Shown in pieces: positions 1-64,000 of a stretch of DNA of 64,000 nt; positions within the stretch are counted from its first letter, which is position 1, and every line of letters starts with the position of its first letter. Where the stretch lies: positions 1 to 64,000 of the forward strand of contig NZ_FOOW01000014.1 of NCBI RefSeq assembly GCF_900113305.1. The letters run 5' to 3'. Under the pieces are notes generated by a model that saw only the letters and a program-made list of their open reading frames with translations, ran no database searches and had not been told where the DNA came from. The DNA is from Prevotella sp. KH2C16. Its GTDB lineage: Bacteria; Bacteroidota; Bacteroidia; Bacteroidales; Bacteroidaceae. The position numbers and the translations under genes are program-made.

Positions 1-496
1 AGAAAGATTTTCTTCCGATTTTATTAACACGCTGCCTGTTTCGCTTTATAATCTCATCATTGCCGACATAGCTCATAGTGAGAAATGCCAGGACGAGAGA
101 CATGATAACTATAAAACCGCCTATAGTTTTTGAATGTGCTCTGTCTATTTGAATAATCCACAAGTCCTTTCCGAATATAAATCGTATAGCAAGGAATATA
201 TCCGTTAAGACGAAACAATAAAATACAGAAAGAAGTGTTCCTATCCCACTTTCAAATAAGTGTCCAACATTAGCATCGCTTAATTTAGAATTATGTTGCA
301 ATATATAATCTGCGTTCTGTTCTGGAGTTTGCCCCTGCTTCCTCAGATTCCTTTTAATAAACGGAAACAGATTAGGAATTAAAATAAGTAGCCACCTACC
401 AAGAGGGTTCAAGAGTCTAACGCAGAAGCGGTCGAACCTCCAAACAGAAAAATAGATACCGAAATATAAAAGTTCTATATATTTCTTTACCAACAT
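1..496 (-). CDS. Membrane protein of unknown function, C-terminus outside the window
   Basis: Reading leftward from the ATG at 494-496, the frame stays open to the window edge, giving 165 visible residues and no stop. Hydrophobic segments lie at about residues 33-47, 85-106 and 124-143, separated by a polar stretch with several Lys, Arg and Gln, so this is probably a multipass inner-membrane protein. Codons are markedly A+T-rich compared with the thiamine operon next door, which may mean it was acquired separately. I recognise no family and assign no function. It is not a thiamin pyrophosphokinase, the gene that often follows pnuT in this phylum. Confidence 0.6.
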   Translation of the reverse strand, partial: MLVKKYIELLYFGIYFSVWRFDRFCVRLLNPLGRWLLILIPNLFPFIKRNLRKQGQTPEQNADYILQHNSKLSDANVGHLFESGIGTLLSVFYCFVLTDIFLAIRFIFGKDLWIIQIDRAHSKTIGGFIVIMSLVLAFLTMSYVGNDEIIKRNRQRVNKIGRKSF

Positions 497-618
497 AATT
501 TCTTGGATTAAAACATTTAAAAGAGTTTATGATTTCTATACCATTTATCATATATAATGTCATTTACTTGCAAGTAGCAACAAAGTAGGATAAAGCAATA
601 AGTAAAATTGTTTCATAT

Positions 619-741
619 TCATTTAGGTTTATATAAGTTAGTTTTGCCATCTTTGATACTCCTGCTTTCATCGTAGCCAGCATCCTGTTTACTGAGGATG
701 ATTTGCGATGGGGTCATTATCGTTTGTTTGGTAGTAGCCAT
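619..741 (-). CDS. Possible 40-residue ORF in an otherwise gene-free spacer
   Basis: The spacer from 497 to 867 is A+T-rich and holds no clear gene. Leftward, an ATG at 739-741 opens a 40-codon frame (begins MATTKQTIM, ends LYKPK). A second leftward frame crosses the same DNA and reads DQLYYLEAFAIDGYYQ from just after a stop, with no start codon. A third gives a 35-residue frame starting MKAGVSKM. A good promoter match lies just upstream. Either a small gene is present or this is the remnant of a decayed one. No family is recognised. Confidence 0.2.
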   Translation of the reverse strand: MATTKQTIMTPSQIILSKQDAGYDESRSIKDGKTNLYKPK

Positions 742-794
742 CTATCGCAAAGGCTTCAAGATAGTACAGTTGGTCTTATAACAGCATTTCTGCA

Positions 795-825
795 CAAATA
801 TACGAAGAAATGTTGTTAGCAACAA
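795..825 (-). promoter_or_regulatory. Candidate leftward Bacteroidetes promoter
   Basis: On the minus strand, TATATTTG (795-802) matches the -7 consensus TAnnTTTG, with TTG at 823-825 and a 20-bp spacer. It lies just downstream of the pnuT stop and would transcribe the spacer and possibly the truncated membrane gene at the window edge. Confidence 0.4.
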
Positions 826-867
826 GAAAAAGAAGTTTTATTTAATGGTGTCTTTATGACACTCTCG

Positions 868-1464
868 CTATTCTGACCGTTGCCCACGCATTAGACTGCG
901 CCACTTGAGGTAGCCCGCCACGGCAATGACCACATAGAGGGCATAGAGCGAGGCCTTGAAGGGGATGCCCTTGTAGAAATAAAGCACGCAGGTAACGATG
1001 TCCACGACGATCCAGATGAGCCATTGCTCCAAGTATTTGCGCGCCAAGGCCCAGATGCCGACAAAACTCAATGCCGTGGTGAAGGCGTCGGCCACGGGCA
1101 CCGTGGAGCCGATCTGCGTGAGCCAGTACCAAAGGGCGCCCCATGCTGCCAGGGTGAAAACAGCCCATGGCAGGATGAGGCGCGGCTTGAAGTGCGTAAC
1201 GGGCAGTTCCTCTCCCTCCCTCTGCGCATGCTTCCGCCCGAACTTCCAGGTGGCGAAGCCGTACACGGTCATGGCGATGTAATAGAACTCCATGGCGCAG
1301 TCGGCGTAGAGGCCGTGCTGATAATAGAGCACGATGTCCATCACCTGCATCACGAAGCCTACCAGCCAGAGCCATATCGATGCCTTGTATTCCAGCAGGA
1401 TATAGGCCAGGCCGAGCAGGGTGGTGGCGATGTCGAGCCAGTGGAGGGAGAGGAATTCCGTCAT
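868..1464 (-). CDS. pnuT: PnuC-family transporter, probably thiamine-specific (PnuT)
   Basis: A 198-residue, mostly hydrophobic protein of PnuC-family length with about seven membrane segments. The N-terminal region (YILLEYKASIWLW) and the aromatic-rich middle fit the NMN/vitamin transporter family, which moves unphosphorylated vitamins by facilitated diffusion and traps them by phosphorylation. It starts 7 bp after the TonB-receptor stop, so the two are cotranscribed under the TPP riboswitch. That context makes thiamine the likely substrate rather than nicotinamide riboside. In many Bacteroidetes a thiamin pyrophosphokinase gene completes the operon, but none follows here. Confidence 0.85.
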   Translation of the reverse strand: MTEFLSLHWLDIATTLLGLAYILLEYKASIWLWLVGFVMQVMDIVLYYQHGLYADCAMEFYYIAMTVYGFATWKFGRKHAQREGEELPVTHFKPRLILPWAVFTLAAWGALWYWLTQIGSTVPVADAFTTALSFVGIWALARKYLEQWLIWIVVDIVTCVLYFYKGIPFKASLYALYVVIAVAGYLKWRSLMRGQRSE

Positions 1465-1471
1465 AGGATGC

Positions 1472-3886
1472 TTAGAACCTGAGCGTGAGGTTGGTCATGC
1501 AGGTGAATCCTGCCATGGGAATGAAGCCTATCTGGTAGTAGCGGTTATCGGGGGTGTACTTGTTTTTCGCGCTTACCGCACTATACACCCATCCGCTGGC
1601 GGCATAGCGTCGGCTGAAGAGGTTGTTCAGGTCAAGCCCCAGTGCCACCTCCTTGATGCCGAGCGTGCGGCGTGTGGTCTTGGCGGTATAGCCCAAGTGG
1701 AGGTTGCTCTGCGAGAAGCAGGGCAGCGAGCGCAACTTGTCGGCGGTGTTGTCGAGATACTGCCGGCTCACGAAGTTGGTGTGCCACACAGCCTGGAAGC
1801 CCCTGTGGTGGAAGTCGATCACGCCGTTGAGGATGGTCGACGGCGAGAAGGCCAGCACCGAGCGGTCGTAGTGTGCTGTGGTGGGCTTCCAGTTGGGGTT
1901 CGACGGTGCAGATTGGGTCTTGAAGTCGTAATCCTTGGGGCGAGGATTATCCCAGTCGTCAATATACTCCGTGAAGTCCTTCACCTTGTTGCGGCTCAGG
2001 GCGGCGTTACCTTCCAGCGTGATCCATGCAAGCGGACTCCAGCTGGCCGAGAGTTCCACTCCCATGCGGAAGCTCTTGTCGATGTTGGTGGTCAGGTCCT
2101 CGCCGATGTCGCTTTGCTCTCCGGTTTGCACCAGCTGGTCTTTGTAGTCCATGTAGTACAGGTTGAAGCCTACGGTCCAGTTGCTGCCCGTGTAGTCGTA
2201 GCCCAGTTCGAAGTCGAGCAGGTGTTCGGCGTCGGGGGCGGGATAGTTGCCGTTGTCGGTAAAGTTGTTGCGCTCCGGCTCGCGGCTGGCATAAGCGGCA
2301 GAGGCATAGGCCTTGTGGCCGCCACTGTGGAAGGTGATCCCCGCCTTGGGGTTCACGAAATTATAGTCGGCATCGATGTCAAGCTGCTGGTTGCGGTAGG
2401 TTCCGTCGGGCTGCTCAATGAACTTGTCGTTGATGCCGTTGGTCTTGTAGGCCACATGGCGGTATTGGATGTCCGCGAAGAAGTCGAGACTGGAGCCGGC
2501 ATGCAGCGTGCCCTTGACAAAGGCCGAGTAGTCGTCCTTGCGTGCGTCGGAGTCATAATATTGCAGTCCCGTGAAGTTGCGGGTCTGTCCTTTGTCCTTC
2601 ACATAGGTGAGATAGCCGAAGTGGCTGCCGCGGAACTGCTGGAGGTTGACGCCCCCGAGCACTTCCATGAGCTCGTCGCTGTAGTTGAGGTTGTAGACCA
2701 GTCCGTAGGTGTGCTGTGCCAGTCCCTTTTTGCGCACGAAGTCGGTGCGCTTGATATTGTTGCCGGCGGCATCAGCGGCCGTGAGTCCGAACTTGGAGAA
2801 CTTGTTGTCGGGGCGGAACTCGGAGTAGTAGCCGTAGCCGTAGGTATAGTGCAGGGCAGCGTTGTGAGTCCATCGGGTGCCCGGTCGCCAGACGGCGGAG
2901 AGGATGTTGTGGTTCTGGTAGAAGTTGTCGGTGGTCTTTCGCCAGAGCGACCCATCCTGCATCGTGTAGCGGCGGGTGATGAAGTTTCCCCCTGCGTCCT
3001 GCGGGAAACTCCAGTTGTCTTCGTCGAAGACGAGACGCTCATAGAGCGAGTTGAAGCGTCCGAGCCCGTGGCGGTACATATCCTTGTAGGTGCGGATGTC
3101 GTCGCCCATGAGCGTGGCATCGTCGTTGCCCGCCGTTACTCCGTTCCATGCCTGACCGGTCTTCTCAAAGTTGCCGATGTTCTTGTAGCTTAGCGTGAGG
3201 CGGTCGGCATAGTAGGTGAGGCCGCCGAAGTAAGAGCCCGAGCGTCCGCTCGTGCCGTGGAGGAATCCGTCGGTGGCTGTCTCGTGGTAGGCCCCGTTGA
3301 AAATCCAGTGGTTGCCGAGCATGCCCGACGAGAAGCTGAGCCCGAGGTTATAGGTGTTGTAGGAGCCGTAGGAACCGGTCAGCTCGAGGCTCGCCACCTG
3401 AGAGGGGGCTGCCGTGGCGAGGGAAACGGCACCGCCGAAGGCACCGTCGCCATTGGTAGATGCCCCCACGCCGCGCTGAATCTGCACGCTGCCGAGCAGG
3501 GCGGCATAGGAGTTCATGTTGGCCCAGAACACGGTCTGGTCTTCCGGCGAGTTGAGGGCTACGCCGTCGAGGGTTACATTGATGCGCGAGCCCGCCGCTC
3601 CGCGGATACGCATATAGGTGGTTCCCGTGCCCATGCCGTTCTCGCTCCATGCCAGGATGCCCGGCGTGCGGGCGAAGAGGAAGGGCAGTTCCTGGCCAGA
3701 CTTGCCGAATTGCTGCAGTTCCTGTTTCCTGATGTTGGCCACCGCAAACGGGGCGTTCTTCTGCGCACGCACGCCCTTGACCACCACTTCCTGAATCTCC
3801 TCGTGCAGCAGAGAGTCTCTCGGAGCCTGTGCACTTGCCGTCGCCACGCATGTCAGCGCGGCCGTCAGGATAAAAAGTTTCTTCAT
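1472..3886 (-). CDS. TonB-dependent outer-membrane receptor for thiamine or a derivative
   Basis: An 804-residue protein with a signal peptide (cleavage probably after ATASAQA near residue 20), a TonB-box-like EVVVKG at about 34-39, a plug domain to about residue 160 (RIRGAAGSRINVTLDGV) and a C-terminal beta barrel ending in aromatic-rich strands with terminal Phe. Such receptors import scarce ligands across the outer membrane using TonB energy. The TPP riboswitch directly upstream and the PnuT gene directly downstream point to thiamine or its phosphates. A tonB gene lies about 51 kb away in this window. Length and architecture are normal for the family. Confidence 0.87.
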   Translation of the reverse strand: MKKLFILTAALTCVATASAQAPRDSLLHEEIQEVVVKGVRAQKNAPFAVANIRKQELQQFGKSGQELPFLFARTPGILAWSENGMGTGTTYMRIRGAAGSRINVTLDGVALNSPEDQTVFWANMNSYAALLGSVQIQRGVGASTNGDGAFGGAVSLATAAPSQVASLELTGSYGSYNTYNLGLSFSSGMLGNHWIFNGAYHETATDGFLHGTSGRSGSYFGGLTYYADRLTLSYKNIGNFEKTGQAWNGVTAGNDDATLMGDDIRTYKDMYRHGLGRFNSLYERLVFDEDNWSFPQDAGGNFITRRYTMQDGSLWRKTTDNFYQNHNILSAVWRPGTRWTHNAALHYTYGYGYYSEFRPDNKFSKFGLTAADAAGNNIKRTDFVRKKGLAQHTYGLVYNLNYSDELMEVLGGVNLQQFRGSHFGYLTYVKDKGQTRNFTGLQYYDSDARKDDYSAFVKGTLHAGSSLDFFADIQYRHVAYKTNGINDKFIEQPDGTYRNQQLDIDADYNFVNPKAGITFHSGGHKAYASAAYASREPERNNFTDNGNYPAPDAEHLLDFELGYDYTGSNWTVGFNLYYMDYKDQLVQTGEQSDIGEDLTTNIDKSFRMGVELSASWSPLAWITLEGNAALSRNKVKDFTEYIDDWDNPRPKDYDFKTQSAPSNPNWKPTTAHYDRSVLAFSPSTILNGVIDFHHRGFQAVWHTNFVSRQYLDNTADKLRSLPCFSQSNLHLGYTAKTTRRTLGIKEVALGLDLNNLFSRRYAASGWVYSAVSAKNKYTPDNRYYQIGFIPMAGFTCMTNLTLRF

Positions 3887-3919
3887 CTTTGAATCTTATA
3901 GATTAAATAATTAATGTAT

Positions 3920-4011
3920 AAGGGATGTTTCATAGACCTACCTACGCCAGCATTATCTGGATCAGGTTATCGGGTATATTCTCAGCACCGTCAATCGTAC
4001 GGGCACCCCTT
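3920..4011 (-). promoter_or_regulatory. TPP riboswitch (THI element)
   Basis: On the minus strand the conserved core blocks appear in order: GGGGTGCC, GCTGAGA, ACCCG, AACCTGATC, ATAATGCTGGCG. The closing helix P1 is visible: AAGGGGTG (4004-4011) pairs with CATCCCTT (3920-3927) with one G-U pair. The element sits in the leader of the TonB receptor gene, about 34 nt before its ATG. Thiamine pyrophosphate binding should reduce expression of the receptor-pnuT operon. I did not resolve whether this acts by termination or by hiding the start site. Confidence 0.95.
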
Positions 4012-4035
4012 AACAGGCCATTTGCCTGTCGACTG

Positions 4036-4066
4036 CAAAGGTACGAATAAAAAAGGAAACCTGCAA
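4036..4066 (-). promoter_or_regulatory. Promoter of the thiamine uptake operon
   Basis: On the minus strand, TACCTTTG (4036-4043) is the -7 box and TTG (4064-4066) the -33 box, 20 bp apart. Transcription would start just before the riboswitch. Confidence 0.75.
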
Positions 4067-4077
4067 GACTTGCGGGA

Positions 4078-4114
4078 TAAAAACTTCCCCCGCCCTCAGA
4101 AAACAAGGACGGGG
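4078..4114 (-). terminator. Intrinsic terminator after the methyltransferase gene
   Basis: On the minus strand, CCCCGTCCT (4106-4114) pairs with AGGGCGGGG (4088-4096), followed by GAAGTTTTT. It separates the methyltransferase transcript from the thiamine promoter immediately beyond. Confidence 0.65.
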
Positions 4115-4182
4115 AAATGTGTGGTTATGGGGTTGCGGGGATTGCCGTTGCCCTCCTTTCCAGGGCAGGTTCCCGATGGTTA

Positions 4183-4995
4183 CTATTTCTTTCCGTAGAT
4201 CATGCCCAGCCCCGTGAGCATGCCGGGCATCTGCGTGAGTTGAGGCATGGGGAGGGTCTTCTCCGTGTTGGGCACGAAGTGCAGCTCGCTGATGCCGTCG
4301 GCTTTCAGGTGATTTATAATGGTGTCGAAATCTTTATAGATCTGCTTGTTTGAGAAGAGGTCGTGCAGGGCAAATGCGCCGCCTTTCTTCAAAACGCGCA
4401 GGGTTTCGCGGATGAGGGCTTCCTTGTCGGGATTGTTGTGCACCTCGTGGTAGACGAAGTTGCTCACCACGGCATCGAAGGTCTCGTCCCTGAACTCCAG
4501 CCGATTGGCATCATCCTTCCTGAATGAGCATCGGTCGCTCACGCCCTCTATCTCGGCATTACGCTCACACATCTTCTGGTTGTAGTCCCACATGGCTCCC
4601 CAGTAGTCGATGCCCGTGCATTCGGCCTCTGCAAAGGCCTTGGCACAGCGGATGGTGAGTGCGCCGGAGCCACAGCCCACATCCAGCAGCCTGCCTTTGC
4701 CGTCCCATGCGAGGTGATCCAGTACATACTGGTGTATTTTGCCCATGAGCCCCCCGTGCCTGAAGTCGAAGGCGCGGCGCACATAGATCATGTAGCCGAA
4801 GATAAAGACGGCCGCAAGGAAGAGGAGGGTGGTGAGCACTTTCAGCAGCGTGCTCTCGCTGTAGAGCATCGTGAGGCCGAAGACGACGAAGAAGACAAGG
4901 GTGATCGAGAGGAGGATTCCTACCAGCTTTACGGGTATCCAGTTGCCGTATTCCGGTTCGTACCTGTTGTTCTTGTGAATAATTGATTCTGTCAT
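4183..4995 (-). CDS. Membrane-anchored class I SAM-dependent methyltransferase
   Basis: 270 residues. Two hydrophobic helices at about 21-44 and 50-71 precede a class I methyltransferase domain. Motif I is LLDVGCGSG at 103-111, followed by an acidic GIDYWG region, a DDANRLEF segment and FDAVVSNFVYHEV, the usual motif IV/post-IV region. The domain therefore sits on the inner membrane, probably facing the cytoplasm. The substrate is unknown: a lipid, quinone or small molecule are all possible. It has its own promoter in the gap before mutY and a terminator after it, so it looks monocistronic. Confidence 0.75.
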   Translation of the reverse strand: MTESIIHKNNRYEPEYGNWIPVKLVGILLSITLVFFVVFGLTMLYSESTLLKVLTTLLFLAAVFIFGYMIYVRRAFDFRHGGLMGKIHQYVLDHLAWDGKGRLLDVGCGSGALTIRCAKAFAEAECTGIDYWGAMWDYNQKMCERNAEIEGVSDRCSFRKDDANRLEFRDETFDAVVSNFVYHEVHNNPDKEALIRETLRVLKKGGAFALHDLFSNKQIYKDFDTIINHLKADGISELHFVPNTEKTLPMPQLTQMPGMLTGLGMIYGKK

Positions 4996-5021
4996 GTTGC
5001 AAGTTTATCTGTTGTTTATGA

Positions 5022-5052
5022 CAAAAGTAGTAAAAAGGCAGATGGTTTGCAA
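5022..5052 (-). promoter_or_regulatory. Promoter of the methyltransferase gene
   Basis: On the minus strand, TACTTTTG (5022-5029) is the -7 box and TTG (5050-5052) the -33 box, with a 20-bp spacer. It lies just downstream of the mutY stop. Confidence 0.6.
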
Positions 5053-5071
5053 TACTCAATAGTCGGTATTT

Positions 5072-6043
5072 TTAGCGTTTCTCGAGCAACTTCTCCACGA
5101 GGCGGGGAAGGGCATAGTCGGCGAGGTCGGCGAAGTCTATCCACTGATAGCCTTCGGGCAGGTCGGCGTCCGTGGCCCCCACCGCCATCATCCGGGCGTA
5201 GAGGGTCTGATGGGTAAGGATGTGCCTGACCTCGGCCTCCTCCCTGGGGAAGGGGTCTTCTTTCAGGAGGGGCTCCCAAAGACCTTGCCAGATGTCGCCG
5301 GGACCCCGTTGGTGGATGGCTGTCAGGCCGTTGTTTTGGAGTAGGTAATAGGTAAAGAAACGCTCGCGCCGCCTCAGCTTTTTCTCTTTCACGGGCAGCT
5401 CTTCTATCTTCCCGTTGCGCAGGGCGTGGCAGCTTTCCTGTAGCGGACAGAGGAGGCAGCGGGGCGACTGTGGCATGCACTGCAGGGCGCCGAAGTCCAT
5501 CATGGCCTGGTTCCATGCGGCAGCCTTATCGCGCGGCAGCAGCTCGTCGGCTAATTGCTGGAATTCCTTCTTGCCGGCCGTGCTGTTGATGGGGGTGGTG
5601 ATGCCGAAATAGCGGCTCAGCACACGGTAGACATTGCCGTCTACGGCCGCATGCGGCAGGCCGAAGGCTATCGAGGCGATGGCCGCGGCGGTGTAGTCGC
5701 CCACGCCTTTCAGGGCTCGGATGTTCTCGTAGGTATGGGGAAAGCCGCCGTTGGCAACAATCTGCCGGGCTGCGGCATGCAGGTTACGGGCCCGTGAGTA
5801 GTAGCCCAGCCCCTGCCATTCCTTCAGCACTTCATCCTCGGTGGCGGTAGCCAATAACTCCACGGTCGGCCACCGGCGCATGAAGCGGTGCCAGTAGTCG
5901 GTGCCCTGTGCGATGCGCGTCTGCTGGAGGATGACCTCCGAGAGCCAGACGGCATACGGATCGCGGGTCTCCCGCCAGGGGAGGCTGCGCCCGTTGTCGG
6001 CATACCACCGGAGGATGGTAGATTGGAAATTGCTGTTTGCCAT
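5072..6043 (-). CDS. mutY: A/G-specific adenine DNA glycosylase MutY
   Basis: 323 residues. MutY removes adenine mispaired with 8-oxoguanine in base-excision repair. Seen here: the N-terminal catalytic region with SEVILQQTR (catalytic Glu), the helix-hairpin-helix LKGVGDYTA with the downstream aspartate in AVDGNVYR, and the 4Fe-4S ligands as C-x6-C-x2-C-x5-C (CMPQSPRCLLCPLQESC). A shorter C-terminal NUDIX-like part follows with RRRERFFTYYLLQ. It starts 31 bp after the lipoprotein gene upstream, so the two may be cotranscribed. It is slightly shorter than the roughly 350 residues of enterobacterial MutY, through the C-terminal domain. Confidence 0.95.
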   Translation of the reverse strand: MANSNFQSTILRWYADNGRSLPWRETRDPYAVWLSEVILQQTRIAQGTDYWHRFMRRWPTVELLATATEDEVLKEWQGLGYYSRARNLHAAARQIVANGGFPHTYENIRALKGVGDYTAAAIASIAFGLPHAAVDGNVYRVLSRYFGITTPINSTAGKKEFQQLADELLPRDKAAAWNQAMMDFGALQCMPQSPRCLLCPLQESCHALRNGKIEELPVKEKKLRRRERFFTYYLLQNNGLTAIHQRGPGDIWQGLWEPLLKEDPFPREEAEVRHILTHQTLYARMMAVGATDADLPEGYQWIDFADLADYALPRLVEKLLEKR

Positions 6044-6074
6044 GTCGGAAGGGCAGTTGTTCGAGTCTGTTAGC

Positions 6075-6500
6075 TTACCATAGTGCCTGCTCCAGCTCGT
6101 CGGGATGAATCACGAATCCTATCTTCTGTCCGCTCTCACTTCCCTTGATGGTGAAGGCGATGTCAATATGATTGTCCAAGGCCTCTTCCATGACATCCTT
6201 ATCGTCATTGCTTGCAGCTCCTATGCTCTGTATGAATTGTTTCCTCAGGTAGTCGGCCACTTGGTTCATGTCCACGCTCCTGCCTTTCTCGTCGAGGGCG
6301 AGGTGATAGGAAACCTTATGGTTGCGGTAGTCCACGCGCGTCAGCGTGAGATCGTCGTAGAGCACCCGTCGGGGCAGGTTCTGGTTTATCTTCTTCACCT
6401 CCGACTTCAGCTTCCAGTCGGTTACTTGTGAACAACTTGCCAGCAGTAGCGTGGCCAGCAACAGTATTAAAGCTGCTATTCGATTCTGTTTGCGATACAT
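6075..6500 (-). CDS. Small lipoprotein of unknown function
   Basis: 141 residues with a type II signal peptide. The hydrophobic stretch ends in the lipobox LLASC, with the cysteine near residue 23. The mature part is about 118 residues of mixed charge with no motif I recognise. A promoter -7 box lies about 30 bp upstream of the start, and mutY follows 31 bp after the stop. A link with DNA repair is not implied by the sequence. It is probably an envelope protein whose position next to mutY is incidental. Confidence 0.7.
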   Translation of the reverse strand: MYRKQNRIAALILLLATLLLASCSQVTDWKLKSEVKKINQNLPRRVLYDDLTLTRVDYRNHKVSYHLALDEKGRSVDMNQVADYLRKQFIQSIGAASNDDKDVMEEALDNHIDIAFTIKGSESGQKIGFVIHPDELEQALW

Positions 6501-6531
6501 GTCTTGTAGTTAAGTTGCTATGATTCTTTTG

Positions 6532-6539
6532 CAAAGATA
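6532..6539 (-). promoter_or_regulatory. -7 box upstream of the lipoprotein-mutY pair
   Basis: TATCTTTG on the minus strand matches TAnnTTTG. No clear TTG is seen at the right distance, because that region is occupied by a terminator hairpin. Confidence 0.5.
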
Positions 6540-6542
6540 CGA

Positions 6543-6582
6543 AAAAAAACGGAATGTCGCCTCAGCCCGGCCGACATTTTTT
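6543..6582. terminator. Bidirectional terminator-like hairpin
   Basis: AATGTCG (6553-6559) pairs with CGACATT (6572-6578). T-runs follow on both strands (TTTT to the right; eight T to the left after CCG). It would end leftward transcripts from the small-gene cluster. Confidence 0.55.
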
Positions 6583-6637
6583 AGGTGTGGAAACCTTTGA
6601 ACAACCCTAACGCCGCTCCTCCTACAGCCCCGCCCTT

Positions 6638-6658
6638 GCCCTCCCGCGTAGGGAGGGC
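6638..6658. repeat. GC-rich palindrome
   Basis: GCCCTCCC and GGGAGGGC form a perfect 8-bp stem around GCGTA. Similar CCCTCCC/GGGAGGG hairpins recur at 7737-7755 and 7830-7848. The rest of the 6.54-7.05 kb gap holds the 11-bp array and no gene. Confidence 0.5.
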
Positions 6659-6696
6659 GTTAACCATTGGCTTTTATTCCCTTATTCTCTTAGTTT

Positions 6697-6784
6697 CCTT
6701 TTAGCCGCCTTTTACTCTCCTTTTAGCCGTTAGAAGCATTCCTTTTAACGGCTAAAAGCAATCCTTTTAACGGCCTTTTACTTT
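6697..6784. repeat. Family A 11-bp array, copy 1 (8 units)
   Basis: Eight consecutive 11-bp units start at 6697, 6708, 6719, 6730, 6741, 6752, 6763 and 6774. Six begin CCTTTTA. Two are in reverse orientation (TTAGAAG, CTAAAAG) but keep the same 11-bp register. Three octamer-like units (TTTTATTC, CCTTATTC, TCTTAGTT) abut it on the left at 6672-6695. It lies downstream of the small leftward gene at 7.05-7.3 kb, about 160 bp upstream of the lipoprotein promoter. Confidence 0.9.
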
Positions 6785-7052
6785 ACCTCCCGCAACCTCC
6801 TCCCCACAGAGGGGAACTTCCTCTCTACAGGGGCTGTCGGGTTAGGGGGAGACGGTTGGATTTACCAATCCTCCTCTTTCCCCTTCTGGGCTTATATCAC
6901 CTAAAATTCCGCAACATTTATTTCCCATGTGTGAGTTTGAGGATTTGCCCGTTTTTCTTTATTTCTAAGTGGTAAGCTCCGCCTTGGTAGCCTCTAAAAG
7001 TTCCCTCTATTATCCATATTCCATCTTGCAGCCCTGTCGGGGTGTGGGGATG

Positions 7053-7301
7053 TCAGGCTGTCTTCCGCCGCCTCCGCAGACAGAGCCAGACCACGAGGAG
7101 GCCGATGGCCAGCACATTCGCAAATAGCAGCCATCCCAGCCGGTCGACCTGATGGAGGGCGTAATCGCGTAAGTGGAGCGGGGGCACCGCTCCACTCTTG
7201 AAGGTCTTTATACTGAGGCGCGTCGTGTCCCAAATGTAGTAGTCGGTCATCATCAGGCCGTGGAAAGCCACCAGGAGTCCTATTTTCTGCCAGTTCTTCA
7301 T
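7053..7301 (-). CDS. Small two-helix membrane protein, MKNWQKI type, copy 1
   Basis: 82 residues with an N-terminal hydrophobic helix (about 5-25) and a C-terminal one (about 55-75), ending in a basic tail RRRRKTA. It begins MKNWQKIGLL, almost the same as the next gene upstream (MKNWQKITGI). The two are probably tandem paralogues that have diverged downstream of the first helix. No family is recognised. Confidence 0.55.
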   Translation of the reverse strand: MKNWQKIGLLVAFHGLMMTDYYIWDTTRLSIKTFKSGAVPPLHLRDYALHQVDRLGWLLFANVLAIGLLVVWLCLRRRRKTA

Positions 7302-7386
7302 ATTGTTTCTTTTATTAAACCTCTCCTCACCCCTCCTCCTGCAGGGAGGTGGCGTGAAACCGGTACAAAGAGGAGAAGCTATTGGC

Positions 7387-7426
7387 TTTTATTCTCTTAT
7401 TCTTTTATTCTCTTATTCTTTTATTC
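7387..7426. repeat. Octamer repeat, five copies
   Basis: TTTTATTC and TCTTATTC alternate five times without interruption. The stop codon of the neighbouring leftward gene and its last three codons (Ile-Lys-Glu) are encoded inside this array. Confidence 0.85.
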
Positions 7427-7673
7427 CATCCTTTTCCCTCCACAGGCAGATGAAGAGGAAGATGCACAGGGCTATGCTGATGCCCAATGCCACCGAGAGG
7501 CTGGTTACTATCAGATAGTATTCATGTACCAAGCCCCAGAGGTCATCGTTCATGCCGGCATGCGGCTCTACCATATACTTCATGTCGACGAAGGCGTTGA
7601 GCCATGTCATGAGGCCTGTTATCGACAGGCCGGCCAGCACGATGATTCCTGTGATTTTCTGCCAGTTCTTCAT
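7413..7673 (-). CDS. Small two-helix membrane protein, MKNWQKI type, copy 2
   Basis: 86 residues with hydrophobic helices at about 5-25 and 52-77 and a charged C-terminus. Its start shares MKNWQKI with the downstream neighbour, suggesting a local duplication. Its 5' leader consists almost entirely of octamer repeats, and its last codons fall in a second octamer array, so the gene is bracketed by simple repeats. Changes in repeat number would alter promoter-to-start spacing. The function is unknown. Confidence 0.55.
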   Translation of the reverse strand: MKNWQKITGIIVLAGLSITGLMTWLNAFVDMKYMVEPHAGMNDDLWGLVHEYYLIVTSLSVALGISIALCIFLFICLWREKDGIKE

Positions 7674-7674
7674 C

Positions 7675-7722
7675 TTTCATTCTTTTATTCTTTTATTCTC
7701 TTATTCTCTTATTCTCTTATTC
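7675..7722. repeat. Octamer repeat, six copies, in the leader of the adjacent gene
   Basis: Six uninterrupted 8-mers: one TTTCATTC, two TTTTATTC and three TCTTATTC. On the minus strand these read GAATAAGA/GAATAAAA and end 1 bp before the ATG at 7671-7673, leaving no room for another ribosome-binding site. Confidence 0.85.
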
Positions 7723-7736
7723 GTCCCCCTGATTCT

Positions 7737-7861
7737 CCCTCTCCTTGGGAGAGGGTTGGGGAGAGGTCTTTCTTTGAAGAGAGGGTCGGTGAGAGGTTTT
7801 CATTCTCTTATCCGTTTCCTCTTAATTCTCCCTCCCTTTAGGGGAGGGTCGGGGAGGGGTT
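7737..7861. repeat. GC-rich hairpin repeats (GGGAGAGGGT type), three degenerate copies
   Basis: Three related blocks read AGAGGGTTGGGGAGAGG, AGAGGGTCGGTGAGAGG and GGAGGGTCGGGGAGGGG. The first and third are preceded by the matching CCCTCTCC or CCCTCCC arm (stems 7737-7744/7748-7755 and 7830-7836/7842-7848). The third runs into the end of the leftward gene and supplies its last codons and stop. Confidence 0.6.
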
Positions 7862-8188
7862 TCCATTCCATGACCGGTAGAACTCCTCCCGACTGATGCG
7901 CTCGTCTTCATGCAGCTTGTAAATGAAATCTCCGTTATGAGCCTCAGTCTCATTGATGAGTGCGAAGAACTCATCGGAAACGGGCTCGTCGGCCTCCTCC
8001 CGCTGTGCTTCGGTCAACTCGTCGTCGGGCGTGTCGAGATACCCGCATTGCTCTGAAGTTCCGTCTTGTCGCCTCCAGATGATTTTCCAGCTCTCCCGTT
8101 TGCTTTCCTCAAGTTCGATGAGCAGCGTCTCGCCCTTCACGCAGATGCGCCAATAGCTGAACCCTTTGCCTGTTTCCGATTCATTCAT
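7838..8188 (-). CDS. Small acidic cytoplasmic protein of unknown function
   Basis: 116 residues with no signal peptide or membrane segment, rich in Glu and Asp. The C-terminus GNPSPTLP is encoded by a GC-rich repeat, so the native protein may once have been shorter or longer, with the repeat inserted at its end. It starts 23 bp after the upstream membrane-protein gene. I recognise no family. Confidence 0.55.
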   Translation of the reverse strand: MNESETGKGFSYWRICVKGETLLIELEESKRESWKIIWRRQDGTSEQCGYLDTPDDELTEAQREEADEPVSDEFFALINETEAHNGDFIYKLHEDERISREEFYRSWNGNPSPTLP

Positions 8189-8211
8189 TTTCTTTTTTCC
8201 TTTGCTTTATA

Positions 8212-8625
8212 TCACTCCATCCACTTCCTGCACAGGCGGTAGCAGATGATGATGGGAATCATGGCGAGGAGCGTGGCCATGCTGAAGAGCATGATGGCGA
8301 AGACGAAGGCCGAGTCTCTGAGTATGAACAACCTCATCATGAACGCCAGCATGCTCCAGAGGAGGATGCTGCTCACGATGATTTCCACAAGAGTCCGGTT
8401 GACCCGGCCCCATCTCCGGCAGACGAACCAGGTGATGATGCCGCCCGCCAGGTAAGGCAGTCCCAGCCACACGGCGGGCGCCACGACAAGCGTCAGGACT
8501 TCCCGGAGGCCTTGCGTCGGTATGTTCAATGAGAGCAGGAAGCCATAGCCCACTATGATAAACAGGGTGGCGAGCGCCGTTACGGCCTCAAACCTCGCCA
8601 GTCGTTTCCATTCCGTCTTTGTCAT
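8212..8625 (-). CDS. Four-helix membrane protein of unknown function
   Basis: 137 residues with four hydrophobic segments at about 15-35, 43-65, 78-98 and 108-128, and a basic N-terminus (MTKTEWKRLAR). It starts 30 bp after the prolyl oligopeptidase stop, so it could be read from that transcript. No catalytic motif is seen. It may form a small-protein cluster with the three genes downstream. Confidence 0.6.
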   Translation of the reverse strand: MTKTEWKRLARFEAVTALATLFIIVGYGFLLSLNIPTQGLREVLTLVVAPAVWLGLPYLAGGIITWFVCRRWGRVNRTLVEIIVSSILLWSMLAFMMRLFILRDSAFVFAIMLFSMATLLAMIPIIICYRLCRKWME

Positions 8626-8655
8626 GTTGTTCAGAGGAGTGATGCGTTGCCGCCG

Positions 8656-10773
8656 TTAATATTTGATTCCCATGTTGTGGAAGATGAAGCTGTAGATGTC
8701 GGCCGTCTCCTCGAGCTGCTTGCTCAGGGGCTTGCCGCCGCCGTGGCCCGCCTTGGTGTCGATGCGGATGAGCGTGGGTTGGTTGCCCGCGTTGGCCTCT
8801 TGCAGGGTTGCCGCGAACTTGAAGCTGTGGGCCGGAACGACGCGGTCGTCGTGGTCGGCGGTGGTAATGAGCGTGGCGGGATAGTTCACGCCCTTGCGGA
8901 TGTTGTGCAGGGGAGAGTAGCCCTTCAGGTAAGAGAACATCTCCTTGGAGTCGTCGCTCGTGCCGTAGTCGCTCGCCCAGTTCCATCCGATGGTGAACTT
9001 ATGATAGCGCAGCATGTCCATCACGCCTACGCGGGGGATGCAGACCTTGTAGAGGTCGGGCCGCTGCGTCATGCACGCTCCCACGAGCAGTCCGCCGTTG
9101 CTGCCGCCGGCGATGGCGAGATAATCACGGCTGGTATACTTGTTGGCGATGAGGTATTCGGCCGCGGCGATGAAGTCGTCGAACACATTCTGCTTCTGCA
9201 TCTTCGTGCCTGCCTGGTGCCACTCCTCGCCATACTCGCTGCCGCCGCGTATGCTGGGCTGGGCATAGACGCCTCCACGCTCCATGAAGGCCAGCAGCGA
9301 GGAGCTGAAGCTGGGCGTCATTGAGATGTTGAAGCCTCCGTAGGAATAGAGATAGGTGGGATTCTTGCCGTTGAGGCGGAGTCCCTTCTTATGGGTGATG
9401 AACATGGGCACGCGCGTGCCGTCCTTGCTCTCGTAGAACACCTCCTTGGTCTCATAGCCGGAGAGGTCGGCCTTTATGGCGGGCTTGGCGTAGGGGGTGG
9501 AGGAACCGCTCTCGTAGTCGTAGCGGTAGACCACATTGGGCTGGGTGAACGAGGTGAAGCTGAAGAATACCTCCTCGCGGTCTTTCTGTCCATATACGCC
9601 CACGGAGCCCGGTCCGGGCAGGCTCATCTCGCGGAGGAGCTTGCCGTCGAGGCTGTATATGCGCACCCTGTCGCAGGCATCCACCATATAGGTGAGGTAG
9701 AGCTTGCCGTCGATGACGCTGGCACTCTCCAGCACATCGTCGCCCTCCGGTATCAGGGTCTTCCAGTCGCCCACGCCCGGACGGCTGAGGTCGGCCACCA
9801 TGAGCTTATACTTCGGCGCGCCGTCGTTGGTGAGGATATAGATCTTGTCGCCGATGAACTCCACGGGCGAATAGATGTTGTCCATGTTCGCCGTCATCTG
9901 CACGAACTGCGCGTCGGGCTCCTTGAGGGATCGCACATAGAGATTAGAGCCCGCTCCCGCCCCGCTCTCGAAGAGCATCTGGAGGGTCTCGTCTTCGTTG
10001 ACATAGGTGGAGAAGAACTCCATCGGCTTCGAGGGGTTCTGATAGAAGAGGCGGTCGCTGCTTTGCGGCGTGCCGAGCTTGTGGTAGTAAATCTTGTGGG
10101 TGGAGTTCTTGCCGGAGAAGGCATGACCCTCCTCGGGCCTGTCGTAGGCGCTGTAGAAGAATCCGTCCTTATACCACGAGGCTCCGGAGAACTTTGCCCA
10201 CACGATGTGGTCGTCCAGCAGGCGGCGCGTCTGCAGGTCGATGACATAGAACTCCTGCCAGTCGCTGCCGCTGCGCGAGATGGAGTAGGCGCAGTAGCGG
10301 CCGTCGTGGGAGATGGATGTGCTCTTCAGGGCCACCGTGCCGTCGGCCGAGAGCTTGTTGGGATCGAGGAACACGCGGGCATTCTTCTCGTCGCCGAGGC
10401 GGTCCATCTCGTAGAAGACGCTCTGGTTCTGCAGTCCGTCGTTCCTGGAGAAATACCATTTGCCGGTCTTCTTGCTGAATGACGGTGCCGACACCTTGCC
10501 GTAGTTGGCCAGCTCCTTGAGCCGTTTCAGGATTTTGCCGCGGAACGGAATCTTCTGCAGGTATGTCTGCGTCAGCCGGTTCTCGGCCTCTACCCACTGG
10601 GCCGTGGCCTCCGAGTTGTCGTCCTCGAGCGGGCGGAAGGGGTCGGCCACCTGCTCGCCGAAGTAAGTGTCCACGGTGTTGTCGCGCGGAGCTACGGGGT
10701 ATTGAAGCCTCTGTGCCGTCATTGCCGTAGGTGCAATCATTGCAATTGCGAGTAATAGTTGTTTTTTCATCAT
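8656..10773 (-). CDS. Prolyl oligopeptidase family serine peptidase (S9)
   Basis: About 705 residues, starting at one of two adjacent ATGs (10771-10773 or 10768-10770) in front of KKQLLLAIAMIAPTAMTA, a signal peptide. An upstream in-frame ATG is rejected because it lies beyond the promoter. The N-terminal part is the beta-propeller. The C-terminal alpha/beta-hydrolase holds the nucleophile in GGSNGG (Ser about 557), the aspartate in DHDDRV and the histidine in AGHGGG. Such enzymes cleave short peptides after proline. The signal peptide places it in the periplasm or further out. Length is normal for S9A. Confidence 0.93.
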   Translation of the reverse strand: MMKKQLLLAIAMIAPTAMTAQRLQYPVAPRDNTVDTYFGEQVADPFRPLEDDNSEATAQWVEAENRLTQTYLQKIPFRGKILKRLKELANYGKVSAPSFSKKTGKWYFSRNDGLQNQSVFYEMDRLGDEKNARVFLDPNKLSADGTVALKSTSISHDGRYCAYSISRSGSDWQEFYVIDLQTRRLLDDHIVWAKFSGASWYKDGFFYSAYDRPEEGHAFSGKNSTHKIYYHKLGTPQSSDRLFYQNPSKPMEFFSTYVNEDETLQMLFESGAGAGSNLYVRSLKEPDAQFVQMTANMDNIYSPVEFIGDKIYILTNDGAPKYKLMVADLSRPGVGDWKTLIPEGDDVLESASVIDGKLYLTYMVDACDRVRIYSLDGKLLREMSLPGPGSVGVYGQKDREEVFFSFTSFTQPNVVYRYDYESGSSTPYAKPAIKADLSGYETKEVFYESKDGTRVPMFITHKKGLRLNGKNPTYLYSYGGFNISMTPSFSSSLLAFMERGGVYAQPSIRGGSEYGEEWHQAGTKMQKQNVFDDFIAAAEYLIANKYTSRDYLAIAGGSNGGLLVGACMTQRPDLYKVCIPRVGVMDMLRYHKFTIGWNWASDYGTSDDSKEMFSYLKGYSPLHNIRKGVNYPATLITTADHDDRVVPAHSFKFAATLQEANAGNQPTLIRIDTKAGHGGGKPLSKQLEETADIYSFIFHNMGIKY

Positions 10774-10777
10774 GTGG

Positions 10778-10808
10778 CAAATATATATATTTTCCGCCGT
10801 TCCGCCAA
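10778..10808 (-). promoter_or_regulatory. Promoter abutting the S9 peptidase start codon
   Basis: TATATTTG (10778-10785) and TTG (10806-10808), 20 bp apart, on the minus strand. The -7 box ends only 4 bp before the first ATG, so the transcript would have little or no leader. Confidence 0.65.
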
Positions 10809-11030
10809 ATGTTAGCGGCGATTTTTGCCCTCCTCCCCGCACCTTGGGAGCGAAGATACGCCAAGGTTGGGCGAAGGGAACGCATTGCGGACGATGGCGT
10901 AACCCCCTATGGGGTTGGACATTTCTAAATACCGTTTAAGAGTGTACTGTACCCTGTAAATGGCATAATCCCCCAGGGGGGTGTGCATAGCAGCCGGTAT
11001 CCTTTTCTCTATGGTTTGCGGGTGAGCTAA

Positions 11031-11118
11031 GTAAAAGGCCGCTAAAAGCTCGCCTTTTAGCCGTTAAAAGGAGAGTAAAAGGCCGCTGAAAGGAGAGTAA
11101 AAGGCCGCTAAAAGGAAT
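11031..11118. repeat. Family A 11-bp array, copy 2 (8 units)
   Basis: Eight contiguous 11-mers. GTAAAAGGCCG occurs three times, alternating with CTAAAAG-type units. One unit (CCTTTTAGCCG) is inverted in the same register. It lies between the fumarase terminator and the peptidase promoter. The flanking spacer from 10809 to 11030 contains short palindromes around CCCCCTATGGGG and CCCCCAGGGGG and no gene. Confidence 0.92.
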
Positions 11119-11170
11119 GCGGGGGAGCGGAGGCTGACATTCGGGCTGTTTCCTCCATGGCAGGGGGAGA

Positions 11171-11208
11171 CAAAGAAAGGCACCGGCGGAGATAGTCTCG
11201 CCGATGCC
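11171..11208 (-). terminator. Intrinsic terminator of the fumarase gene
   Basis: On the minus strand, GGCATCGGCGAGA pairs with TCTCCGCCGGTGCC (one G-U, one bulge), followed by TTTCTTTG. It lies 26 bp past the stop. Confidence 0.75.
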
Positions 11209-11234
11209 TGTGAGTTGATGAGAGGTTTGCCCGT

Positions 11235-12893
11235 TTACTTCCGGCAGGTCTGACAGGGTGCCCACGGCTTGAGCTGCTTGAAGAAGTCGTTGCCCTTGTC
11301 GTCTACGAGGATGAAGGCCGGGAAGTCTTCCACGGTGATCTTCCAGATGGCTTCCATACCCAGTTCGGGGTATTCCACGCACTCGATCGACTTGATGGAG
11401 CCCTGCGAGAGCACGGCTGCCACGCCGCCGATGGTGCCCAGATAGAAGCCGCCGTGCTTCCGGCAGGCATCGGTAACCACCTGCGTGCGGTTGCCCTTGG
11501 CTATCATCACGAGGCTGGCTCCGTGGTCCTGGAACTCGTCTACATAGGGGTCCATGCGGTTGGCCGTGGTCGGTCCCATGCTTCCGCAGGGATAGCCCTC
11601 CGGCGTCTTGGCCGGTCCGGCGTAGAGGATGGGGTGATCCTTGAAGTAGGCCGGCATCTCCTCGCCTGCATCCAGTCGTGCCTTGAGCTTGGCGTGGGCG
11701 ATGTCGCGCGCCACGATGATGGTGCCCTTGAGGTTGACGCGGGTGGAGACGGGATACTTGGTGAGTTCGGCGCGCACGGCGTCGATGCCCTTGTCGAGGT
11801 CGATCACGATGCCCTTGCCGCCTTCGCCCGGCCGGCGATACTCCTCGGGAATGAGTTCCGTGGGGTTCTCGTCCATCCGCTCGAGCCAGATGCCGTCCTT
11901 GTTGATCTTGGCCTTGATGTTGCGGTCGGCCGAGCAGCTCACTCCCATGCCGATGGGGCACGATGCCCCGTGGCGCGGCAGGCGGATGACGCGGATGTCG
12001 TGGGCGAGGTATTTGCCGCCGAACTGTGCGCCGAGGCCTATCTTGTGGGCCTCGTCGAGGAGCTTCGCCTCGAGGTCGGTGTCGCGGAAGGCACGCCCCG
12101 TCTCGTCGCCCGTGGTGGGCAGGCTGTCGTAATACTTGATGCTGCCGAGCTTCACGGTGAGCAGGTTCTTCTCTGCCGAGGTGCCTCCGACGACGAAGCA
12201 GATGTGGTAAGGCGGGCAGGCCGCCGTGCCGAGGCTCTTCATCTTCTCCACGAGGAACGGGAGCAGGGTGCCCTCGTTCTGGATGGTGGCCTTCGTCATG
12301 GGATAGAAGTAGGTCTTGTTGGCTGAGCCGCCGCCCTTGGCCACCATCACGAAGCGGTATTCATCGCCCTCCACGGCCTCGATGTCGATCTGTGCGGGCA
12401 GGTTGCAGCGGGTGTTCACCTCGTCGTACATGTTGAGCGGGGCGTTCTGCGAATAGCGCAGGTTGTCCTGCGTGAAGGTGTCGAAGACGCCGCGGCTCAG
12501 CGCTTCCTCGTCCTCGAAGTCGGTCCACACGCGCTGTCCCTTCTCGCCGTGGATGATGGCGGTGCCGGTGTCCTGGCAGAAAGGCAGGATGCCCTTGGCT
12601 GCCGTCTCGGCGTTGCGCAGGAACTGCAGGGCCACATACTTGTCGTTCTCTGAAGCCTCGGGGTCGTTCAGGATGCTGGCTACTTGCTCGTTGTGCTCTC
12701 GGCGCAGCATGAACTCCACATCGTGGAAGGCCTGGCGTGCGAGCAGCGTGAGGGCTTCGGGAGAGACCTTGAGGATGGTCTTGCCCTCAAACTCGGCCGT
12801 GCTCACGCCCTCCTTGGACAAGAGCCGGTACTCGGTGGTGTCGGCGCCCAGCTGGAACATCGGGGCGTACTTGAAATCAGGTGTCTTACTCAT
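11235..12893 (-). CDS. fum: Class I fumarate hydratase (iron-sulfur)
   Basis: About 552 residues from [11 protein letters not shown]; an ATG five codons earlier is also possible. It interconverts fumarate and malate, which in this group serves the reductive branch to succinate. The N-terminal alpha domain and C-terminal beta domain are fused in one chain as in FumA/FumB. Visible: LPFCQDTGT with a cluster cysteine, [14 protein letters not shown], and the beta-domain block [15 protein letters not shown]. It ends in PCQTCRK. The gene appears to be alone, with its own terminator. Confidence 0.95.
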
Positions 12894-12990
12894 ATTCTTC
12901 CTCACCATTACCCTCCTGCGGGAGAGGGAACGCCGTGTGAGGTGTCGCGTTAAAGTTTATAATGTTGTTGTATCTGTAGTCTGCCGTTTA

Positions 12991-15897
12991 TCAATAGCCG
13001 AATATCTCCTCGGTGGTGAGGCGGCGCACAGGGCCTATCTTCTCAAGAGCCTTCATGTCGAGGTTTTTCTCGTCGCCGAGGATAATATATTTATAGGTCT
13101 TGCCCTGGATGTTTTCTCGGGCGAAGTCCATCAGGTCTTTCAGGGTGAGCTTCGGCAGCATCTCGTATTCCTTCTTGTAAGGGTCATAGTCGATGCCGAG
13201 GCGCAGGGCGTACATATAGGCGTTGAGGATGCCGAACTTGGTGGTGCGAGCCGAGGCCAGGTTCTTCAGCAGGCTCTGCTTGGCGAGGCTGAAGCCAGCC
13301 TCTCGCTCGGGCGTGTTGTTCAGCAGTTCGTTGAACTCCTTGATGCAGTCCATCATCTTGTCGTTCTGCGTGATGATGTTGGTATAGAAGAATTCCTTGT
13401 CCTGTTTGCGACTTGGTAGGCTGTAGCGGGCGGAGGCACTGTAGGCCAGTCCGCGCGCCTCGCGCAGCTCCTGGAAGACGATGGCATTCATGCCGCCGCC
13501 GAAATATTCGTTGAAGAGGTCGATGATGGCTCTGCGCTCGGGCGTGTACTCCCTGTTCTCGTTGTGCAGCTGCGTCATGTAGATGTTTTTGGCATCATAG
13601 GGGGCTATCCACACCTCGTTGCGGGGCGTGGTCTGCGCGACATAGGGGCGTGCGGCATCGGCTTTTAGGAATGTCTTGAGCGTGGGGTGCTCTTTGCTGA
13701 TGAGCGTGCTCAGGGTTTTCAGGGTCGACGGTCCGTAGTAGAGCACGGTCTGGTCGTGGTTGCTCAGGTCCTCCATGAGGTCGGTCAGCTCCTCGGGAGA
13801 GCCTTCCCGGAGTTTCTGCTCGCTCGGAATGTTGCGGGTGGAGTTGTACTCACCGTGGATTCCATATTCCATGAGTGCCTGGAAATTGCTTCTCTGATTG
13901 GTTTTGTTGTCGGCGCGGCCTTTGAGCACGAGGTCCACATACTGGGTATAGGCCTGCTTGTCGGGCTTGGCGTTCTGCATCAGGTGCTCCAGCAGGCGCA
14001 GTGCCTCGGGCAGGTTCTCGTTAAGTCCGGAGAGCGAGACGATGAACTGGTCGGCCCGCTGGTCGAAGCTGTAGTCGCAGGCCAGGCGGTAGAACTTCTG
14101 CTTGATCTGCTCGCTGGTGAACTTGTCGGTGCCCAGATATTCGAGATAGCTGGCGGCGTAGCCCACGAGGGGATTGGTCTCCGTGCCCAGCGGATAGCGG
14201 AACTGCAGGGTAAAGAGGTCGTCGGTCGTATTCTGCCTGTAGACCACGGGAAGTCCTTTCTCGGTCGTAGCCGTTGTCAGGTCCTTGTCGAAGTCGAGGA
14301 ACTGGGGCTGGATGGGCGCCGGCTTGCTGGCCTGTATTTCCAGCAGGAACGCCGAGTGCTTGTCGTTGTTGGTGGGAATCGGGGTGATGGCGGGCTTGTC
14401 CACCTTTTTGAGGGTGGTGTCGTTGCCCTGCCGCTTGTAGACGCAGACGAAGTTGTCGTTCAGGTATTTGTCGGCAAAGGCCACCAGCTCGGCCTTGGTC
14501 ATCTTCGAGAATCGGTCGAGCCTGCCCACATGCTGCTCCCAGTCTTCTCCGTTGATGAAGGCGTCGACGAACTGACTGGCGCGCGTCCGGTTGTTGTCGA
14601 GTCCCTTGTAGAAGTCGCGCTTGTAGTTGTTGATGACCGACGGAAGCAGTTCGTCGGAGAATTCTCCACGCTTCAGCTTGCCTACTTCCTCGAGCAGGAG
14701 GGCTCGGACCTCTTCCAGGGTCTGCCCCTGTTTAGGTGCACCGCCCACGAGGAAGATGGAATAGTCGCACATAGCCTCGGAGCCGGCAAACGCCTCCTGC
14801 ACCTTCATCTTCTGGCTGAGGTCGAGATCCATCAGTCCGGCACGGCCGTTGTTGAGCAACGATCCGAGAATATCGAGCGTATCGCTGGTGAGTTCCTTGC
14901 CTGCGGGGAATCGCCAGGCCATGTACAAGCTCTCCGCCTCCTGTCCTACGACGCTGGTATCCTGGGGAGCCGTGATGGGTGCGAGCGGTGCATACTCGGG
15001 ACGGGAGAGCGTCTCGCTCTTCTTCCATGAGCCGAAGTATCGGTCGATGGTGGCGATTACCTCGTCAGGATTCAGGTCGCCGGCCATGCAGATGGCCACA
15101 TTGTTGGGCACATAGTAGCGGCGGAAGTAGTTCTTGATGTTGGTGATGGAGGGGTTTTTCAGGTGCTCGCCCCGTCCGATGGTGCTCTGCGTGCCGTAGG
15201 GGTGGGTGGGAAAGAGCTTGGCCGTGAGCGCCTGAAACATCTTGCGGCTGTCTTGTGCCAGCCCGATGTTATACTCCTCGTAGACGGCTTCAAGCTCGGT
15301 GTGGAACCCGCGGATGACCATGTTCTGGAAGCGGTCGGCCTCCACCTTCGCCCAGTTGTCCACCTCGTTGGCCGGGATGTTCTCCACATAGCAGGTAACA
15401 TCGTTGCTGGTGTAGGCGTTAGAGCCCTCGGAGCCGATGCCCGACATGAGCTTGTCGTATTCGTTGGGGATGTTATATCGTGCGGCGAGCCCGCTCACGG
15501 AGTCGATTTCGTGGTATGCCTGCTTGCGGGCCTGCGGGTCGGTGAGCTTGCGGTAGGCCTCATAGCGCTGCTCGATCTCATTCAGGAACGGCAGCTCTGC
15601 CTGATAGTCGGAGGTGCCGAAGTGGTTGGTACCCTTGAACATGAGGTGCTCCAGATAGTGAGCCAGCCCCGTGGTCTCGGCCGGGTCGTTGCGGGAACCC
15701 GTGCGCACGGCGATATAGGTCTGGATGCGCGGTTTCTCCTTGTTCACGGAGAGATAGACCTTGAGCCCGTTGTCAAGGGTGTAGATGCGGGTCTGCATCG
15801 GGTCGCCCTTCACGGTGGTGTACTTGTAGTCCTTTGCCTGCGTGGCAGTCAGTCCGAATGCCAGCAGCAAGGAAGCCAGGAAAAATCTTGATTTCAT
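12991..15897 (-). CDS. M16 zinc peptidase, fused double-domain form
   Basis: 968 residues with a signal peptide (LLLAFGLTATQA). The inverted zinc motif HxxEH is HYLEH near residue 83, with the third ligand likely in the AVYEEYNI region about 75 residues later. A second, inactive M16-like half follows, as in pitrilysin-type enzymes. The family degrades peptides in the periplasm. The C-terminus ends TTEEIFGY. It stands alone, with 30 bp to the DUF4954 gene upstream, and may be read from that operon. Confidence 0.92.
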   Translation of the reverse strand: MKSRFFLASLLLAFGLTATQAKDYKYTTVKGDPMQTRIYTLDNGLKVYLSVNKEKPRIQTYIAVRTGSRNDPAETTGLAHYLEHLMFKGTNHFGTSDYQAELPFLNEIEQRYEAYRKLTDPQARKQAYHEIDSVSGLAARYNIPNEYDKLMSGIGSEGSNAYTSNDVTCYVENIPANEVDNWAKVEADRFQNMVIRGFHTELEAVYEEYNIGLAQDSRKMFQALTAKLFPTHPYGTQSTIGRGEHLKNPSITNIKNYFRRYYVPNNVAICMAGDLNPDEVIATIDRYFGSWKKSETLSRPEYAPLAPITAPQDTSVVGQEAESLYMAWRFPAGKELTSDTLDILGSLLNNGRAGLMDLDLSQKMKVQEAFAGSEAMCDYSIFLVGGAPKQGQTLEEVRALLLEEVGKLKRGEFSDELLPSVINNYKRDFYKGLDNNRTRASQFVDAFINGEDWEQHVGRLDRFSKMTKAELVAFADKYLNDNFVCVYKRQGNDTTLKKVDKPAITPIPTNNDKHSAFLLEIQASKPAPIQPQFLDFDKDLTTATTEKGLPVVYRQNTTDDLFTLQFRYPLGTETNPLVGYAASYLEYLGTDKFTSEQIKQKFYRLACDYSFDQRADQFIVSLSGLNENLPEALRLLEHLMQNAKPDKQAYTQYVDLVLKGRADNKTNQRSNFQALMEYGIHGEYNSTRNIPSEQKLREGSPEELTDLMEDLSNHDQTVLYYGPSTLKTLSTLISKEHPTLKTFLKADAARPYVAQTTPRNEVWIAPYDAKNIYMTQLHNENREYTPERRAIIDLFNEYFGGGMNAIVFQELREARGLAYSASARYSLPSRKQDKEFFYTNIITQNDKMMDCIKEFNELLNNTPEREAGFSLAKQSLLKNLASARTTKFGILNAYMYALRLGIDYDPYKKEYEMLPKLTLKDLMDFARENIQGKTYKYIILGDEKNLDMKALEKIGPVRRLTTEEIFGY

Positions 15898-15927
15898 AGT
15901 CTTTCTTATTTCTATAGGTTTATGTGT

Positions 15928-17784
15928 TCAATTCTCGAAGTCCACTTCGTGGTCGAGCTGCTCGATGAAGTTGTCGAGCACACTGCGCTCCACATCTCCC
16001 ATATGAAACTCTTTCTCGGCGTCCTTGCGTATCTCGGCAATCCATGTGCGGCGCGCGGCGACATAGTCGTCGTGGATGCGCTGGAGGTCGTCGGAGTCGA
16101 GGCTGTCGAGGTTGTAGTAGTCAAGTATCAGCTTGTAGGTCCACGCCCACTGGTATTCGCGGTACCGGTCGTTGATTTCGGTGAATCGGCGGGTGATTTC
16201 CCCGATGCTGTCCAGGCAGCCCGACTTGATGTCGTCGAGCATGCGCCGTTCTTCCGATGCCGGCAGGAGCAGTCCCGAGAGGTCGTTCCACTCGCCCTCT
16301 CCGACGGTGGTTGTCGGGAGCTCTACGGCTCCGAGGCGCTTGATGACCCGCTTCAGCACGGCACCCATGTAGATGCGCAGGGCGATATCGTAGTATTTGA
16401 TGCCTTTCTTCAGCGACGAGGCGCGGATGACATACTCGTGATAGTTATAGGTCGACACCTCGTCGCCCGAGGCCTCGCGGAGCTTTTCCAGAATCCGCTT
16501 GCCCTGGATGATCTCGCCCACGCTGAACGGCGAGAGCCAGTCGAAGTTCACGATGCTCTTCTGCGAGCCCTGGGGGCGGACATCCCTCTTGGGCCATTTG
16601 CGGATGTCGCGATACAGGCCCACGGTGGTGATGTTGCGGCCGGGCGAGAGATACATGGTGTCGCCGTAGGCCACGAGATAGGAGAAGGGCAGCCGCCGGG
16701 TGTCGGGATGATACATCAGCTTGCCGAAGCACACCGAGAATGTGCCGATGTGGGCGGGCATGAGCACATAGGCTCCGCTGGCGGTCTTCGTTCCGCGCTC
16801 GAGGATGCCGTAGTGCATGGGTCCCATCTTGTAGGCGTGGTTGCTGAAGTTGGTGGCCGACCCGGCGTTGTAGAACGAGAACTCGCCGCCGATGAGCAGG
16901 CTGCTCTTGTGATGGGATGCCGTGAACGGACCGCAGAAGGCGGCACAGGCCTCGCCGTTGCTCATATAGCTGTTGGCGAAGAACAGGCTCTGCGATGCCG
17001 TGAATCCGTTGGCTATCTGGCAGGCCTCGCCCACGAAGCAGTCCTGCATCTTCACGGAGTTGATGAGCGACGAGCCGTCGGAGATGATGGAGTTCTCGCA
17101 GATAACGCCCGTGCCGATGAACACGCTTGCGTTCTGCGAGCTCAGGATGGTGCAGTCGCTGAGCCTTGCGGCTCCGGAGATTTCGCACTCGTCGTTGATC
17201 ACAGTGTTGGTAATCTCCTTGGAGTTGACGATTTTCACGCCGTTTCCCACAGTGCCGCGCGAGGGCTGCTGCAGCCTCACTTCCTCGCTGATGATACGGC
17301 GCAGGGCATCGCGGAAGCCCGTGTCGTCGGCATGCTTGATCATGAGGGCGGCCAGCTGGCTGTTGAGGCTGTTGAAGAGCACCACATTGCCTTCGCCCAC
17401 CTCGTTCAATACCGAGACGAGGTTGCCGTTGCCGTAGGTGGCTCCCTCGGTGGTCTCCATGGTGCATACATTCGAGATGTAGCAGTCGTCGCCGATGGTA
17501 TAGTTGTTGATGAAGTTCCCGATGTTTTCAATCAGGCAGTTGTCGCCCACCGTTACATTGCGCAGGGTGGCGTTGTTGATGCCCGAGTGCTTCAGGAACC
17601 CCGGGCTCACCTCCACATTCCGCTCAAAGGCACCGATGTTGACCTCGCCATAGAGCATCACGCGATGCATGTAGTTGGGCCTGAAGTCTTCGCCCACGCT
17701 TACGGCCGTCCAGTCTTCCGCCCAGCAGCTGTTGTTCTCGAGGATGCTGATTTCCTGCTCCGTCAGCGGTCTGTATTCATTCAT
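15928..17784 (-). CDS. DUF4954 family protein with predicted left-handed beta-helix
   Basis: 618 residues, cytoplasmic. The middle part (about 40-330) has many hexapeptide-like rungs (for example NVTVGDNCLIENIG, YTIGDDCYISNV), which fit a left-handed beta-helix like that of sugar-nucleotide transferases. No nucleotidyltransferase signature is seen at the N-terminus. The C-terminal third is helical and charged. The start codon overlaps the hflX stop by 4 bp (ATGA), so the two are translationally coupled. The family is common in Bacteroidetes, and its function is unknown to me. Confidence 0.8.
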   Translation of the reverse strand: MNEYRPLTEQEISILENNSCWAEDWTAVSVGEDFRPNYMHRVMLYGEVNIGAFERNVEVSPGFLKHSGINNATLRNVTVGDNCLIENIGNFINNYTIGDDCYISNVCTMETTEGATYGNGNLVSVLNEVGEGNVVLFNSLNSQLAALMIKHADDTGFRDALRRIISEEVRLQQPSRGTVGNGVKIVNSKEITNTVINDECEISGAARLSDCTILSSQNASVFIGTGVICENSIISDGSSLINSVKMQDCFVGEACQIANGFTASQSLFFANSYMSNGEACAAFCGPFTASHHKSSLLIGGEFSFYNAGSATNFSNHAYKMGPMHYGILERGTKTASGAYVLMPAHIGTFSVCFGKLMYHPDTRRLPFSYLVAYGDTMYLSPGRNITTVGLYRDIRKWPKRDVRPQGSQKSIVNFDWLSPFSVGEIIQGKRILEKLREASGDEVSTYNYHEYVIRASSLKKGIKYYDIALRIYMGAVLKRVIKRLGAVELPTTTVGEGEWNDLSGLLLPASEERRMLDDIKSGCLDSIGEITRRFTEINDRYREYQWAWTYKLILDYYNLDSLDSDDLQRIHDDYVAARRTWIAEIRKDAEKEFHMGDVERSVLDNFIEQLDHEVDFEN

Positions 17785-19028
17785 TCTTCCGTGGGATATA
17801 AAAAGTCGTTGTAGGGGTATTTCTGTACATGCAGCTCGCGCACCTTGCGGTAGAGCACTTCACGCAGCTCGTCGATGTTCTCCCGCTTCTTTGCGGAGAC
17901 GAAGAGGCAGCCCTCGTCGAGGCGCGCCATCCATGTCTTGCGGAGGTCGTCGAGGGTGAGGTTCTCCTTCGTGGGCGGCGTCAGGTCGTCGGGCTCCTTG
18001 TCCGTCCATGTGTAGTTGTCAATCTTGTTGAAGACGATCATCGAGGGCTTGTCGGCGCATCCGAGCTCCTTCAGGGTCTGGCTGACCACCTCTATCTGTT
18101 CTTCGAAGTCGGGATGCGAGATGTCTACCACATGTAGCAGCAGGTCGGCCTCCCTCACCTCGTCGAGGGTTGACTTGAAGGAGTCCACCAGGTCGGTGGG
18201 CAGCTTGCGGATGAAGCCCACGGTGTCGGCGAGCAGGAAAGGCAGGTTGTCGATGACCACCTTGCGCACGGTGGTGTCGAGGGTGGCAAAGAGCTTGTTC
18301 TCGGCAAAGACTTCGCTCTTGGCGAGCAGGTTCATCAGGGTCGACTTGCCCACATTGGTGTATCCCACGAGCGCCACGCGCACCATTCGGCCGCGGTTTT
18401 TGCGCTGGGTGGTCTTCTGCTTGTCTATCTCCACGAGCCGCTGCTTCAGGAGCGTGATGCGCTGGAGGATGATGCGGCGGTCCATCTCGAGCTGCGTCTC
18501 ACCGGGACCTCGCAGCCCTACGGAGCCCTTTCCGCCGCCGCTGCCGGAGCCTCCGCCCTGTCGCTCGAGGTGAGTCCAGAGGCGTTGCAGCCGCGGGAGC
18601 ATGTAGCGGTATTGCGCCAGCTCCACCTGCGTCTTGGCATTGGCCGTCTGCGCCCGCATGGCGAAGATGTCGAGGATGAGGCTGGTGCGGTCGAGGATCT
18701 TCACCTGCAGCTCCTTTTCTATATTGCGTATCTGGCGCGCGGAGAGCTCGTCGTCGAAGATGACCATGCCCACCTCGCGCTCCGCGTCTTCCTCGTCCTT
18801 GATATATTGCCTGATCTCCTGCAGCTTGCCGCTTCCCACATAGGTGGTCAGGCTGGGCCCGCCCATCTTCTGGGTGAAGCGCCTGAGCGTTACTACGCCC
18901 GCCGTGTCGGCCAGAAACTCCAGCTCGTCGAGGTATTCCCGGGTCTTGGCCTCGTCCTGGTCCTTGGTGATGAGTCCCACGAGGACTGCGGTTTCGGCCT
19001 TGACCTCAGAGATTACGAATTCTTTCAT
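17781..19028 (-). CDS. hflX: GTPase HflX
   Basis: 415 residues. HflX binds the 50S subunit and rescues or splits stalled ribosomes. Visible: the N-terminal HflX domain with TYVGSGK, the Gly-rich linker GGGSGSGGGKGS, RGPGETQLEMDRR, then the G domain with GYTNVGKST (G1), DTVGFIRKLP (G3) and NKID (G4). A C-terminal tail ends FLYPTEE. It is the first gene of an operon with DUF4954 and has a -7 box about 25 bp upstream. Confidence 0.95.
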   Translation of the reverse strand: MKEFVISEVKAETAVLVGLITKDQDEAKTREYLDELEFLADTAGVVTLRRFTQKMGGPSLTTYVGSGKLQEIRQYIKDEEDAEREVGMVIFDDELSARQIRNIEKELQVKILDRTSLILDIFAMRAQTANAKTQVELAQYRYMLPRLQRLWTHLERQGGGSGSGGGKGSVGLRGPGETQLEMDRRIILQRITLLKQRLVEIDKQKTTQRKNRGRMVRVALVGYTNVGKSTLMNLLAKSEVFAENKLFATLDTTVRKVVIDNLPFLLADTVGFIRKLPTDLVDSFKSTLDEVREADLLLHVVDISHPDFEEQIEVVSQTLKELGCADKPSMIVFNKIDNYTWTDKEPDDLTPPTKENLTLDDLRKTWMARLDEGCLFVSAKKRENIDELREVLYRKVRELHVQKYPYNDFLYPTEE

Positions 19029-19050
19029 TACATCTTTTATTATTCAGATG

Positions 19051-19058
19051 CAAAGATA
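19051..19058 (-). promoter_or_regulatory. -7 box of the hflX operon
   Basis: TATCTTTG on the minus strand, 23 bp before the ATG. The best TTG is only 16 bp away, so the -33 box is uncertain. Confidence 0.55.
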
Positions 19059-19154
19059 CAAAATATTGTAGAAACAAGGCATCCTGCCCGCTTTTTTTTC
19101 TTCTTGTCGGGCAGGTGCGGGAGTCTTCGTTTGCAGGAGGCCGTCTCCGGCAAA

Positions 19155-19231
19155 GCTTTTAGCCGTTAAAAGGAAGGCTTTTAACGGCTAAAAGCCCGCC
19201 TTTTAGCGGCCTTTTACTCGCCTTTTAACGG
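19155..19231. repeat. Family A 11-bp array, copy 3 (7 units)
   Basis: Seven contiguous 11-mers, from GCTTTTAGCCG through TTAAAAGGAAG to CCTTTTAACGG. Two are inverted, in register. It lies between the alpha-N-acetylglucosaminidase stop and the hflX promoter. CCGGCA on the left and TGCCGG on the right frame it. Confidence 0.9.
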
Positions 19232-19288
19232 CTTCCTGTCTGCCGGTGGGAAAGCCTTTTCCTTCCGTCTGCCGGCAGAGGACTGTAA

Positions 19289-21493
19289 TTATTTGTATAT
19301 CAGTGAGTTGGAGAAGTATTTCGTGATGAGCTTCCGGGACAGCTCCACGGGGTCTTGGGGGGCGGGATAGCTGATCTGCCCTTCACCCTCGGCAAACTTT
19401 TCCTCCCATGCGAAGCATTCCCGGGCAAAGGCGTCTTCGTCGAACTCACGCCCTTCGCCCACGGCCTTGAGCGTGGCTTCGAGGAACATCTGCCAGCGCG
19501 GCAGGTAGAAGCAGCCCACGAGCCCCGCCCAGGCACGCTCTGCATAGTCGTTGATGCTCGACAGGCTGTTGTTCCAGGTGGTGATGATGGTGCGTGCGTC
19601 GCGCTCATAGTAGTCTTTCTCCTCCGTCGTTTCGCCCCAGCCTCGGGCGCTGTCTATCCACGGGCGCATGGAGAAGGTGGGGTGGCATGCCAGCAGCTCG
19701 TCGTAGTCGCCGAGCAGTCCGGTCATCTCGCCGGCGAGCCGCTGCATCTGTGCGAGGTCGTGCAGCTCATAGGCCAGCTTGTATTTCATCCACAGGGTGC
19801 AGAACAGGTCGGCCAGGGTCTGCCGCCCGATGTTCACGAGGTCGAGGCGGTAGGCATCCCTGTCGGCGTTCAGGGCCGTCATCTTGCGCCATAGCCTGAC
19901 GAGGTCGAAGAAGGCCGGTTCCACGGTTTTCTCCGCGTCTCCGTACTTGGGCAGCTGGCTGCGCATCGAGGGGCGGTTCTCGATGAAGGTGCGTATGTAG
20001 GGTGCGAAGTTCACATCGAGCACCTTGAAATAGTCGGCGTAGGCATCCCTCGCGTTCGCGGAGACGGCTCCCACATGCCTGTCGGCCAGCCTATCGCGCC
20101 ACTCCGAGAGGGTCAGGGGCAGCTCCCATGCCTTCTCGAGCGTCAGCTCATAGGCAAACTGGTTGGGGTCGAAGCCCTCGAGCGTGGCTCCCACGCCCTT
20201 GAAGTTGTCGCCGCCGCGCCGGCATACGGTGTCGATGCGGTTGAAGATGCGCTCGGTGGGGGCCACGAGGCGGTGGCGTCCGCCGAAGTTGCCGAGGTAG
20301 TTCCAGAGGTAGTCCTGCCCGAAGAAGGCCTGGTTGCGCTTCCACAGCTCCTTGTTCTCGCAGAAGTAGTCGAGCAGGATCATCCGGCCCTGCGGAGCTC
20401 CGTGGTACAGGGCCCGCTGCCGCTCGTCGTTCCAGTATTTCTTGTAGTAGTAGGTCCATGCCATCTGGAGCCACACGGCCTGCTTGTCGGCAGCCTCGAG
20501 ACTCTGGTAGATGTGCTTGGAAATCATGCCGATGGAGTCGGCGTCGAGGGTGGGCGGGTCCACCTCGTTGAAGGGGTCGAGGCCATAGATGTGGTCGGTG
20601 CCGAACTGTCGGGCCTGCTCCGTGAGGAATTCCTTTTGGATTTGGGCGAACAGGGGATCCATGGAGTTGAGGAAGGTGCACCCGTAGAGCTCCGGATTCT
20701 TGAAGTCGCCCCATCCGTGATGGTTGTCGTCCACCTTCGTTGCCATGATGTTGGGGCGCCGCTTGAGCAGCGCGGCGGGGATGTGGCCTGCAAAGGCGGG
20801 CAGCACGGGCTTCATGTTCAGCTCCCGCTCGCGCCTCACGATTTTCTTCTGGAGAGCTTCCTGTCCGTCCAGCCAGGCCTTGGGCAGCGGACCGTGCCAG
20901 GCGTCGATGTTGCACATGCGGTGCCAGCCGAGGAAGGCGGGACCGGTGAAGTAGGAACGGATCTCCTCGTCGCTGAGCCCGTATTTCCGCCAGACCCTGT
21001 ACCAGATGCTCTCCGTTCCCGTGATGGAGAGGGGCAGGTTGACGCCGTTGAGCGCCATCCAGTCGATGAAGTGTTCCCAGTCGGCCCACTTCCACCACGG
21101 CATGGTGTATCCGTAAGTGCAGTAGTTGAGGAAAAAGCGCATGGGCATGCGAGCCTTGATCTTCACGGTGCCTTCCACCTTCGGCAGCACCTTGGGCATC
21201 TCTATGGGGTCGTCCTTGTACCACGAGATGGTGGTGAGGCAGAAGTATTTCAGGTAATAGTTCAGTCCCACGGCCATGGAGTTGGCGTTGTTTCCGCCGA
21301 TGACGACCTTGTTTCCCTCGCTGCGCAGGGTGAAGATGTCTTGGTTTTCGTTGATTTTCTCGAATATGAACGACGAGGCTTGCCTCGGCAGCAGTCGCCG
21401 GGTGAGGGCGCGGGCGTTCCTGACATCGTCGCCGGCCATAGCCATGACGGTGCTGAACAGTAGCAGGAACAGGGGGAGGATGATTCTTCTCAT
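19289..21493 (-). CDS. Alpha-N-acetylglucosaminidase (GH89 / NAGLU)
   Basis: 734 residues with a signal peptide (LFLLLFSTVMAMA). It releases terminal alpha-linked N-acetylglucosamine, as in mucin or heparan-type glycans. The N-terminal NAGLU domain, the central (beta/alpha) barrel with NYCTYGYTMPWWKW, LNGVNLPLSITGTE and YGLDPFNEVDPP, and the helical C-terminal domain with WNNSLSSINDYAERAW are all present. It is divergently oriented from nagB, with which it forms a sensible pathway: released GlcNAc can feed GlcN-6-P deamination. Length is normal. Confidence 0.93.
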   Translation of the reverse strand: MRRIILPLFLLLFSTVMAMAGDDVRNARALTRRLLPRQASSFIFEKINENQDIFTLRSEGNKVVIGGNNANSMAVGLNYYLKYFCLTTISWYKDDPIEMPKVLPKVEGTVKIKARMPMRFFLNYCTYGYTMPWWKWADWEHFIDWMALNGVNLPLSITGTESIWYRVWRKYGLSDEEIRSYFTGPAFLGWHRMCNIDAWHGPLPKAWLDGQEALQKKIVRRERELNMKPVLPAFAGHIPAALLKRRPNIMATKVDDNHHGWGDFKNPELYGCTFLNSMDPLFAQIQKEFLTEQARQFGTDHIYGLDPFNEVDPPTLDADSIGMISKHIYQSLEAADKQAVWLQMAWTYYYKKYWNDERQRALYHGAPQGRMILLDYFCENKELWKRNQAFFGQDYLWNYLGNFGGRHRLVAPTERIFNRIDTVCRRGGDNFKGVGATLEGFDPNQFAYELTLEKAWELPLTLSEWRDRLADRHVGAVSANARDAYADYFKVLDVNFAPYIRTFIENRPSMRSQLPKYGDAEKTVEPAFFDLVRLWRKMTALNADRDAYRLDLVNIGRQTLADLFCTLWMKYKLAYELHDLAQMQRLAGEMTGLLGDYDELLACHPTFSMRPWIDSARGWGETTEEKDYYERDARTIITTWNNSLSSINDYAERAWAGLVGCFYLPRWQMFLEATLKAVGEGREFDEDAFARECFAWEEKFAEGEGQISYPAPQDPVELSRKLITKYFSNSLIYK

Positions 21494-21721
21494 GTTTCTT
21501 GATTTTGTGTTTTAATGGAATTATTGCTGCAAAATTACTATTTTTATTTGAATAACAAGCATTGCGGGGCATTGTTTTTGCAGGAAAATCTCCAAATGCA
21601 GTCAGATTGCCCGCCGGCGGACTGGCAGGACGGGAGCGGAGGGCGACTGGAGCCGGGCTGTGTTTTCGTTTAATAAACCTAAAAAAAAACTCCTTCCCGC
21701 CGTTTTCTTACTTTATTTTGC

Positions 21722-21729
21722 TATCTTTG
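21722..21729 (+). promoter_or_regulatory. -7 box upstream of nagB
   Basis: TATCTTTG, 38 bp before the nagB ATG. No clear TTG is seen at the expected distance. Confidence 0.5.
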
Positions 21730-21767
21730 CAATCTAATAAAGGTAATTCTAAATAAATCAGAGAACT

Positions 21768-22559
21768 ATGAGATTAATTATTGAGTCAGATTATGAAAAA
21801 TTGTCTCAGTGGGCGGCAAACCATGTCGTGGAGCGCATCAATGCTGCCAGGCCTACTGCAGAGCATCCGTTTGTGCTGGGGCTTCCTACGGGCTCTTCCC
21901 CGGAAGGCATGTATCGCTGCCTCGTCGAGGCCTACAAGGCGGGCAAGGTGAGCTTCAGGCATGTACTCACTTTCAACATGGATGAGTATGTAGGGCTCCC
22001 TGAGGAGCATCCCGAGAGCTACCATTCCTTCATGCGCCGCAACCTCTTTGATCACATCGACTGCCCTAAAGAGAACATCCATATACTGAACGGCAACGCA
22101 CCAGACCTCGAGGCCGAGTGTGCTCACTATGAGCAGATGATAGCCGAGGCGGGAGGCATCGACCTCTTCCTGGGCGGCATCGGGCCCGACGGGCACATCG
22201 CGTTCAACGAGCCCTTCTCGTCGCTGACCTCAAAGACCCGCGTCAAGACGCTCACCACCGACACCATCATCGCCAACAGCCGGTTCTTCGACAATGATGT
22301 GAACAAGGTTCCGAAGCACGCCCTCACCGTCGGCGTGGGCACCGTGATGTCGGCACGCGAGGTGATGATCCTCGTCAACGGCCACCACAAGGCCCGCGCC
22401 CTGCAGGCCGCGGTGGAGGGTCCCGTTACCCAGGCCTGGACCATCAGCGCCCTCCAGCAGCATCCTCATGCGGTGATCGTAGCCGACGAGGCCGCCACCG
22501 AGGAACTCAAGGTGGGCACCTACAAGTATTTCAAGGATATAGAAAAGGACAACCTATAA
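21768..22559 (+). CDS. nagB: Glucosamine-6-phosphate deaminase NagB
   Basis: 263 residues. It converts glucosamine-6-phosphate to fructose-6-phosphate and ammonia. Catalytic residues fall at the same numbers as in the E. coli enzyme: Asp72 in FNMDEYVG, and Asp141, His143 and Glu148 in [11 protein letters not shown]. The phosphate-binding [11 protein letters not shown] block is present. It is followed after 12 bp by the fusion gene with a degenerate NagB-like domain, so the two are probably cotranscribed. Confidence 0.97.
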
Positions 22560-22571
22560 TATTCAGACGAT

Positions 22572-24563
22572 ATGAGACTCCATTTAAGTTCAGAGATAGT
22601 ATTAAACACTATACCCGAAGAATTCTATGCTCCCAAGAGTGCCGTGGAGCGTTCGGAGATAACCCGGCAGGAGAAGATACGCACGGATATATTCCCGAAG
22701 GTGGACGACGCGGCCCGCAACATAGCCGATGCCATCGTGGCCGAAATCAAGGCCAAGGAGGTGCTGGGCAAGTATTGCGTGCTCTGCGTGGGCACCGGAC
22801 AGTCGCTTACGCCCGTCTTCAACGAGCTGATTCATCGCTATGAGGAGAAGCAGGTGTCGTTCAAGAATGTCGTGCTTTTCAACGCCTATGAGTATTTCCC
22901 CCTCCAGGCCGACTCCCAGCACAGTGCCATCTTCCAGCTCAGGGAGCGCTTGCTGAACCACATTGACATTCCCGAGCAGAATGTCTACTCGCTCGACGGC
23001 ACCATCGCGCAGGAGGATGTGCAGAAGCAGTGCCGCCTCTACCAGCAGCGCATACAGACCTTCGGCGGAATCGATGTAGCCCTCCTGGGCATCGGCCGTG
23101 CCGGCAACATCGCCACCAACGAGCCCGGCTCGGGGCTCACATCCAGCACCCGCCTGATTCTGGTTGATGCCATCTCGCGCGAGGAGATGACAATGAGCTT
23201 CGGAACCAACGAGCCCGTGCCCCCGTGCTCCATCACCCTGGGCGTGGGCGACATCCTCGGAGCCCGCAAGATCTATCTCACGGCATGGGGAGAGGAGAAG
23301 GCCGACATCATCCAGAAGGCCGTCGAGGGACAGATTACCGAGGCCATACCGGCCAGTTTCCTGCAGACGCACAACGACGCGCATGTGGTCATCGACCTCT
23401 CGGCCGCCGGCAAGCTCACGCGCATCATACATCCCTGGCTGGTGGCCAGCTGCAAGTGGACCGACAAGCTTACCCGTGCGGCCCTCGTATGGCTGTGCGG
23501 CATAACCAAGAAGCCCATCCTGAAGCTCACCAACAAGGACTATAACGAGAACGGACTCTCGGAGCTGCTGGCTCTCTACGGCTCGGCCTATAATGCCAAC
23601 ATCAAGATTTTCAACGACTTGCAGCATACCATCACGGGATGGCCGGGCGGAAAACCCAACGCCGACGACACCTATCGCCCGGAGCGTGCCAAGCCGTTCC
23701 CGAAGCGGGTGGTGGTATTCTCGCCGCATCCCGACGACGATGTCATCTCCATGGGAGGCACCATCCAGCGGCTCGTGAACCAGGGACACGACCTCCATGT
23801 GGCCTATGAGACTTCCGGGAACATAGCCGTGGGCGACGAGGAGGTAACGCGCTTCATGCACTTCGTCAACGGTTTCAACCAGCTCTTCCTTGACAACAAG
23901 GACGAGAAGATAACCAAGATGTACAAGGACATCAAGAAGTTCCTCGCCAACAAGAAGGAAGGCGATGTCGACATGCCCGATGTGCGCACCATCAAGGGGC
24001 TCATCCGCCGAGGCGAGGCGCGCACGGCGTGCACCTACAACAATATTCCGCTCGACCATGTACACTTCCTCGACCTGCCGTTCTATGAGAGCGGAAAGAT
24101 CGAGAAACTGCCCATGACGGAGAAGGATGTAGAGATTGTGCGCGCCCTGCTCCAGAAGGTGCAGCCGCACGAGATATTCGTGGCCGGCGACCTTGCCGAC
24201 CCCCACGGCACTCACCGCAAGTGCACCGACGCCGTGTTTGCGGCCATCGACCTCGAGAAAGAGGCAGATGCGGCATGGCTCAAGGACTGCAAGATATGGA
24301 TGTATCGCGGTGCGTGGGCAGAGTGGGAGATAGAGAACATCGAGATGTGCGTGCCGATGTCGCCCGAGGAGCTGCGTGCGAAGCGCAACGCCATCCTGAA
24401 GCACAGCTCGCAGATGGAGAGTGCCCCGTTCCTCGGCAACGACGAGCGCCTGTTCTGGCAGCGCGCCGAAGACCGCAACCGCGGCACGGCACAGCTCTAC
24501 GACGACCTCGGACTGGCCAGCTACGAGGCCATGGAGGCCTTCGTGGAGTATAAACCTCTGTAA
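22572..24563 (+). CDS. NagB-like domain (catalytic residues lost) fused to PIG-L/LmbE deacetylase domain
   Basis: 663 residues. Residues about 10-310 resemble NagB, but the key positions differ: Tyr106 replaces the Asp72 equivalent, and GRAGNIATNEP puts Ala177 and Asn179 in place of Asp141 and His143, leaving only Glu184. Residues about 378-600 are a PIG-L/LmbE domain with PHPDDD at 385-390 and a downstream HGTH, matching the zinc site of N-acetyl-sugar deacetylases. I infer that the first half binds an amino-sugar phosphate without deaminating it, while the second removes an acetyl group. This layout is widespread in Bacteroidetes and is often annotated simply as a deaminase. Confidence 0.88.
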   Translation: MRLHLSSEIVLNTIPEEFYAPKSAVERSEITRQEKIRTDIFPKVDDAARNIADAIVAEIKAKEVLGKYCVLCVGTGQSLTPVFNELIHRYEEKQVSFKNVVLFNAYEYFPLQADSQHSAIFQLRERLLNHIDIPEQNVYSLDGTIAQEDVQKQCRLYQQRIQTFGGIDVALLGIGRAGNIATNEPGSGLTSSTRLILVDAISREEMTMSFGTNEPVPPCSITLGVGDILGARKIYLTAWGEEKADIIQKAVEGQITEAIPASFLQTHNDAHVVIDLSAAGKLTRIIHPWLVASCKWTDKLTRAALVWLCGITKKPILKLTNKDYNENGLSELLALYGSAYNANIKIFNDLQHTITGWPGGKPNADDTYRPERAKPFPKRVVVFSPHPDDDVISMGGTIQRLVNQGHDLHVAYETSGNIAVGDEEVTRFMHFVNGFNQLFLDNKDEKITKMYKDIKKFLANKKEGDVDMPDVRTIKGLIRRGEARTACTYNNIPLDHVHFLDLPFYESGKIEKLPMTEKDVEIVRALLQKVQPHEIFVAGDLADPHGTHRKCTDAVFAAIDLEKEADAAWLKDCKIWMYRGAWAEWEIENIEMCVPMSPEELRAKRNAILKHSSQMESAPFLGNDERLFWQRAEDRNRGTAQLYDDLGLASYEAMEAFVEYKPL

Positions 24564-24616
24564 CGCAATCGCCCTGAATCCTCCTCGCAATGAGGTGTTC
24601 AGGCGTTAGGATAATC

Positions 24617-24648
24617 GAGTGGCATCCGCATCGGGTGCCACTCTTTTT
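24617..24648 (+). terminator. Intrinsic terminator of the nagB operon
   Basis: GAGTGGCA (24617-24624) pairs perfectly with TGCCACTC (24636-24643), followed by a T-run. It lies 54 bp after the stop and before the repeat array. Confidence 0.85.
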
Positions 24649-24681
24649 CATGTTTGTATCCGTCCATTTTGTCGGAAGCCG

Positions 24682-24769
24682 CTAAAAGGGGAGTAAAAGG
24701 CCGCTAAAAGGAGAGTAAAAGGCCGCCTTTTACAAAGCTTTTAGCCGTTAAAAGGAAAGCAGGAAGCCG
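24682..24769. repeat. Family A 11-bp array, copy 4 (7 clear units plus a degenerate one)
   Basis: CTAAAAGGGGA, GTAAAAGGCCG, CTAAAAGGAGA and GTAAAAGGCCG repeat in order. Two units of opposite orientation (CCTTTTACAAA, GCTTTTAGCCG) and TTAAAAGGAAA follow. It lies between two convergent genes and beyond the nagB terminator. Confidence 0.92.
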
Positions 24770-24786
24770 CTTTCTGTCTTCATGCG

Positions 24787-25116
24787 TCATGCCCTGTGCC
24801 TTTTCAGGTATTTCCGCCAGGCATAGTGGCGGCGGCGGAGCAGATAGTTAGGGTCGTTCATGTGCTCGTAAGCCTCCCGCTCCAGGGAGATGTTCGCGTA
24901 GGCCCGCCCCCTCATCGGGAGGCGTATGAGCCATTCGAGGAGATACCACAGGTAGAACCCCGCGAACCCCATCTCCACCATCTGGGCGGTATGGATGCGC
25001 TCGTGCTGTATCAGGTCGGCCGTTACGGTGGTGCCTTTCCTGCACAGCAGCAGTCCCAGGATGTTGATGGCGTCATATCTCCGAGGCGGCAGGAGGGAGT
25101 TGTGTATAATCTTCAT
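24787..25116 (-). CDS. Small protein with an HExxH-type motif, unknown function
   Basis: 109 residues. HERIHTAQM at about residues 38-46 is an HExxH motif with a following TxQ, and a Glu-containing segment (LEREAYEHMND, about 79-89) could give the third ligand. A hydrophobic, Trp/Tyr-rich segment (FAGFYLWYLLEWLIRL) lies between. This fits a tiny zincin-like protein, possibly membrane-associated, as seen in many Bacteroidetes genomes. No signal peptide is evident. The function is not known to me, and metal binding is inferred only from the motif. Confidence 0.6.
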   Translation of the reverse strand: MKIIHNSLLPPRRYDAINILGLLLCRKGTTVTADLIQHERIHTAQMVEMGFAGFYLWYLLEWLIRLPMRGRAYANISLEREAYEHMNDPNYLLRRRHYAWRKYLKRHRA

Positions 25117-25141
25117 ACGGGTGCAAATATAGCCCGACTTT

Positions 25142-25179
25142 CGTGAAAAACCAAATTTATTCTGATTTTTCGCTCTTCT
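25142..25179. repeat. Left copy of an imperfect 38-bp direct repeat
   Basis: It matches 26549-26586 at 33 of 38 positions, sharing CCAAATTTATTCTG and TTTCGCTCTTCT. The two copies enclose the small membrane protein/ABC ATPase pair. Confidence 0.8.
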
Positions 25180-25181
25180 CC

Positions 25182-25210
25182 TTGTTTTTCTCTGGAATTT
25201 ATTATCTTTG
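25182..25210 (+). promoter_or_regulatory. Promoter of the ABC cassette
   Basis: TTG (25182-25184) and TATCTTTG (25203-25210), 18 bp apart, directly after the left direct repeat. Confidence 0.6.
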
Positions 25211-25257
25211 CAGAAAAACTACTCGCCGTCAAAGATTGGGTAGAAATTAGAAAGGCT

Positions 25258-25590
25258 ATGCACTTCTCTCATATGAGTATCAGATACTTTTTCATATTCT
25301 ACGGCAGGACTTTAAGAATAACCCTACCCGTTGCCATTGGGATAACCCTTCTGGCTAAAACTACTCCTCTATTGATTGAAGATGCTCTGAGAATCGGCTT
25401 GAAATGGTTTCCGACCTTTGCTCTTGCGGTTGATGCTTGCTATAGAATATTGTTTAAGAAGAAGGAATTCTATTTCTACCGTAATGGCTCATGGACTGTC
25501 GCGGGATTGTATACAGGTGCATTTATCTTCTCCGTATTCATTTCGGTTGTGCTTCACTTTACCTTTAAAATGATGATGAGATGGTATTAG
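25258..25590 (+). CDS. Small membrane protein, putative partner of the following ABC ATPase
   Basis: 110 residues (105 if translation starts at the second ATG, MSIRYFF). Three hydrophobic segments lie at about 20-40, 47-65 and 80-103, with a basic loop FKKKEFYFYRNG. The ATPase start codon lies inside its last codons, giving a 10-bp overlap and probable translational coupling. It is much smaller than a normal ABC permease. It may act as a minimal membrane subunit or an anchor. Codon use is more A+T-rich than that of neighbours such as nagB. No family is recognised. Confidence 0.65.
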   Translation: MHFSHMSIRYFFIFYGRTLRITLPVAIGITLLAKTTPLLIEDALRIGLKWFPTFALAVDACYRILFKKKEFYFYRNGSWTVAGLYTGAFIFSVFISVVLHFTFKMMMRWY

Positions 25591-26279
25591 AAGCAGATAG
25601 TATTATATTCAAGGTCGGTGATAGGGATATTCTCCGGGGTGCTTTTATTAAATGTGAGCTGGGAGAAGTCGTAGGCGTCCTGGGCAGGAACGGCTCCGGG
25701 AAGTCAGTTTTGTTTGAAATTATATTTGGAACACTGAAGGCTAACAACTCCTTTGTCCGTATTGACGAGCGTGTGCTGACCGGGAAGGCCTATCGTTCGG
25801 GACTGATTACATTCATGCCCCAGTTTGATTACCTGCCAAGACACCTCAAGGTCAAGACCATTCTGTGGACGGCAGCCATTCCCAGAGAAATTTATATGAG
25901 TGATGAGGTCATCAATCGCATCTGTAATCACAGGGTGAATGAACTGTCGGGTGGTGAGTTGCGCTATCTGGAACTTTTCGTGGCATTACACTCCCAGCCG
26001 CCTTTCATCATCTTGGACGAACCTTTTACGGGCATGTCTCCTATCGTAGTGGAGAAGATGCAGAAGGCTATCAGAGGCGCAAGCAAGAATCACGGTATCA
26101 TAATCTCTGACCATAAGTATAAAGTTCTGTGTTCACTGGCAGATAGAATCGTATATCTTGAAGAAGGCACTACGAAATATATAGAAAACATATCCGAACT
26201 TAAAGGTAAATACTATATGGGTTCTGAGGAGGAGATTCCCATGCCTTTTGTTTCAGAAAGGAGTGAAATAGGAGCATAG
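25581..26279 (+). CDS. ABC transporter ATP-binding protein
   Basis: 232 residues. Walker A is GRNGSGKS (about 35-42), the Q-loop lies in FMPQFDYLP, the signature is LSGGE, Walker B is FIILDEP and the H-loop is ISDHKY. All ATPase motifs are therefore intact. The only candidate membrane partner nearby is the 110-residue protein it overlaps. The cargo is unknown. The pair has its own promoter and lies between imperfect direct repeats, which suggests it moved or duplicated as a unit. Confidence 0.88.
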   Translation: MVLEADSIIFKVGDRDILRGAFIKCELGEVVGVLGRNGSGKSVLFEIIFGTLKANNSFVRIDERVLTGKAYRSGLITFMPQFDYLPRHLKVKTILWTAAIPREIYMSDEVINRICNHRVNELSGGELRYLELFVALHSQPPFIILDEPFTGMSPIVVEKMQKAIRGASKNHGIIISDHKYKVLCSLADRIVYLEEGTTKYIENISELKGKYYMGSEEEIPMPFVSERSEIGA

Positions 26280-26548
26280 CATGGGGCAGGAGCCCTGATT
26301 GTCTATATCTGATCCTAATGAAGAATGTGGAGATTACGAATCATGCAAAGGGAGACAGGGCTTTATTCCCGAGTGGAATATGGGGAGGGAAATCACTCAT
26401 TTTGAATTTCATAAAGATGCCCCCGACGGCTCAATGCATAGGAACCATGAAGTTGCGAGTATGAATTGTATTCAATTTTTTTTGTTGTCGTTTAGACATA
26501 TATATTTAATAGAAATAGCCAGATATGGAAAAATGGCAGCCCTGTTCT
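26280..26548. other. Gene-free spacer after the ABC cassette
   Basis: No convincing gene is seen. A rightward frame could begin at a TTG at 26299 and encode a peptide rich in Glu, Cys and Met, but it has no clear ribosome-binding site and runs antisense into the next gene. Confidence 0.4.
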
Positions 26549-26586
26549 CGCGAAACCCCAAATTTATTCTGGTCTTTCGCTCTTCT
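26549..26586. repeat. Right copy of the imperfect 38-bp direct repeat
   Basis: 33 of 38 positions match the left copy. It ends 20 bp before the stop of the outer-membrane barrel gene. Confidence 0.8.
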
Positions 26587-26606
26587 GCGGTCAGCTCATT
26601 ATTTTA

Positions 26607-28793
26607 TTATTGTTTCAGTTCAATGTCGTCGTTGCCAAACCCTTCTGCAGCCTTATGCTCGCGGAACTGTTTTCCGAAGTTCCATGTAATGTTTATTTGT
26701 AAATCGTTGTAATGCGTCTTTTGCAGCGATGTTTGGTGCATATTGGCAAAGTGGGTTGTGGTGCGGCTTGTGGTGAAGTAGCGCAACGAGTTCATTGCCA
26801 CTATGCTAAAGCCAAGCCTGTCATGGAAGAAGTTCTTTGAGACGCTTGCCCGGAAGAGGGGATGTTGGTGCGAGAGCGTGTTGAAGCCGTAGTTGTTCGG
26901 ATGATATGTGCCCCAGAACGAGTACACCCAGCTGCGTTTCGTGCGGTAGTTGAAGTTTAACATGCCGTAGCATCCGAAGCCTTGTGAGGGCAGCATGAGG
27001 GTCCTGTCGGCGAACGCCGGTGCTATGTCGTAGTTCGTGTAGTCGCCAGTTAATATTAGCGATGCATTCATCCGCCCTTCGCAGAGCCTCTGCGTCCAGT
27101 TCAGCGACAGCGATGCGTAGTCGCTTCGGCCGAGGTTTGAGTAAGTGGTGGCATTGAAATCTGTAGGCGAGAGGTAGGCCGCCTTTATTTGCTTGCTGTA
27201 TGATAGGCTCAGCGCGTCATTGTGCTGAACGCCGAGAGCCGTGTTGCCCACAAGTGTTTCATTCTTGCTGATCATGAGCGTGTCCTCGTTCATGTAGTCG
27301 ATGCTCGGGCGCGTAATGGTGCGTTGGTAGTTTGCAGAGAGCGATCCGTATTTCCCCATGCTGTAATTTATCCTCGCCGATGGCAGGAAATAATAGCTCT
27401 GCCTGCGACGCAGGTTGTCGGTCTCACCCTTCAGGATGGAGTAGAGCGAGAAATGTTTGCCTATCGAGCGCGAATGGTCGATGTATAATTGATGAACGGA
27501 ATATGTGCTCCAATCGGTTGACTGTGTGCCATTCTGCCGCCAGGTACTCTTCCAACCAAGACTGACATTGCCGCCAAGCCAGTCTATCTTCTCATTCTCC
27601 GACTTCAGGCTCACGCCATATTCGCGCATGTCCGACTCGTAGCGTGTCCTCGTGCCCAGTTTGTCTCGATATGAGTAGGAATAGTCTATGTAGCTTGCTT
27701 TCAGAAGCAGGCGGTTGGTATTAGTTATGTTATAGAATGTGTTGAGCAATGTGCCATAGGTCTCTATCTTGTCTTTGCTTCTCAGCTCGACGGAGTGGTT
27801 GTCAAAGTCGGTGATATGTTGTTTTATATTCGTGGCGTTGAGATTGTACACACCCCTTAATATTACCGACAACTTCTCTGAAGGATAAAAGCCCAGCTTC
27901 AGCAATCCGCCGCCCTGTGGCCCCTCGAAGCATCTGTCTTCGTGCATTGTCTCGTTCGCGTTGCCGTTGGAATAGCTCCTTGTTACATTGTTGGTAAGTT
28001 CAGGCTTGTTGTAAATTAATCCGGCGGTGGCATTCAACTCCCATTTAGGACTTTGATAGTTAATGCTGTTGTATGTCATCAACGAAGTGTAAACCAGGTT
28101 GAGGGTGTTCCGCGAGCTTCCGTAGAACTTGGGGCGTTCTCTCTTCTTGCGTATTATGTTTATAACGCCCGAGCTGTTGGCATTGTCATTGGCGTCGATT
28201 TCCTTGACTTCCACTCGTTCAATGTCGGTGGCGTTAAGGGAGCGCAGCTCGTCGAGGCTCGCTTCCACACCGTCGACTTGCAGACGGGCGTTGGCTTGCT
28301 TGCCAAGAATCTTGAATGCGGTACCGTCAGATTCTATTCTGGGTAGGAATCTCAAGGCTTCGTTGGCTTTGGTGTCTTTCAGGAAACTTCGTGTATCTAC
28401 GGTATAGACTGTCTTCTCGGCGTTTCCCTTGGCGATAGGGCGGAAAGCCTTGACCTCTACATCTCTCAAGTAGTATGTCTTTGGTATGAGTGTTATTCTT
28501 ATATCCTTGACAGTCGTCTTAATAGTTGTGTCTTTGTCTTGATAGAGTTTACTGTTGATGTGCAGGCGTGCTTCCGCGCAGTTGCCGATGTTTGCTTTGG
28601 CCACGCCGTGCTCGTTCGTAATTGCCTGCACTCTCTTGCCACATGCGTCTATGCGCAGGTTGATGTTCGGTAATGGCATTCCATTACTGTCGGATAAGGT
28701 TAAATATATAATCTGTGCTTTGGCATTAGTTGACAGCGTGAGCAGCAATATGACCAATGCACTTTTGCAAAAGGCGCAGACCAATTGCCTCAT
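26607..28793 (-). CDS. Outer-membrane beta-barrel protein with N-terminal carboxypeptidase-like domain
   Basis: About 728 residues from the ATG that gives MRQLVCAFCKSALVI; in-frame ATGs up to 28835 would add 14 residues. It has a signal peptide ending TNAKA, then a carboxypeptidase-regulatory-like beta-sandwich (about 28-110), a plug-like region (VYTVDTRSFLKDT, LQVDGVEASLDEL) and a long barrel with many Tyr, Ser and Arg. This is the outer-membrane barrel type that resembles TonB-dependent receptors but lacks an obvious TonB box. The ligand is unknown, and no SusD partner is adjacent. It could instead be annotated as a TonB-dependent receptor. Confidence 0.75.
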   Translation of the reverse strand: MRQLVCAFCKSALVILLLTLSTNAKAQIIYLTLSDSNGMPLPNINLRIDACGKRVQAITNEHGVAKANIGNCAEARLHINSKLYQDKDTTIKTTVKDIRITLIPKTYYLRDVEVKAFRPIAKGNAEKTVYTVDTRSFLKDTKANEALRFLPRIESDGTAFKILGKQANARLQVDGVEASLDELRSLNATDIERVEVKEIDANDNANSSGVINIIRKKRERPKFYGSSRNTLNLVYTSLMTYNSINYQSPKWELNATAGLIYNKPELTNNVTRSYSNGNANETMHEDRCFEGPQGGGLLKLGFYPSEKLSVILRGVYNLNATNIKQHITDFDNHSVELRSKDKIETYGTLLNTFYNITNTNRLLLKASYIDYSYSYRDKLGTRTRYESDMREYGVSLKSENEKIDWLGGNVSLGWKSTWRQNGTQSTDWSTYSVHQLYIDHSRSIGKHFSLYSILKGETDNLRRRQSYYFLPSARINYSMGKYGSLSANYQRTITRPSIDYMNEDTLMISKNETLVGNTALGVQHNDALSLSYSKQIKAAYLSPTDFNATTYSNLGRSDYASLSLNWTQRLCEGRMNASLILTGDYTNYDIAPAFADRTLMLPSQGFGCYGMLNFNYRTKRSWVYSFWGTYHPNNYGFNTLSHQHPLFRASVSKNFFHDRLGFSIVAMNSLRYFTTSRTTTHFANMHQTSLQKTHYNDLQINITWNFGKQFREHKAAEGFGNDDIELKQ

Positions 28794-28835
28794 CTTGGAT
28801 GCTACCATTCTGCCCATACGCCATACATTCCACAT

Positions 28836-29142
28836 AGGCCAGTGATATTTTTAGTTTGTTTTTCTGTGTTATTTGAATTAAATCGTTGGTAGTTTCTGCA
28901 AACTAAATAATAATAATTGAATTTTGCAAATTAATTTATATTTTTGGAGTCGCAAGCGTTTCTTTTAACAATAAAACATTAATTTTGCATTAAAGTAAAA
29001 TAACGAAGACAAGAATAAAGTATGTGATATCTTACCGTGTACCGTCGACCCTTGATTATTTTCTTGTTGCTTATATGAGAACCATGTTCCGGCTTAGTAA
29101 TGATAGTTTTAGAATGTTGAAAACAAAAAGAAAGGAGGACTC
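28836..29142. other. A+T-rich divergent intergenic region
   Basis: About 300 bp between the leftward barrel gene and the rightward helicase gene. No gene or clear hairpin is seen. It ends in AGAAAGGAGG, an unusually strong Shine-Dalgarno sequence for this phylum, 5 bp before the helicase ATG. Confidence 0.5.
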
Positions 29143-31857
29143 ATGAAAAGGTATAGCGAGTGGACTCCCGACGCCAGCCAGCAGGCGGTGATAGACGCCC
29201 ATGGAGGATACCATCTGGTATTGGCACCCCCGGGATGCGGCAAGACCCAGATTCTTACCGAGCGCGTGCGGAGAGCTCATGAGCAGGGCGTCGCCTATGA
29301 GGACATGCTCTGCCTTACTTTCACCAACCGTGCCGCCCGCGGCATGCAGGAACGCATCCACGAACGCATTGCTGACGGCGAGGTGTCGGGGCTCTATGTG
29401 GGCAACATCCATCGGTTCTGTTCCAAGTTCCTTTACGATAACGCCCTCATCGAGGCGGGCACTTCCATCATCGACGATGAAGATGCTCTGAGCATCCTTG
29501 CCCGTTACCTGGACGAGCAGGAAGACGAGGTGAAAGACGACTATCGGCGGCGGCGCGGCTATGAGGAGATTATCCAGTTCTCGCATTTCATGTACCAGAT
29601 TGAGCACGGGCATCCGAAGGCGCTCCGGCTGCATGCCGACTGTCTCTCGGCGGATGATGTGGAGGCCATGCGCCGGATATGTCGGGTGGAACGGCGACCC
29701 TTTGACGCAGCGGCGATGATCGATATCTACGAGCATACGGACTATTACTCCGACGCCGTGAGAACCGAGGCCTACGACTACGCCGTGCAACTGCTTGCCC
29801 TGCGCATGTTGCGCAAGATGCGCTATGCCCATGCCTTCAGGGCCTATCAGCGGCAGAACCATCTGATGGACTTCGAAGACCTGCTCCTCCTCACCTATGA
29901 TGCCCTGCGGAGCGGCGAAGACCATCGCCGCTATCCCTGGATACAGGTAGACGAGGTGCAGGACCTGAATCCCCTGCAGCTGGCCATCATCGACCTGCTC
30001 TCCACGCTCTGCCCGCAGTCTCCCGACGCGTCGGCCGGCGAGGTGCTCTATCTGGGCGACGAGCAGCAGGCCATCTTCTCTTTCATGGGTGCCAAGATGG
30101 ATACGCTCACGCAGTTGAAGACCCGTTGTAGTGGCTGCATCCATCACCTGAGCGTCAACCACCGTTCCCCCCGCTATCTGCTCGAGGTCTTCAACGAGTA
30201 TGCCGAGAGTCAGCTGGGCATCGACGAGGAACTGTTGCCCGATACCGCCGACGACCGGAAGGGCACGGGACGCGAACTGAAGATACTCTATTCCGACACC
30301 CTCGAGGGCGAATATGAGGATGTGGCTCGTTTCGTGGGCGGCCTCTTCATGGAATATCCGCAAGATACGACCGCCGTCATCGTCAGCTCCAACCGCGACG
30401 CCGACGAGGTGAGCAGCTGCCTTCATCGGCTACAGCTGCCCCATTTCAAGGTATCGGGGCAGGATTTGTTCTCCACGCAGGAAGTAAAGATGCTGCTTGC
30501 CCACCTGAATGTGCTCACGAACGAGAACAACTTCATCTGCTGGTCGCGCCTGCTGAAGGGGCTGGGCGTATTCCAGACCAATGCCGCCGCACGGGAGTTC
30601 ATGCGCAAGCTCTTCAACCGGGCGATGACGCCCACCGACTTCCTCCTTTACGACGATTCCACTTATGTGCAGGAATTCGTGGCGGCCTGTGAGCAGGAAG
30701 AGATCGTGGTCTTCGATACCGAGACCACGGGACTTGATGTCTTCGAGGACGATATCCTACAGATAGCCGCCGTCAAGGTAAGGAACGGGCAGAAGGTGCC
30801 CGGCTCCGAGTTCTCCATTTACATCGAGACAGAGCGTGAGATACCGCCCATGCTGGGCCCGATCGTGAATCCCATCATCGAGGAGCGCCGCCACCACGCC
30901 CTCTTGCCGCATGGGGAAGCTCTCACGAAGTTCATGGCCTATGTGGGGAATGATGTCCTGATAGGCCACAATGTGGAGTTCGACTATCACATTCTCGACT
31001 TCAACCTGAGGCGATACGCTTCCCATACCAACCTCCGCACGGACTGTCCGCGCTATTTCGACACGCTGAAACTGCTCCATATGCTCGCTCCCGACCTGCA
31101 CAGCTACCGCCTCGACGACTTCCGCAGGCAGCATCTTTTCGGGATAGAGGAGGATGAAGCCCATCTGGCCGATGTCGATGTGGACGACACGCTCAAGGTC
31201 TTGCACCATTGTTATGAGCAGGGCAGGGGAGCGCTGGCCTCCCAGACGGAGTTTCTCAGCCGCCAGAATGTACAGAATCGGATAGAGATTTTCCGCAAGG
31301 CCTATATGGAAACCTATTTCCACGCACGCGGACTGCTCTACGAACGCAGCTTTCGTTCGGCGGAGCCCGTGCTTGTGAGCGAGATGCGGAGCGTCTATCA
31401 GCACCTGCTGGAGGCCGGCAGGATGATGCCGATAGAGAAGCTCCACTATATCTTCGAGTATCTCTCGCACGACATCCTGCGCCCCGCCGAAGAGCCGTCG
31501 CTCATCGAACAGCTGCGGCAACACATCATGGAGATCAACACTTTGAAGGAAGCCGACCTCTGCAATTCGTCTACCATCACGGACCGGATATTCGTTACCA
31601 CCGTCCACAAGGCCAAGGGTCTGGAGTTCGACAATGTGATTGTCTTCGACGCAGTCGACGGGCGTTATCCCAACTATTATAATAAGGAAAATCCGAGGCT
31701 GCTCGAGGAGGACAAGCGCAAGTTCTATGTGGCCATTTCAAGGGCCAGGAAGCGGCTCTTCGTGTCGCAGAGCCTCACGCGGATTGACTACAAGGGTCAG
31801 CCTCACCGCAAGCTCCTCACGCCGTTCATGCAGACCATAGCACGCTTTTTCAGTTAA
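29143..31857 (+). CDS. UvrD/Rep-type helicase with an embedded DnaQ-like exonuclease domain
   Basis: 904 residues. Helicase motif I is APPGCGKT (about 29-36), motif II is VDEVQD, and motif IV lies near NHRSP. At about 518-700 a DEDDh exonuclease domain is inserted, with VFDTETTGLD (exo I), IGHNVEFDYHILD (exo II) and HLADVDVDDT (exo III). Helicase motifs V and VI follow (TVHKAKGLEFDN about 818, AISRARKRL about 867). I infer ATP-driven unwinding coupled to 3'-5' degradation in repair or recombination. It appears monocistronic, and the start is supported by a strong ribosome-binding site. Confidence 0.9.
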   Translation: MKRYSEWTPDASQQAVIDAHGGYHLVLAPPGCGKTQILTERVRRAHEQGVAYEDMLCLTFTNRAARGMQERIHERIADGEVSGLYVGNIHRFCSKFLYDNALIEAGTSIIDDEDALSILARYLDEQEDEVKDDYRRRRGYEEIIQFSHFMYQIEHGHPKALRLHADCLSADDVEAMRRICRVERRPFDAAAMIDIYEHTDYYSDAVRTEAYDYAVQLLALRMLRKMRYAHAFRAYQRQNHLMDFEDLLLLTYDALRSGEDHRRYPWIQVDEVQDLNPLQLAIIDLLSTLCPQSPDASAGEVLYLGDEQQAIFSFMGAKMDTLTQLKTRCSGCIHHLSVNHRSPRYLLEVFNEYAESQLGIDEELLPDTADDRKGTGRELKILYSDTLEGEYEDVARFVGGLFMEYPQDTTAVIVSSNRDADEVSSCLHRLQLPHFKVSGQDLFSTQEVKMLLAHLNVLTNENNFICWSRLLKGLGVFQTNAAAREFMRKLFNRAMTPTDFLLYDDSTYVQEFVAACEQEEIVVFDTETTGLDVFEDDILQIAAVKVRNGQKVPGSEFSIYIETEREIPPMLGPIVNPIIEERRHHALLPHGEALTKFMAYVGNDVLIGHNVEFDYHILDFNLRRYASHTNLRTDCPRYFDTLKLLHMLAPDLHSYRLDDFRRQHLFGIEEDEAHLADVDVDDTLKVLHHCYEQGRGALASQTEFLSRQNVQNRIEIFRKAYMETYFHARGLLYERSFRSAEPVLVSEMRSVYQHLLEAGRMMPIEKLHYIFEYLSHDILRPAEEPSLIEQLRQHIMEINTLKEADLCNSSTITDRIFVTTVHKAKGLEFDNVIVFDAVDGRYPNYYNKENPRLLEEDKRKFYVAISRARKRLFVSQSLTRIDYKGQPHRKLLTPFMQTIARFFS

Positions 31858-31933
31858 GCCAGTCCCTTTAAGCAAGGGCAAAAAGAAAAGAGACTCCTTG
31901 TGGAAGCCTCCTTTCCGTGAATTTTATAAGTGG

Positions 31934-33928
31934 TTAATCCTGTGTATCCATTTCCCCGGCCTTGGGCCTTGTGGCGATGATGAAGTAGGTGATGAGCAGC
32001 AGGTAGGCCGCCAGGGAGAGCAGCTCCGAGAGATGGTTTGCCCACCAGGCTTCGTAGTTGAACTCCAGTCCGCCGAACTTCAGCAGCGCGCTCACCACTC
32101 CCATCAGGGCTCCGCCGGCAATAAAACCGCTGGCAATCAGCGTTCCCTTTTCACCGCGAGCCTTGTTCAGCTTCTCGTCCTTGCTGCGAGTGGTTACGAA
32201 CCAGTTGACCGCTCCGCCGATGACCAGCGGTATATTCAGCTGGATGGGAATGAACATTCCGAGGGCGAAGGCCAGCGCGCTGATCTTGCAGCGGTCGAGA
32301 ATCAGGGCGATGACGGCACCTATCGCGTAGAGCAGCCACGGCGCCCCCTGCCCGTTCATGAGGGGAGCGATGACGGCGGCCATGGCATGTGCCTGTGGTG
32401 CGGCCAGCGCGTCGCTCTTGAATCCGTAGGTCTTGTCGAGCAGAATCATCACTCCGGCCACGGTTGCCGCCGCGATGACGGTGCCCAGGAACTTGAAGCT
32501 CTCCTGCTTCTTCGGGGTCGTCCCGAGCCAGTAGCCTATCTTCAGGTCGGTGATGAAGCTGCCGGCCATGCTCAGGGCGGTGCACACCACGGCTCCCATC
32601 AGCAGCGCGGCCAGCATGCCGGCCTCGCCTTTCAGGCCGACGCCGACCATTACCACCGAGGCCAGGATCAGCGTCATCAGGGTCATGCCCGATACGGGAT
32701 TGCTGCCGACGATGGCTATTGCGTTGGCGGCCACCGTGGTGAAAAGGAACGCGATGACGGCTACGAGCAGGATGGCAACGACTGCGTGCAGCAGGTTGAA
32801 GTCCATCACGCCCATGTAGAAGAAGGCGAAGATAACGAGAATGGTGAGGACAGAGCCGATGGCGATGATCTTGAAGGAAATATCACGCTGCGTGCGAACC
32901 ACCTCTTCCAGTCCTGCGCCTTTGCCTTTCATCTCCCGGGCAGCCAGTCCCACGGCACTCTTGATGATGCCCCAGCTCTTGATGATGCCGATGATGCCGG
33001 CCATGGCGATGCCTCCGATGCCTATGCTGCGGGCATAGCTGGAGAAAATCTGCTCGGGGCTCATGGCTCCCACGGCGGTCGTGATGGTCGGGTCCCACTG
33101 GTTGAGCACGGTGTCGGGGAAGAGCAAGGCCATGCCCGGCACGACGAGCCACCACACGGTGAGCGACCCGAAGGTGATGATGGCCGCATAGCGAAGCCCG
33201 ATGATATAGCCCAGGCCCAGCACCGCGGCTCCCGTATTCACCTTGAACACCAGCTTGGCATGGTCGGCCAGCTGTTGTCCCCAGCCGAACACGCGCGAGG
33301 TGAAGTTCTCGTTCCACAGCCCGAAGGTGGCCACGGCGAAGTCATAGAGACCGCCGATGAGACCGGCAAACAGTAGCGGCTTGGCCTGGCTGCCGCCCTT
33401 CTCGCCCGAGACGAGCACCTGCGTGGTAGCGGTGGCCTCCGGGAAGGGGTATTTGCCGTGCATGTCCTTCACGAAATACTTGCGGAAGGGTATGAGGAAG
33501 AGAATGCCCAGCACACCTCCCAGCGACGAGGCGATGAATATCTTGAGGAAGCAGGCCTCCAGATCGAGCATGTAGATGGCGGGCAACACGAAGATTGCGC
33601 CGGCCACGACGGCGCCCGAACAGGCACCGATGCTCTGGATGATGACATTTTCCCCTAACGCGTTCTTGCGCTTGGCTGCAGAGGAAACGCCGATGGCGAT
33701 GATGGCGATGGGGATGGCAGCCTCGAAAACCTGACCCACCTTGAGGCCTAAGTAGGCAGCGGCGGCCGAGAAGAGCACCACCATGAGCACGCCCCAGGTT
33801 ACCGACCAGCCGTTCACCTCGGGATAGGTCTTGTCTGCCCTCATCACGGGCTGGTATTCCTCGCCGTCCTTCAGTTCGCGAAACGCATTCTCGGGCAGAT
33901 TTACTGCTTCTTTCTCTTTGTCTTCCAT
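31934..33928 (-). CDS. OPT family oligopeptide transporter
   Basis: About 664 residues from MEDKEKEAVNLP; an upstream in-frame ATG lies beyond the promoter and is rejected. At least 14 hydrophobic segments follow a short cytoplasmic head containing GWSVTWGVLMV. Further blocks (YLGLKVGQVFEAAIP, NPVSGMTLM) fit the OPT family, which imports oligopeptides or metal chelates with protons. It is monocistronic. The exact substrate cannot be read from the sequence. Confidence 0.9.
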   Translation of the reverse strand: MEDKEKEAVNLPENAFRELKDGEEYQPVMRADKTYPEVNGWSVTWGVLMVVLFSAAAAYLGLKVGQVFEAAIPIAIIAIGVSSAAKRKNALGENVIIQSIGACSGAVVAGAIFVLPAIYMLDLEACFLKIFIASSLGGVLGILFLIPFRKYFVKDMHGKYPFPEATATTQVLVSGEKGGSQAKPLLFAGLIGGLYDFAVATFGLWNENFTSRVFGWGQQLADHAKLVFKVNTGAAVLGLGYIIGLRYAAIITFGSLTVWWLVVPGMALLFPDTVLNQWDPTITTAVGAMSPEQIFSSYARSIGIGGIAMAGIIGIIKSWGIIKSAVGLAAREMKGKGAGLEEVVRTQRDISFKIIAIGSVLTILVIFAFFYMGVMDFNLLHAVVAILLVAVIAFLFTTVAANAIAIVGSNPVSGMTLMTLILASVVMVGVGLKGEAGMLAALLMGAVVCTALSMAGSFITDLKIGYWLGTTPKKQESFKFLGTVIAAATVAGVMILLDKTYGFKSDALAAPQAHAMAAVIAPLMNGQGAPWLLYAIGAVIALILDRCKISALAFALGMFIPIQLNIPLVIGGAVNWFVTTRSKDEKLNKARGEKGTLIASGFIAGGALMGVVSALLKFGGLEFNYEAWWANHLSELLSLAAYLLLITYFIIATRPKAGEMDTQD

Positions 33929-33954
33929 TTGTCTCAAAATTATGGTATTGACTG

Positions 33955-33985
33955 CAAAGATAAAGATTTCCCGATAGACTCCCAA
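33955..33985 (-). promoter_or_regulatory. Promoter of the OPT transporter gene
   Basis: TATCTTTG (33955-33962) and TTG (33983-33985), 20 bp apart on the minus strand. It decides the start codon at 33926-33928. Confidence 0.65.
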
Positions 33986-34036
33986 ATATATCCTTGCGTT
34001 TTTTAGGCTCCTGTCCGCACATTTAACTAAATATAT

Positions 34037-34067
34037 TTGTTCTGTGAGAAGTAAAAGGCTAACTTTG
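34037..34067 (+). promoter_or_regulatory. Promoter of the M6 peptidase gene
   Basis: TTG (34037-34039) and TAACTTTG (34060-34067), separated by 20 bp. Confidence 0.65.
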
Positions 34068-34111
34068 CATTCGTTTTTCTAAAATCGAGAATTTAAGCCA
34101 ATACACTTAAA

Positions 34112-36238
34112 ATGAAAAAGTTTTTCTTGCTGCTTTTGTTGATGGCCGCCGTGCAGGCTGTCCATGGCATACCTGCCCGCAGGGGGTTGTGGAGTAACAT
34201 AACGCTGGCCGACGGAACCGTTGTCAGGGTCGAGCTGGTGGGCAATGAGCACTTGCATTACCTGCGCGCAGCCGACGGAAGGTGTTTTCAGCAGGACTCC
34301 GAGGGCGTCTACCGGCCGGTGTCCGACCTCACGGCCCTGAGCCGGAAGGCCTCCGGGCGGCGGGCTGCCCGCCGCAAGGTGTGCTATGCCTCTACGGCCG
34401 ACGGCCTCGGCAAGTTCGGGCAGAGCGGCATGGGTGCCGTCAACAGCATAGGCTCCTATACCTTCCCCGTCATCATGGTGCAGTTCTCCGACCTGTCGTT
34501 CAAGCCGACGACGACCGTGGAGAAGATGAACCGTTACTATAATGCGCAGGGCTATTCGGAGGAGACGGGCTGCGTGGGCTCCGTCAAGGACTATTTCCGG
34601 GCGCAGAGCTACGGGGCCTTTGTGCCGTCGTTCGATGTCGTGGGAATCGTTACCCTCTCCAACAGCTATAGGCATTACGGCGCCAACGACCAGCAAGGCA
34701 GCGACAAGAATGTAGACGGACTGGTGGAAGATGCCGTGGCCGCCGCGGTGAGCCAGCTGGGAACCGACTTCTCGCGATACAATACGGGCTCCGGCGTGCC
34801 GCTCGTCTGCATCCTCTACGCCGGCAAGGGCGAGGCCACGGAGGCGCAGACCGAGGCTAACGAAGACTATGTCTGGCCCTGCGAATACGACTGCGAGAGA
34901 ACCATGAGCGGCACTTACTTCAAGTCATATTTCGTGGGAAACGAGCTCTATACCGGCGGCCGGACCTTGATGGGCATGGGCGTGTTCTGCCATGAGTTCG
35001 GCCACGCGCTGGGTCTTCCCGACTTCTATGTTACCGACCAGAGCTATTCCGAAGACGACCCGTTCGGCAACTGGTCGATCATGGACTGCGGCGCCTATGT
35101 GAACGACACGCGGGCACCCGTGGGCTATACGGCCTACGAGAAGAGCTACCTCGGCTGGCTCGACATACCCGAGCTGTCGACGGTGGTGTCGGAGGCCGAC
35201 AGCACCGTAACGCTGGGCAATCCCAACGAGGCAAACACGGTGTCGGCCGTGAGGATAAAAATCAGTAATACGGAGAACTTCATCCTGGAAAGCCGATACC
35301 AGGGAACATGGTATCCGGAGACCTATTCCGACGACTACGGCACCTATTCCATGGGAAGCGGACTGATGCTTACCCGCATCGCCTACAGCCAGACAGCCTG
35401 GAACTACAACAACCTGAATAACACGCAGGCCGGGAAGCGCGCCTGCATCCTCACGGCCGACAAGGCGAAGCTGAGCTATTCGAGCAGCAACGCCAACCTC
35501 TATGGCAACGGCGTAGACAGCATCGTGTCGCTGCGCACCTACGGTGGGGCGTCCCGGACGGTGTCGCTCGGGAAGATTACGAAGCAGGCCGGCGGCTCCA
35601 TCACCTTTGTCAGCAAGCCGGCAGCGGCCACGGGGGCGAATGCCGGCACGGGCAACTATTATTTCCACGAGACCTTCGGCGACTGTGCGGGTACCGGTGG
35701 AAACGACAATCTGTGGAGCGGGAGCATCGCCAATGGCAGCTTCAGTCCGGATAACGACGGCTGGACGCATTCCCTCGCCTTCGGTGCCAGCCAGTGTGCG
35801 AAGTTCGGCTCGTCAGCTTCTGCCGGGACGGCCACGACCCCCGTCTTCACCATCGACGAGGGCGCCACGACCCTGACCTTCAGGGCGGCGGCATGGAATG
35901 CGTCGAAAGACGGCACGGGCCTCGCCCTCTCGGCCACGGGCGACCTGAAGATCGGCACGCCGAGCTTCACCATGAAAAAGGGCGAGTGGACCGAATGCTC
36001 CACCACGATATCAGGCAGCGGCGAGGTGCAGATCACCTTCACGGCCACCAGCCGCATGTTTCTCGACGAGATTTCCATTCCCAAGCCGGTGGCAGCGGGC
36101 ATCCAGGGCGTGAAGACCACGCCTGTGCGCCCGGCCGACAACCGTGTCTACAGCCTCGGCGGACAGTATCTGGGCACGGAGCTGGACGCTCTGCCGCGGG
36201 GCGTCTACATCCGCAACGGGCGGAAAATCATCAAGTAA
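34112..36238 (+). CDS. Secreted M6 family metalloprotease
   Basis: 708 residues. It has a signal peptide (FLLLLLMAAVQAVHG), a propeptide-like stretch to about residue 105, then the catalytic domain with HEFGHALGLPD at about 294-304, the extended zinc motif of immune-inhibitor-A-like M6 peptidases. A jelly-roll-like domain occupies about 515-660. The chain ends YSLGGQYLG and LPRGVYIRNGRKIIK, a C-terminal pattern common in exported Prevotella proteins. A type IX secretion gene (porQ) is in the same window, so surface export by that route is possible but unproven, because the tail is shorter than the classic signal domain. Confidence 0.88.
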   Translation: MKKFFLLLLLMAAVQAVHGIPARRGLWSNITLADGTVVRVELVGNEHLHYLRAADGRCFQQDSEGVYRPVSDLTALSRKASGRRAARRKVCYASTADGLGKFGQSGMGAVNSIGSYTFPVIMVQFSDLSFKPTTTVEKMNRYYNAQGYSEETGCVGSVKDYFRAQSYGAFVPSFDVVGIVTLSNSYRHYGANDQQGSDKNVDGLVEDAVAAAVSQLGTDFSRYNTGSGVPLVCILYAGKGEATEAQTEANEDYVWPCEYDCERTMSGTYFKSYFVGNELYTGGRTLMGMGVFCHEFGHALGLPDFYVTDQSYSEDDPFGNWSIMDCGAYVNDTRAPVGYTAYEKSYLGWLDIPELSTVVSEADSTVTLGNPNEANTVSAVRIKISNTENFILESRYQGTWYPETYSDDYGTYSMGSGLMLTRIAYSQTAWNYNNLNNTQAGKRACILTADKAKLSYSSSNANLYGNGVDSIVSLRTYGGASRTVSLGKITKQAGGSITFVSKPAAATGANAGTGNYYFHETFGDCAGTGGNDNLWSGSIANGSFSPDNDGWTHSLAFGASQCAKFGSSASAGTATTPVFTIDEGATTLTFRAAAWNASKDGTGLALSATGDLKIGTPSFTMKKGEWTECSTTISGSGEVQITFTATSRMFLDEISIPKPVAAGIQGVKTTPVRPADNRVYSLGGQYLGTELDALPRGVYIRNGRKIIK

Positions 36239-36242
36239 GGCC

Positions 36243-36297
36243 GGCTTGTAATCATGGCAAGGCGAGCTTATATCATAATCAAGATAGGCTTATAATC
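36243..36297. repeat. Family D array with 22-bp period
   Basis: GGCTTGTAATC (36243), AGCTTATATCA (36265) and GGCTTATAATC (36287) recur at exactly 22 bp, twice the 11-bp period of families A-C. The intervening 11-mers are less conserved. It begins 4 bp after the M6 peptidase stop. Confidence 0.7.
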
Positions 36298-36300
36298 ATA

Positions 36301-36447
36301 AAGAGGAGCCTGTCCGACGGTCTTCAGGCATATCGGCAGCCATTTCCTGTGGGATTACACGCTGCTTGTAATGCGATTACACACCGCTTGTAACATCGTT
36401 ACACGCTGTTTGTAACTTGCCTGAAGACCGCCGGGCAGACTCCTCTT
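36301..36447. repeat. 30-bp inverted repeat enclosing a family B array
   Basis: The left arm 36301-36330 and the right arm 36418-36447 are reverse complements at 27 of 30 positions (ends AAGAGGAG and CTCCTCTT, inner GGTCTTCAGGCA). The 87-bp loop contains the 11-bp array. It lies between convergent genes. Confidence 0.85.
36354..36419. repeat. Family B 11-bp array, copy 1 (6 units)
   Basis: ATTACACGCTG, CTTGTAATGCG, ATTACACACCG, CTTGTAACATC, GTTACACGCTG and TTTGTAACTTG. The orientations alternate strictly, so each pair can form a hairpin with TTACA/TGTAA stems. Confidence 0.9.
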
Positions 36448-36503
36448 AGCGTTTGGCAGGGCTCCCCTCGGCGTCTTTTCGGGGGGAGGGGAGTGTCTGC
36501 CGG

Positions 36504-39092
36504 TTAGTTGCGAAACTGCAGTCCGGCCGCGTTGGCGTCGACGATGACGGGCTTCTCGCGCAGCACCTGTTCGGCCAGGAGCTTCCTGGAGAGCTCGTTC
36601 AGCACATAGTCCTGGATGGCGCGCTTCACCGGCCGGGCGCCGAACTCGGGGTCGTAGCCCACCTGTGCCAGATAGTCGATGGCGGCGGGAGTCCACTGGA
36701 GCGTGAAGCCCTGCGACTCGAGCATCTGCTTGACGCGGTTCATCTGGAGCTCCACCACCTTGGCGATTTCCTGTCTCGACAGCGGCAGGAACATGATGGT
36801 GTCGTCGATGCGGTTCAGGAACTCCGGCCTTATCGTCTGCTTCAGCATCCCGAAGAGCTGCTGGCTGAGGCTCTGCAACTCGTGCTTGCCAAGCACTCCG
36901 CCCGCCTCTTCCAGCCGTTCGCGGATCATCTGGCTGCCGAGGTTGGAGGTCATGATGATGATGGTGTTCTTGAAATTCACCACCCGGCCCTTGTTGTCGG
37001 TAAGGCGGCCGTCGTCGAGCACCTGCAGCAGGATGTTGAACACATCCGGATGCGCCTTCTCTATCTCGTCGAAGAGCACCACGGAGTAGGGCTTCCGCCT
37101 TACGGCCTCCGTCAGCTGGCCGCCCTCGTCGTAGCCCACATAGCCCGGAGGGGCGCCGATGAGCCTCGACACGCTGAACTTCTCCTGATACTCGCTCATG
37201 TCGATACGGGTCATCATGTTCTCGTCGTTGAAGAGATATTCTGCCAGGGCCTTGGCCAGTTCGGTCTTGCCCACGCCCGTGGTACCCATGAAGATGAACG
37301 ACGCGATGGGTCGCTTGGGATCCTGCAGGCCGGCCCGGGAGCGGCGCACGGCGTCCGACACGGCGCGGATGGCTTCCTCCTGGCCGACGACGCGGCGGTG
37401 AAGCTCGTCCTCCAGATGGAGCAGCTTCTCGCGCTCACTCTGCATCATGCGCGTTACGGGGATGCCGGTCCAGCGGCTCACTACCTCGGCGATGTCGTCG
37501 GCCGTTACCTCCTCGCGCACCATTCCCTCGCCGCCCTGCGTGGCTTTGAGTTGTATCTGGATGTTGTCTATGTCGTCCTGAAGGGCCTTGAGCTTGCCGT
37601 AGCGTATCTCGGCCACGCGCTCGTAGTTGCCTTCACGCTCCGCCCGCTCGGCCTCGAACCTGAGGTTTTCCATCTCCTGCTTGTCTTGTTGGATCTTGTT
37701 CACCAGCCCTTTCTCCGACTCCCACTTGGCGCGGAAGTCCTTGTCCTTGTCCTGCAACTCGGCTATTTCCTTGTCTAACTGCTGGATTTTGTCGGTGTCG
37801 TTCTCGCGCTTGATGGCCTCGCGCTCAATCTCGAGCTGCTTGAGCCTGCGTTCCAGCTCGTCGAGTTCCTCGGGCACGGAGTCTCTCTCCATGCGCAACT
37901 TTGCCGCCGCCTCGTCCATCAGGTCGATGGCCTTGTCGGGAAGGAACCTGTCCGAGATGTATCGCTCCGACAGTTTCACGGCCGCGATGCACGCGTCGTC
38001 CTGTATGCGCACCTTGTGATGGTTCTCATAACGCTCCTTCAGGCCTCGCAGGATGGAGATGGCGTCGACCTCGGAGGGCTCGTCCACCATCACGGTCTGG
38101 AACCTGCGCTCAAGCGCCTTGTCCTTCTCGAAGTACTTCTGATACTCGTTGAGCGTGGTGGCGCCTATCGCCCGCAGCTCTCCGCGCGCCAAGGCGGGCT
38201 TCAGGATGTTGGCTGCGTCCATGGCACCCTCGCCTCCGCCGGCCCCCACAAGCGTGTGAATCTCGTCGATGAAGAGGATGATGTTGCCGTCGGCATGGGT
38301 TACTTCCTTGATGACCGACTTCAGCCGCTCCTCGAATTCGCCCTTGTACTTGGCACCCGCAACCAGCGCGCCCATGTCGAGTGAGTAGAGCTGCTTGTTC
38401 TTCAGGTTCTCCGGCACATCACCGCGCACGATTCGCTGGGCGAGTCCCTCCACTATGGCGGTCTTTCCGGTGCCGGGTTCGCCGATGAGGATAGGGTTGT
38501 TCTTGGTGCGCCGCGACAGTATCTGCAGCACGCGGCGAATCTCCTCGTCGCGGCCGATGACGGGGTCGAGCTTGCCCGACTGCGCGTCTTTTACGAGATT
38601 CTTGGCATATTTGTCGAGCGCCTGGTAGTTCTCGTCGCCCGAAGCCGACTGCACTTTCTGACCCTGGCGGAGCTCAGCCACGGCCTTGCGGAGCCCTTCA
38701 CGCGAGCAGCCCGCGTCCTTCAAGATGCGCGAGGCAGGGCTGTCCACCTCGAGCAGGGCCATCAGCAGGGGCTCTACCGACACGAATTCGTCGCCCAGCT
38801 TGCGGGAGATGTCCTGCGTGCGGGTGAGCACTTGGTTCGCCGTATTCGAGAAATAGGGCTGCCCGCCCTGCACTTTAGGCAGGTGGGCGATTTCCCCCTG
38901 CACGAGCGTCTCTATCTGTGAGGCGTTGATTCCGAGCTTCTGGAAGACATAGTTTGCGATGTCCTTGCCCTTGGCGAGCACGCCCTGGAGCAGGTGTATG
39001 GGTTCTATGGCCTGGTTCTGGGCCTGCTGCGCGGTGTTGACAGCTTCCTGTACGGCCTCCTGCGCCTTGATGGTGAATTTGTCGAATGTCAT
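36504..39092 (-). CDS. clpB: ATP-dependent disaggregase ClpB
   Basis: 862 residues from [11 protein letters not shown]; in-frame ATGs upstream give an N-terminus foreign to ClpB and are rejected. ClpB works with DnaK to dissolve protein aggregates after stress. The N domain (1-145), first AAA domain with [13 protein letters not shown], long coiled-coil middle domain rich in Glu/Lys/Arg, and second AAA domain with [12 protein letters not shown] are present. Its ribosome-binding site GAAAGGAGAG is strong. No CIRCE-type inverted repeat is seen upstream. Confidence 0.97.
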
Positions 39093-39282
39093 AACTGGTC
39101 TCTCCTTTCTTTTCTTTTTTCGGAGCCCGCGTCGTCTCTTTTGGAAACAAGACATGTTTAGAGCCCCGAGTATATTCTGTTGTGATTCTTTCGCAAACAG
39201 ACCATCAAAGAGCATTCCGATTTCAAAAATGCTGCCATTCTGTCGTCTTCCGGCGACGAAATGGCAGTCTGTAGGTGCGGTC

Positions 39283-40383
39283 TTAGCGTGAATGTCTCCA
39301 TTTTCTCCAGGCCAGCAGGAGGGCTGCGAGCATGACGAAGGCGGTAAGGATGAAGGCCCACAGGTTGCTGACCCTTACAAACGAGTCGACGGTATACTCG
39401 CCTACGAGGAGGCGGGAGCCGGAGAGCCGGTAGCGAAAGAGGTTTTTCCCTCCTGCATCTCCTTCCTTTCCGTCGTTGCCCGGCATGCTGATCTGGTAGT
39501 CGACGGTGGTGCGGATGAGACTTTCAAATTCCGAGAAGGCTTTCTCCAGGGTAGAAGTCTTGCCCTCGTCATTCAATATGACATCGTAGGCCGATGAGTG
39601 AAACACCTTCCGGAAAACCTCGCGGATGATGCCTTCGTCCATTTCCCGGACTATGTCTGAGCTCCGCCAGTAGGTCTCCCGGAGCAGTTTGTCCCGCTTG
39701 GAGACAAACTCCTGCTTGCTTACGGGTGCGTCCTTGATGGAGGAATAGTTATCCTCTATGAGGGTGCAGAGCTCTTCCACCCAGTTGGCTGCCAGCCATT
39801 TGCTGTATTTCTCCTTGATGCCGTCCATCATGTCGTCGATTTCCCATCCCGACAATCCCTGTCCGAGGTTGGGCTCTCCGCTGAACCAATAGCCGATTTC
39901 AGCCTTCGACAGATATTTCTCCAAGGGTATTTTGAAGTTCAGACTCACCTTCGGATAAGTCTCCTTAAAGGTATAATCGGTGTAAAACCATCTAAAAGAA
40001 CGCTTGTATTCGGCCTTGGGAATGATGGTTTTGGTGCCGGGGATGAAGAGCGTGTGTCGCGCCATGTCAGCCACATTGCCCCATTCAGAGGAGGCGATGA
40101 CGACGATGCTGTCCGTCCGGGCATGCCTCACGGGGAAGGGATGCCTGTCTTTTGAACCCTTTTCGGCCCAGCTCAGCGTCCAGTTCCGGTCAAATCGGAA
40201 GGCCATCTTGTCGTAGTCCGGCCGGCCGTTTGTCAGCTGGGCCGTGTCGAATTCTATCTCGACGGTACGGGTGCAGGAACCGTCAGGCTTGATGAGGGTG
40301 CGCATGGTGCTGTCCTGCTTTGCGCAGGAGACGGCCACAAGGCTTGTGGCGATGAGCACAAAGAGTTTAATGATGGTTTTCAT
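39283..40383 (-). CDS. Lipoprotein with a C-terminal membrane helix, third gene of an ECF sigma operon
   Basis: 366 residues. The signal sequence ends in a lipobox (VAVSC, Cys about 20). A hydrophobic helix near residues 342-361 is followed by a basic tail WRKWRHSR. The protein thus appears anchored at both ends. The body is beta-rich with no motif I recognise. Its start overlaps the anti-sigma-like gene by 17 bp, so it is probably made together with the sigma factor, as sensor or effector. The function is unknown. Confidence 0.7.
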   Translation of the reverse strand: MKTIIKLFVLIATSLVAVSCAKQDSTMRTLIKPDGSCTRTVEIEFDTAQLTNGRPDYDKMAFRFDRNWTLSWAEKGSKDRHPFPVRHARTDSIVVIASSEWGNVADMARHTLFIPGTKTIIPKAEYKRSFRWFYTDYTFKETYPKVSLNFKIPLEKYLSKAEIGYWFSGEPNLGQGLSGWEIDDMMDGIKEKYSKWLAANWVEELCTLIEDNYSSIKDAPVSKQEFVSKRDKLLRETYWRSSDIVREMDEGIIREVFRKVFHSSAYDVILNDEGKTSTLEKAFSEFESLIRTTVDYQISMPGNDGKEGDAGGKNLFRYRLSGSRLLVGEYTVDSFVRVSNLWAFILTAFVMLAALLLAWRKWRHSR

Positions 40384-40750
40384 ATGCCTTTCGTTTTAAG
40401 ATTGAATACGCGTTTTGCCCATGCAGTTTGTCTTGTATATACCTTATATGATTGCCTTTTTCTGCGCGCGACGGCCGCTCGCCGACTGTGCGCTCTTGGT
40501 AAGCGAGTATGGCGGGGTCGGTCTTGGGAGGCACCGTGGCCGTCAGCTGGAGCCAGGCAAAGCCGATGATGGCAATTATGGAGGCTGCCACGGACAGGCG
40601 GCGCAGCACGCCGAGGAATGCCTCCTGTCGGTCGGCTCGCTTTATGTGCAGCATAATCCGGTCGGCCATCAGCTCGGGGTTTTCCAGTCGCGGACTGTCG
40701 TTCCGCAGGCTTTCTATCAGTTTTTCGAGTGTCTTTTCATTCTGTTCCAT
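40367..40750 (-). CDS. Putative anti-sigma factor, single-pass membrane protein
   Basis: 127 residues. A cytoplasmic helical N-terminus (1-48, Glu/Arg-rich) is followed by one membrane helix (about 50-70) and a short outer part. There is no zinc-binding HxxxCxxC. Its place between an ECF sigma gene and a lipoprotein gene, with 14-bp and 17-bp overlaps, makes an anti-sigma role likely, though no anti-sigma signature is recognised by eye. Confidence 0.6.
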   Translation of the reverse strand: MEQNEKTLEKLIESLRNDSPRLENPELMADRIMLHIKRADRQEAFLGVLRRLSVAASIIAIIGFAWLQLTATVPPKTDPAILAYQERTVGERPSRAEKGNHIRYIQDKLHGQNAYSILKRKAYENHH

Positions 40751-41297
40751 AACCTAATAGCTTGAGTTGTTCCTTGATTTTCTGGCGGGCAGCATAGAGG
40801 TTGCCCTTGATTTTCTCGGCGGAGAGCCCCGTTATCTGTGCGATTTCCTCGTGGCTGAGGCCTTCGAGGGCACTCAGGGTGAACACCGTTTGCTGCTTGC
40901 GCCCCAACTTGGAAGCCAGCACCTTGACGAGCCCCAGCCATTCCCTGGCCTCCAGGCGGCGTTCCGCGCCGTTGTCAAAGAGAGGCCTGAACCGCAGTTC
41001 TTCTTCCGGCAAGGCCACCCATCGGCGGCGATGCTTCATCCTGTCGAGGCAGATGCGGGTGGCGATGGCATATATCCAGGTGGAAAAATTGCCTTTCTCG
41101 GGTGCGTAGTCGCCGATTCTCCGCCATATGCGCAGGAATGTTTCCTGCACCGCGTCCTTGGCCTCGTCCTCGTCGCAGAGCATCTTCAGGCTGACGGAGA
41201 ACACCCTTTCCTGATATTCGAGCACCAGTATCTGGAAGGCGTTGGCGTCGCCTCGCCGGCATGCTCGTATGGTTTCTGATAGCTCTGCTTGGTTCAT
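40737..41297 (-). CDS. ECF-type RNA polymerase sigma factor
   Basis: 186 residues from MNQAELSETIRACRRGD; the frame stays open upstream, but those residues are not sigma-like. Region 2 includes FQILVLEYQERVF and DAVQETFLRIWR. Region 4 includes LSALEGLSHEEIAQITGLS, a helix-turn-helix. No region 3 is present, as expected for ECF factors. It heads an operon with a putative anti-sigma factor and a lipoprotein, all overlapping. The -7 box upstream matches the housekeeping consensus. Confidence 0.92.
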   Translation of the reverse strand: MNQAELSETIRACRRGDANAFQILVLEYQERVFSVSLKMLCDEDEAKDAVQETFLRIWRRIGDYAPEKGNFSTWIYAIATRICLDRMKHRRRWVALPEEELRFRPLFDNGAERRLEAREWLGLVKVLASKLGRKQQTVFTLSALEGLSHEEIAQITGLSAEKIKGNLYAARQKIKEQLKLLGYGTE

Positions 41298-41396
41298 TCT
41301 CGGTGGATTGCTTCTATTTGATGATACGACGGAGGGTCGGGAAAGTCGAAAACCGGGCTCTCGCTTCAAGGTGCGGGATGCTCTCCCCGGATGCTG

Positions 41397-41404
41397 CAAA
41401 GATA
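41397..41404 (-). promoter_or_regulatory. -7 box of the ECF sigma operon
   Basis: TATCTTTG on the minus strand, about 100 bp before the chosen start. No good TTG partner is seen. Confidence 0.45.
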
Positions 41405-41512
41405 ATAAAAAACAAGGGAAGCCGTTGTCCTCTTACCCTTAATTATCAAGGACTTCGCCCTGCCGCCGCATTTTTTTTCGCCGAAAAAGGCATCTCGTTT
41501 CAGAATATTTTG

Positions 41513-41520
41513 TATTTTTG
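41513..41520 (+). promoter_or_regulatory. -7 box of the membrane protein gene
   Basis: TATTTTTG, 28 bp before the ATG. No good TTG is seen at the expected distance. Confidence 0.45.
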
Positions 41521-41548
41521 CGAAAACTATGATGCAAATTCTTAAACA

Positions 41549-42142
41549 ATGAAGCGTAGTTCGGTGAGAGTTTCCAAGGCTTGTGGTGTATGGAATGTGG
41601 TGTTCCTGCTCGTCGGAGCGGTCAGCCTGTTGCTTGGCCAGTATATGACCGACATCGTAAACCTTACTCATGGCGGCGCAATGTCGCTCCTCTTGGCAAA
41701 GGTCTACTATCTCGGAGTCTTCGGAATCCTCTTCACCGTCTGCGAGGCGGCGCTTGCTTTTAATCTTGCCCGCCACCTGAAGAAATACGGGGATTCTGTC
41801 TACTGGCTGCTCTATGTGTGGATTGTCGTGAGGGTAGGGCTCTTCGCGTTAGGCAACATATCCTCTTTCGACCCCACGCTCAACATTGTCCGCCAAGTGG
41901 CGGGCGTGGCCTACAACCTCGTCATGCTGGCCGTCGGCATCGTCTTCTGCGTTCGCTACCGGGGCTGGCTCCGCTGGCTGGGCATCCTGCCGCTTGTCCT
42001 TTTCTCCCTGGGTATTGTTTCCGGGCTTGTCAACTTTGTCTTCGGGGATGCTGCGGAATGGATGATGGCGAAGACGGCGGTGTTCCTCATCGTGCTCGCA
42101 ACCCTGTTTGTCCTGCAGCGCACGATGGTGGCGAGGCGGTAG
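41549..42142 (+). CDS. Multipass membrane protein of unknown function
   Basis: 197 residues with about six hydrophobic segments (about 13-33, 48-72, 82-102, 115-133, 139-160, 168-190). The N-terminus is basic (MKRSSVRVSK) and the C-terminus RTMVARR, consistent with positive-inside topology. No transporter signature is recognised. Glutamine synthetase follows after 77 bp, but no functional link is evident. Confidence 0.65.
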   Translation: MKRSSVRVSKACGVWNVVFLLVGAVSLLLGQYMTDIVNLTHGGAMSLLLAKVYYLGVFGILFTVCEAALAFNLARHLKKYGDSVYWLLYVWIVVRVGLFALGNISSFDPTLNIVRQVAGVAYNLVMLAVGIVFCVRYRGWLRWLGILPLVLFSLGIVSGLVNFVFGDAAEWMMAKTAVFLIVLATLFVLQRTMVARR

Positions 42143-42219
42143 CGCCTTTCCTTTCGGTTTCCGGAAATCGGCAGGCTGCCATACAGAAACGAAATAGAAA
42201 CTTAAACAATCATACAAAA

Positions 42220-43734
42220 ATGGAAAACCCCAAACTGAAAATGTGCCCGAACAGGGTCGTTGCCTATTTGCAGAAACCTCCGTGTGAGTTTACCAAGGAG
42301 GATGTAATCCGTTTCATCCAGGCGAACGACATCCGCATGGTCAACTTCATGTATCCCGGTGGAGACGGGAAGTTGAAGACCCTGAACTTCGTCATCAACA
42401 GCCTTGAATACCTCAGCACGATCCTCTCCTGCGGGGAGCGGGTGGACGGGTCGAGCCTCTTCGACTTCATCGAGGCGGCCAGCAGCGACCTCTATGTGGT
42501 GCCGCGCTACTCCACGGCGTTCGTCGATCCCTTTGCCGAAATCCCCACGCTGGACATGCTCTGCGAGTTTTATAACCGCGACGGAAACCCTCTGGCCAAC
42601 TCGCCCGGGTATACTTTAAGAAAGGCGCAGCAAGTGCTCTTGGAGAAGGCGGGCATTGAGTTCGACGCCATGGGCGAACTGGAATACTATGTCATACGGC
42701 CTGCCGAAACGGTCTATCCCGCCCTTGCGCAGCACGGATATCACGAGTCGATGCCCTATGCCAAGACAAATGACTTCCGGGCGCGCTGCATGGACTTCGT
42801 GGCACAGTGCGGCGGACAGATCAAGTACGGACATTCCGAGGTGGGCAACTTCACTCAGGACGGCCTCACCTACGAGCAGAACGAGATAGAGTTCCTGCCC
42901 GTGCCCTGTCTGGAGGCCGCCGACCAGCTGCTCATAGCCAAGTGGGTGATTCGCAACGCGGCCTACCGCGAGGGACTGAATGTAACCTTTGCCCCCAAGA
43001 TAACTGTCGGCGAGGCCGGCTCCGGCCTGCATGTGCACATGCGCCTGATGAAAGACGGCCGCAGCGTGATGACCCGTCCCGACGGCAGCCTTACTGACGA
43101 GGCCCGCCGGGCCATAGCCGGCCTGATGGATCTTGCCCCGTCTATCACCGCCTTCGGCAACAAGAACCCCACCTCTTATTTCCGTCTGGTTCCGCATCAG
43201 GAGGCTCCCACGAATGTGTGCTGGGGCGTGAGCAACCGCTCGGCGCTGGTGCGCGTGCCGCTGGGGTGGACGGCCGGCGTGAACATGAGTGCCGAAGCCA
43301 ATCCGCAGGACCCCTTGTCGGGAGCCGGGTTCGACACCTCCGGCAAGCAGACCTTCGAGATTCGCAGCGGCGACGGCAGTGCCGATGTCTACCAGCTCAT
43401 CGCGAGCCTCTGCGTGGCCGTCCGTCATGGATTCGAGATGCCGGATGCCCTCGAGGTGGCGGAGCGCACCTTCGTCGACGGCAACATCCACGACGAGCGC
43501 CTCGCTGAGCGGTTTGCCCGTCTGGCTTCGCTGCCCGACAGCTGCGAGGCCTCTGCCGAATGCCTGGAGCGGCAGCGTGCCGTCTACGAGGAATACGGCG
43601 TCTTCAGCAAGTCGATGATTGACGGCGTGGAGCGCCAACTCAAGTCTTTCGGCGACCGAACGCTGAGGGCGGAGACAGAGGACGATAAGGAAAAGGTGAG
43701 CCGGCTTGTGGCTCGTTTCTTCCAGTGCGGATAG
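42220..43734 (+). CDS. glnA: Glutamine synthetase
   Basis: 504 residues from MENPKLKMCPNRV. The reading frame is open further upstream through the preceding gene, but this ATG follows a typical A-rich leader. The N-terminal beta-grasp part (IRMVNFMYPGGDGKLKTLNF) and catalytic domain with GELEYYV (metal ligand Glu), FAPKITVGEAGSGLHVHMRL, NKNPTSYFRLVPHQEAP and a C-terminal helical tail are visible. It ligates ammonia to glutamate. Length is in the GSI range, well below the roughly 730 residues of GSIII. No adenylylation-type tyrosine motif was found by eye. Confidence 0.9.
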   Translation: MENPKLKMCPNRVVAYLQKPPCEFTKEDVIRFIQANDIRMVNFMYPGGDGKLKTLNFVINSLEYLSTILSCGERVDGSSLFDFIEAASSDLYVVPRYSTAFVDPFAEIPTLDMLCEFYNRDGNPLANSPGYTLRKAQQVLLEKAGIEFDAMGELEYYVIRPAETVYPALAQHGYHESMPYAKTNDFRARCMDFVAQCGGQIKYGHSEVGNFTQDGLTYEQNEIEFLPVPCLEAADQLLIAKWVIRNAAYREGLNVTFAPKITVGEAGSGLHVHMRLMKDGRSVMTRPDGSLTDEARRAIAGLMDLAPSITAFGNKNPTSYFRLVPHQEAPTNVCWGVSNRSALVRVPLGWTAGVNMSAEANPQDPLSGAGFDTSGKQTFEIRSGDGSADVYQLIASLCVAVRHGFEMPDALEVAERTFVDGNIHDERLAERFARLASLPDSCEASAECLERQRAVYEEYGVFSKSMIDGVERQLKSFGDRTLRAETEDDKEKVSRLVARFFQCG

Positions 43735-43765
43735 TGGAAGAAAAATAAAAGACGGCTTCCAGCTT

Positions 43766-43831
43766 GACAAAATCGCCGATTTTGTCCCATGTTTTCGCCG
43801 ATTTTGTCGTACAATCTCGCCGATTTTGTCA
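43766..43831. repeat. Family C 11-bp array (6 units)
   Basis: Units GACAAAATCGC, CGATTTTGTCC, CATGTTTTCGC, CGATTTTGTCG, TACAATCTCGC and CGATTTTGTCA are contiguous and exactly 11 bp. The first is the inverse of the second, so a stem can form. GGCTTCCAGC occurs on both sides. It lies 31 bp after the glnA stop and about 87 bp upstream of the next promoter. Confidence 0.88.
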
Positions 43832-43917
43832 GGCTTCCAGCCGTTTGTTGGGAGTGAAAAAAGCCTAAAAGCATGACTTTTTATCACGAACCCGTCATGG
43901 ATTCATGTTTTTTTTGT

Positions 43918-43925
43918 TATCTTTG
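43918..43925 (+). promoter_or_regulatory. -7 box of the alpha-2-macroglobulin operon
   Basis: TATCTTTG, about 76 bp before the ATG. The upstream region is a T-run with no clear TTG. Confidence 0.5.
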
Positions 43926-44001
43926 CCTAATAATCGCCCCGGTAAAAGCAAGTTTTTGCCAGAGGCCGCATTTAAGGATAGAATCCTAAAAAGATGGAGT
44001 T

Positions 44002-47000
44002 ATGAAACATATTGTCGGTTTAATCGCCATGCTGCTGTGCATGTTGCCTTTGTCAATGAATGCGGATAACTATACCCAATTGTGGAAGGAATTTGAAGCG
44101 GCGCGATCGAAAGACCTGCCCAAGACCGAGCTCGAGGTGCTGGAAAAGATTTCCCGCCTGGCCTCTCGGGAAAAGGCCTATGGCCATCTGGTGAAGGCTC
44201 AGGTGCTCACCGTCGGCCTTCAGTCAGCCGTATCGCCGGATTCCCTCCAGCCGGCGAGGGCTCGCCTGGAGGCTCTGGAGCAAAGGACGGGCGACCCAGC
44301 GCTGAAGGCCGTCTACGATGTGGTCATTGGTGCGCTGTATGAATACGACTACGACAACGAGGAGCGTGAGGCCCGGCGCGACGAATACTATGCCCGTGCC
44401 ATGGAGAATCCCGACGCCCTGGCGGCCATCCGGGATGCCTCTTACGCCCCGCTGGTGGAGGTGGGCGTAGACAGCAAGGTGTTCAACCACGACCTGCTGC
44501 ATGTCATCGGCTTCGCGACGGCCGACTATGCCGCGCTCCACAAGTATTACGAGGCCAGGGGCAACCGCTCCGCGGCCTGCTACACGGCGTTGAAGCTCAA
44601 CGAGAAAGAGTCCCAGACCGACAAGACGAGGATGGCCTCGCTCGACTCTCTCCTCCGCCTTTACGGCGACCTGCCGATAGCCTGCGAGGTGGCCATCAGG
44701 CGCTACGACCTGATGGAAGGCGGCACCAGGGAGCTTAACAAGGCGCGCTTCGACTATCTCAACGAGGCCATCGCCAAGTGGAACGACTATCCCCGCGCGG
44801 ATGTCCTGCGCAACAACCTGAGCCGGCTCACGCAGCCGGAGTTCTCTGTCAATGTCGCCAAGACCCTCCTGTTGCCCGGCCGCGAGCAGCAGCTGAAAGT
44901 CAATCTCGCCCGCAACATCCGCGAACTCACCATGAAGGTGTATCGGGTAGACGCGCTGCCGGACGATGGGGGCGATGTCGACAATGCCAAGACGCTGGCT
45001 CGCTTGATGAAGAACGCACGGCTTCAGGCCGACGCCACACAGGCGAAGAACTTTGCCGGGCACCCTGCCTATGAAGAGACGGAGGACTCCATCACGCTCA
45101 AGGGACTGCCCTTGGGTGCCTATCTTCTGGAGTTCCAGACCGACAACAAGAGCGTGAAGCCCAGCCGGATGCTCGTTCGGGTGAGCAATCTGCAGGCGGT
45201 CTGGACCGAGTTGCCCGACCATTCGGTGCGCATAGCCGTGGTGAATGCCACGACGGGCGAGCCTGTTCCGGGTGCCCGCCTGGCGTTGAGCCGCAACGAG
45301 TCGGCACCTGAGACGATTATCAATACCGACGCGAAAGGTGAGAACCTCTTAAAAGGGGCAAATTATTCCTATATTCGTATTTTCAAAGGAGAAGATCTGT
45401 ATAGTCCAAGGCAGTATTTCCGCCCGTTTTTCAGTTATTATGACACGAAGATTAGTTCTTATGAGGTAAGCCTCTACACCGACCGCGCGCTGTATCGACC
45501 CGGACAGACGGTGCATGTGGCGATGGTGGCATACGGCAAGGAGGAATACGACGAGCTGAATGTGCTTCGCCGTAAGGAATACACGCTCACCCTTCGCGAT
45601 GCCAATGGCAAGGAGGTGGAACAGAAGAAAGTTACCACCGACGAGTTCGGTTCGGCCTCTGCCGACTTCGTCCTGCCCACGGGCGGGCTGACGGGGGAGT
45701 TCTCGGTGCGTGCGAACACCGGTGCTGTCTACTTCCATGTGGAGGAGTATAAGCGTCCTACCTTTGAGGTGGAGTTTGATGAATACAGGGAGAAATACGA
45801 GGCCGGCGACACCATTATGGTGTCGGGAAAAGCACGAAGCTATGCCGGAGTGCCCGTGCAAGGTGCCAAGGTGGCCTACACGATATCGCGAAACCGCTCG
45901 CTCTGGTGGGGCTATTGGAACGGTCAGGAGTCCGGTTACGGCCAGCTCCGGCAAGACACGACGGTTACCGACGCCAACGGCGAGTTCAAGATTCGCGTCC
46001 CCATGACGCTGCCCGAGCGGCACGACGGCAAGCCTATATTCTGCAACATCGTGGTGAACGCTACCGTAACCGACCTCGGCGGGGAGTCGCGCGACGGCCG
46101 GCTGACATTGCCCGTAAGCTCCAAGCCTACCGCCTTTGCCTGTGATATGCCGCAGCGGGAGCTCAAGGACAGCCTCCGTACCCTCACCTTCGGCTATCGC
46201 AACAATGCCGGGAAGGAGATTCCGGGAACGGTGACCTATACCATCGACAATAAGAAATATACGGCCAAGGCCAACGAGGAGCTGGACATCCGGACTCAGA
46301 TTGCCCCCCTGCAGTCGGGCAGGCACCATCTGCGGGCCGTGTGCGGGTCGGATACCATTGAACAGGACTTCGTGGTGTTCTCCCTCCAAGACAACAAGGC
46401 CGTGGTCGAGACGCACGACTGGTTCTACCAGACAGCCGAGGAGTTCCCCCGCGACGGCAGTCCCGTGCACATCCAGCTGGGTTCTTCCGACCCGGTGCAG
46501 CATGTGGTCTACACCATCATGAGCGGCAATAAACTCCTCGAAAGCGGAGTAATCGACCTGCACGGCGAGCTCCATAACCGTTCGTTCACCTATAAGCCGG
46601 AGTATGGCACCGGGCTCGTGCTCAACTATGCGTGGGTGAAGGAGGGCGTGGTCTACCGCCACAATGTACAGATTCGCAAGCCGCTGCCCGACAAGCGGCT
46701 CATCATGAAGTGGACCACCTTCCGCGACAAGCTCGTGCCTGGGCAGCAGGAAGAGTGGACGCTAAACATCATCCGTCCGGGCGACAAGGCCGCCAAGGCG
46801 CAGCTCTATGCGACGCTCTTCGACAAATCGCTTGACCAAATCCGCAAGCACGGCTGGTTTTTCAATCCTCCCATCTGGTACTCTTATCCACAGACGGCAT
46901 GGATAGGCGGCTTCCTCCGCGACGCATATGCCAGCTCGGCGCAGGGCATCAAGTGGCTCAAGGTCGATGCCTTCACCCTCTCCAGAATCTGTTACTTGGA

Positions 47001-49473
47001 ATTCAACGCTCCCATCATTCATAAGCATGCGGCTGTCAAGGTAAGGGGGATTGGCATGCTCTCAAAGGAAGCAGCCGCTCCGGCCAGCGTGGAGGATGGT
47101 ATCGTTGCGTGTAGGGCAGATGTCCGGGTGCGCGGGAGGTCTGTGGCCTCGGGCGACGAGGCGTTGAACGAGAGCATCGTTGTCGGTTACGGGTTCAAGG
47201 GAAAGTCGGAAACCGCCGGCGAGGAAGATTCCCCCGGTCTGCCCGGCGGCCAGATACGCGAGAACCTGGAGGAAACGGCGTTCTTCTATCCGAACCTTGA
47301 GACCGACGCCCAGGGCAATGTGAAGATCAAGTTCACGCTGCCCGAGAGCATCACCACATGGCGCTTTATCGGCTTTGCCCACGACAGCCAGATGAACTAC
47401 GGCTTCCTCGAAGGCGAGGCCGTGGCCAAGAAGACGGTGATGGTGCAGCCTAATATGCCGCGCTTCCTGCGGGTAGGCGACAAGGCAACGATAAGCAGCA
47501 AGGTCTTCAATACGACCTCAAAGACTGTCTCCGGCACGGCAAAGATGCAGCTCCTTGATGCCGAGTCGCAGGAAATCGTCTATGAGGAAACGGCTAAATA
47601 TCGCATTCCTGCCAACGGAACGACGAGCGTGAGCTTCAGTTACAGACCCGAATCTGCCGACAGAATGCTCGTATGCAAGATTGTGGCAAGCGGGAAGAAC
47701 TACAGCGACGGCGAGCAGCATTACCTGCCGATACTCCCGGACATGGAACTCGTAACGAATACCGTGCCCTTCACCCAGAACAGTGCGGGCACCAAGACGA
47801 TAGACCTCGATGCGCTCTTCCCTGTGAAGCGCGACGACAACAGTCTCACCGTGGAGTACACCGACAACCCCGCATGGCTGATGGTACAGGCCTTACCCTA
47901 TGTGGGAGATGTCAATGAGCACAACGCCATCTCGCTGGCGGCAGCCTATTATGCCAACTCCATCGCCTCAAACCTGCTCCGTCAGAGCCCTGTCATCAAG
48001 CAGACGCTTGACCTTTGGAAGCAGGAAAAAGGCACGGAGACCACCCTCATGAGCAGTCTGGAGAAGAATCAGGAACTCAAGTCGATGGTTCTCGAGGAGA
48101 CGCCGTGGGTCATGGATGCCGAGAAAGAGACCAGTCAGAGGCAGCAGCTCATCCGTTTCTTCGACGAGAACACCCTTTCCATGCGCATGGCCAACATGCT
48201 CGACAAGCTTCGGGAACTGCAGCGACAGGACGGATCGTTCAGCTGGTGGTCGGGCATGGAGGGCTCCCCGTACATGACGGTGGCAGTAACGAAGATGCTC
48301 ACGCGCCTCAACAAGATGATTGGCAACCAGGAACCTACTCGCCAGATGCTGTCCAAGGCGTTCGGATTCCTTGACAAGGAGATAAGGAAAGAGGTCGTAG
48401 AGCTGAAAAGACTGGAGAAGAAAGGGGTGAAAATCCTTGTGCCTACTGAGCTGGCCTGCAACTATCTCTATTGCAATGCGCTGGCAGGAAGACCGACGAC
48501 GGCCGACATCAACTATCTGCTGAACCTCCTCGTGAAGCAGCCGGCGGAGTATACCATCTACGGAAAGGCCAACAGCGCCGTCATCCTCAGCCTCTACGGC
48601 AAGGATTCCAAGGCGCGTGAATACCTGCAGAGCGTGAAGGAATACACGGTCTACAAGGAGGAAATGGGTCGCTATTTCGACACTCCGAAGGCGCAATACA
48701 GCTGGTTCGACTATCGCATTCCTTCCCAGGTGGCGGCCATCGAGGCGCTGAAACAGCTTCAGCCGACCGAGAAACAGACCATCGAGGAGATGCAACGGTG
48801 GCTCTTGCAGGAAAAGCGGACGCAGAGCTGGGACACTCCCCTCAACAGCGTCGACGCCGTCTATGCCTTCCTGAACGGGCAGACCGACAAGCTCACGCCC
48901 GAAAACAACACCCCGGCGGTATTGGAAGTGGACGGCAGGGAACTGTCGGCCGACCACCGGAGTGCCGCCATCGGCTATGTGAAGGGTCGCTATCAGGGTG
49001 GCGGCCTGCGGCAGTTTACTGCCCGGAAGACCACCGACCACACCAGTTGGGGTGCCGTCTATGCCCAGTTCATGCAGAAATCCACCGAGGTGCAGAACGC
49101 TTCCGCCGGCCTGACCGTCAGGCGCGAGATTCTCAACGAGGGGCGCAACCTCAGGGTGGGAGACAAGGTGAAGGTGCGCATCACCGTTACCGCCGACCGC
49201 GACTACGACTTCGTGCAGGTGCAGGACAAGCGTGCGGCCTGCATGGAACCCGTCGGACAGCTCAGCGGCTACCACTGGGGCTACTACTGCGCGCCGAAAG
49301 ACAACACCACGAACTATTACTTCGACCGCCTGGCCAAGGGCAAGCATGTGGTGGAGACCGAGTATTACATTGACCGGGAAGGCGACTACCAGACGGGCAC
49401 TTGCACCGTGCAGTGCGCCTACAGTCCGGAGTTCATGGCCCGGGAGGCTGCCAAGAACCTGAATGTGAAATAG
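44002..49473 (+). CDS. Giant alpha-2-macroglobulin family protein without thioester
   Basis: 1823 residues with a signal peptide (LLCMLPLSMNA) but no lipobox. Repeated MG beta-sandwiches fill the first half (for example YRPGQTVHVAMVAYG near 500). The A2M core at about 1090-1200 contains FTLPESITTWRF. The helical barrel at about 1290-1600 should open with a GCxEQ thioester, but the place reads LPYVGDVNEHN, so no covalent trapping is expected. An insert before the A2M core contains NESIVVGYG, resembling the TonB-box/plug start of SusC-type receptors. It is the first gene of an operon with DUF1573 and ispH. Confidence 0.88.
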   Translation: MKHIVGLIAMLLCMLPLSMNADNYTQLWKEFEAARSKDLPKTELEVLEKISRLASREKAYGHLVKAQVLTVGLQSAVSPDSLQPARARLEALEQRTGDPALKAVYDVVIGALYEYDYDNEEREARRDEYYARAMENPDALAAIRDASYAPLVEVGVDSKVFNHDLLHVIGFATADYAALHKYYEARGNRSAACYTALKLNEKESQTDKTRMASLDSLLRLYGDLPIACEVAIRRYDLMEGGTRELNKARFDYLNEAIAKWNDYPRADVLRNNLSRLTQPEFSVNVAKTLLLPGREQQLKVNLARNIRELTMKVYRVDALPDDGGDVDNAKTLARLMKNARLQADATQAKNFAGHPAYEETEDSITLKGLPLGAYLLEFQTDNKSVKPSRMLVRVSNLQAVWTELPDHSVRIAVVNATTGEPVPGARLALSRNESAPETIINTDAKGENLLKGANYSYIRIFKGEDLYSPRQYFRPFFSYYDTKISSYEVSLYTDRALYRPGQTVHVAMVAYGKEEYDELNVLRRKEYTLTLRDANGKEVEQKKVTTDEFGSASADFVLPTGGLTGEFSVRANTGAVYFHVEEYKRPTFEVEFDEYREKYEAGDTIMVSGKARSYAGVPVQGAKVAYTISRNRSLWWGYWNGQESGYGQLRQDTTVTDANGEFKIRVPMTLPERHDGKPIFCNIVVNATVTDLGGESRDGRLTLPVSSKPTAFACDMPQRELKDSLRTLTFGYRNNAGKEIPGTVTYTIDNKKYTAKANEELDIRTQIAPLQSGRHHLRAVCGSDTIEQDFVVFSLQDNKAVVETHDWFYQTAEEFPRDGSPVHIQLGSSDPVQHVVYTIMSGNKLLESGVIDLHGELHNRSFTYKPEYGTGLVLNYAWVKEGVVYRHNVQIRKPLPDKRLIMKWTTFRDKLVPGQQEEWTLNIIRPGDKAAKAQLYATLFDKSLDQIRKHGWFFNPPIWYSYPQTAWIGGFLRDAYASSAQGIKWLKVDAFTLSRICYLEFNAPIIHKHAAVKVRGIGMLSKEAAAPASVEDGIVACRADVRVRGRSVASGDEALNESIVVGYGFKGKSETAGEEDSPGLPGGQIRENLEETAFFYPNLETDAQGNVKIKFTLPESITTWRFIGFAHDSQMNYGFLEGEAVAKKTVMVQPNMPRFLRVGDKATISSKVFNTTSKTVSGTAKMQLLDAESQEIVYEETAKYRIPANGTTSVSFSYRPESADRMLVCKIVASGKNYSDGEQHYLPILPDMELVTNTVPFTQNSAGTKTIDLDALFPVKRDDNSLTVEYTDNPAWLMVQALPYVGDVNEHNAISLAAAYYANSIASNLLRQSPVIKQTLDLWKQEKGTETTLMSSLEKNQELKSMVLEETPWVMDAEKETSQRQQLIRFFDENTLSMRMANMLDKLRELQRQDGSFSWWSGMEGSPYMTVAVTKMLTRLNKMIGNQEPTRQMLSKAFGFLDKEIRKEVVELKRLEKKGVKILVPTELACNYLYCNALAGRPTTADINYLLNLLVKQPAEYTIYGKANSAVILSLYGKDSKAREYLQSVKEYTVYKEEMGRYFDTPKAQYSWFDYRIPSQVAAIEALKQLQPTEKQTIEEMQRWLLQEKRTQSWDTPLNSVDAVYAFLNGQTDKLTPENNTPAVLEVDGRELSADHRSAAIGYVKGRYQGGGLRQFTARKTTDHTSWGAVYAQFMQKSTEVQNASAGLTVRREILNEGRNLRVGDKVKVRITVTADRDYDFVQVQDKRAACMEPVGQLSGYHWGYYCAPKDNTTNYYFDRLAKGKHVVETEYYIDREGDYQTGTCTVQCAYSPEFMAREAAKNLNVK

Positions 49474-49476
49474 GAT

Positions 49477-50538
49477 ATGAGAAAACAAATGATAGTAGGA
49501 CTCCTGTTGCTGGCGGCTCCCCTCGGGGCGTCGGCACAGAAACTGGAGGCTAAGCAGAGTGTGATAGACTGCGGGCAGATACTCTTCCAGAGACCCGTAA
49601 CCGTGGATTTTGAACTACAGAACAAGGGGAACCGACCGCTTTACATCCGCGATGTGAAGACCAGTTGCGGCTGTGCGACGGCCTCCTATCCGCGCAACGG
49701 CATTCCGCAGGACGAGAGTTTCAAGGTGAGTGCCAGCTACGACGCCCAGCAGCTGGGGCATTTCGAAAAACTCATAGCCGTCTACAGCAATGCCGACGAC
49801 AAGCCGCTGCTGCTCACCTTGCGCGGTCATGTGGTAACCGAGGTTGTCGACTATGCGGGCGACTATCCCTTCCGCCTCGGGCAGTTGAGCACGGATGTCA
49901 ACGAGATAGAGTTCGATGATGTCAACCGCGGCGACCGCCCTTTCAAGCGGATACATGTGTTCAACTCGTCATCGCAGACTGCCGAACCCCAGGTGATGCA
50001 CATGCCACCCTACCTGAAGGCCGAGGTGTCGCCGTCGAAGATTGCGGCGGGACATGCCGGCGTCATCACCCTTTACCTGGATTCGCGGCGGATTCGCAAC
50101 CTGGGACTGAACCAGACCTCGGTCTATCTGGGTGCCTATCCGGGCGACAAGGTCTCCGACGAAAAGGAAATCACGCTTTCGGCCGTGCTGCTTCCCAGCT
50201 TTGAGAATTTCAATGAGTCGGCGCGGGAATTCATGCCGAGCCTTGTTCTGTCGGCCCGTGAGCTCAATCTTGCCCTGAACGGGAAGGCCAAGAGGAAAGG
50301 GGAGATAGAAATCACGAACAAGGGGCGTACCACTCTGGAAATCCGAAGTCTGCAAATGTTCACCGAGGGACTGGAGGTTTCGTTGAGCAACAAGAAGATA
50401 GAGCCGGGCGGAACGGCGCGCCTGAAGGTTACGGCGATAGCAAAAGGCCTGCAGAAAGCCCGCTCGAAGCCCCGTATCCTGATGATAACCAACGACCCCG
50501 ACAATGCCAAGGTGGTGATAACCGTTAATGTGAAATGA
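49477..50538 (+). CDS. DUF1573 domain protein, exported
   Basis: 353 residues with a signal peptide (LLLLAAPLGASA). An Ig-like DUF1573 domain covers about 20-120, with the typical VKTSCGCATASYP and its Cys-Gly-Cys. Two further beta-sandwich domains follow (about 125-240 and 245-353). It begins 3 bp after the macroglobulin stop and overlaps ispH by 4 bp. It is probably a periplasmic or surface protein. The molecular role is unknown. Confidence 0.8.
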   Translation: MRKQMIVGLLLLAAPLGASAQKLEAKQSVIDCGQILFQRPVTVDFELQNKGNRPLYIRDVKTSCGCATASYPRNGIPQDESFKVSASYDAQQLGHFEKLIAVYSNADDKPLLLTLRGHVVTEVVDYAGDYPFRLGQLSTDVNEIEFDDVNRGDRPFKRIHVFNSSSQTAEPQVMHMPPYLKAEVSPSKIAAGHAGVITLYLDSRRIRNLGLNQTSVYLGAYPGDKVSDEKEITLSAVLLPSFENFNESAREFMPSLVLSARELNLALNGKAKRKGEIEITNKGRTTLEIRSLQMFTEGLEVSLSNKKIEPGGTARLKVTAIAKGLQKARSKPRILMITNDPDNAKVVITVNVK

Positions 50539-51398
50539 TCCAGATAGAGATAGACAGCGGCAGCGGATTCTGCTTCGGCGTTACCACGGCCATCAAGAAA
50601 GCCGAGGAGGAACTGGCCGCGGGCAAGACCCTTTACTGCCTCGGCGACATCGTGCACAACGGTATGGAGGTGGAGCGGCTGCATTCCAAGGGACTGGTAA
50701 CCATCAACCACGACCAGCTGAAGGAGCTGCACGATGTGAAGGTGCTGCTGCGGGCTCACGGGGAGCCGCCCGAGACCTATGAGATTGCCCGCCGGAACAA
50801 CATCGAAATCATAGATGCCACCTGCCCCGTAGTGCTTCAGCTGCAGCGAAGAATCAAGCGGCAGAACGACAACAACCAGTCGGCGCAGATCGTGATTTTC
50901 GGCAAGACAGGGCATGCCGAGGTCTTGGGGCTGGTAGGGCAGACGCATGGACGCGCCATCGTGGTGGAGAACCTCGAGGGCGTGAAAGGCCTCGACTTCT
51001 CCCGCGACATCTATCTCTACTCGCAGACCACGAAGTCGCTCGACGAGTTTCACCGCATCATCGAGTATATCCAGACGCATATCCGGGAAGGAGCCACCTT
51101 CCGCAGCTTCGACACCATCTGCCGTCAGGTGGCCAACAGGATGCCCAATATCGCCTCGTTTGCCGCAAGGCACGACCTCGTATTGTTCGTCAGCGGGCGC
51201 AAAAGCTCCAACGGGAAGGTGCTTTTCCATGAGTGTTGCAGCGTGAATGCCAACTCTTACCAGATAGAGAGCCCCGAGGAAATCGATATGCGGTGGCTGG
51301 ACGGCGTTCAGACCATCGGCATCTGCGGGGCCACGAGCACCCCGAAATGGCTCATGGAGCAATGCCGCGACTATATCCTGGCGCGTGTGGAGGAGTGA
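50535..51398 (+). CDS. ispH: 4-hydroxy-3-methylbut-2-enyl diphosphate reductase IspH
   Basis: 287 residues. It performs the last step of the MEP pathway to IPP and DMAPP. The three cluster cysteines lie in GFCFGV (Cys13), ATCPVV (about 97) and CCSVN (about 234). The substrate-binding histidines are in DIVHNG and RAHGEPP. Its ATG overlaps the DUF1573 stop, and a terminator follows. A long-chain polyprenyl diphosphate synthase that would use its product lies 4 kb away. Confidence 0.96.
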   Translation: MIQIEIDSGSGFCFGVTTAIKKAEEELAAGKTLYCLGDIVHNGMEVERLHSKGLVTINHDQLKELHDVKVLLRAHGEPPETYEIARRNNIEIIDATCPVVLQLQRRIKRQNDNNQSAQIVIFGKTGHAEVLGLVGQTHGRAIVVENLEGVKGLDFSRDIYLYSQTTKSLDEFHRIIEYIQTHIREGATFRSFDTICRQVANRMPNIASFAARHDLVLFVSGRKSSNGKVLFHECCSVNANSYQIESPEEIDMRWLDGVQTIGICGATSTPKWLMEQCRDYILARVEE

Positions 51399-51425
51399 TT
51401 CTGCCCCTGGGGGCACATTATTCGA

Positions 51426-51789
51426 TTATGCCGACGGGTTCTCTCGTCGGTTTTTTCTTTCCCAATGGATGCGGGCAGGCACGGAGAGCCCTATCCTCCA
51501 GAAGGCATAGAGCACGCCGAGGGTAAGCAGGAGGCATACGATTCCCGCTGCGATATAGGCATACTTGCGGGTCTGCCAATAGAAGTCTTGATTGCTGACG
51601 AGGTCAGGCCGTGTCGGCGGCGTAGCTGAATATCGCCACGCCGGGCGAGCAGAAGGCGAGGAAGAGCTTCCTCCCCCTGTTCTCTCCTTTGGCTACGAGG
51701 GCTGCTATGGCCAGCGCAATGAGCCCGGCCAGCCCGGCAACGACTGAGAAAATAATCACCCAGAAGATTAAGACAAACCGTATGCCCAT
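51426..51789 (-). pseudogene. Small membrane-protein gene with an apparent frameshift
   Basis: From the ATG at 51787-51789 the frame encodes 61 residues with a hydrophobic helix (VLIFWVIIFSVVAGLAGLI) and stops with TGA at 51604-51606. A shifted leftward frame continues at once with DLVSNQDFYWQTRKYAYIA, a second membrane helix (AAGIVCLLLTLGVLYAFW) and a basic tail, stopping at 51426-51428. Together they would make a plausible protein of about 120 residues with two helices. Either a frameshift has broken the gene, a sequencing error is present, or two genes exist. The second part has no obvious start codon. Confidence 0.45.
51431..51456 (+). terminator. Intrinsic terminator of the macroglobulin-ispH operon
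   Basis: CCGACG (51431-51436) pairs with CGTCGG (51445-51450), followed by six T. It overlaps the 3' end of a leftward reading frame. Confidence 0.85.
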
Positions 51790-51836
51790 GTTCTTGAACT
51801 ATTGTGCTGATGGGTAGATTTTCCCGCGGGCAGCGG

Positions 51837-52625
51837 TCAGGAGAAGGAGAGGGTGGTGCTCTCGGCCTCTCCGTTCAGCGAGCGCAGCAGTTTCATCCTG
51901 GCCACGCCGCCGTGAAAGTAGCTTCCCGCGGGGTATACCGGTTCGGTGCCGAAGTGCATCTTGGGGTCATAGGCCTTCAGGTCGGCCGCCTCGCAGTCCC
52001 AAGCCACATAGCCTAATCTTGAGCCGCTGGCCGTCGTGCTGCTGTTTCCGTTGAATGTATAGACCCATGTGGTGCGTGGCAGCGGCTGTTTCTGGTAGGA
52101 GGGATAATAGGGAATATCGTCCTTGGTCTCCACCTTTATGCGCAGGTCCATGTCGGTTTCGAGCGATGTATAGACAGACGGAATCAGGGTTGCAATCCGC
52201 CCCTTGAGGGTGTAGAGGTTGTCTCCGGTGCGGTGCAGGGTGTAGGCAAGGGTTCCTTCCGCCAGCTTGACGGTCCATTCTGCGTTTGCGGCAGTCAGTG
52301 GATTGTTGCCGGTATAGATCACGATGCCCGTTGAATAATGGTTTGTGGTGATGGTTCCTTTCTGGCGGTCTATTATGGGCGCCATGTTGCCGAAGTATTT
52401 TTCCAGATACTCTTTCTGCAGGTCAGGATTGTCTTCCGCCGCAAGATACAGGTTGCAGGCAAACACCTTGTTCAGTTGGTCGACCATGTCCGCATAGGTG
52501 AGGCTCAGCACCTTCTCGGGTTGCAGAGGCTCATCCTCGCGTTCTTCGCTTTCCTTGGAGCAGGATGCCTGTGCGAATACTATTGCGAGAGACAGCAGGA
52601 TGTTGGGTAGCGTGTTCTTTTTCAT
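51837..52625 (-). CDS. Lipoprotein of unknown function
   Basis: 262 residues with a type II signal peptide (lipobox QASC, Cys about 22), then an acidic linker (SKESEEREDEPLQ) typical of surface or periplasmic lipoproteins in Bacteroidetes. The rest is predicted beta-rich, with no recognised motif. The nearest good leftward promoter lies about 560 bp upstream, beyond a repeat array, implying a very long leader unless a closer promoter was missed. Confidence 0.65.
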   Translation of the reverse strand: MKKNTLPNILLSLAIVFAQASCSKESEEREDEPLQPEKVLSLTYADMVDQLNKVFACNLYLAAEDNPDLQKEYLEKYFGNMAPIIDRQKGTITTNHYSTGIVIYTGNNPLTAANAEWTVKLAEGTLAYTLHRTGDNLYTLKGRIATLIPSVYTSLETDMDLRIKVETKDDIPYYPSYQKQPLPRTTWVYTFNGNSSTTASGSRLGYVAWDCEAADLKAYDPKMHFGTEPVYPAGSYFHGGVARMKLLRSLNGEAESTTLSFS

Positions 52626-52826
52626 TGTCTGTGGCTTTAGTAGATGAGATACTGTTTGCTTATCATCACGGCCCGGCCTTCTGCTATGAGGGCGTGTTCA
52701 TGATACTGCAAATATACGATAATCTGATGACTATGACAAGGAAAGAGGATAAAAAAAAGTTAAGCCGGCGACCTTCGCGGGGCCTGCAAGCGGCGCGCCG
52801 GTTAGTCCGCAGTCGTTTTCGGGAAG

Positions 52827-52892
52827 ATTACACACGGCGTGTAATCGGATTACACGCCGTGTGTAATCGTGTTACACGCCGCTTGTAACATT
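52827..52892. repeat. Family B 11-bp array, copy 2 (6 units)
   Basis: ATTACACACGG, CGTGTAATCGG, ATTACACGCCG, TGTGTAATCGT, GTTACACGCCG and CTTGTAACATT. Orientations alternate, and the first two units form a perfect GATTACAC/GTGTAATC hairpin. Flanking sequence contains partial inverted matches (CGACCTTC, GGCCTGCA on the left; TGCAGGCC, GAAGGTCG on the right). The rest of the 52.6-53.25 kb gap is A+T-rich with no gene. Confidence 0.9.
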
Positions 52893-53180
52893 GGTGCAGG
52901 CCATCGCTCCCCGGGCTGAAGGTCGTTTCCCGCAGGGCCGGATGCCGTGTGCCGTCATTCCGGAAGCCTGTCCGGGCAACGATGGGGGTGGGGACAACGA
53001 AAAAGGACGGCATCTCACGATGGCGCCCCTCACAAAAAAAACAGTAATTAACTCAAAATTTATAATTTATATTTCTTCTGATATCTTAGTCTCTTTTACG
53101 ATTTTCTGTCTTGTTGCTACCTAAATTGTATTTCTATAAAACTCATGAAAACTAAACCTGATAGTTTCTGTTTTCTGTTG

Positions 53181-53210
53181 CAAAGATACAAATAATTTCG
53201 ATTCAACCAA
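53181..53210 (-). promoter_or_regulatory. Leftward promoter in a gene-free region
   Basis: TATCTTTG (53181-53188) and TTG (53208-53210), 19 bp apart on the minus strand. The next leftward gene starts 555 bp away, so the transcript would carry the family B array in its leader. Confidence 0.55.
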
Positions 53211-53251
53211 AAAATATTCGTTAAATTTATAGTTTTTTTTATGGGCAGGGG

Positions 53252-53947
53252 TTATTTTTCCCGTATTTTCTCCTGATATTGCTTCATCAGCCAGGCCTTT
53301 TGCTCTGCAATGGTCATATGGCTGTTGTCGAGCTCGATGGCGTCGTCGGCCTTCCTCAGGGGTGAAACCTTGCGGTGGGAATCTATATAGTCGCGTTCCT
53401 CCACATTCTTCAGGATGTCGGCGAAGTCGGCCGGCATGCCCTTGGCCTTCAGCTCGTCGAAGCGGCGGCGGGCACGCACTTCGGCGCTCGCCGTAACGAA
53501 CACCTTGAGCTCCGCGTCCGGGAAGACGGTGGTGCCGATGTCGCGGCCGTCCATCACGATGCCTTTTTCTCGCCCCATTTGCTGTTGCTGGGCCACGAGT
53601 GCCTTGCGGACGAAGGGCAGCGCGGCTATCGGGCTGACATGGTTGCTTACCTCGAGGGAGCGGATTTCCTGCTCCACGAGCTCATTATTTAAATAGGTGT
53701 CGGGGCGTCCTGCCTGCGGATTGAACTTGAAACTGATGTTGATGCGGGGCATCTGCTCCTCCAATTCACGGGCCCGGATGGTGCCGTCGGCGTTGAAGAG
53801 GCCGTTGCGGAGGGCATGGAGCGTTACCGCACGATACATGGCTCCCGTGTCTACATAGATGTATCCGATTTCTTTGGCCAGGTCTTTGGCCATCGTGCTC
53901 TTGCCGCACGACGAGAAGCCATCGATGGCGATAGTGATTTTTCTCAT
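53252..53947 (-). CDS. cmk: Cytidylate kinase
   Basis: 231 residues. It phosphorylates CMP and dCMP. The P-loop is GFSSCGKST at the N-terminus. [23 protein letters not shown] and [15 protein letters not shown] are family blocks. It begins 4 bp after the porQ stop and is therefore its operon partner, an order often seen in Bacteroidetes. Length is normal. Confidence 0.96.
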
Positions 53948-53951
53948 GACG

Positions 53952-54899
53952 CTATAGTGTATAGGCTAAGTTTACGACGAAAGAATTGCTCGACACATGA
54001 TACTTGGCATAGGCCAGGTTGATCTTGAAGCGGTCGAGGTTGATGCCCGCCCCAAAGGAGAGACCTGCCCCGTGGCTGCTCTCGGTGTCGTCGCTGCCGA
54101 GGATTTTCATCTCGTTGGCGCGGCGGAAGTTATATCCGCCTCCTATCCAGATGTTGTCGCTGAGGAGGATGTCCACGCCCGCCACGAGGTGATAGATGAA
54201 CTTATAGTCCCAGTGGTTGAGGTCGATGAGCGACGCCGAGAGGCGGAAGGGGGTGTGCAGGATGCGCTTGCTCACGCCGGCCTGGACATCGATGGGCATC
54301 TTCTCGAACCGGTCGTTGTAGGCCTTGAGCTGGCCTCCAAGGTTCTTTGCGACCAGCGACAGCGACCATTCCCGGTCTGGGTCGTAGTAGTTCAGGCCGA
54401 GGTCTATGCCCATGGCGATGGAGTTGTAGCTGCCGATATACGAGGTGATGAACTTGGCCGCGATGCCTCCGGCCACCCGGTCGCCAAGCATATAGCTGAA
54501 ATATCCCGCTATCGAGATGTCCTTTGCGCTGAATTCGCCGGTCTGGACATTGTTCTCGTCAACTTCTTTCATCGTCCCGTAGTCGATGTACTGTGCCGAG
54601 ACGGCCACCGTGGCGCGGTTGCGAATGGTCTTGTTGAATGCCGCGCTGGCCGTATTCGCACCCTTCATATAGTTCATATAGTTCAGGTTGACGGTCTTGT
54701 CGCTTACTGACGACAGCAGGGCGGGGTTATTGAATATCAGTGCCTCGTCGTCTTCGATGACCGTTATGTTGTCCCCTCCCAGTGCCGCGGCGTGCGCACT
54801 CACGGGCAGACGCAGGAAGTTGTACTCCGTCTGGCTCTCCTGAGCTGCCGCAAAAATGGCAAAAAGGGTTAACAGGAGGGTAAAAACGCTTTTTTTCAT
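53952..54899 (-). CDS. porQ: Type IX secretion system protein PorQ
   Basis: 315 residues with a signal peptide ([13 protein letters not shown]). A beta-barrel of the PorV/PorQ type starts with [15 protein letters not shown], followed by NPALLS. PorQ is an outer-membrane component of the Bacteroidetes type IX secretion system, linked to attachment of cargo at the surface. It is cotranscribed with cmk. Its presence suggests that the secreted peptidases here could use this system. Confidence 0.9.
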
Positions 54900-54920
54900 T
54901 TAATTTTCCTAATTATTCGA

Positions 54921-54928
54921 CAAAGTTA
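54921..54928 (-). promoter_or_regulatory. -7 box of porQ-cmk
   Basis: TAACTTTG on the minus strand, 22 bp before the porQ ATG. No TTG is seen at 20 bp. Confidence 0.45.
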
Positions 54929-54951
54929 CACCTTTTTTCAAATATCTGCGT

Positions 54952-54959
54952 TATTTTTG
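54952..54959 (+). promoter_or_regulatory. -7 box of the tonB gene
   Basis: TATTTTTG, 43 bp before the GTG start, divergent from the porQ promoter. Confidence 0.45.
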
Positions 54960-55001
54960 TAATTGAATTCATTTTCATAACGCGGAATCTATCGTTTTAG
55001 T

Positions 55002-55721
55002 GTGGCAGAACTGAAGAAATCAAACAAGGCGAATCTGGATAACAAGAGGTGGCAGGGCTTCCTCTTGGGCTTGATAGTTGCTTGTTCGCTGTTCTTCGTG
55101 GCCATGGAATACACCACTCGTCCCAAAGTGGTGGACAACGACATGGAAGTGGACGAGGATTTCATAGAGGATCTGGAACTTAAACTTAAACGGGACAAGG
55201 AGGATATGATATCCGTGGCCTCGCCGAAGCCGCCTCCCCCGGCGGTAACGGAGCGTGTGAAGGAGGCGGAGACCAGACCGTCTGAGGCGGAAAAGATTTT
55301 TCCCAACACGAGCGACATCGACGAGGGGGAGGGCGACGCGCTGAAGAAAGAGGCTACGGTGAAGGAAGCCGTGCCGGCAACTCCCTTGGTGGGGAACGAC
55401 GATCCCTTGAGTTTCCGCATCGTGCAGCAGATTCCCGAGTTCCCGGGGGGGATGGCCGCCTTCACCCAATGGCTCACCCGGAACTTGAGATACCCGCCCA
55501 TAGCCCAGCAAAAGCACATAGAGGGGCGGGTGGTGGTCTCCTTTATCATCAACCGGAACGGGTCGGTATCTGACCTGAAAATTGAGCAGTCGGCCAATGA
55601 TTCCTATCTCGATCAGGAGGCTTTGCGCGTGATGAGGCTCATGCCGAAGTGGAAACCTGGACTGGAAAACGACAAGCCCTGCCGGACGATGATGGCCGTA
55701 CCGATTGTTTTCGCAATTTAA
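55002..55721 (+). CDS. tonB: Energy transducer TonB, GTG start
   Basis: 239 residues from GTG, reading MAELKKSNKANLDNKRWQG, a cytoplasmic head normal for Bacteroidetes TonB-like proteins. One membrane helix (about 20-38), a Pro/Glu/Lys-rich periplasmic spacer (about 45-130) and a C-terminal TonB domain with GRVVVSFIINRNGSV and ALRVMRLMPKWKPG complete it. It carries energy from the inner membrane to receptors such as the thiamine receptor. The GTG start is chosen because no ATG precedes the membrane helix. A polyprenyl synthase gene follows after 15 bp. Confidence 0.9.
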   Translation: MAELKKSNKANLDNKRWQGFLLGLIVACSLFFVAMEYTTRPKVVDNDMEVDEDFIEDLELKLKRDKEDMISVASPKPPPPAVTERVKEAETRPSEAEKIFPNTSDIDEGEGDALKKEATVKEAVPATPLVGNDDPLSFRIVQQIPEFPGGMAAFTQWLTRNLRYPPIAQQKHIEGRVVVSFIINRNGSVSDLKIEQSANDSYLDQEALRVMRLMPKWKPGLENDKPCRTMMAVPIVFAI

Positions 55722-55736
55722 AGAAACTTTCATGAT

Positions 55737-56711
55737 ATGTTCACGCCGGAAGAATTACTAAGACTCTTCAATGAGTATTTGGACCATTTACCTTACGACC
55801 GCAAGCCGGAGTCGCTCTATGAGCCTGTCCGCTATGTGCTCTCCATGGGCGGAAAGCGCATCCGTCCCGTCTTGATGCTGCTGGCCTACAATCTTTTCAA
55901 GGACGATCCGGAAACCATTCTCTCCTCGGCCTGCGCCCTGGAGACCTACCATAACTATACGCTCCTGCACGACGACTTGATGGACAACGCGCCGATGCGC
56001 CGCGGGCATGAGACCGTGCACATGAAGTGGAATGCCAACACGGCCATTCTGAGCGGCGACTCTATGCTCGTCCTGGCCTATCAGCGCATGTCGGCATGTC
56101 GTCCCGACAAGCTCAAGGCCGTCATCGACTGCTTCACGGAGACAGCCCTTGAGATAGGGGAGGGGCAGCAGTATGACATGGACTTTGAGTCTCGCACCGA
56201 TGTGCGGGAGGAGGAATACATAGAGATGATCCGCCTGAAGACCAGCGTCCTCCTGGCTTGCGCCCTCAAGATAGGTGCCATTCTGGCGGATGCGCCCGAG
56301 GCGGATGCCGAGAATCTCTATCGGTTTGGTGAGCAAATCGGGCTGGCTTTCCAGTTGCAGGACGACTATCTGGATGTCTACGGCGACCCTGCCGTCTTTG
56401 GGAAGGCCATCGGCGGCGACATTCTCTGCAACAAGAAGACCTATATGCTGATCAACGCCTTCAACCATTCGGATGCCGCGCAGCACGAGGAGCTGGGGCG
56501 ATGGCTGTCGGCCAAGGACTTCGATGCCCGTGAAAAGATTGCCGCGGTAACGCATTTGTATGACGAGATGGGCATTGATGAGCTTGCCCGCGACAAGATA
56601 CGGTTTTACTTCGAGCAGAGCAAGAAGTTCCTGGATGCCGTCAACCTCCCTGCCGAGCGCAAGAAGCAGCTTGCTGACTATGCGGCTCAGATGATGCACA
56701 GAGAAAAGTAA
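55737..56711 (+). CDS. Trans-polyprenyl diphosphate synthase
   Basis: 324 residues. It condenses IPP with allylic diphosphates. The first Asp-rich motif lies in LLHDDLMD and the second in LQDDYLD. GGKRIRPVL and MRRGHETVH are further family blocks. The chain length of the product (probably a quinone side-chain precursor or a C15-C20 diphosphate) cannot be set by eye. It is cotranscribed with tonB. Confidence 0.93.
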   Translation: MFTPEELLRLFNEYLDHLPYDRKPESLYEPVRYVLSMGGKRIRPVLMLLAYNLFKDDPETILSSACALETYHNYTLLHDDLMDNAPMRRGHETVHMKWNANTAILSGDSMLVLAYQRMSACRPDKLKAVIDCFTETALEIGEGQQYDMDFESRTDVREEEYIEMIRLKTSVLLACALKIGAILADAPEADAENLYRFGEQIGLAFQLQDDYLDVYGDPAVFGKAIGGDILCNKKTYMLINAFNHSDAAQHEELGRWLSAKDFDAREKIAAVTHLYDEMGIDELARDKIRFYFEQSKKFLDAVNLPAERKKQLADYAAQMMHREK

Positions 56712-56790
56712 ACTCCCTCCACCAGCTTCCCTCAGATGGGTCGGATGCGTGTAAGACATTGAATCCCAATCGTAAAATATCTACCAATAA

Positions 56791-57489
56791 GTGCCCTACA
56801 GAAGATTACCCAAGAGCGATGCAGCCCGACTGAAAGCCTTGAAGACGCTGCTCGACAACAATGACATCTATACCGCCCGCAACCGGTTTATCGACTGGAA
56901 AACGCTCAACATGGCCCAGTCGTTGTACGACCGGCTGCTGACTGCCACCGAGCAGCTTCGCTTGAGCAGGCTGGCGCTGAAGCGCTATAATACCCGCATG
57001 GGCAAGTTGCACCATAATGCGTGGATGTATGTGAGCCATTTCATACAGGTGCTGATCATGAGCGTGGAACGCGGGGAAATCAGGCGCAGTCTCTTGGAGT
57101 TATACGCACTTCCGCAGGACGCGACTGCCGTGCCCGACATTACTACCGCCGGCAAGCTCATGGAGTGGGGAAAGAAGGTCATCGAAGGCGAGAAAGCGCG
57201 CATCAAGAAGGGCGGCCGGCCTATCTATAATCCGTCGCTGGGCATGCTGAATACCCATTACGACATCTTTTCCGAGGCCGTTCGCCAGCAGCAGTCTTTG
57301 CAGGAGCGCTGCCAGAGGGATGCCCGCGACATTCAGGAACTCCGCCCCCAGGTAGACAAGGTGATACTGGACTTGTGGAATCAGATAGAGAAGTATTATG
57401 AGAACGAGCCTCCAGAGGTGCGCTTCAAGGCGTGCCGGAAGTTCGGGGTGATATACTATTACCGCCGCCACGAGGAGCATAATTATTAG
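56791..57489 (+). CDS. Helical protein of unknown function, GTG start
   Basis: 232 residues from GTG (MPYRRLPKSDAARLKALK). It is mostly charged alpha-helix with no signal peptide, including a segment about 150-205 (FSEAVRQQQSLQERC) that could form a coiled coil. It ends in a Tyr/His/Glu-rich tail. The family is conserved in Bacteroidetes as far as I recall, without known function. It is followed after 18 bp by tatD, so cotranscription is likely. Confidence 0.65.
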   Translation: MPYRRLPKSDAARLKALKTLLDNNDIYTARNRFIDWKTLNMAQSLYDRLLTATEQLRLSRLALKRYNTRMGKLHHNAWMYVSHFIQVLIMSVERGEIRRSLLELYALPQDATAVPDITTAGKLMEWGKKVIEGEKARIKKGGRPIYNPSLGMLNTHYDIFSEAVRQQQSLQERCQRDARDIQELRPQVDKVILDLWNQIEKYYENEPPEVRFKACRKFGVIYYYRRHEEHNY

Positions 57490-57507
57490 GATTAAACATT
57501 TAAGACA

Positions 57508-58314
57508 TTGAATTTCATCGATACACATGCTCATCTCGACGGTGAGGAGTTTCGCGAAGATCTGCCGGAAGTCGTCGCAAGGGCGAGGGAGGCCGGCGTC
57601 AGCAAGGTCTTCCTGCCCTGCGTCAACCTGTCGTCCATTCCCACGATGGAGGCGGCGTGCCGCGCCTTTCTCGGCTATCTCCATCCCATGATAGGGCTGC
57701 AGCCCGAGGAGGTGGGTGCCGACTGGCAGGATGTCTTGGGCCGGATGAAGCCCTATCTCGCCCCTCGGGAGGAGCATCCCACGCTGGGCGGGGCTGAAAT
57801 CATTGCCGTGGGCGAGGTGGGACTCGACTTCTATTGGACACGGGAGTTTGAGCGAGAACAGCTGTCGGCCTTCGAAGAGCAGGTGAAATGGGCCGTGGAG
57901 TATCGCCTCCCCTTGATGATCCATTGCCGGAAGGCGCAGAACGAGCTCCTCCGCATCCTCAAGCTGTATAGGCGGGAACTGGCGGGTGGCGTATTCCACT
58001 GCTTCACCGGCAACGGCCGGGAGGCGCTCGAGCTGCTGTCGCTGGACGGCTTCGTGCTCGGCATAGGCGGTGTGTCCACCTTCAAGAGCAGCCATCTGCG
58101 GGAAGACCTGCCCGCGAATGTTCCCCTGAGCCGCATCGTCCTGGAGACCGACAGCCCCTATATGGCCCCGGTGCCACATCGTGGCAGTCGCAATGAGAGC
58201 AGTTTTCTTGTCTCAGTCCTGCGGCAGTTGGCCGAGAGCTACGGCGTGAGCGAGGAGGAAGTTGCCCGCCAGACGAACGAGAATGTGCGGCGAGTGTTTC
58301 GTATAGAAGTATAG
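57508..58314 (+). CDS. tatD: TatD family metal-dependent hydrolase, TTG start
   Basis: 268 residues. The frame starts at a TTG directly before NFIDTHAHLD. No ATG exists nearby, and the HxH motif must lie at the N-terminus, so TTG is favoured. Metal ligands: His7 and His9 in THAHLD, Glu in GEVGLDFYW, His in MIHCRK and FHCFTG, Asp in ETDSPYM. The family includes 3'-5' DNases. The gene for an MmcQ/YjbR protein follows after 3 bp. Confidence 0.93.
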   Translation: MNFIDTHAHLDGEEFREDLPEVVARAREAGVSKVFLPCVNLSSIPTMEAACRAFLGYLHPMIGLQPEEVGADWQDVLGRMKPYLAPREEHPTLGGAEIIAVGEVGLDFYWTREFEREQLSAFEEQVKWAVEYRLPLMIHCRKAQNELLRILKLYRRELAGGVFHCFTGNGREALELLSLDGFVLGIGGVSTFKSSHLREDLPANVPLSRIVLETDSPYMAPVPHRGSRNESSFLVSVLRQLAESYGVSEEEVARQTNENVRRVFRIEV

Positions 58315-58317
58315 GAA

Positions 58318-58671
58318 ATGAATATAGAAGAGATCCGGACCTATGCCCTGTCCCTGAAAGGAGTAACGGAGGACATGCCTTTCGGCGACGACTGCCTTGT
58401 CTTTCGCGTGGAGCGGAAGATATTCATGTGTATCCATCTGGCTGCCCTTGAGCCTGTGATAGCTCTCAAGTTGTTGCCGGAGACCCATGAAGAACTGCGC
58501 GCGGAGTTTACGGGCGTTACCCCTGCCTATCATTGGAACAAGAAACATTGGAGCGATATAGCCCTGCGGAGCGATGTTCCCGACGAGCGCGTCCATGCTC
58601 TGATAGATCAGTCTTATCGCTTGGTAGTGAGCAGGTTACCTAAGAATTTACGCTGGAAATACGATTTTTAA
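58318..58671 (+). CDS. MmcQ/YjbR family protein
   Basis: 117 residues, the family's usual length. Visible: GVTEDMPFGDDCLVFRV at the N-terminus, ALKLLPETHEEL, and the C-terminal TPAYHWNKKHW and IDQSYRLVVSRLPK. The fold resembles small DNA-binding proteins, but its role is not established. It is probably the last gene of the tatD operon. Confidence 0.85.
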   Translation: MNIEEIRTYALSLKGVTEDMPFGDDCLVFRVERKIFMCIHLAALEPVIALKLLPETHEELRAEFTGVTPAYHWNKKHWSDIALRSDVPDERVHALIDQSYRLVVSRLPKNLRWKYDF

Positions 58672-58746
58672 ATATTTAAAGAAATTTAAATAGATGGGCG
58701 AAAACTTCTGATTCTCGAATAAAAACTATACTTTTGTAGCCGATTT

Positions 58747-58834
58747 GGAGAGATGCTCGAGTGGCTGAAGAGGCACGCCTGGAAAGCGTGTAACCGGCAA
58801 AACCGGTTCCGGGGTTCGAATCCCCGTCTCTCCG
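58747..58834 (+). tRNA. tRNA-Ser (anticodon GGA)
   Basis: The acceptor stem GGAGAGA pairs with TCTCTCC. The anticodon loop is CTGGAAA, giving GGA, which reads UCC and UCU. The long variable arm AACCGGCAAAACCGGTT is typical of serine tRNA. The T-arm contains GGTTCGAATCC. No encoded CCA is present. The 3' end faces the integrative element and is a likely attachment site. Confidence 0.97.
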
Positions 58835-58892
58835 CTAATAGGCTTCAAAAGGACTTCACAAAGGTTGTCATTTTAGCCTTCAAAAATTAGCT

Positions 58893-58924
58893 AATCGTTG
58901 TAAAATCAAGGTTTTACAACGATT
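58893..58924. terminator. Strong hairpin after tRNA-Ser
   Basis: AATCGTTGTAAAA (58893-58905) pairs perfectly with TTTTACAACGATT (58912-58924) around a 6-nt loop, followed by TTTCTTT. It probably terminates the tRNA transcript. Confidence 0.8.
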
Positions 58925-58949
58925 TTTCTTTGTATATACCTCCGTTGCC

Positions 58950-59134
58950 TGACGGCATAACCTTATGTTTTGACGGTCATCTTTCGGTCAATTTCTGCTA
59001 CACATACTGCTACACAAAAAATGCAGCAGCAAAAAATGTAGCAGTGACGGTATTCTGAATACCATATTGACGGCATCAACTCTTTCTTTTTCAACGTATT
59101 AAGTATTAACTTTGCAGCCGAGTGCTACACAAAA
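58950..59134. repeat. Clustered direct and inverted repeats between tRNA-Ser and integrase
   Basis: TGCTACACA occurs at about 58996, 59008 and 59124, and TGCTACAC again inside the integrase gene. ACTGCTACA (59006-59014) and TGTAGCAGT (59037-59045) are inverted. TGACGG(C/T) recurs at 58950, 58971, 59045 and 59068. Such clusters fit recombinase arm-type or directionality-factor sites. Confidence 0.6.
59107..59114 (+). promoter_or_regulatory. -7 box of the integrase gene
   Basis: TAACTTTG, 33 bp before the ATG. It lies among the repeat sites, so recombinase binding could affect it. Confidence 0.45.
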
Positions 59135-59146
59135 GAAAGATGCATT

Positions 59147-60373
59147 ATGAGAACAAATTTCAAGGTGTCCTTCTACCTACGCTCAAACTATGAGAACAAA
59201 GAAGGAAAGTCGCCTGTAATGCTCCGGGTATTCCTTAACGGAGAGATGGCTAATTTTGGATCTACGAAAATCTTCGTGGACAAGACTGTATGGAACAATG
59301 CCACAAGTCGGCTCAAAGGCCGGACGGCTGAAGCCTTATCCGCCAATGCCGCATTGGACTCTATTTCTGCTACACTGAATAACATCTATCACAAATTTGA
59401 GGACGACCCCTCCCTGTCATTGGAGAAAATCCGCTCGTTTTTTGTGGGGAAAGACAGGGAGTACACAACTTTTCTCCCTGTATTCGACAGGTTCAACGAA
59501 GATGTCAGACAGCGTGTAGGACATACCATCAGCAAGGACAGCCTTCAGAAATACAGCGTTTTGAGAAGACATTTCGCAGAGTTCCTTGTCTATAAGCATG
59601 GAAGGAAGGATATAGGGCTCACAGAGTTCACACCATCCGTAGTACAGGATTTTGAGTTGTATCTGAGCACGGTGGCAGGCTGCGCATACAACACGTCTGT
59701 CAAGAAAATGAAGGCACTCAAGACCGTAACCATCTATGCGCAAAAACGTGGCTATCTTCTTCACGACCCCTTCCTCAACCACCGTTTTCACTTGGAGCCT
59801 GTCAATCGCGGCTTTCTCACGGACGAGGAAATCATGAAGATTGCTAACAAAGAACTGGATATCCACCGCTTAGAACTGGTAAGGGACGTTTTCATATTCT
59901 CCTGCTTCACGGGACTGGCATATATTGACGTGTCCAATCTCACACCAGACAACATCGTTACGCTCGATGACAAGCAGTGGATTATGACCAAAAGACAGAA
60001 GACCAGCGTGGAGACAAATGTACTCTTGCTGGATATACCCAAGAGTATCATCGCCAAGTACAGCCACAAGACCTATCGGGACGGCAAACTGTTTCCCATA
60101 TTAACGAATCAGAAAACCAACGCATATTTGAAAGAAATTGCCGATATTTGTGGCATCAAGAAGAATCTGACCTTCCATCTTGCCCGCCATACATTCGCCA
60201 CGATGTCACTGAGCAAGGGCGTTCCGATGGAAAGCGTGTCGAAGATGCTGGGACATACCAATATTAAGACCACACAAATCTACGCCCGCATCACCAACAA
60301 GAAGATAGAGCATGATATGGAGCAACTTTCTGGCAAGCTCGACAAGTTCAACAAGGCGATGGGGATCCGATAA
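59147..60373 (+). CDS. int: Tyrosine recombinase/integrase of Bacteroides type
   Basis: 408 residues: arm-binding N-terminus (about 1-100), core-binding domain (about 105-210) and catalytic domain (about 220-395). His344 and Arg347 (HLARH), His370 (LGHTN) and the nucleophile Tyr379 are present. The first catalytic Arg is missing: FTGLA has Ala258 where most enzymes have Arg, while Arg246 lies 12 residues upstream. IntDOT of CTnDOT has the same arrangement, Ser259 with Arg247. This suggests a CTnDOT-like mechanism, even though the element sits at a tRNA gene. Confidence 0.93.
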   Translation: MRTNFKVSFYLRSNYENKEGKSPVMLRVFLNGEMANFGSTKIFVDKTVWNNATSRLKGRTAEALSANAALDSISATLNNIYHKFEDDPSLSLEKIRSFFVGKDREYTTFLPVFDRFNEDVRQRVGHTISKDSLQKYSVLRRHFAEFLVYKHGRKDIGLTEFTPSVVQDFELYLSTVAGCAYNTSVKKMKALKTVTIYAQKRGYLLHDPFLNHRFHLEPVNRGFLTDEEIMKIANKELDIHRLELVRDVFIFSCFTGLAYIDVSNLTPDNIVTLDDKQWIMTKRQKTSVETNVLLLDIPKSIIAKYSHKTYRDGKLFPILTNQKTNAYLKEIADICGIKKNLTFHLARHTFATMSLSKGVPMESVSKMLGHTNIKTTQIYARITNKKIEHDMEQLSGKLDKFNKAMGIR

Positions 60374-60408
60374 CAAATAAAGTATAACAACCCTAAAATA
60401 AAAGATTT

Positions 60409-60876
60409 ATGGAAACGACAAAGAAAGAACTTTCCTACTTCCGTCTGAAGTTGGAGAACTACCTCAGTGAGCATTTCCCCGAAATGCAGAATGACAAGCC
60501 GTTCATAACGGCAAGAGCCGATGATGCCCTTACTACTTACTGCGATGCAGTGGCGCAAGGCTTCTCGCATCCGGAAGCGGAGACAATGGCAAGCGAGGTG
60601 CTGCATCGAGGGTTACATTTCTCCAAATACGACACGCTTGTTTCCGTGCTGGAAAATGAGTTTGAGAAGGAACTGCCCTCCCCACTTCCCGAAAGGCTTT
60701 CCCCGATACTTCTGAAAAACAAGGCTGTGCAAAGCGTCTTCGACAAGTATGAACTGACGGACGACTTCAGTGCGAGTCCGGAGTATGAGAAACTATACAC
60801 CGAGCTGACAGGGACAATCGTTCTGCTCATCGAGGTCAATGCTCTGCCAACGATAGACAGTGAGAACATAACTTGA
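60409..60876 (+). CDS. DUF1896 family protein of the integrative element
   Basis: 155 residues, mostly helical and acidic, with no signal peptide. ELSYFRLKLENYLSEHFPE near the start and GFSHPEAETMASEVLHRGL match the DUF1896 proteins found beside integrases in Bacteroides elements. The role is unknown. Confidence 0.75.
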   Translation: METTKKELSYFRLKLENYLSEHFPEMQNDKPFITARADDALTTYCDAVAQGFSHPEAETMASEVLHRGLHFSKYDTLVSVLENEFEKELPSPLPERLSPILLKNKAVQSVFDKYELTDDFSASPEYEKLYTELTGTIVLLIEVNALPTIDSENIT

Positions 60877-61015
60877 AGTAACACCATCGGGAGCTTTTGT
60901 AGTGTCAAGAGCCAAGATACACGCTCCACTCCACACGCCAAGAGTTCTGCAAACACTTGCCTTTGTGTAGTCTGCGCATCTTGTTATCGCTCTTGAACTA
61001 TTAAAAGCCCCGATT

Positions 61016-61363
61016 ATGAATACAATCATCATGAATCAAGACGTTCACACACCTGCCTTCATCAAGGCAGACGCATCGAACAAGACCGACAGGAACAGGC
61101 AGCAGCCTACTTCTCCCAAGCAAGTCCGCCGCTTCGGTTGGACACGCTTCATCGAACCCGTCCTTCTGCTTTCCCTTGTCATCGGTGCAGTTTACCTTAT
61201 CTCAAAGATGGTAACGCCGCAAGTCGTAACTGCCGTGTCAGTCATTGCAGGTTTTCTGATACTGCGCTTTATAGTCCGTGTAATCCTGAAAGTGACATTT
61301 ACGCTTCTGAGCTTTCTGTTCTGGCTGGCGATACTCTGCGCCATCCTGCTCTGCGTGCTTTGA
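61016..61363 (+). CDS. Small membrane protein of the integrative element
   Basis: 115 residues. A polar, basic N-terminus (about 1-45) is followed by two to three close hydrophobic helices (about 48-66, 68-88, 92-114). A start at the second ATG (MNQDVHT) is also possible. The function is unknown. Confidence 0.6.
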   Translation: MNTIIMNQDVHTPAFIKADASNKTDRNRQQPTSPKQVRRFGWTRFIEPVLLLSLVIGAVYLISKMVTPQVVTAVSVIAGFLILRFIVRVILKVTFTLLSFLFWLAILCAILLCVL

Positions 61364-61402
61364 GAAGCACGTTTCTGTAAACTTTTCATTTATATTTCAT
61401 GA

Positions 61403-61441
61403 GGTGGTTATCTCGCATTTTGCAGATAGCCACCTTTTTTG
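61403..61441 (+). terminator. Intrinsic terminator in the element
   Basis: GGTGGTTATCT (61403-61413) pairs with AGATAGCCACC (61424-61434, one G-U), followed by seven T. Confidence 0.85.
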
Positions 61442-61531
61442 TTTTCCGTTTCAGGCGTTGCACTTTCGCTTCTCTTCCATATCTCCACAATATGCGATGT
61501 CGCAAGACGGATGCTGTTCCCTTTTTATCCG

Positions 61532-61641
61532 CAAAGGTAGTACGGGGCTTGCGGTTTTCCCAAGGTCGGTGCCTCCGGTTTGTCTGAAAAATCTCCATCC
61601 CTGCGGGTAGTATTTTTCGCCAAAACCTTGTGCAAGCCCCG
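61532..61641. other. Candidate structured RNA or transfer-origin region in a gene-free spacer
   Basis: CGGGGCTTGCGGTTTT (61543-61558) pairs with AAAACC (61622-61627) and GCAAGCCCCG (61632-61641), with TTGT bulged, giving a 16-bp stem over 99 nt. A leftward -7 box TACCTTTG lies beside it at 61532-61539. No gene is seen from 61442 to 61715. Confidence 0.4.
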
Positions 61642-61715
61642 CCCCGCTACCTCGTGTATTGCTACAAAAAGGAATCAGCATACTCCGATCTTTGGACGCA
61701 TAAAAAAATGTCGCT

Positions 61716-62138
61716 ATGGATAAGCAGAAAGTATATACAACATCTTCGATGAAGAAAAAAGGATATAGCTCCTCCTCTCATTACCGCATTAACTCTGTGG
61801 TTGGACAAAGTGAGCAAGTGTTGGCAACCAAGTTCGTGCAATGGGACGTGAACCCATTGGAGAGCCTTTCAAACAGCAAGGTGTACCTCCTGCGTGCGAA
61901 ACTCAATCGTGGCGAGCGTATGAGCCGTGAAGAAAAGGACTGGCTATGTGAAGCCGTGAACTCAAACACCTACTTCCGTACAGCCGTTCCCTTGCAAGGT
62001 TGGCGATTTGACTTCTTCGATGTGCTGAAGAAATACCTTGTGGCTCAATACGGACAATGGGCAGAGTATTACGCACCCGACAGAACGAGCCTAAGAGCCT
62101 ACCTATATGGACGCATCAATCAGATTGTGGAATTGTAA
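61716..62138 (+). CDS. Unknown protein of the integrative element
   Basis: 140 residues, with no signal peptide or membrane helix. A serine- and lysine-rich start (TSSMKKKGYSSSSHYR) is followed by a compact mixed region with REEKDWLCEAV and GWRFDFFDVLKKYLV. Similar proteins occur beside PcfK/PcfJ genes in Bacteroides elements. The function is unknown. Confidence 0.65.
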   Translation: MDKQKVYTTSSMKKKGYSSSSHYRINSVVGQSEQVLATKFVQWDVNPLESLSNSKVYLLRAKLNRGERMSREEKDWLCEAVNSNTYFRTAVPLQGWRFDFFDVLKKYLVAQYGQWAEYYAPDRTSLRAYLYGRINQIVEL

Positions 62139-62199
62139 ATCGGCGGACGAAGTGAAAGCCAAATTCCCAAGTATTAACAACATCAAAACATATACGACT

Positions 62200-62616
62200 A
62201 TGAAAGGAACAGAACATTTCACACGCACGATAGCCGAATACCTCAATCAGCGTGCTATGACAGACCCTTTGTTTGCCCCCAACTTGATGAAACCTAAAAA
62301 AAGCATTGAGGAGTGTGTAACCTACATTCTTAATCAAGTGCAGAAATGTGGCTGCAACGGATTTGACGACGATGAAATCTACTCTATGGCAGTCCACTAC
62401 TATGACGAGGACGAGATAGAGGTGGGAAAGGCAACCGACTGCCGAGTAATGGTAAACCACGTTGTGGAACTCACGGAGGAGGAGAAGGCAGAAGCACGCA
62501 AGCAAGCCATTGCGCAATATCAACGTGAGGAACTTGCCAAGATACAGAGCCGTAATGCAAGACCTCAAAAGAAAGAAACGGCAGAGGTGATACAGCCTTC
62601 ATTGTTTGACATCTAA
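62200..62616 (+). CDS. PcfK-like protein
   Basis: 138 residues from MKGTEHFTRTIAEYL; an earlier in-frame ATG overlaps the previous gene and is disfavoured. KSIEECVTYILNQVQK and GFDDDEIYSMAVHYYDED are typical of the PcfK-like family, found with PcfJ in conjugative elements. The charged C-terminus ends QPSLFDI. The function is unknown. Confidence 0.8.
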   Translation: MKGTEHFTRTIAEYLNQRAMTDPLFAPNLMKPKKSIEECVTYILNQVQKCGCNGFDDDEIYSMAVHYYDEDEIEVGKATDCRVMVNHVVELTEEEKAEARKQAIAQYQREELAKIQSRNARPQKKETAEVIQPSLFDI

Positions 62617-62627
62617 AAGTAAAGATT

Positions 62628-63158
62628 ATGGAACGATACGATTTAAGCGAAGCACGCATCTATGTAAGTACTTATGGGAAGTACAACGAAGGCTCACTAA
62701 AAGGTAAGTGGATAGACCTTTCGAGTTGTTACGACCAAGACGAGTTTATGGAAGTGTGCCACGAACTCCACCAAGACGAGGAAGAACCCGAATTGATGTT
62801 CCAAGATTGGGAGAACATTCCCGAAGAACTCATTGACGAGGGGCATTTGGACAGCAACTTCTTTGAACTTCGGGACGAGTTGGAGAAATTGGACAGTATG
62901 AACATGAGTGCCTTTTGGATATGGGTGGAGAATACCGGCAAGGACTTGACCTCTTCCGTTTATTTCCTAATGAAGCAATTTCATTCCGCTTTTGTGGGCA
63001 GATATGTGAGCAAAGAAGATTTTGCAAGGGAAATAGTAGGAATGGAACACGAACTATCCGAGTTTGCAGAGCGGTACTTCGATTATGACAAGTATGCAGA
63101 CGAACTCTTTGACGAGGGGTATTGGTTTGAGAGCGGATATGTATTCCGTGACGAGTAA
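62628..63158 (+). CDS. ardA: Antirestriction protein ArdA
   Basis: 176 residues, strongly acidic, a DNA mimic that inhibits type I restriction enzymes when the element enters a new host. The N-terminal EARIYVSTYGKYNEGSLKGKW and the C-terminal FVGRYVSKEDFAREIV and ERYFDYDKYADELF match ArdA. It lies 12 bp after pcfK and 18 bp before pcfJ. Confidence 0.92.
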   Translation: MERYDLSEARIYVSTYGKYNEGSLKGKWIDLSSCYDQDEFMEVCHELHQDEEEPELMFQDWENIPEELIDEGHLDSNFFELRDELEKLDSMNMSAFWIWVENTGKDLTSSVYFLMKQFHSAFVGRYVSKEDFAREIVGMEHELSEFAERYFDYDKYADELFDEGYWFESGYVFRDE

Positions 63159-63176
63159 AAACAAGGAGGACAGAAA

Positions 63177-64000
63177 ATGAAACCGAGAAACAAGTTTGAG
63201 AAGGCAATACTTGCCGAGAGCAAGCACCTTCGCCCGATAACCAAGACACAGAGCAGGTGGGTTTTCCGTGAGTGCATAAGCCACTTTGCCTACCGACTGC
63301 CCAAAGGTCGCACCACCTGTATGGACTGCGGACTTAGTTGGGTGATGGGCAAACCCAAAGAAACCTGCACCTGCCCCCATTGCAGGGCAAGGTTGCAGGT
63401 CAGAGAAACCTTTGAACGTAAATTGCAACAGAAACGGTATTTCACCACGCTTACCGCTTGCGGAGAGTACCAAGTATTGCGAATGTTCCTTCTCGTGGCT
63501 GAAATGGAGAAAGGCTGCAAGGCTGAATATCATGCGCTTGAAATCGGGCAGTATTGGTGGAACGCTGAGGGAAGGAAAGCCATAGTCGCCATTCCACGCA
63601 CGATGGGTTGGTACGTCGATACCTTTTCGTTCTACACCCCTATGGCAATACGCAACGACAACGATGCCTACCGATATGCTGCCACTTCCCCGATATATCC
63701 GAAGTTCAAGGTGTCGGACACCCTGCGCAGGAATGGCTTTGAGGACAATTTCTATGGCATAGAGCCAACAACGCTGATACCTGCGTTGCTTTCCGACAGC
63801 CGAGCCGAAACATTGATGAAGTCGGGACGTACAGACCACCTGCGCTATTTTCTTGGCAAAAGAAAAGCGTTTGACGAGTATTGGCAGTCCTATAAGATTG
63901 CAGTCCGCAACGGCTACGAGATAACCGACATTTCCCTTTGGTGCGACTATGTGGACATGCTCCGCAGATTGGGCAGGGACACACACAGCCTGAAGTACCT
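63177..64000 (+). CDS. PcfJ-like protein, C-terminus outside the window
   Basis: At least 274 residues from MKPRNKFEKAIL, with a strong AGGAGG ribosome-binding site 8 bp upstream. Two Cys pairs (CMDC, CTCPHC) at about 48-70 probably form a zinc knuckle, followed by an Arg/Lys-rich region. This matches PcfJ-like proteins of conjugative elements, whose role is unclear. The frame is open to the window edge. Confidence 0.82.
   Translation, partial: MKPRNKFEKAILAESKHLRPITKTQSRWVFRECISHFAYRLPKGRTTCMDCGLSWVMGKPKETCTCPHCRARLQVRETFERKLQQKRYFTTLTACGEYQVLRMFLLVAEMEKGCKAEYHALEIGQYWWNAEGRKAIVAIPRTMGWYVDTFSFYTPMAIRNDNDAYRYAATSPIYPKFKVSDTLRRNGFEDNFYGIEPTTLIPALLSDSRAETLMKSGRTDHLRYFLGKRKAFDEYWQSYKIAVRNGYEITDISLWCDYVDMLRRLGRDTHSLKY

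Follow-up and report, generated by a model that had tools for sequence, protein, structure and literature searches.

Short intergenic arrays on a 22-bp lattice in Prevotella: candidate docking sites for a putative dimeric protein behind genes

The 64,000-nucleotide stretch of Prevotella sp. KH2C16 DNA analysed here (the window, part of contig 31 in a 3.22-Mb draft genome) carries short intergenic arrays that we read as REP/BIME-like DNA docking arrays for a putative dimeric protein, phased on one face of the helix. We infer this function from the DNA and give the reading a probability of roughly one in two. In most arrays, the dyad-symmetric ones, each unit is a variable core between two half-sites spaced by about one helical turn; gene 3' ends are the main location of the arrays. 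Each 22-bp unit would be a putative site for a dimer, or for a pair of DNA-binding domains, on one face of the double helix; as 22 bp make two turns, successive dimers would be aligned on that same face. Three families, A, B and C, occupy this lattice in the genome. The A4/T4 tracts would be the family A form of the half-site, with any added curvature acting as a helper or arising as a by-product and not defining the element, and the proteins of the other families would read other half-sites. The window contains the following arrays:

6697 to 6784, no strand assigned: family A array 1, eight 11-bp half-site units (T T T a T A T T), making four 22-bp units
11031 to 11118, no strand assigned: family A array 2, the site of the initial annotation, eight units (A A T A A a A A)
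19155 to 19231, no strand assigned: family A array 3, seven exact units (T A T A T T T)
24682 to 24758, no strand assigned: family A array 4, seven exact units (A A A A T T A), with convergent genes on either side
36353 to 36418, no strand assigned: family B array, three 22-bp units (R)TTACA-N7-TGTAA(Y), with convergent genes on either side
43765 to 43830, no strand assigned: family C array, three 22-bp units GACAAAATCG/CGATTTTGTC, 33 bp past the stop codon of gene 42220-43734
52826 to 52891, no strand assigned: family B array, three 22-bp units

The initial annotation had stated that an A4 or T4 tract occupies nearly every unit of the four family A sites in the window, and the tract is exact in 28 of the 30 units (8 + 8 + 7 + 7). 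Within array 2 the tracts start at 11033, 11044, 11055 (T4), 11066, 11077, 11088 (GAAA), 11099 and 11110, a step of exactly 11 bp with the A's on either strand; the phase is independent of strand as had been proposed, the step holding for A4 and T4 alike. The same annotation had named a loss of this phase in genome-wide copies as evidence that would count against it. In the window together with 30 stretches of the same genome fetched around matches (31 sequences, 430,520 bp), the phase was kept: TAAAAG/CTTTTA pairs occurred 151 times at a distance of 11 bp (91 on the same strand and 60 on opposite strands), and not once at 10 or at 12 bp. This comb ran on at 22, 33 and further multiples up to 77 bp and then ended, which corresponds to eight tracts, and a control motif, GAAAAT/ATTTTC, gave no comb in the same 430,520 bp. 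Matches to the family A pattern numbered 65, as against none for the reversed-pattern control. Chance is thus excluded as the source of the tract phase.

Among the 36 family A arrays with at least three tracts, eight tracts were present in 20 and seven in nine, and no array had more than eight. The 7-bp spacers between tracts are by turns of a C-S-G core type and of a variable linker type; hence the repeat has a true period of 22 bp, and four such units make up a complete family A element. Its edges are sharp at 88 bp (4 x 22), as evidenced by the column information of 21 eight-tract arrays (21 of the 38 arrays were profiled), which stood at background just outside and thereby ruled out fading outer units for this family. 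The C-S-G core and the bases adjoining the tracts are conserved. Across the core (n = 79) the tract orientations were TT 30, TA 28, AA 13 and AT 8, and for complete tracts no significant association of orientation was detected (43 of 79 on the same strand, p = 0.32). Across the linker (n = 71) they were TT 27, AT 25, AA 19 and TA 0; the absence of T4-to-A4 (p = 1.8e-5) indicates that tract orientation in family A is constrained and not free. Local inversions inside a perfect lattice were considered as the origin of the mixed unit orientation, with this constraint noted against free flipping. Family A is also unevenly distributed by region, as 2 of its 38 distinct sites fall on five contigs (the C12-C17 set) that account for 28% of the genome (p = 8e-4, for contigs chosen post hoc) and six sites lie on the 75-kb contig C33, while families B and C occur on both contig sets. 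Two chromosomes might be behind this unevenness.

The two sister families, which like the 22-bp period go beyond what the initial annotation had noticed, keep the lattice of family A with other letters. Family B, (R)TTACA-N7-TGTAA(Y), mostly has three 22-bp units and is devoid of A-tracts; family C, GACAAAATCG/CGATTTTGTC, also mostly has three units, and its orientation switches within the array. When one mismatch was allowed, family B gave 358 matches versus 53 for its reversed pattern and family C gave 405 versus 2. The half-sites of both are inverted repeats, and in both, three strong units are flanked by outer ones that weaken with distance but retain a GC-N-GC core in register with the lattice (18 of 28 arrays profiled in B, 21 of 37 in C). 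Since family B stands on the lattice without A-tracts, the lattice is not there for the sake of A-tracts. Outside the 22-bp class, the window contains two 8/16-bp TTATTCTC repeat arrays (7386-7426 and 7673-7722) flanking a small ORF at 7413-7673; TTATTC also precedes family A array 1.

The distribution of the arrays beyond the source genome was assessed in 52 stretches with 375 spacers from other species of the genus (taken as GTDB Prevotella), which were not picked for arrays, and in an "other families" sample of 19 stretches with 127 spacers that includes three genomes from two other genera of the same family. A lag of 22 was detected in 31 of the 375 genus spacers and in 20 of the 52 stretches, while lags of 19, 20 and 23 were found in one spacer each; lag 21, a multiple of the heptamer arrays also present in the genus, appeared in six spacers. 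In the other families, lag 22 was limited to one of 127 spacers (L233, a low-complexity spacer; p = 0.0012 against the genus) and lag 23 occurred twice. Among the 29 genus arrays with a 22-bp period and no shorter one, 22 were dyad-symmetric at p <= 0.05 and 17 at p <= 0.01 relative to column shuffles, and the remaining seven had no significant dyad in this test. Detected lengths in other species ranged from 3.5 to 12.4 units, and most arrays of the source genome have three to four tandem 22-bp units. Some arrays of other species have letters like those of family B (L250), C (L260) or A (L251), and others are unlike all three.

Pattern searches of whole genomes gave a similar picture of patchy occurrence. 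Two successive CTTTT-N7-AAAAG units were present in 30 of 299 genus genomes including the source genome (reversed control, 3 of 299), and two successive TTACA-N7-TGTAA units in 22 of 299, again with the source genome included (control, 0). The latter pattern was absent from all 294 sampled genomes of other genera in the order, the source genome being the only match among the 295 drawn. A looser direct pattern, TAAAAGG-N4-TAAAAGG, was found in 10 of 100 genus genomes including the source; four of them (G027, G049, G063 and G070) had 6-21 matches each, and the remaining five had one or two, about the level of the control. Across the order it was found in 19 of 295 genomes including the source, mostly as single matches, with eight each in G210 and G310. 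The array class is present in a good part, though not all, of the sampled genomes of the genus.

Other simple repeats were encountered in the course of these searches. Near-uniform 11-bp arrays of the TAAAAGG type, all in one orientation, lie at L105:7696-7793, L106:7656-7770 and L107:8916-8992 in other Prevotella genomes, and a more varied one, likewise in one orientation, at L108:9009-9342 in another; similar triples also occur in scattered other phyla. Heptamer arrays make up a second, separate class of simple intergenic repeats of the genus, with lag 7 in 14 of the 375 spacers. A convergent spacer at L092:5675-6126 (G016) contains units of no fewer than three different motifs, one after another, on a single 41-bp lattice, further 41-bp signals were present in L099, L217 and L233, and TRF made such calls in L100 and L109. 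Two spacers of another Bacteroidales family (L231:8214 and L231:9615) share a similar 23-bp CTCACAATCTTGTCAATTTTTAT-like repeat, which recalls the 23-nt period of BrickBuilt.

To describe the position of the arrays relative to genes, 103 arrays of families A, B and C were located in 71 own-genome stretches (868,751 bp) with our own simple hexamer gene caller. There were 45 arrays in convergent spacers, 39 in tandem and 13 in divergent spacers, with two inside called genes and four at stretch edges; by family, the median distance was 61-78 bp to the nearest stop codon and 179-200 bp to the nearest start. Among spacers of at least 80 bp, arrays occupied 45 of 70 convergent, 39 of 161 tandem and 13 of 86 divergent ones (convergent versus divergent, p = 2e-10), where occupancy rates such as 45/70 are inflated because the stretches had been fetched around arrays. 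In the other Prevotella species, lag-22 arrays were detected in 9 of 62 convergent, 19 of 241 tandem and 1 of 72 divergent spacers, and the shortage in divergent spacers was weaker (1/72 versus 28/303, p = 0.025). Within the window, array 2 lies 120 bp past the stop codon of the minus-strand gene 11235-12908, about 260 bp from a likely start near 10770 and 43 bp from a doubtful 59-aa ORF; the next start codon is 197 bp from array 1 and 127 bp from array 3, and array 4 has stop codons on both sides. The initial annotation had suggested an architectural role near promoters. A role at the level of DNA, through protein binding, is likely, but promoter architecture as the general role was rejected because the arrays favour gene 3' ends, in convergent and tandem over divergent spacers, and their distances to start codons are broad.

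Among the alternatives to docking arrays, the one that fares best, although we regard it as rather unlikely, is a miniature mobile element (MITE or REPIN-like) that was copied by a transposase and whose phased sites would serve that transposase. The sharp 88-bp boundary of family A comes with TIR-like ends in the consensus (AAAGTAAAAGG...CCTTTTACTTT), though several copies have another tract orientation at an end. Alike copies lie close together (L021 and L022, and both copies of L019), from which we conclude that local copying happens; some eight-tract copies have one orientation order in common, several have the right half in common, and the spread within the genus is patchy. Against this explanation, the 20 eight-tract arrays display 17 different orientation orders by our own count, and no flanking duplication was prominent among about 2,000 choices of offset and length in 21 family A, 18 family B and 24 family C arrays (best counts of 12 versus 7.75, 6 versus 2.35 and 6 versus 2.91 expected, uncorrected), so that a reading of the arrays as the footprint of transposition was abandoned. 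A search with PF01797 (Y1 transposase, the RAYT family) gave no match in this 99.8% complete genome and was positive in 5 of 14 control genomes; a REP system with its RAYT was rejected on this result. The spacers behind the neighbour gene of array 2 were also compared in 19 relatives (gene identity up to 87%). None of the 19 had an A-type pair or a lag-22 array, and the spacers were too unlike for a joint or an empty site to be seen in them; five of the 19 contained other repeats, namely a heptamer in L033, L046 and L049, a 9/18-bp array in L041 and an 18/32-bp array in one.

In the view taken by the initial annotation, that of intrinsic curvature, the DNA is bent by the phased A4/T4 tracts, and the bend either influences promoters close by or draws in HU- or H-NS-like proteins. 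This view has in its favour the strict 11-bp tract phase, the occurrence of all four tract-orientation pairs across the core spacer, the CTTTT/AAAAG lattices of 29 further Prevotella genomes and the outcome of a bend model (dinucleotide wedge over 100 bp; SDs 22-26 deg). The curvature prediction that had been called for placed family A above its controls with a broad spread: the mean modelled bend of 21 eight-tract arrays was 77 +- 24 deg, compared with 56 deg for jittered spacers, 42 deg for shuffled sequences and 53 deg for array-free spacers. Values for arrays 1-4 of the window were 99, 127, 88 and 50 deg. Families B and C, at 59 and 65 deg, also exceeded their own shuffles (42 deg each), but family B was at about the level of plain spacers (59 versus 53 deg), and the A-tract phase vector was 5.3 for A, 3.3 for C and 0.07 for B. 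The proposal that tracts 11 bp apart add up to curvature thus stands in part: curvature of family A is plausible according to the model, with a modest gain over jittered spacers, whereas family B keeps the lattice with next to no phase vector. A-tract curvature is not common to the whole class and, as family B has no A-tracts, cannot explain it. Curvature would moreover have no need of the conserved C-S-G core and tract-adjoining bases, nor does it sit well with the constrained orientation across the linker or with the under-representation of arrays in divergent promoter spacers, and we consider it an unlikely account of the arrays. The dinucleotide period of the E. coli genome has been put at about 11.07 bp, and the majority of its periodic dinucleotides are reported not to cause bending (PMC7537859); we infer that 11 and 22 bp fit the in vivo helix without bending. 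Phased A-tract curved DNA and the 10-11-bp genomic periodicity (PMC7537859, PMC3940949) resemble family A in having A/T tracts about one helical turn apart, and differ in that the Prevotella period is exact, confined to bounded elements and common to a family free of A-tracts. A general caution follows, that phased A-tracts should not be taken as curvature devices before a check for sister families which keep the phase but not the A's.

Another explanation places the function in RNA, with hairpins serving as terminators, attenuators or 3'-end stabilisers in the manner of transcribed REPs. The arrays do lie at gene 3' ends, the half-sites of B and C are inverted repeats, and most arrays of other species are dyad-symmetric. 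Hairpins under selection would give an excess of complementarity, so that a deficit at several positions argues against such a role. In the inner units of family A, complementarity was below chance at +-2 to +-8 (z -2.1 to -3.6, positions within a tract being linked); the same was observed at +-2 and +-3 in family B (z -2.3 and -2.9) and at +-4 and +-5 in family C (z -4.2 each). The opposite direction was seen in inner units at +-1 of A (z 3.9) and at the nearly invariant +-4 of B (z 7.5), and outer units were mixed (C +-1 z 5.8, A +-8 z 2.8, B +-8 z 2.4). Compensating changes that preserve stem complementarity were accordingly not the pattern found, several positions being anti-complementary and few the opposite. 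In 12 other genomes, 89 distinct cores of the CTTTT type were complementary at +-1 in 12 cases versus 27.5 expected (p = 0.0005); at their remaining positions, and at all positions of 64 TTACA-type cores, complementarity was low but not significantly so. Of 79 core-spanning family A pairs, 51 were not T-to-A, comprising 43 A-A or T-T pairs, which cannot pair, and eight A-to-T; the lack of significance in the complete-tract orientation test makes the anti-complementarity of family A weak.

Evidence on terminators bears on the same RNA-level explanation. Intrinsic terminators were scored in 31 of 112 stop-to-array intervals, versus 21 in the reverse orientation and one in shuffled sequence. Their frequency was much the same at 3' ends that have A/B/C arrays and at those that lack them (28 of 90 versus 16 of 44 in convergent and 6 of 39 versus 25 of 119 in tandem spacers), as judged by a coarse detector that also fires in reverse in convergent spacers (18/90 and 17/44). 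The gene next to array 2 has a good intrinsic terminator, and the array lies past it. On the other side, all nine 3' ends beside lag-22 spacers outside families A, B and C scored as terminators, possibly by virtue of the repeats themselves. A role of the arrays as replacement for intrinsic terminators is not supported. A search of the window against Rfam gave no match at the gathering threshold. The RNA hairpin explanation, disfavoured by the anti-complementarity and the Rfam result, appears to us quite improbable. Least credible of all, at a very low probability, are neutral minisatellites grown by slippage with a 22-bp unit by accident, for which the heptamer and other simple arrays of the genus and the fading of the outer units of B and C with distance could be cited, but which fit poorly with a single sharp period among unrelated letters across species, the limit of eight tracts in family A, the dyad symmetry and the preference for 3' ends.

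The docking reading has points against it as well. With three half-site families of unrelated sequence, this genome would have to encode three readers or else a single tolerant one; the TIR-like ends, fixed length and partly common orientation orders also fit a small mobile element; and the seven arrays of other species that lack a significant dyad, the weaker divergent shortage there and the non-significant complete-tract test across the family A core do not help it. What persists between families and species is the lattice spacing and the dyad, while the half-site letters differ. The geometry, with half-sites one turn and units two turns apart in short arrays behind genes, seems to be what selection keeps. 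Less likely than not, and put forward tentatively, is the broader proposal of a class of Prevotella docking arrays in which this geometry is conserved and the recognised letters turn over between species and sister families, which would imply fast-diversifying paired DNA-binding proteins that mark or insulate the ends of transcription units. As for function, the most likely role, on weaker grounds, may be a topological one or that of a boundary, in the manner of REP/BIME elements, at the rear of transcription units, as for instance where supercoils build up between convergent genes; such a boundary or supercoil-relief function is suggested by likeness to BIMEs (PMC3733652, PMC2817692). If the docking reading is true, selection keeps position and helical phase, and not sequence, across a large bacterial genus of the gut, the rumen and the mouth. 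The reading would then open a way to study how neighbouring transcription units are kept separate in bacteria that lack a RAYT-driven REP system.

Several known systems invite comparison. The parC centromere of plasmid R1 consists of arrays of 11-bp half-sites read by ribbon-helix-helix dimers of ParR that are aligned on one face. ParR/parC systems are single plasmid centromeres, whereas the Prevotella arrays comprise dozens of chromosomal sites per family. The ends of the transposons Tn7 and Mu carry short groups of 22-bp, two-turn transposase sites, which are not known to be dyad-symmetric; the Prevotella arrays differ from them in that no transposon body was seen and no TSD was found. Our literature search, which covered mostly non-subscription journals, returned among the matches listed none on 22-bp phased arrays in Prevotella.

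Within the order, Porphyromonas gingivalis has intergenic tandem arrays with reported periods of 22, 23 and 41 nt (PMC4596501). Its BrickBuilt (23 nt) and MITE464/PgRS (41 nt) MITEs are intergenic tandem arrays in Bacteroidales like the present ones (PMC4596501), and 41-bp arrays occur in Prevotella too. BrickBuilt elements are described there as direct repeats of 1 to about 23 copies inside leader and tail segments with IS5-like TIRs, putative TSDs being present in three of the four copies that have both TIRs (PMC4596501). Compared with this, family A has four mosaic units, flanks that are not conserved and no TSD that could be found. On a comparison of periods alone, those of P. gingivalis hint at a wider Bacteroidales habit.

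There is also a likeness to the REP/BIME elements of E. coli (GTAG-/CGTC-tagged; PMC3733652, PMC2817692). REP/BIME elements and the Prevotella arrays are alike in being short, dyad-symmetric intergenic units that are clustered, number many per genome, have a mosaic of orientations and lie between convergent and co-directional genes. The Prevotella units qualify as short, palindromic, extragenic and multi-copy by the inverted half-sites of B and C, the dyads in 22 of 29 arrays of other species and the mere 2 of 103 arrays inside genes, and their location between convergent or co-directional genes agrees with that of REPs. E. coli BIMEs are reported to bind IHF and gyrase, and REP palindromes to be preserved as if through complementary mutations (PMC3733652, PMC2817692). 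In contrast to REP/BIME systems, no Y1 (RAYT-type) transposase was found in the Prevotella genome, and its units are locked to 22 bp with 11-bp half-sites; in contrast to REP palindromes so described, several variable unit positions are anti-complementary, and all four orientation pairs are represented among the family A tracts on the two sides of the core. Since the REP features that we looked for are thus partly lacking (no RAYT, no compensating changes), the arrays are not classed as REP, but they may work like them.
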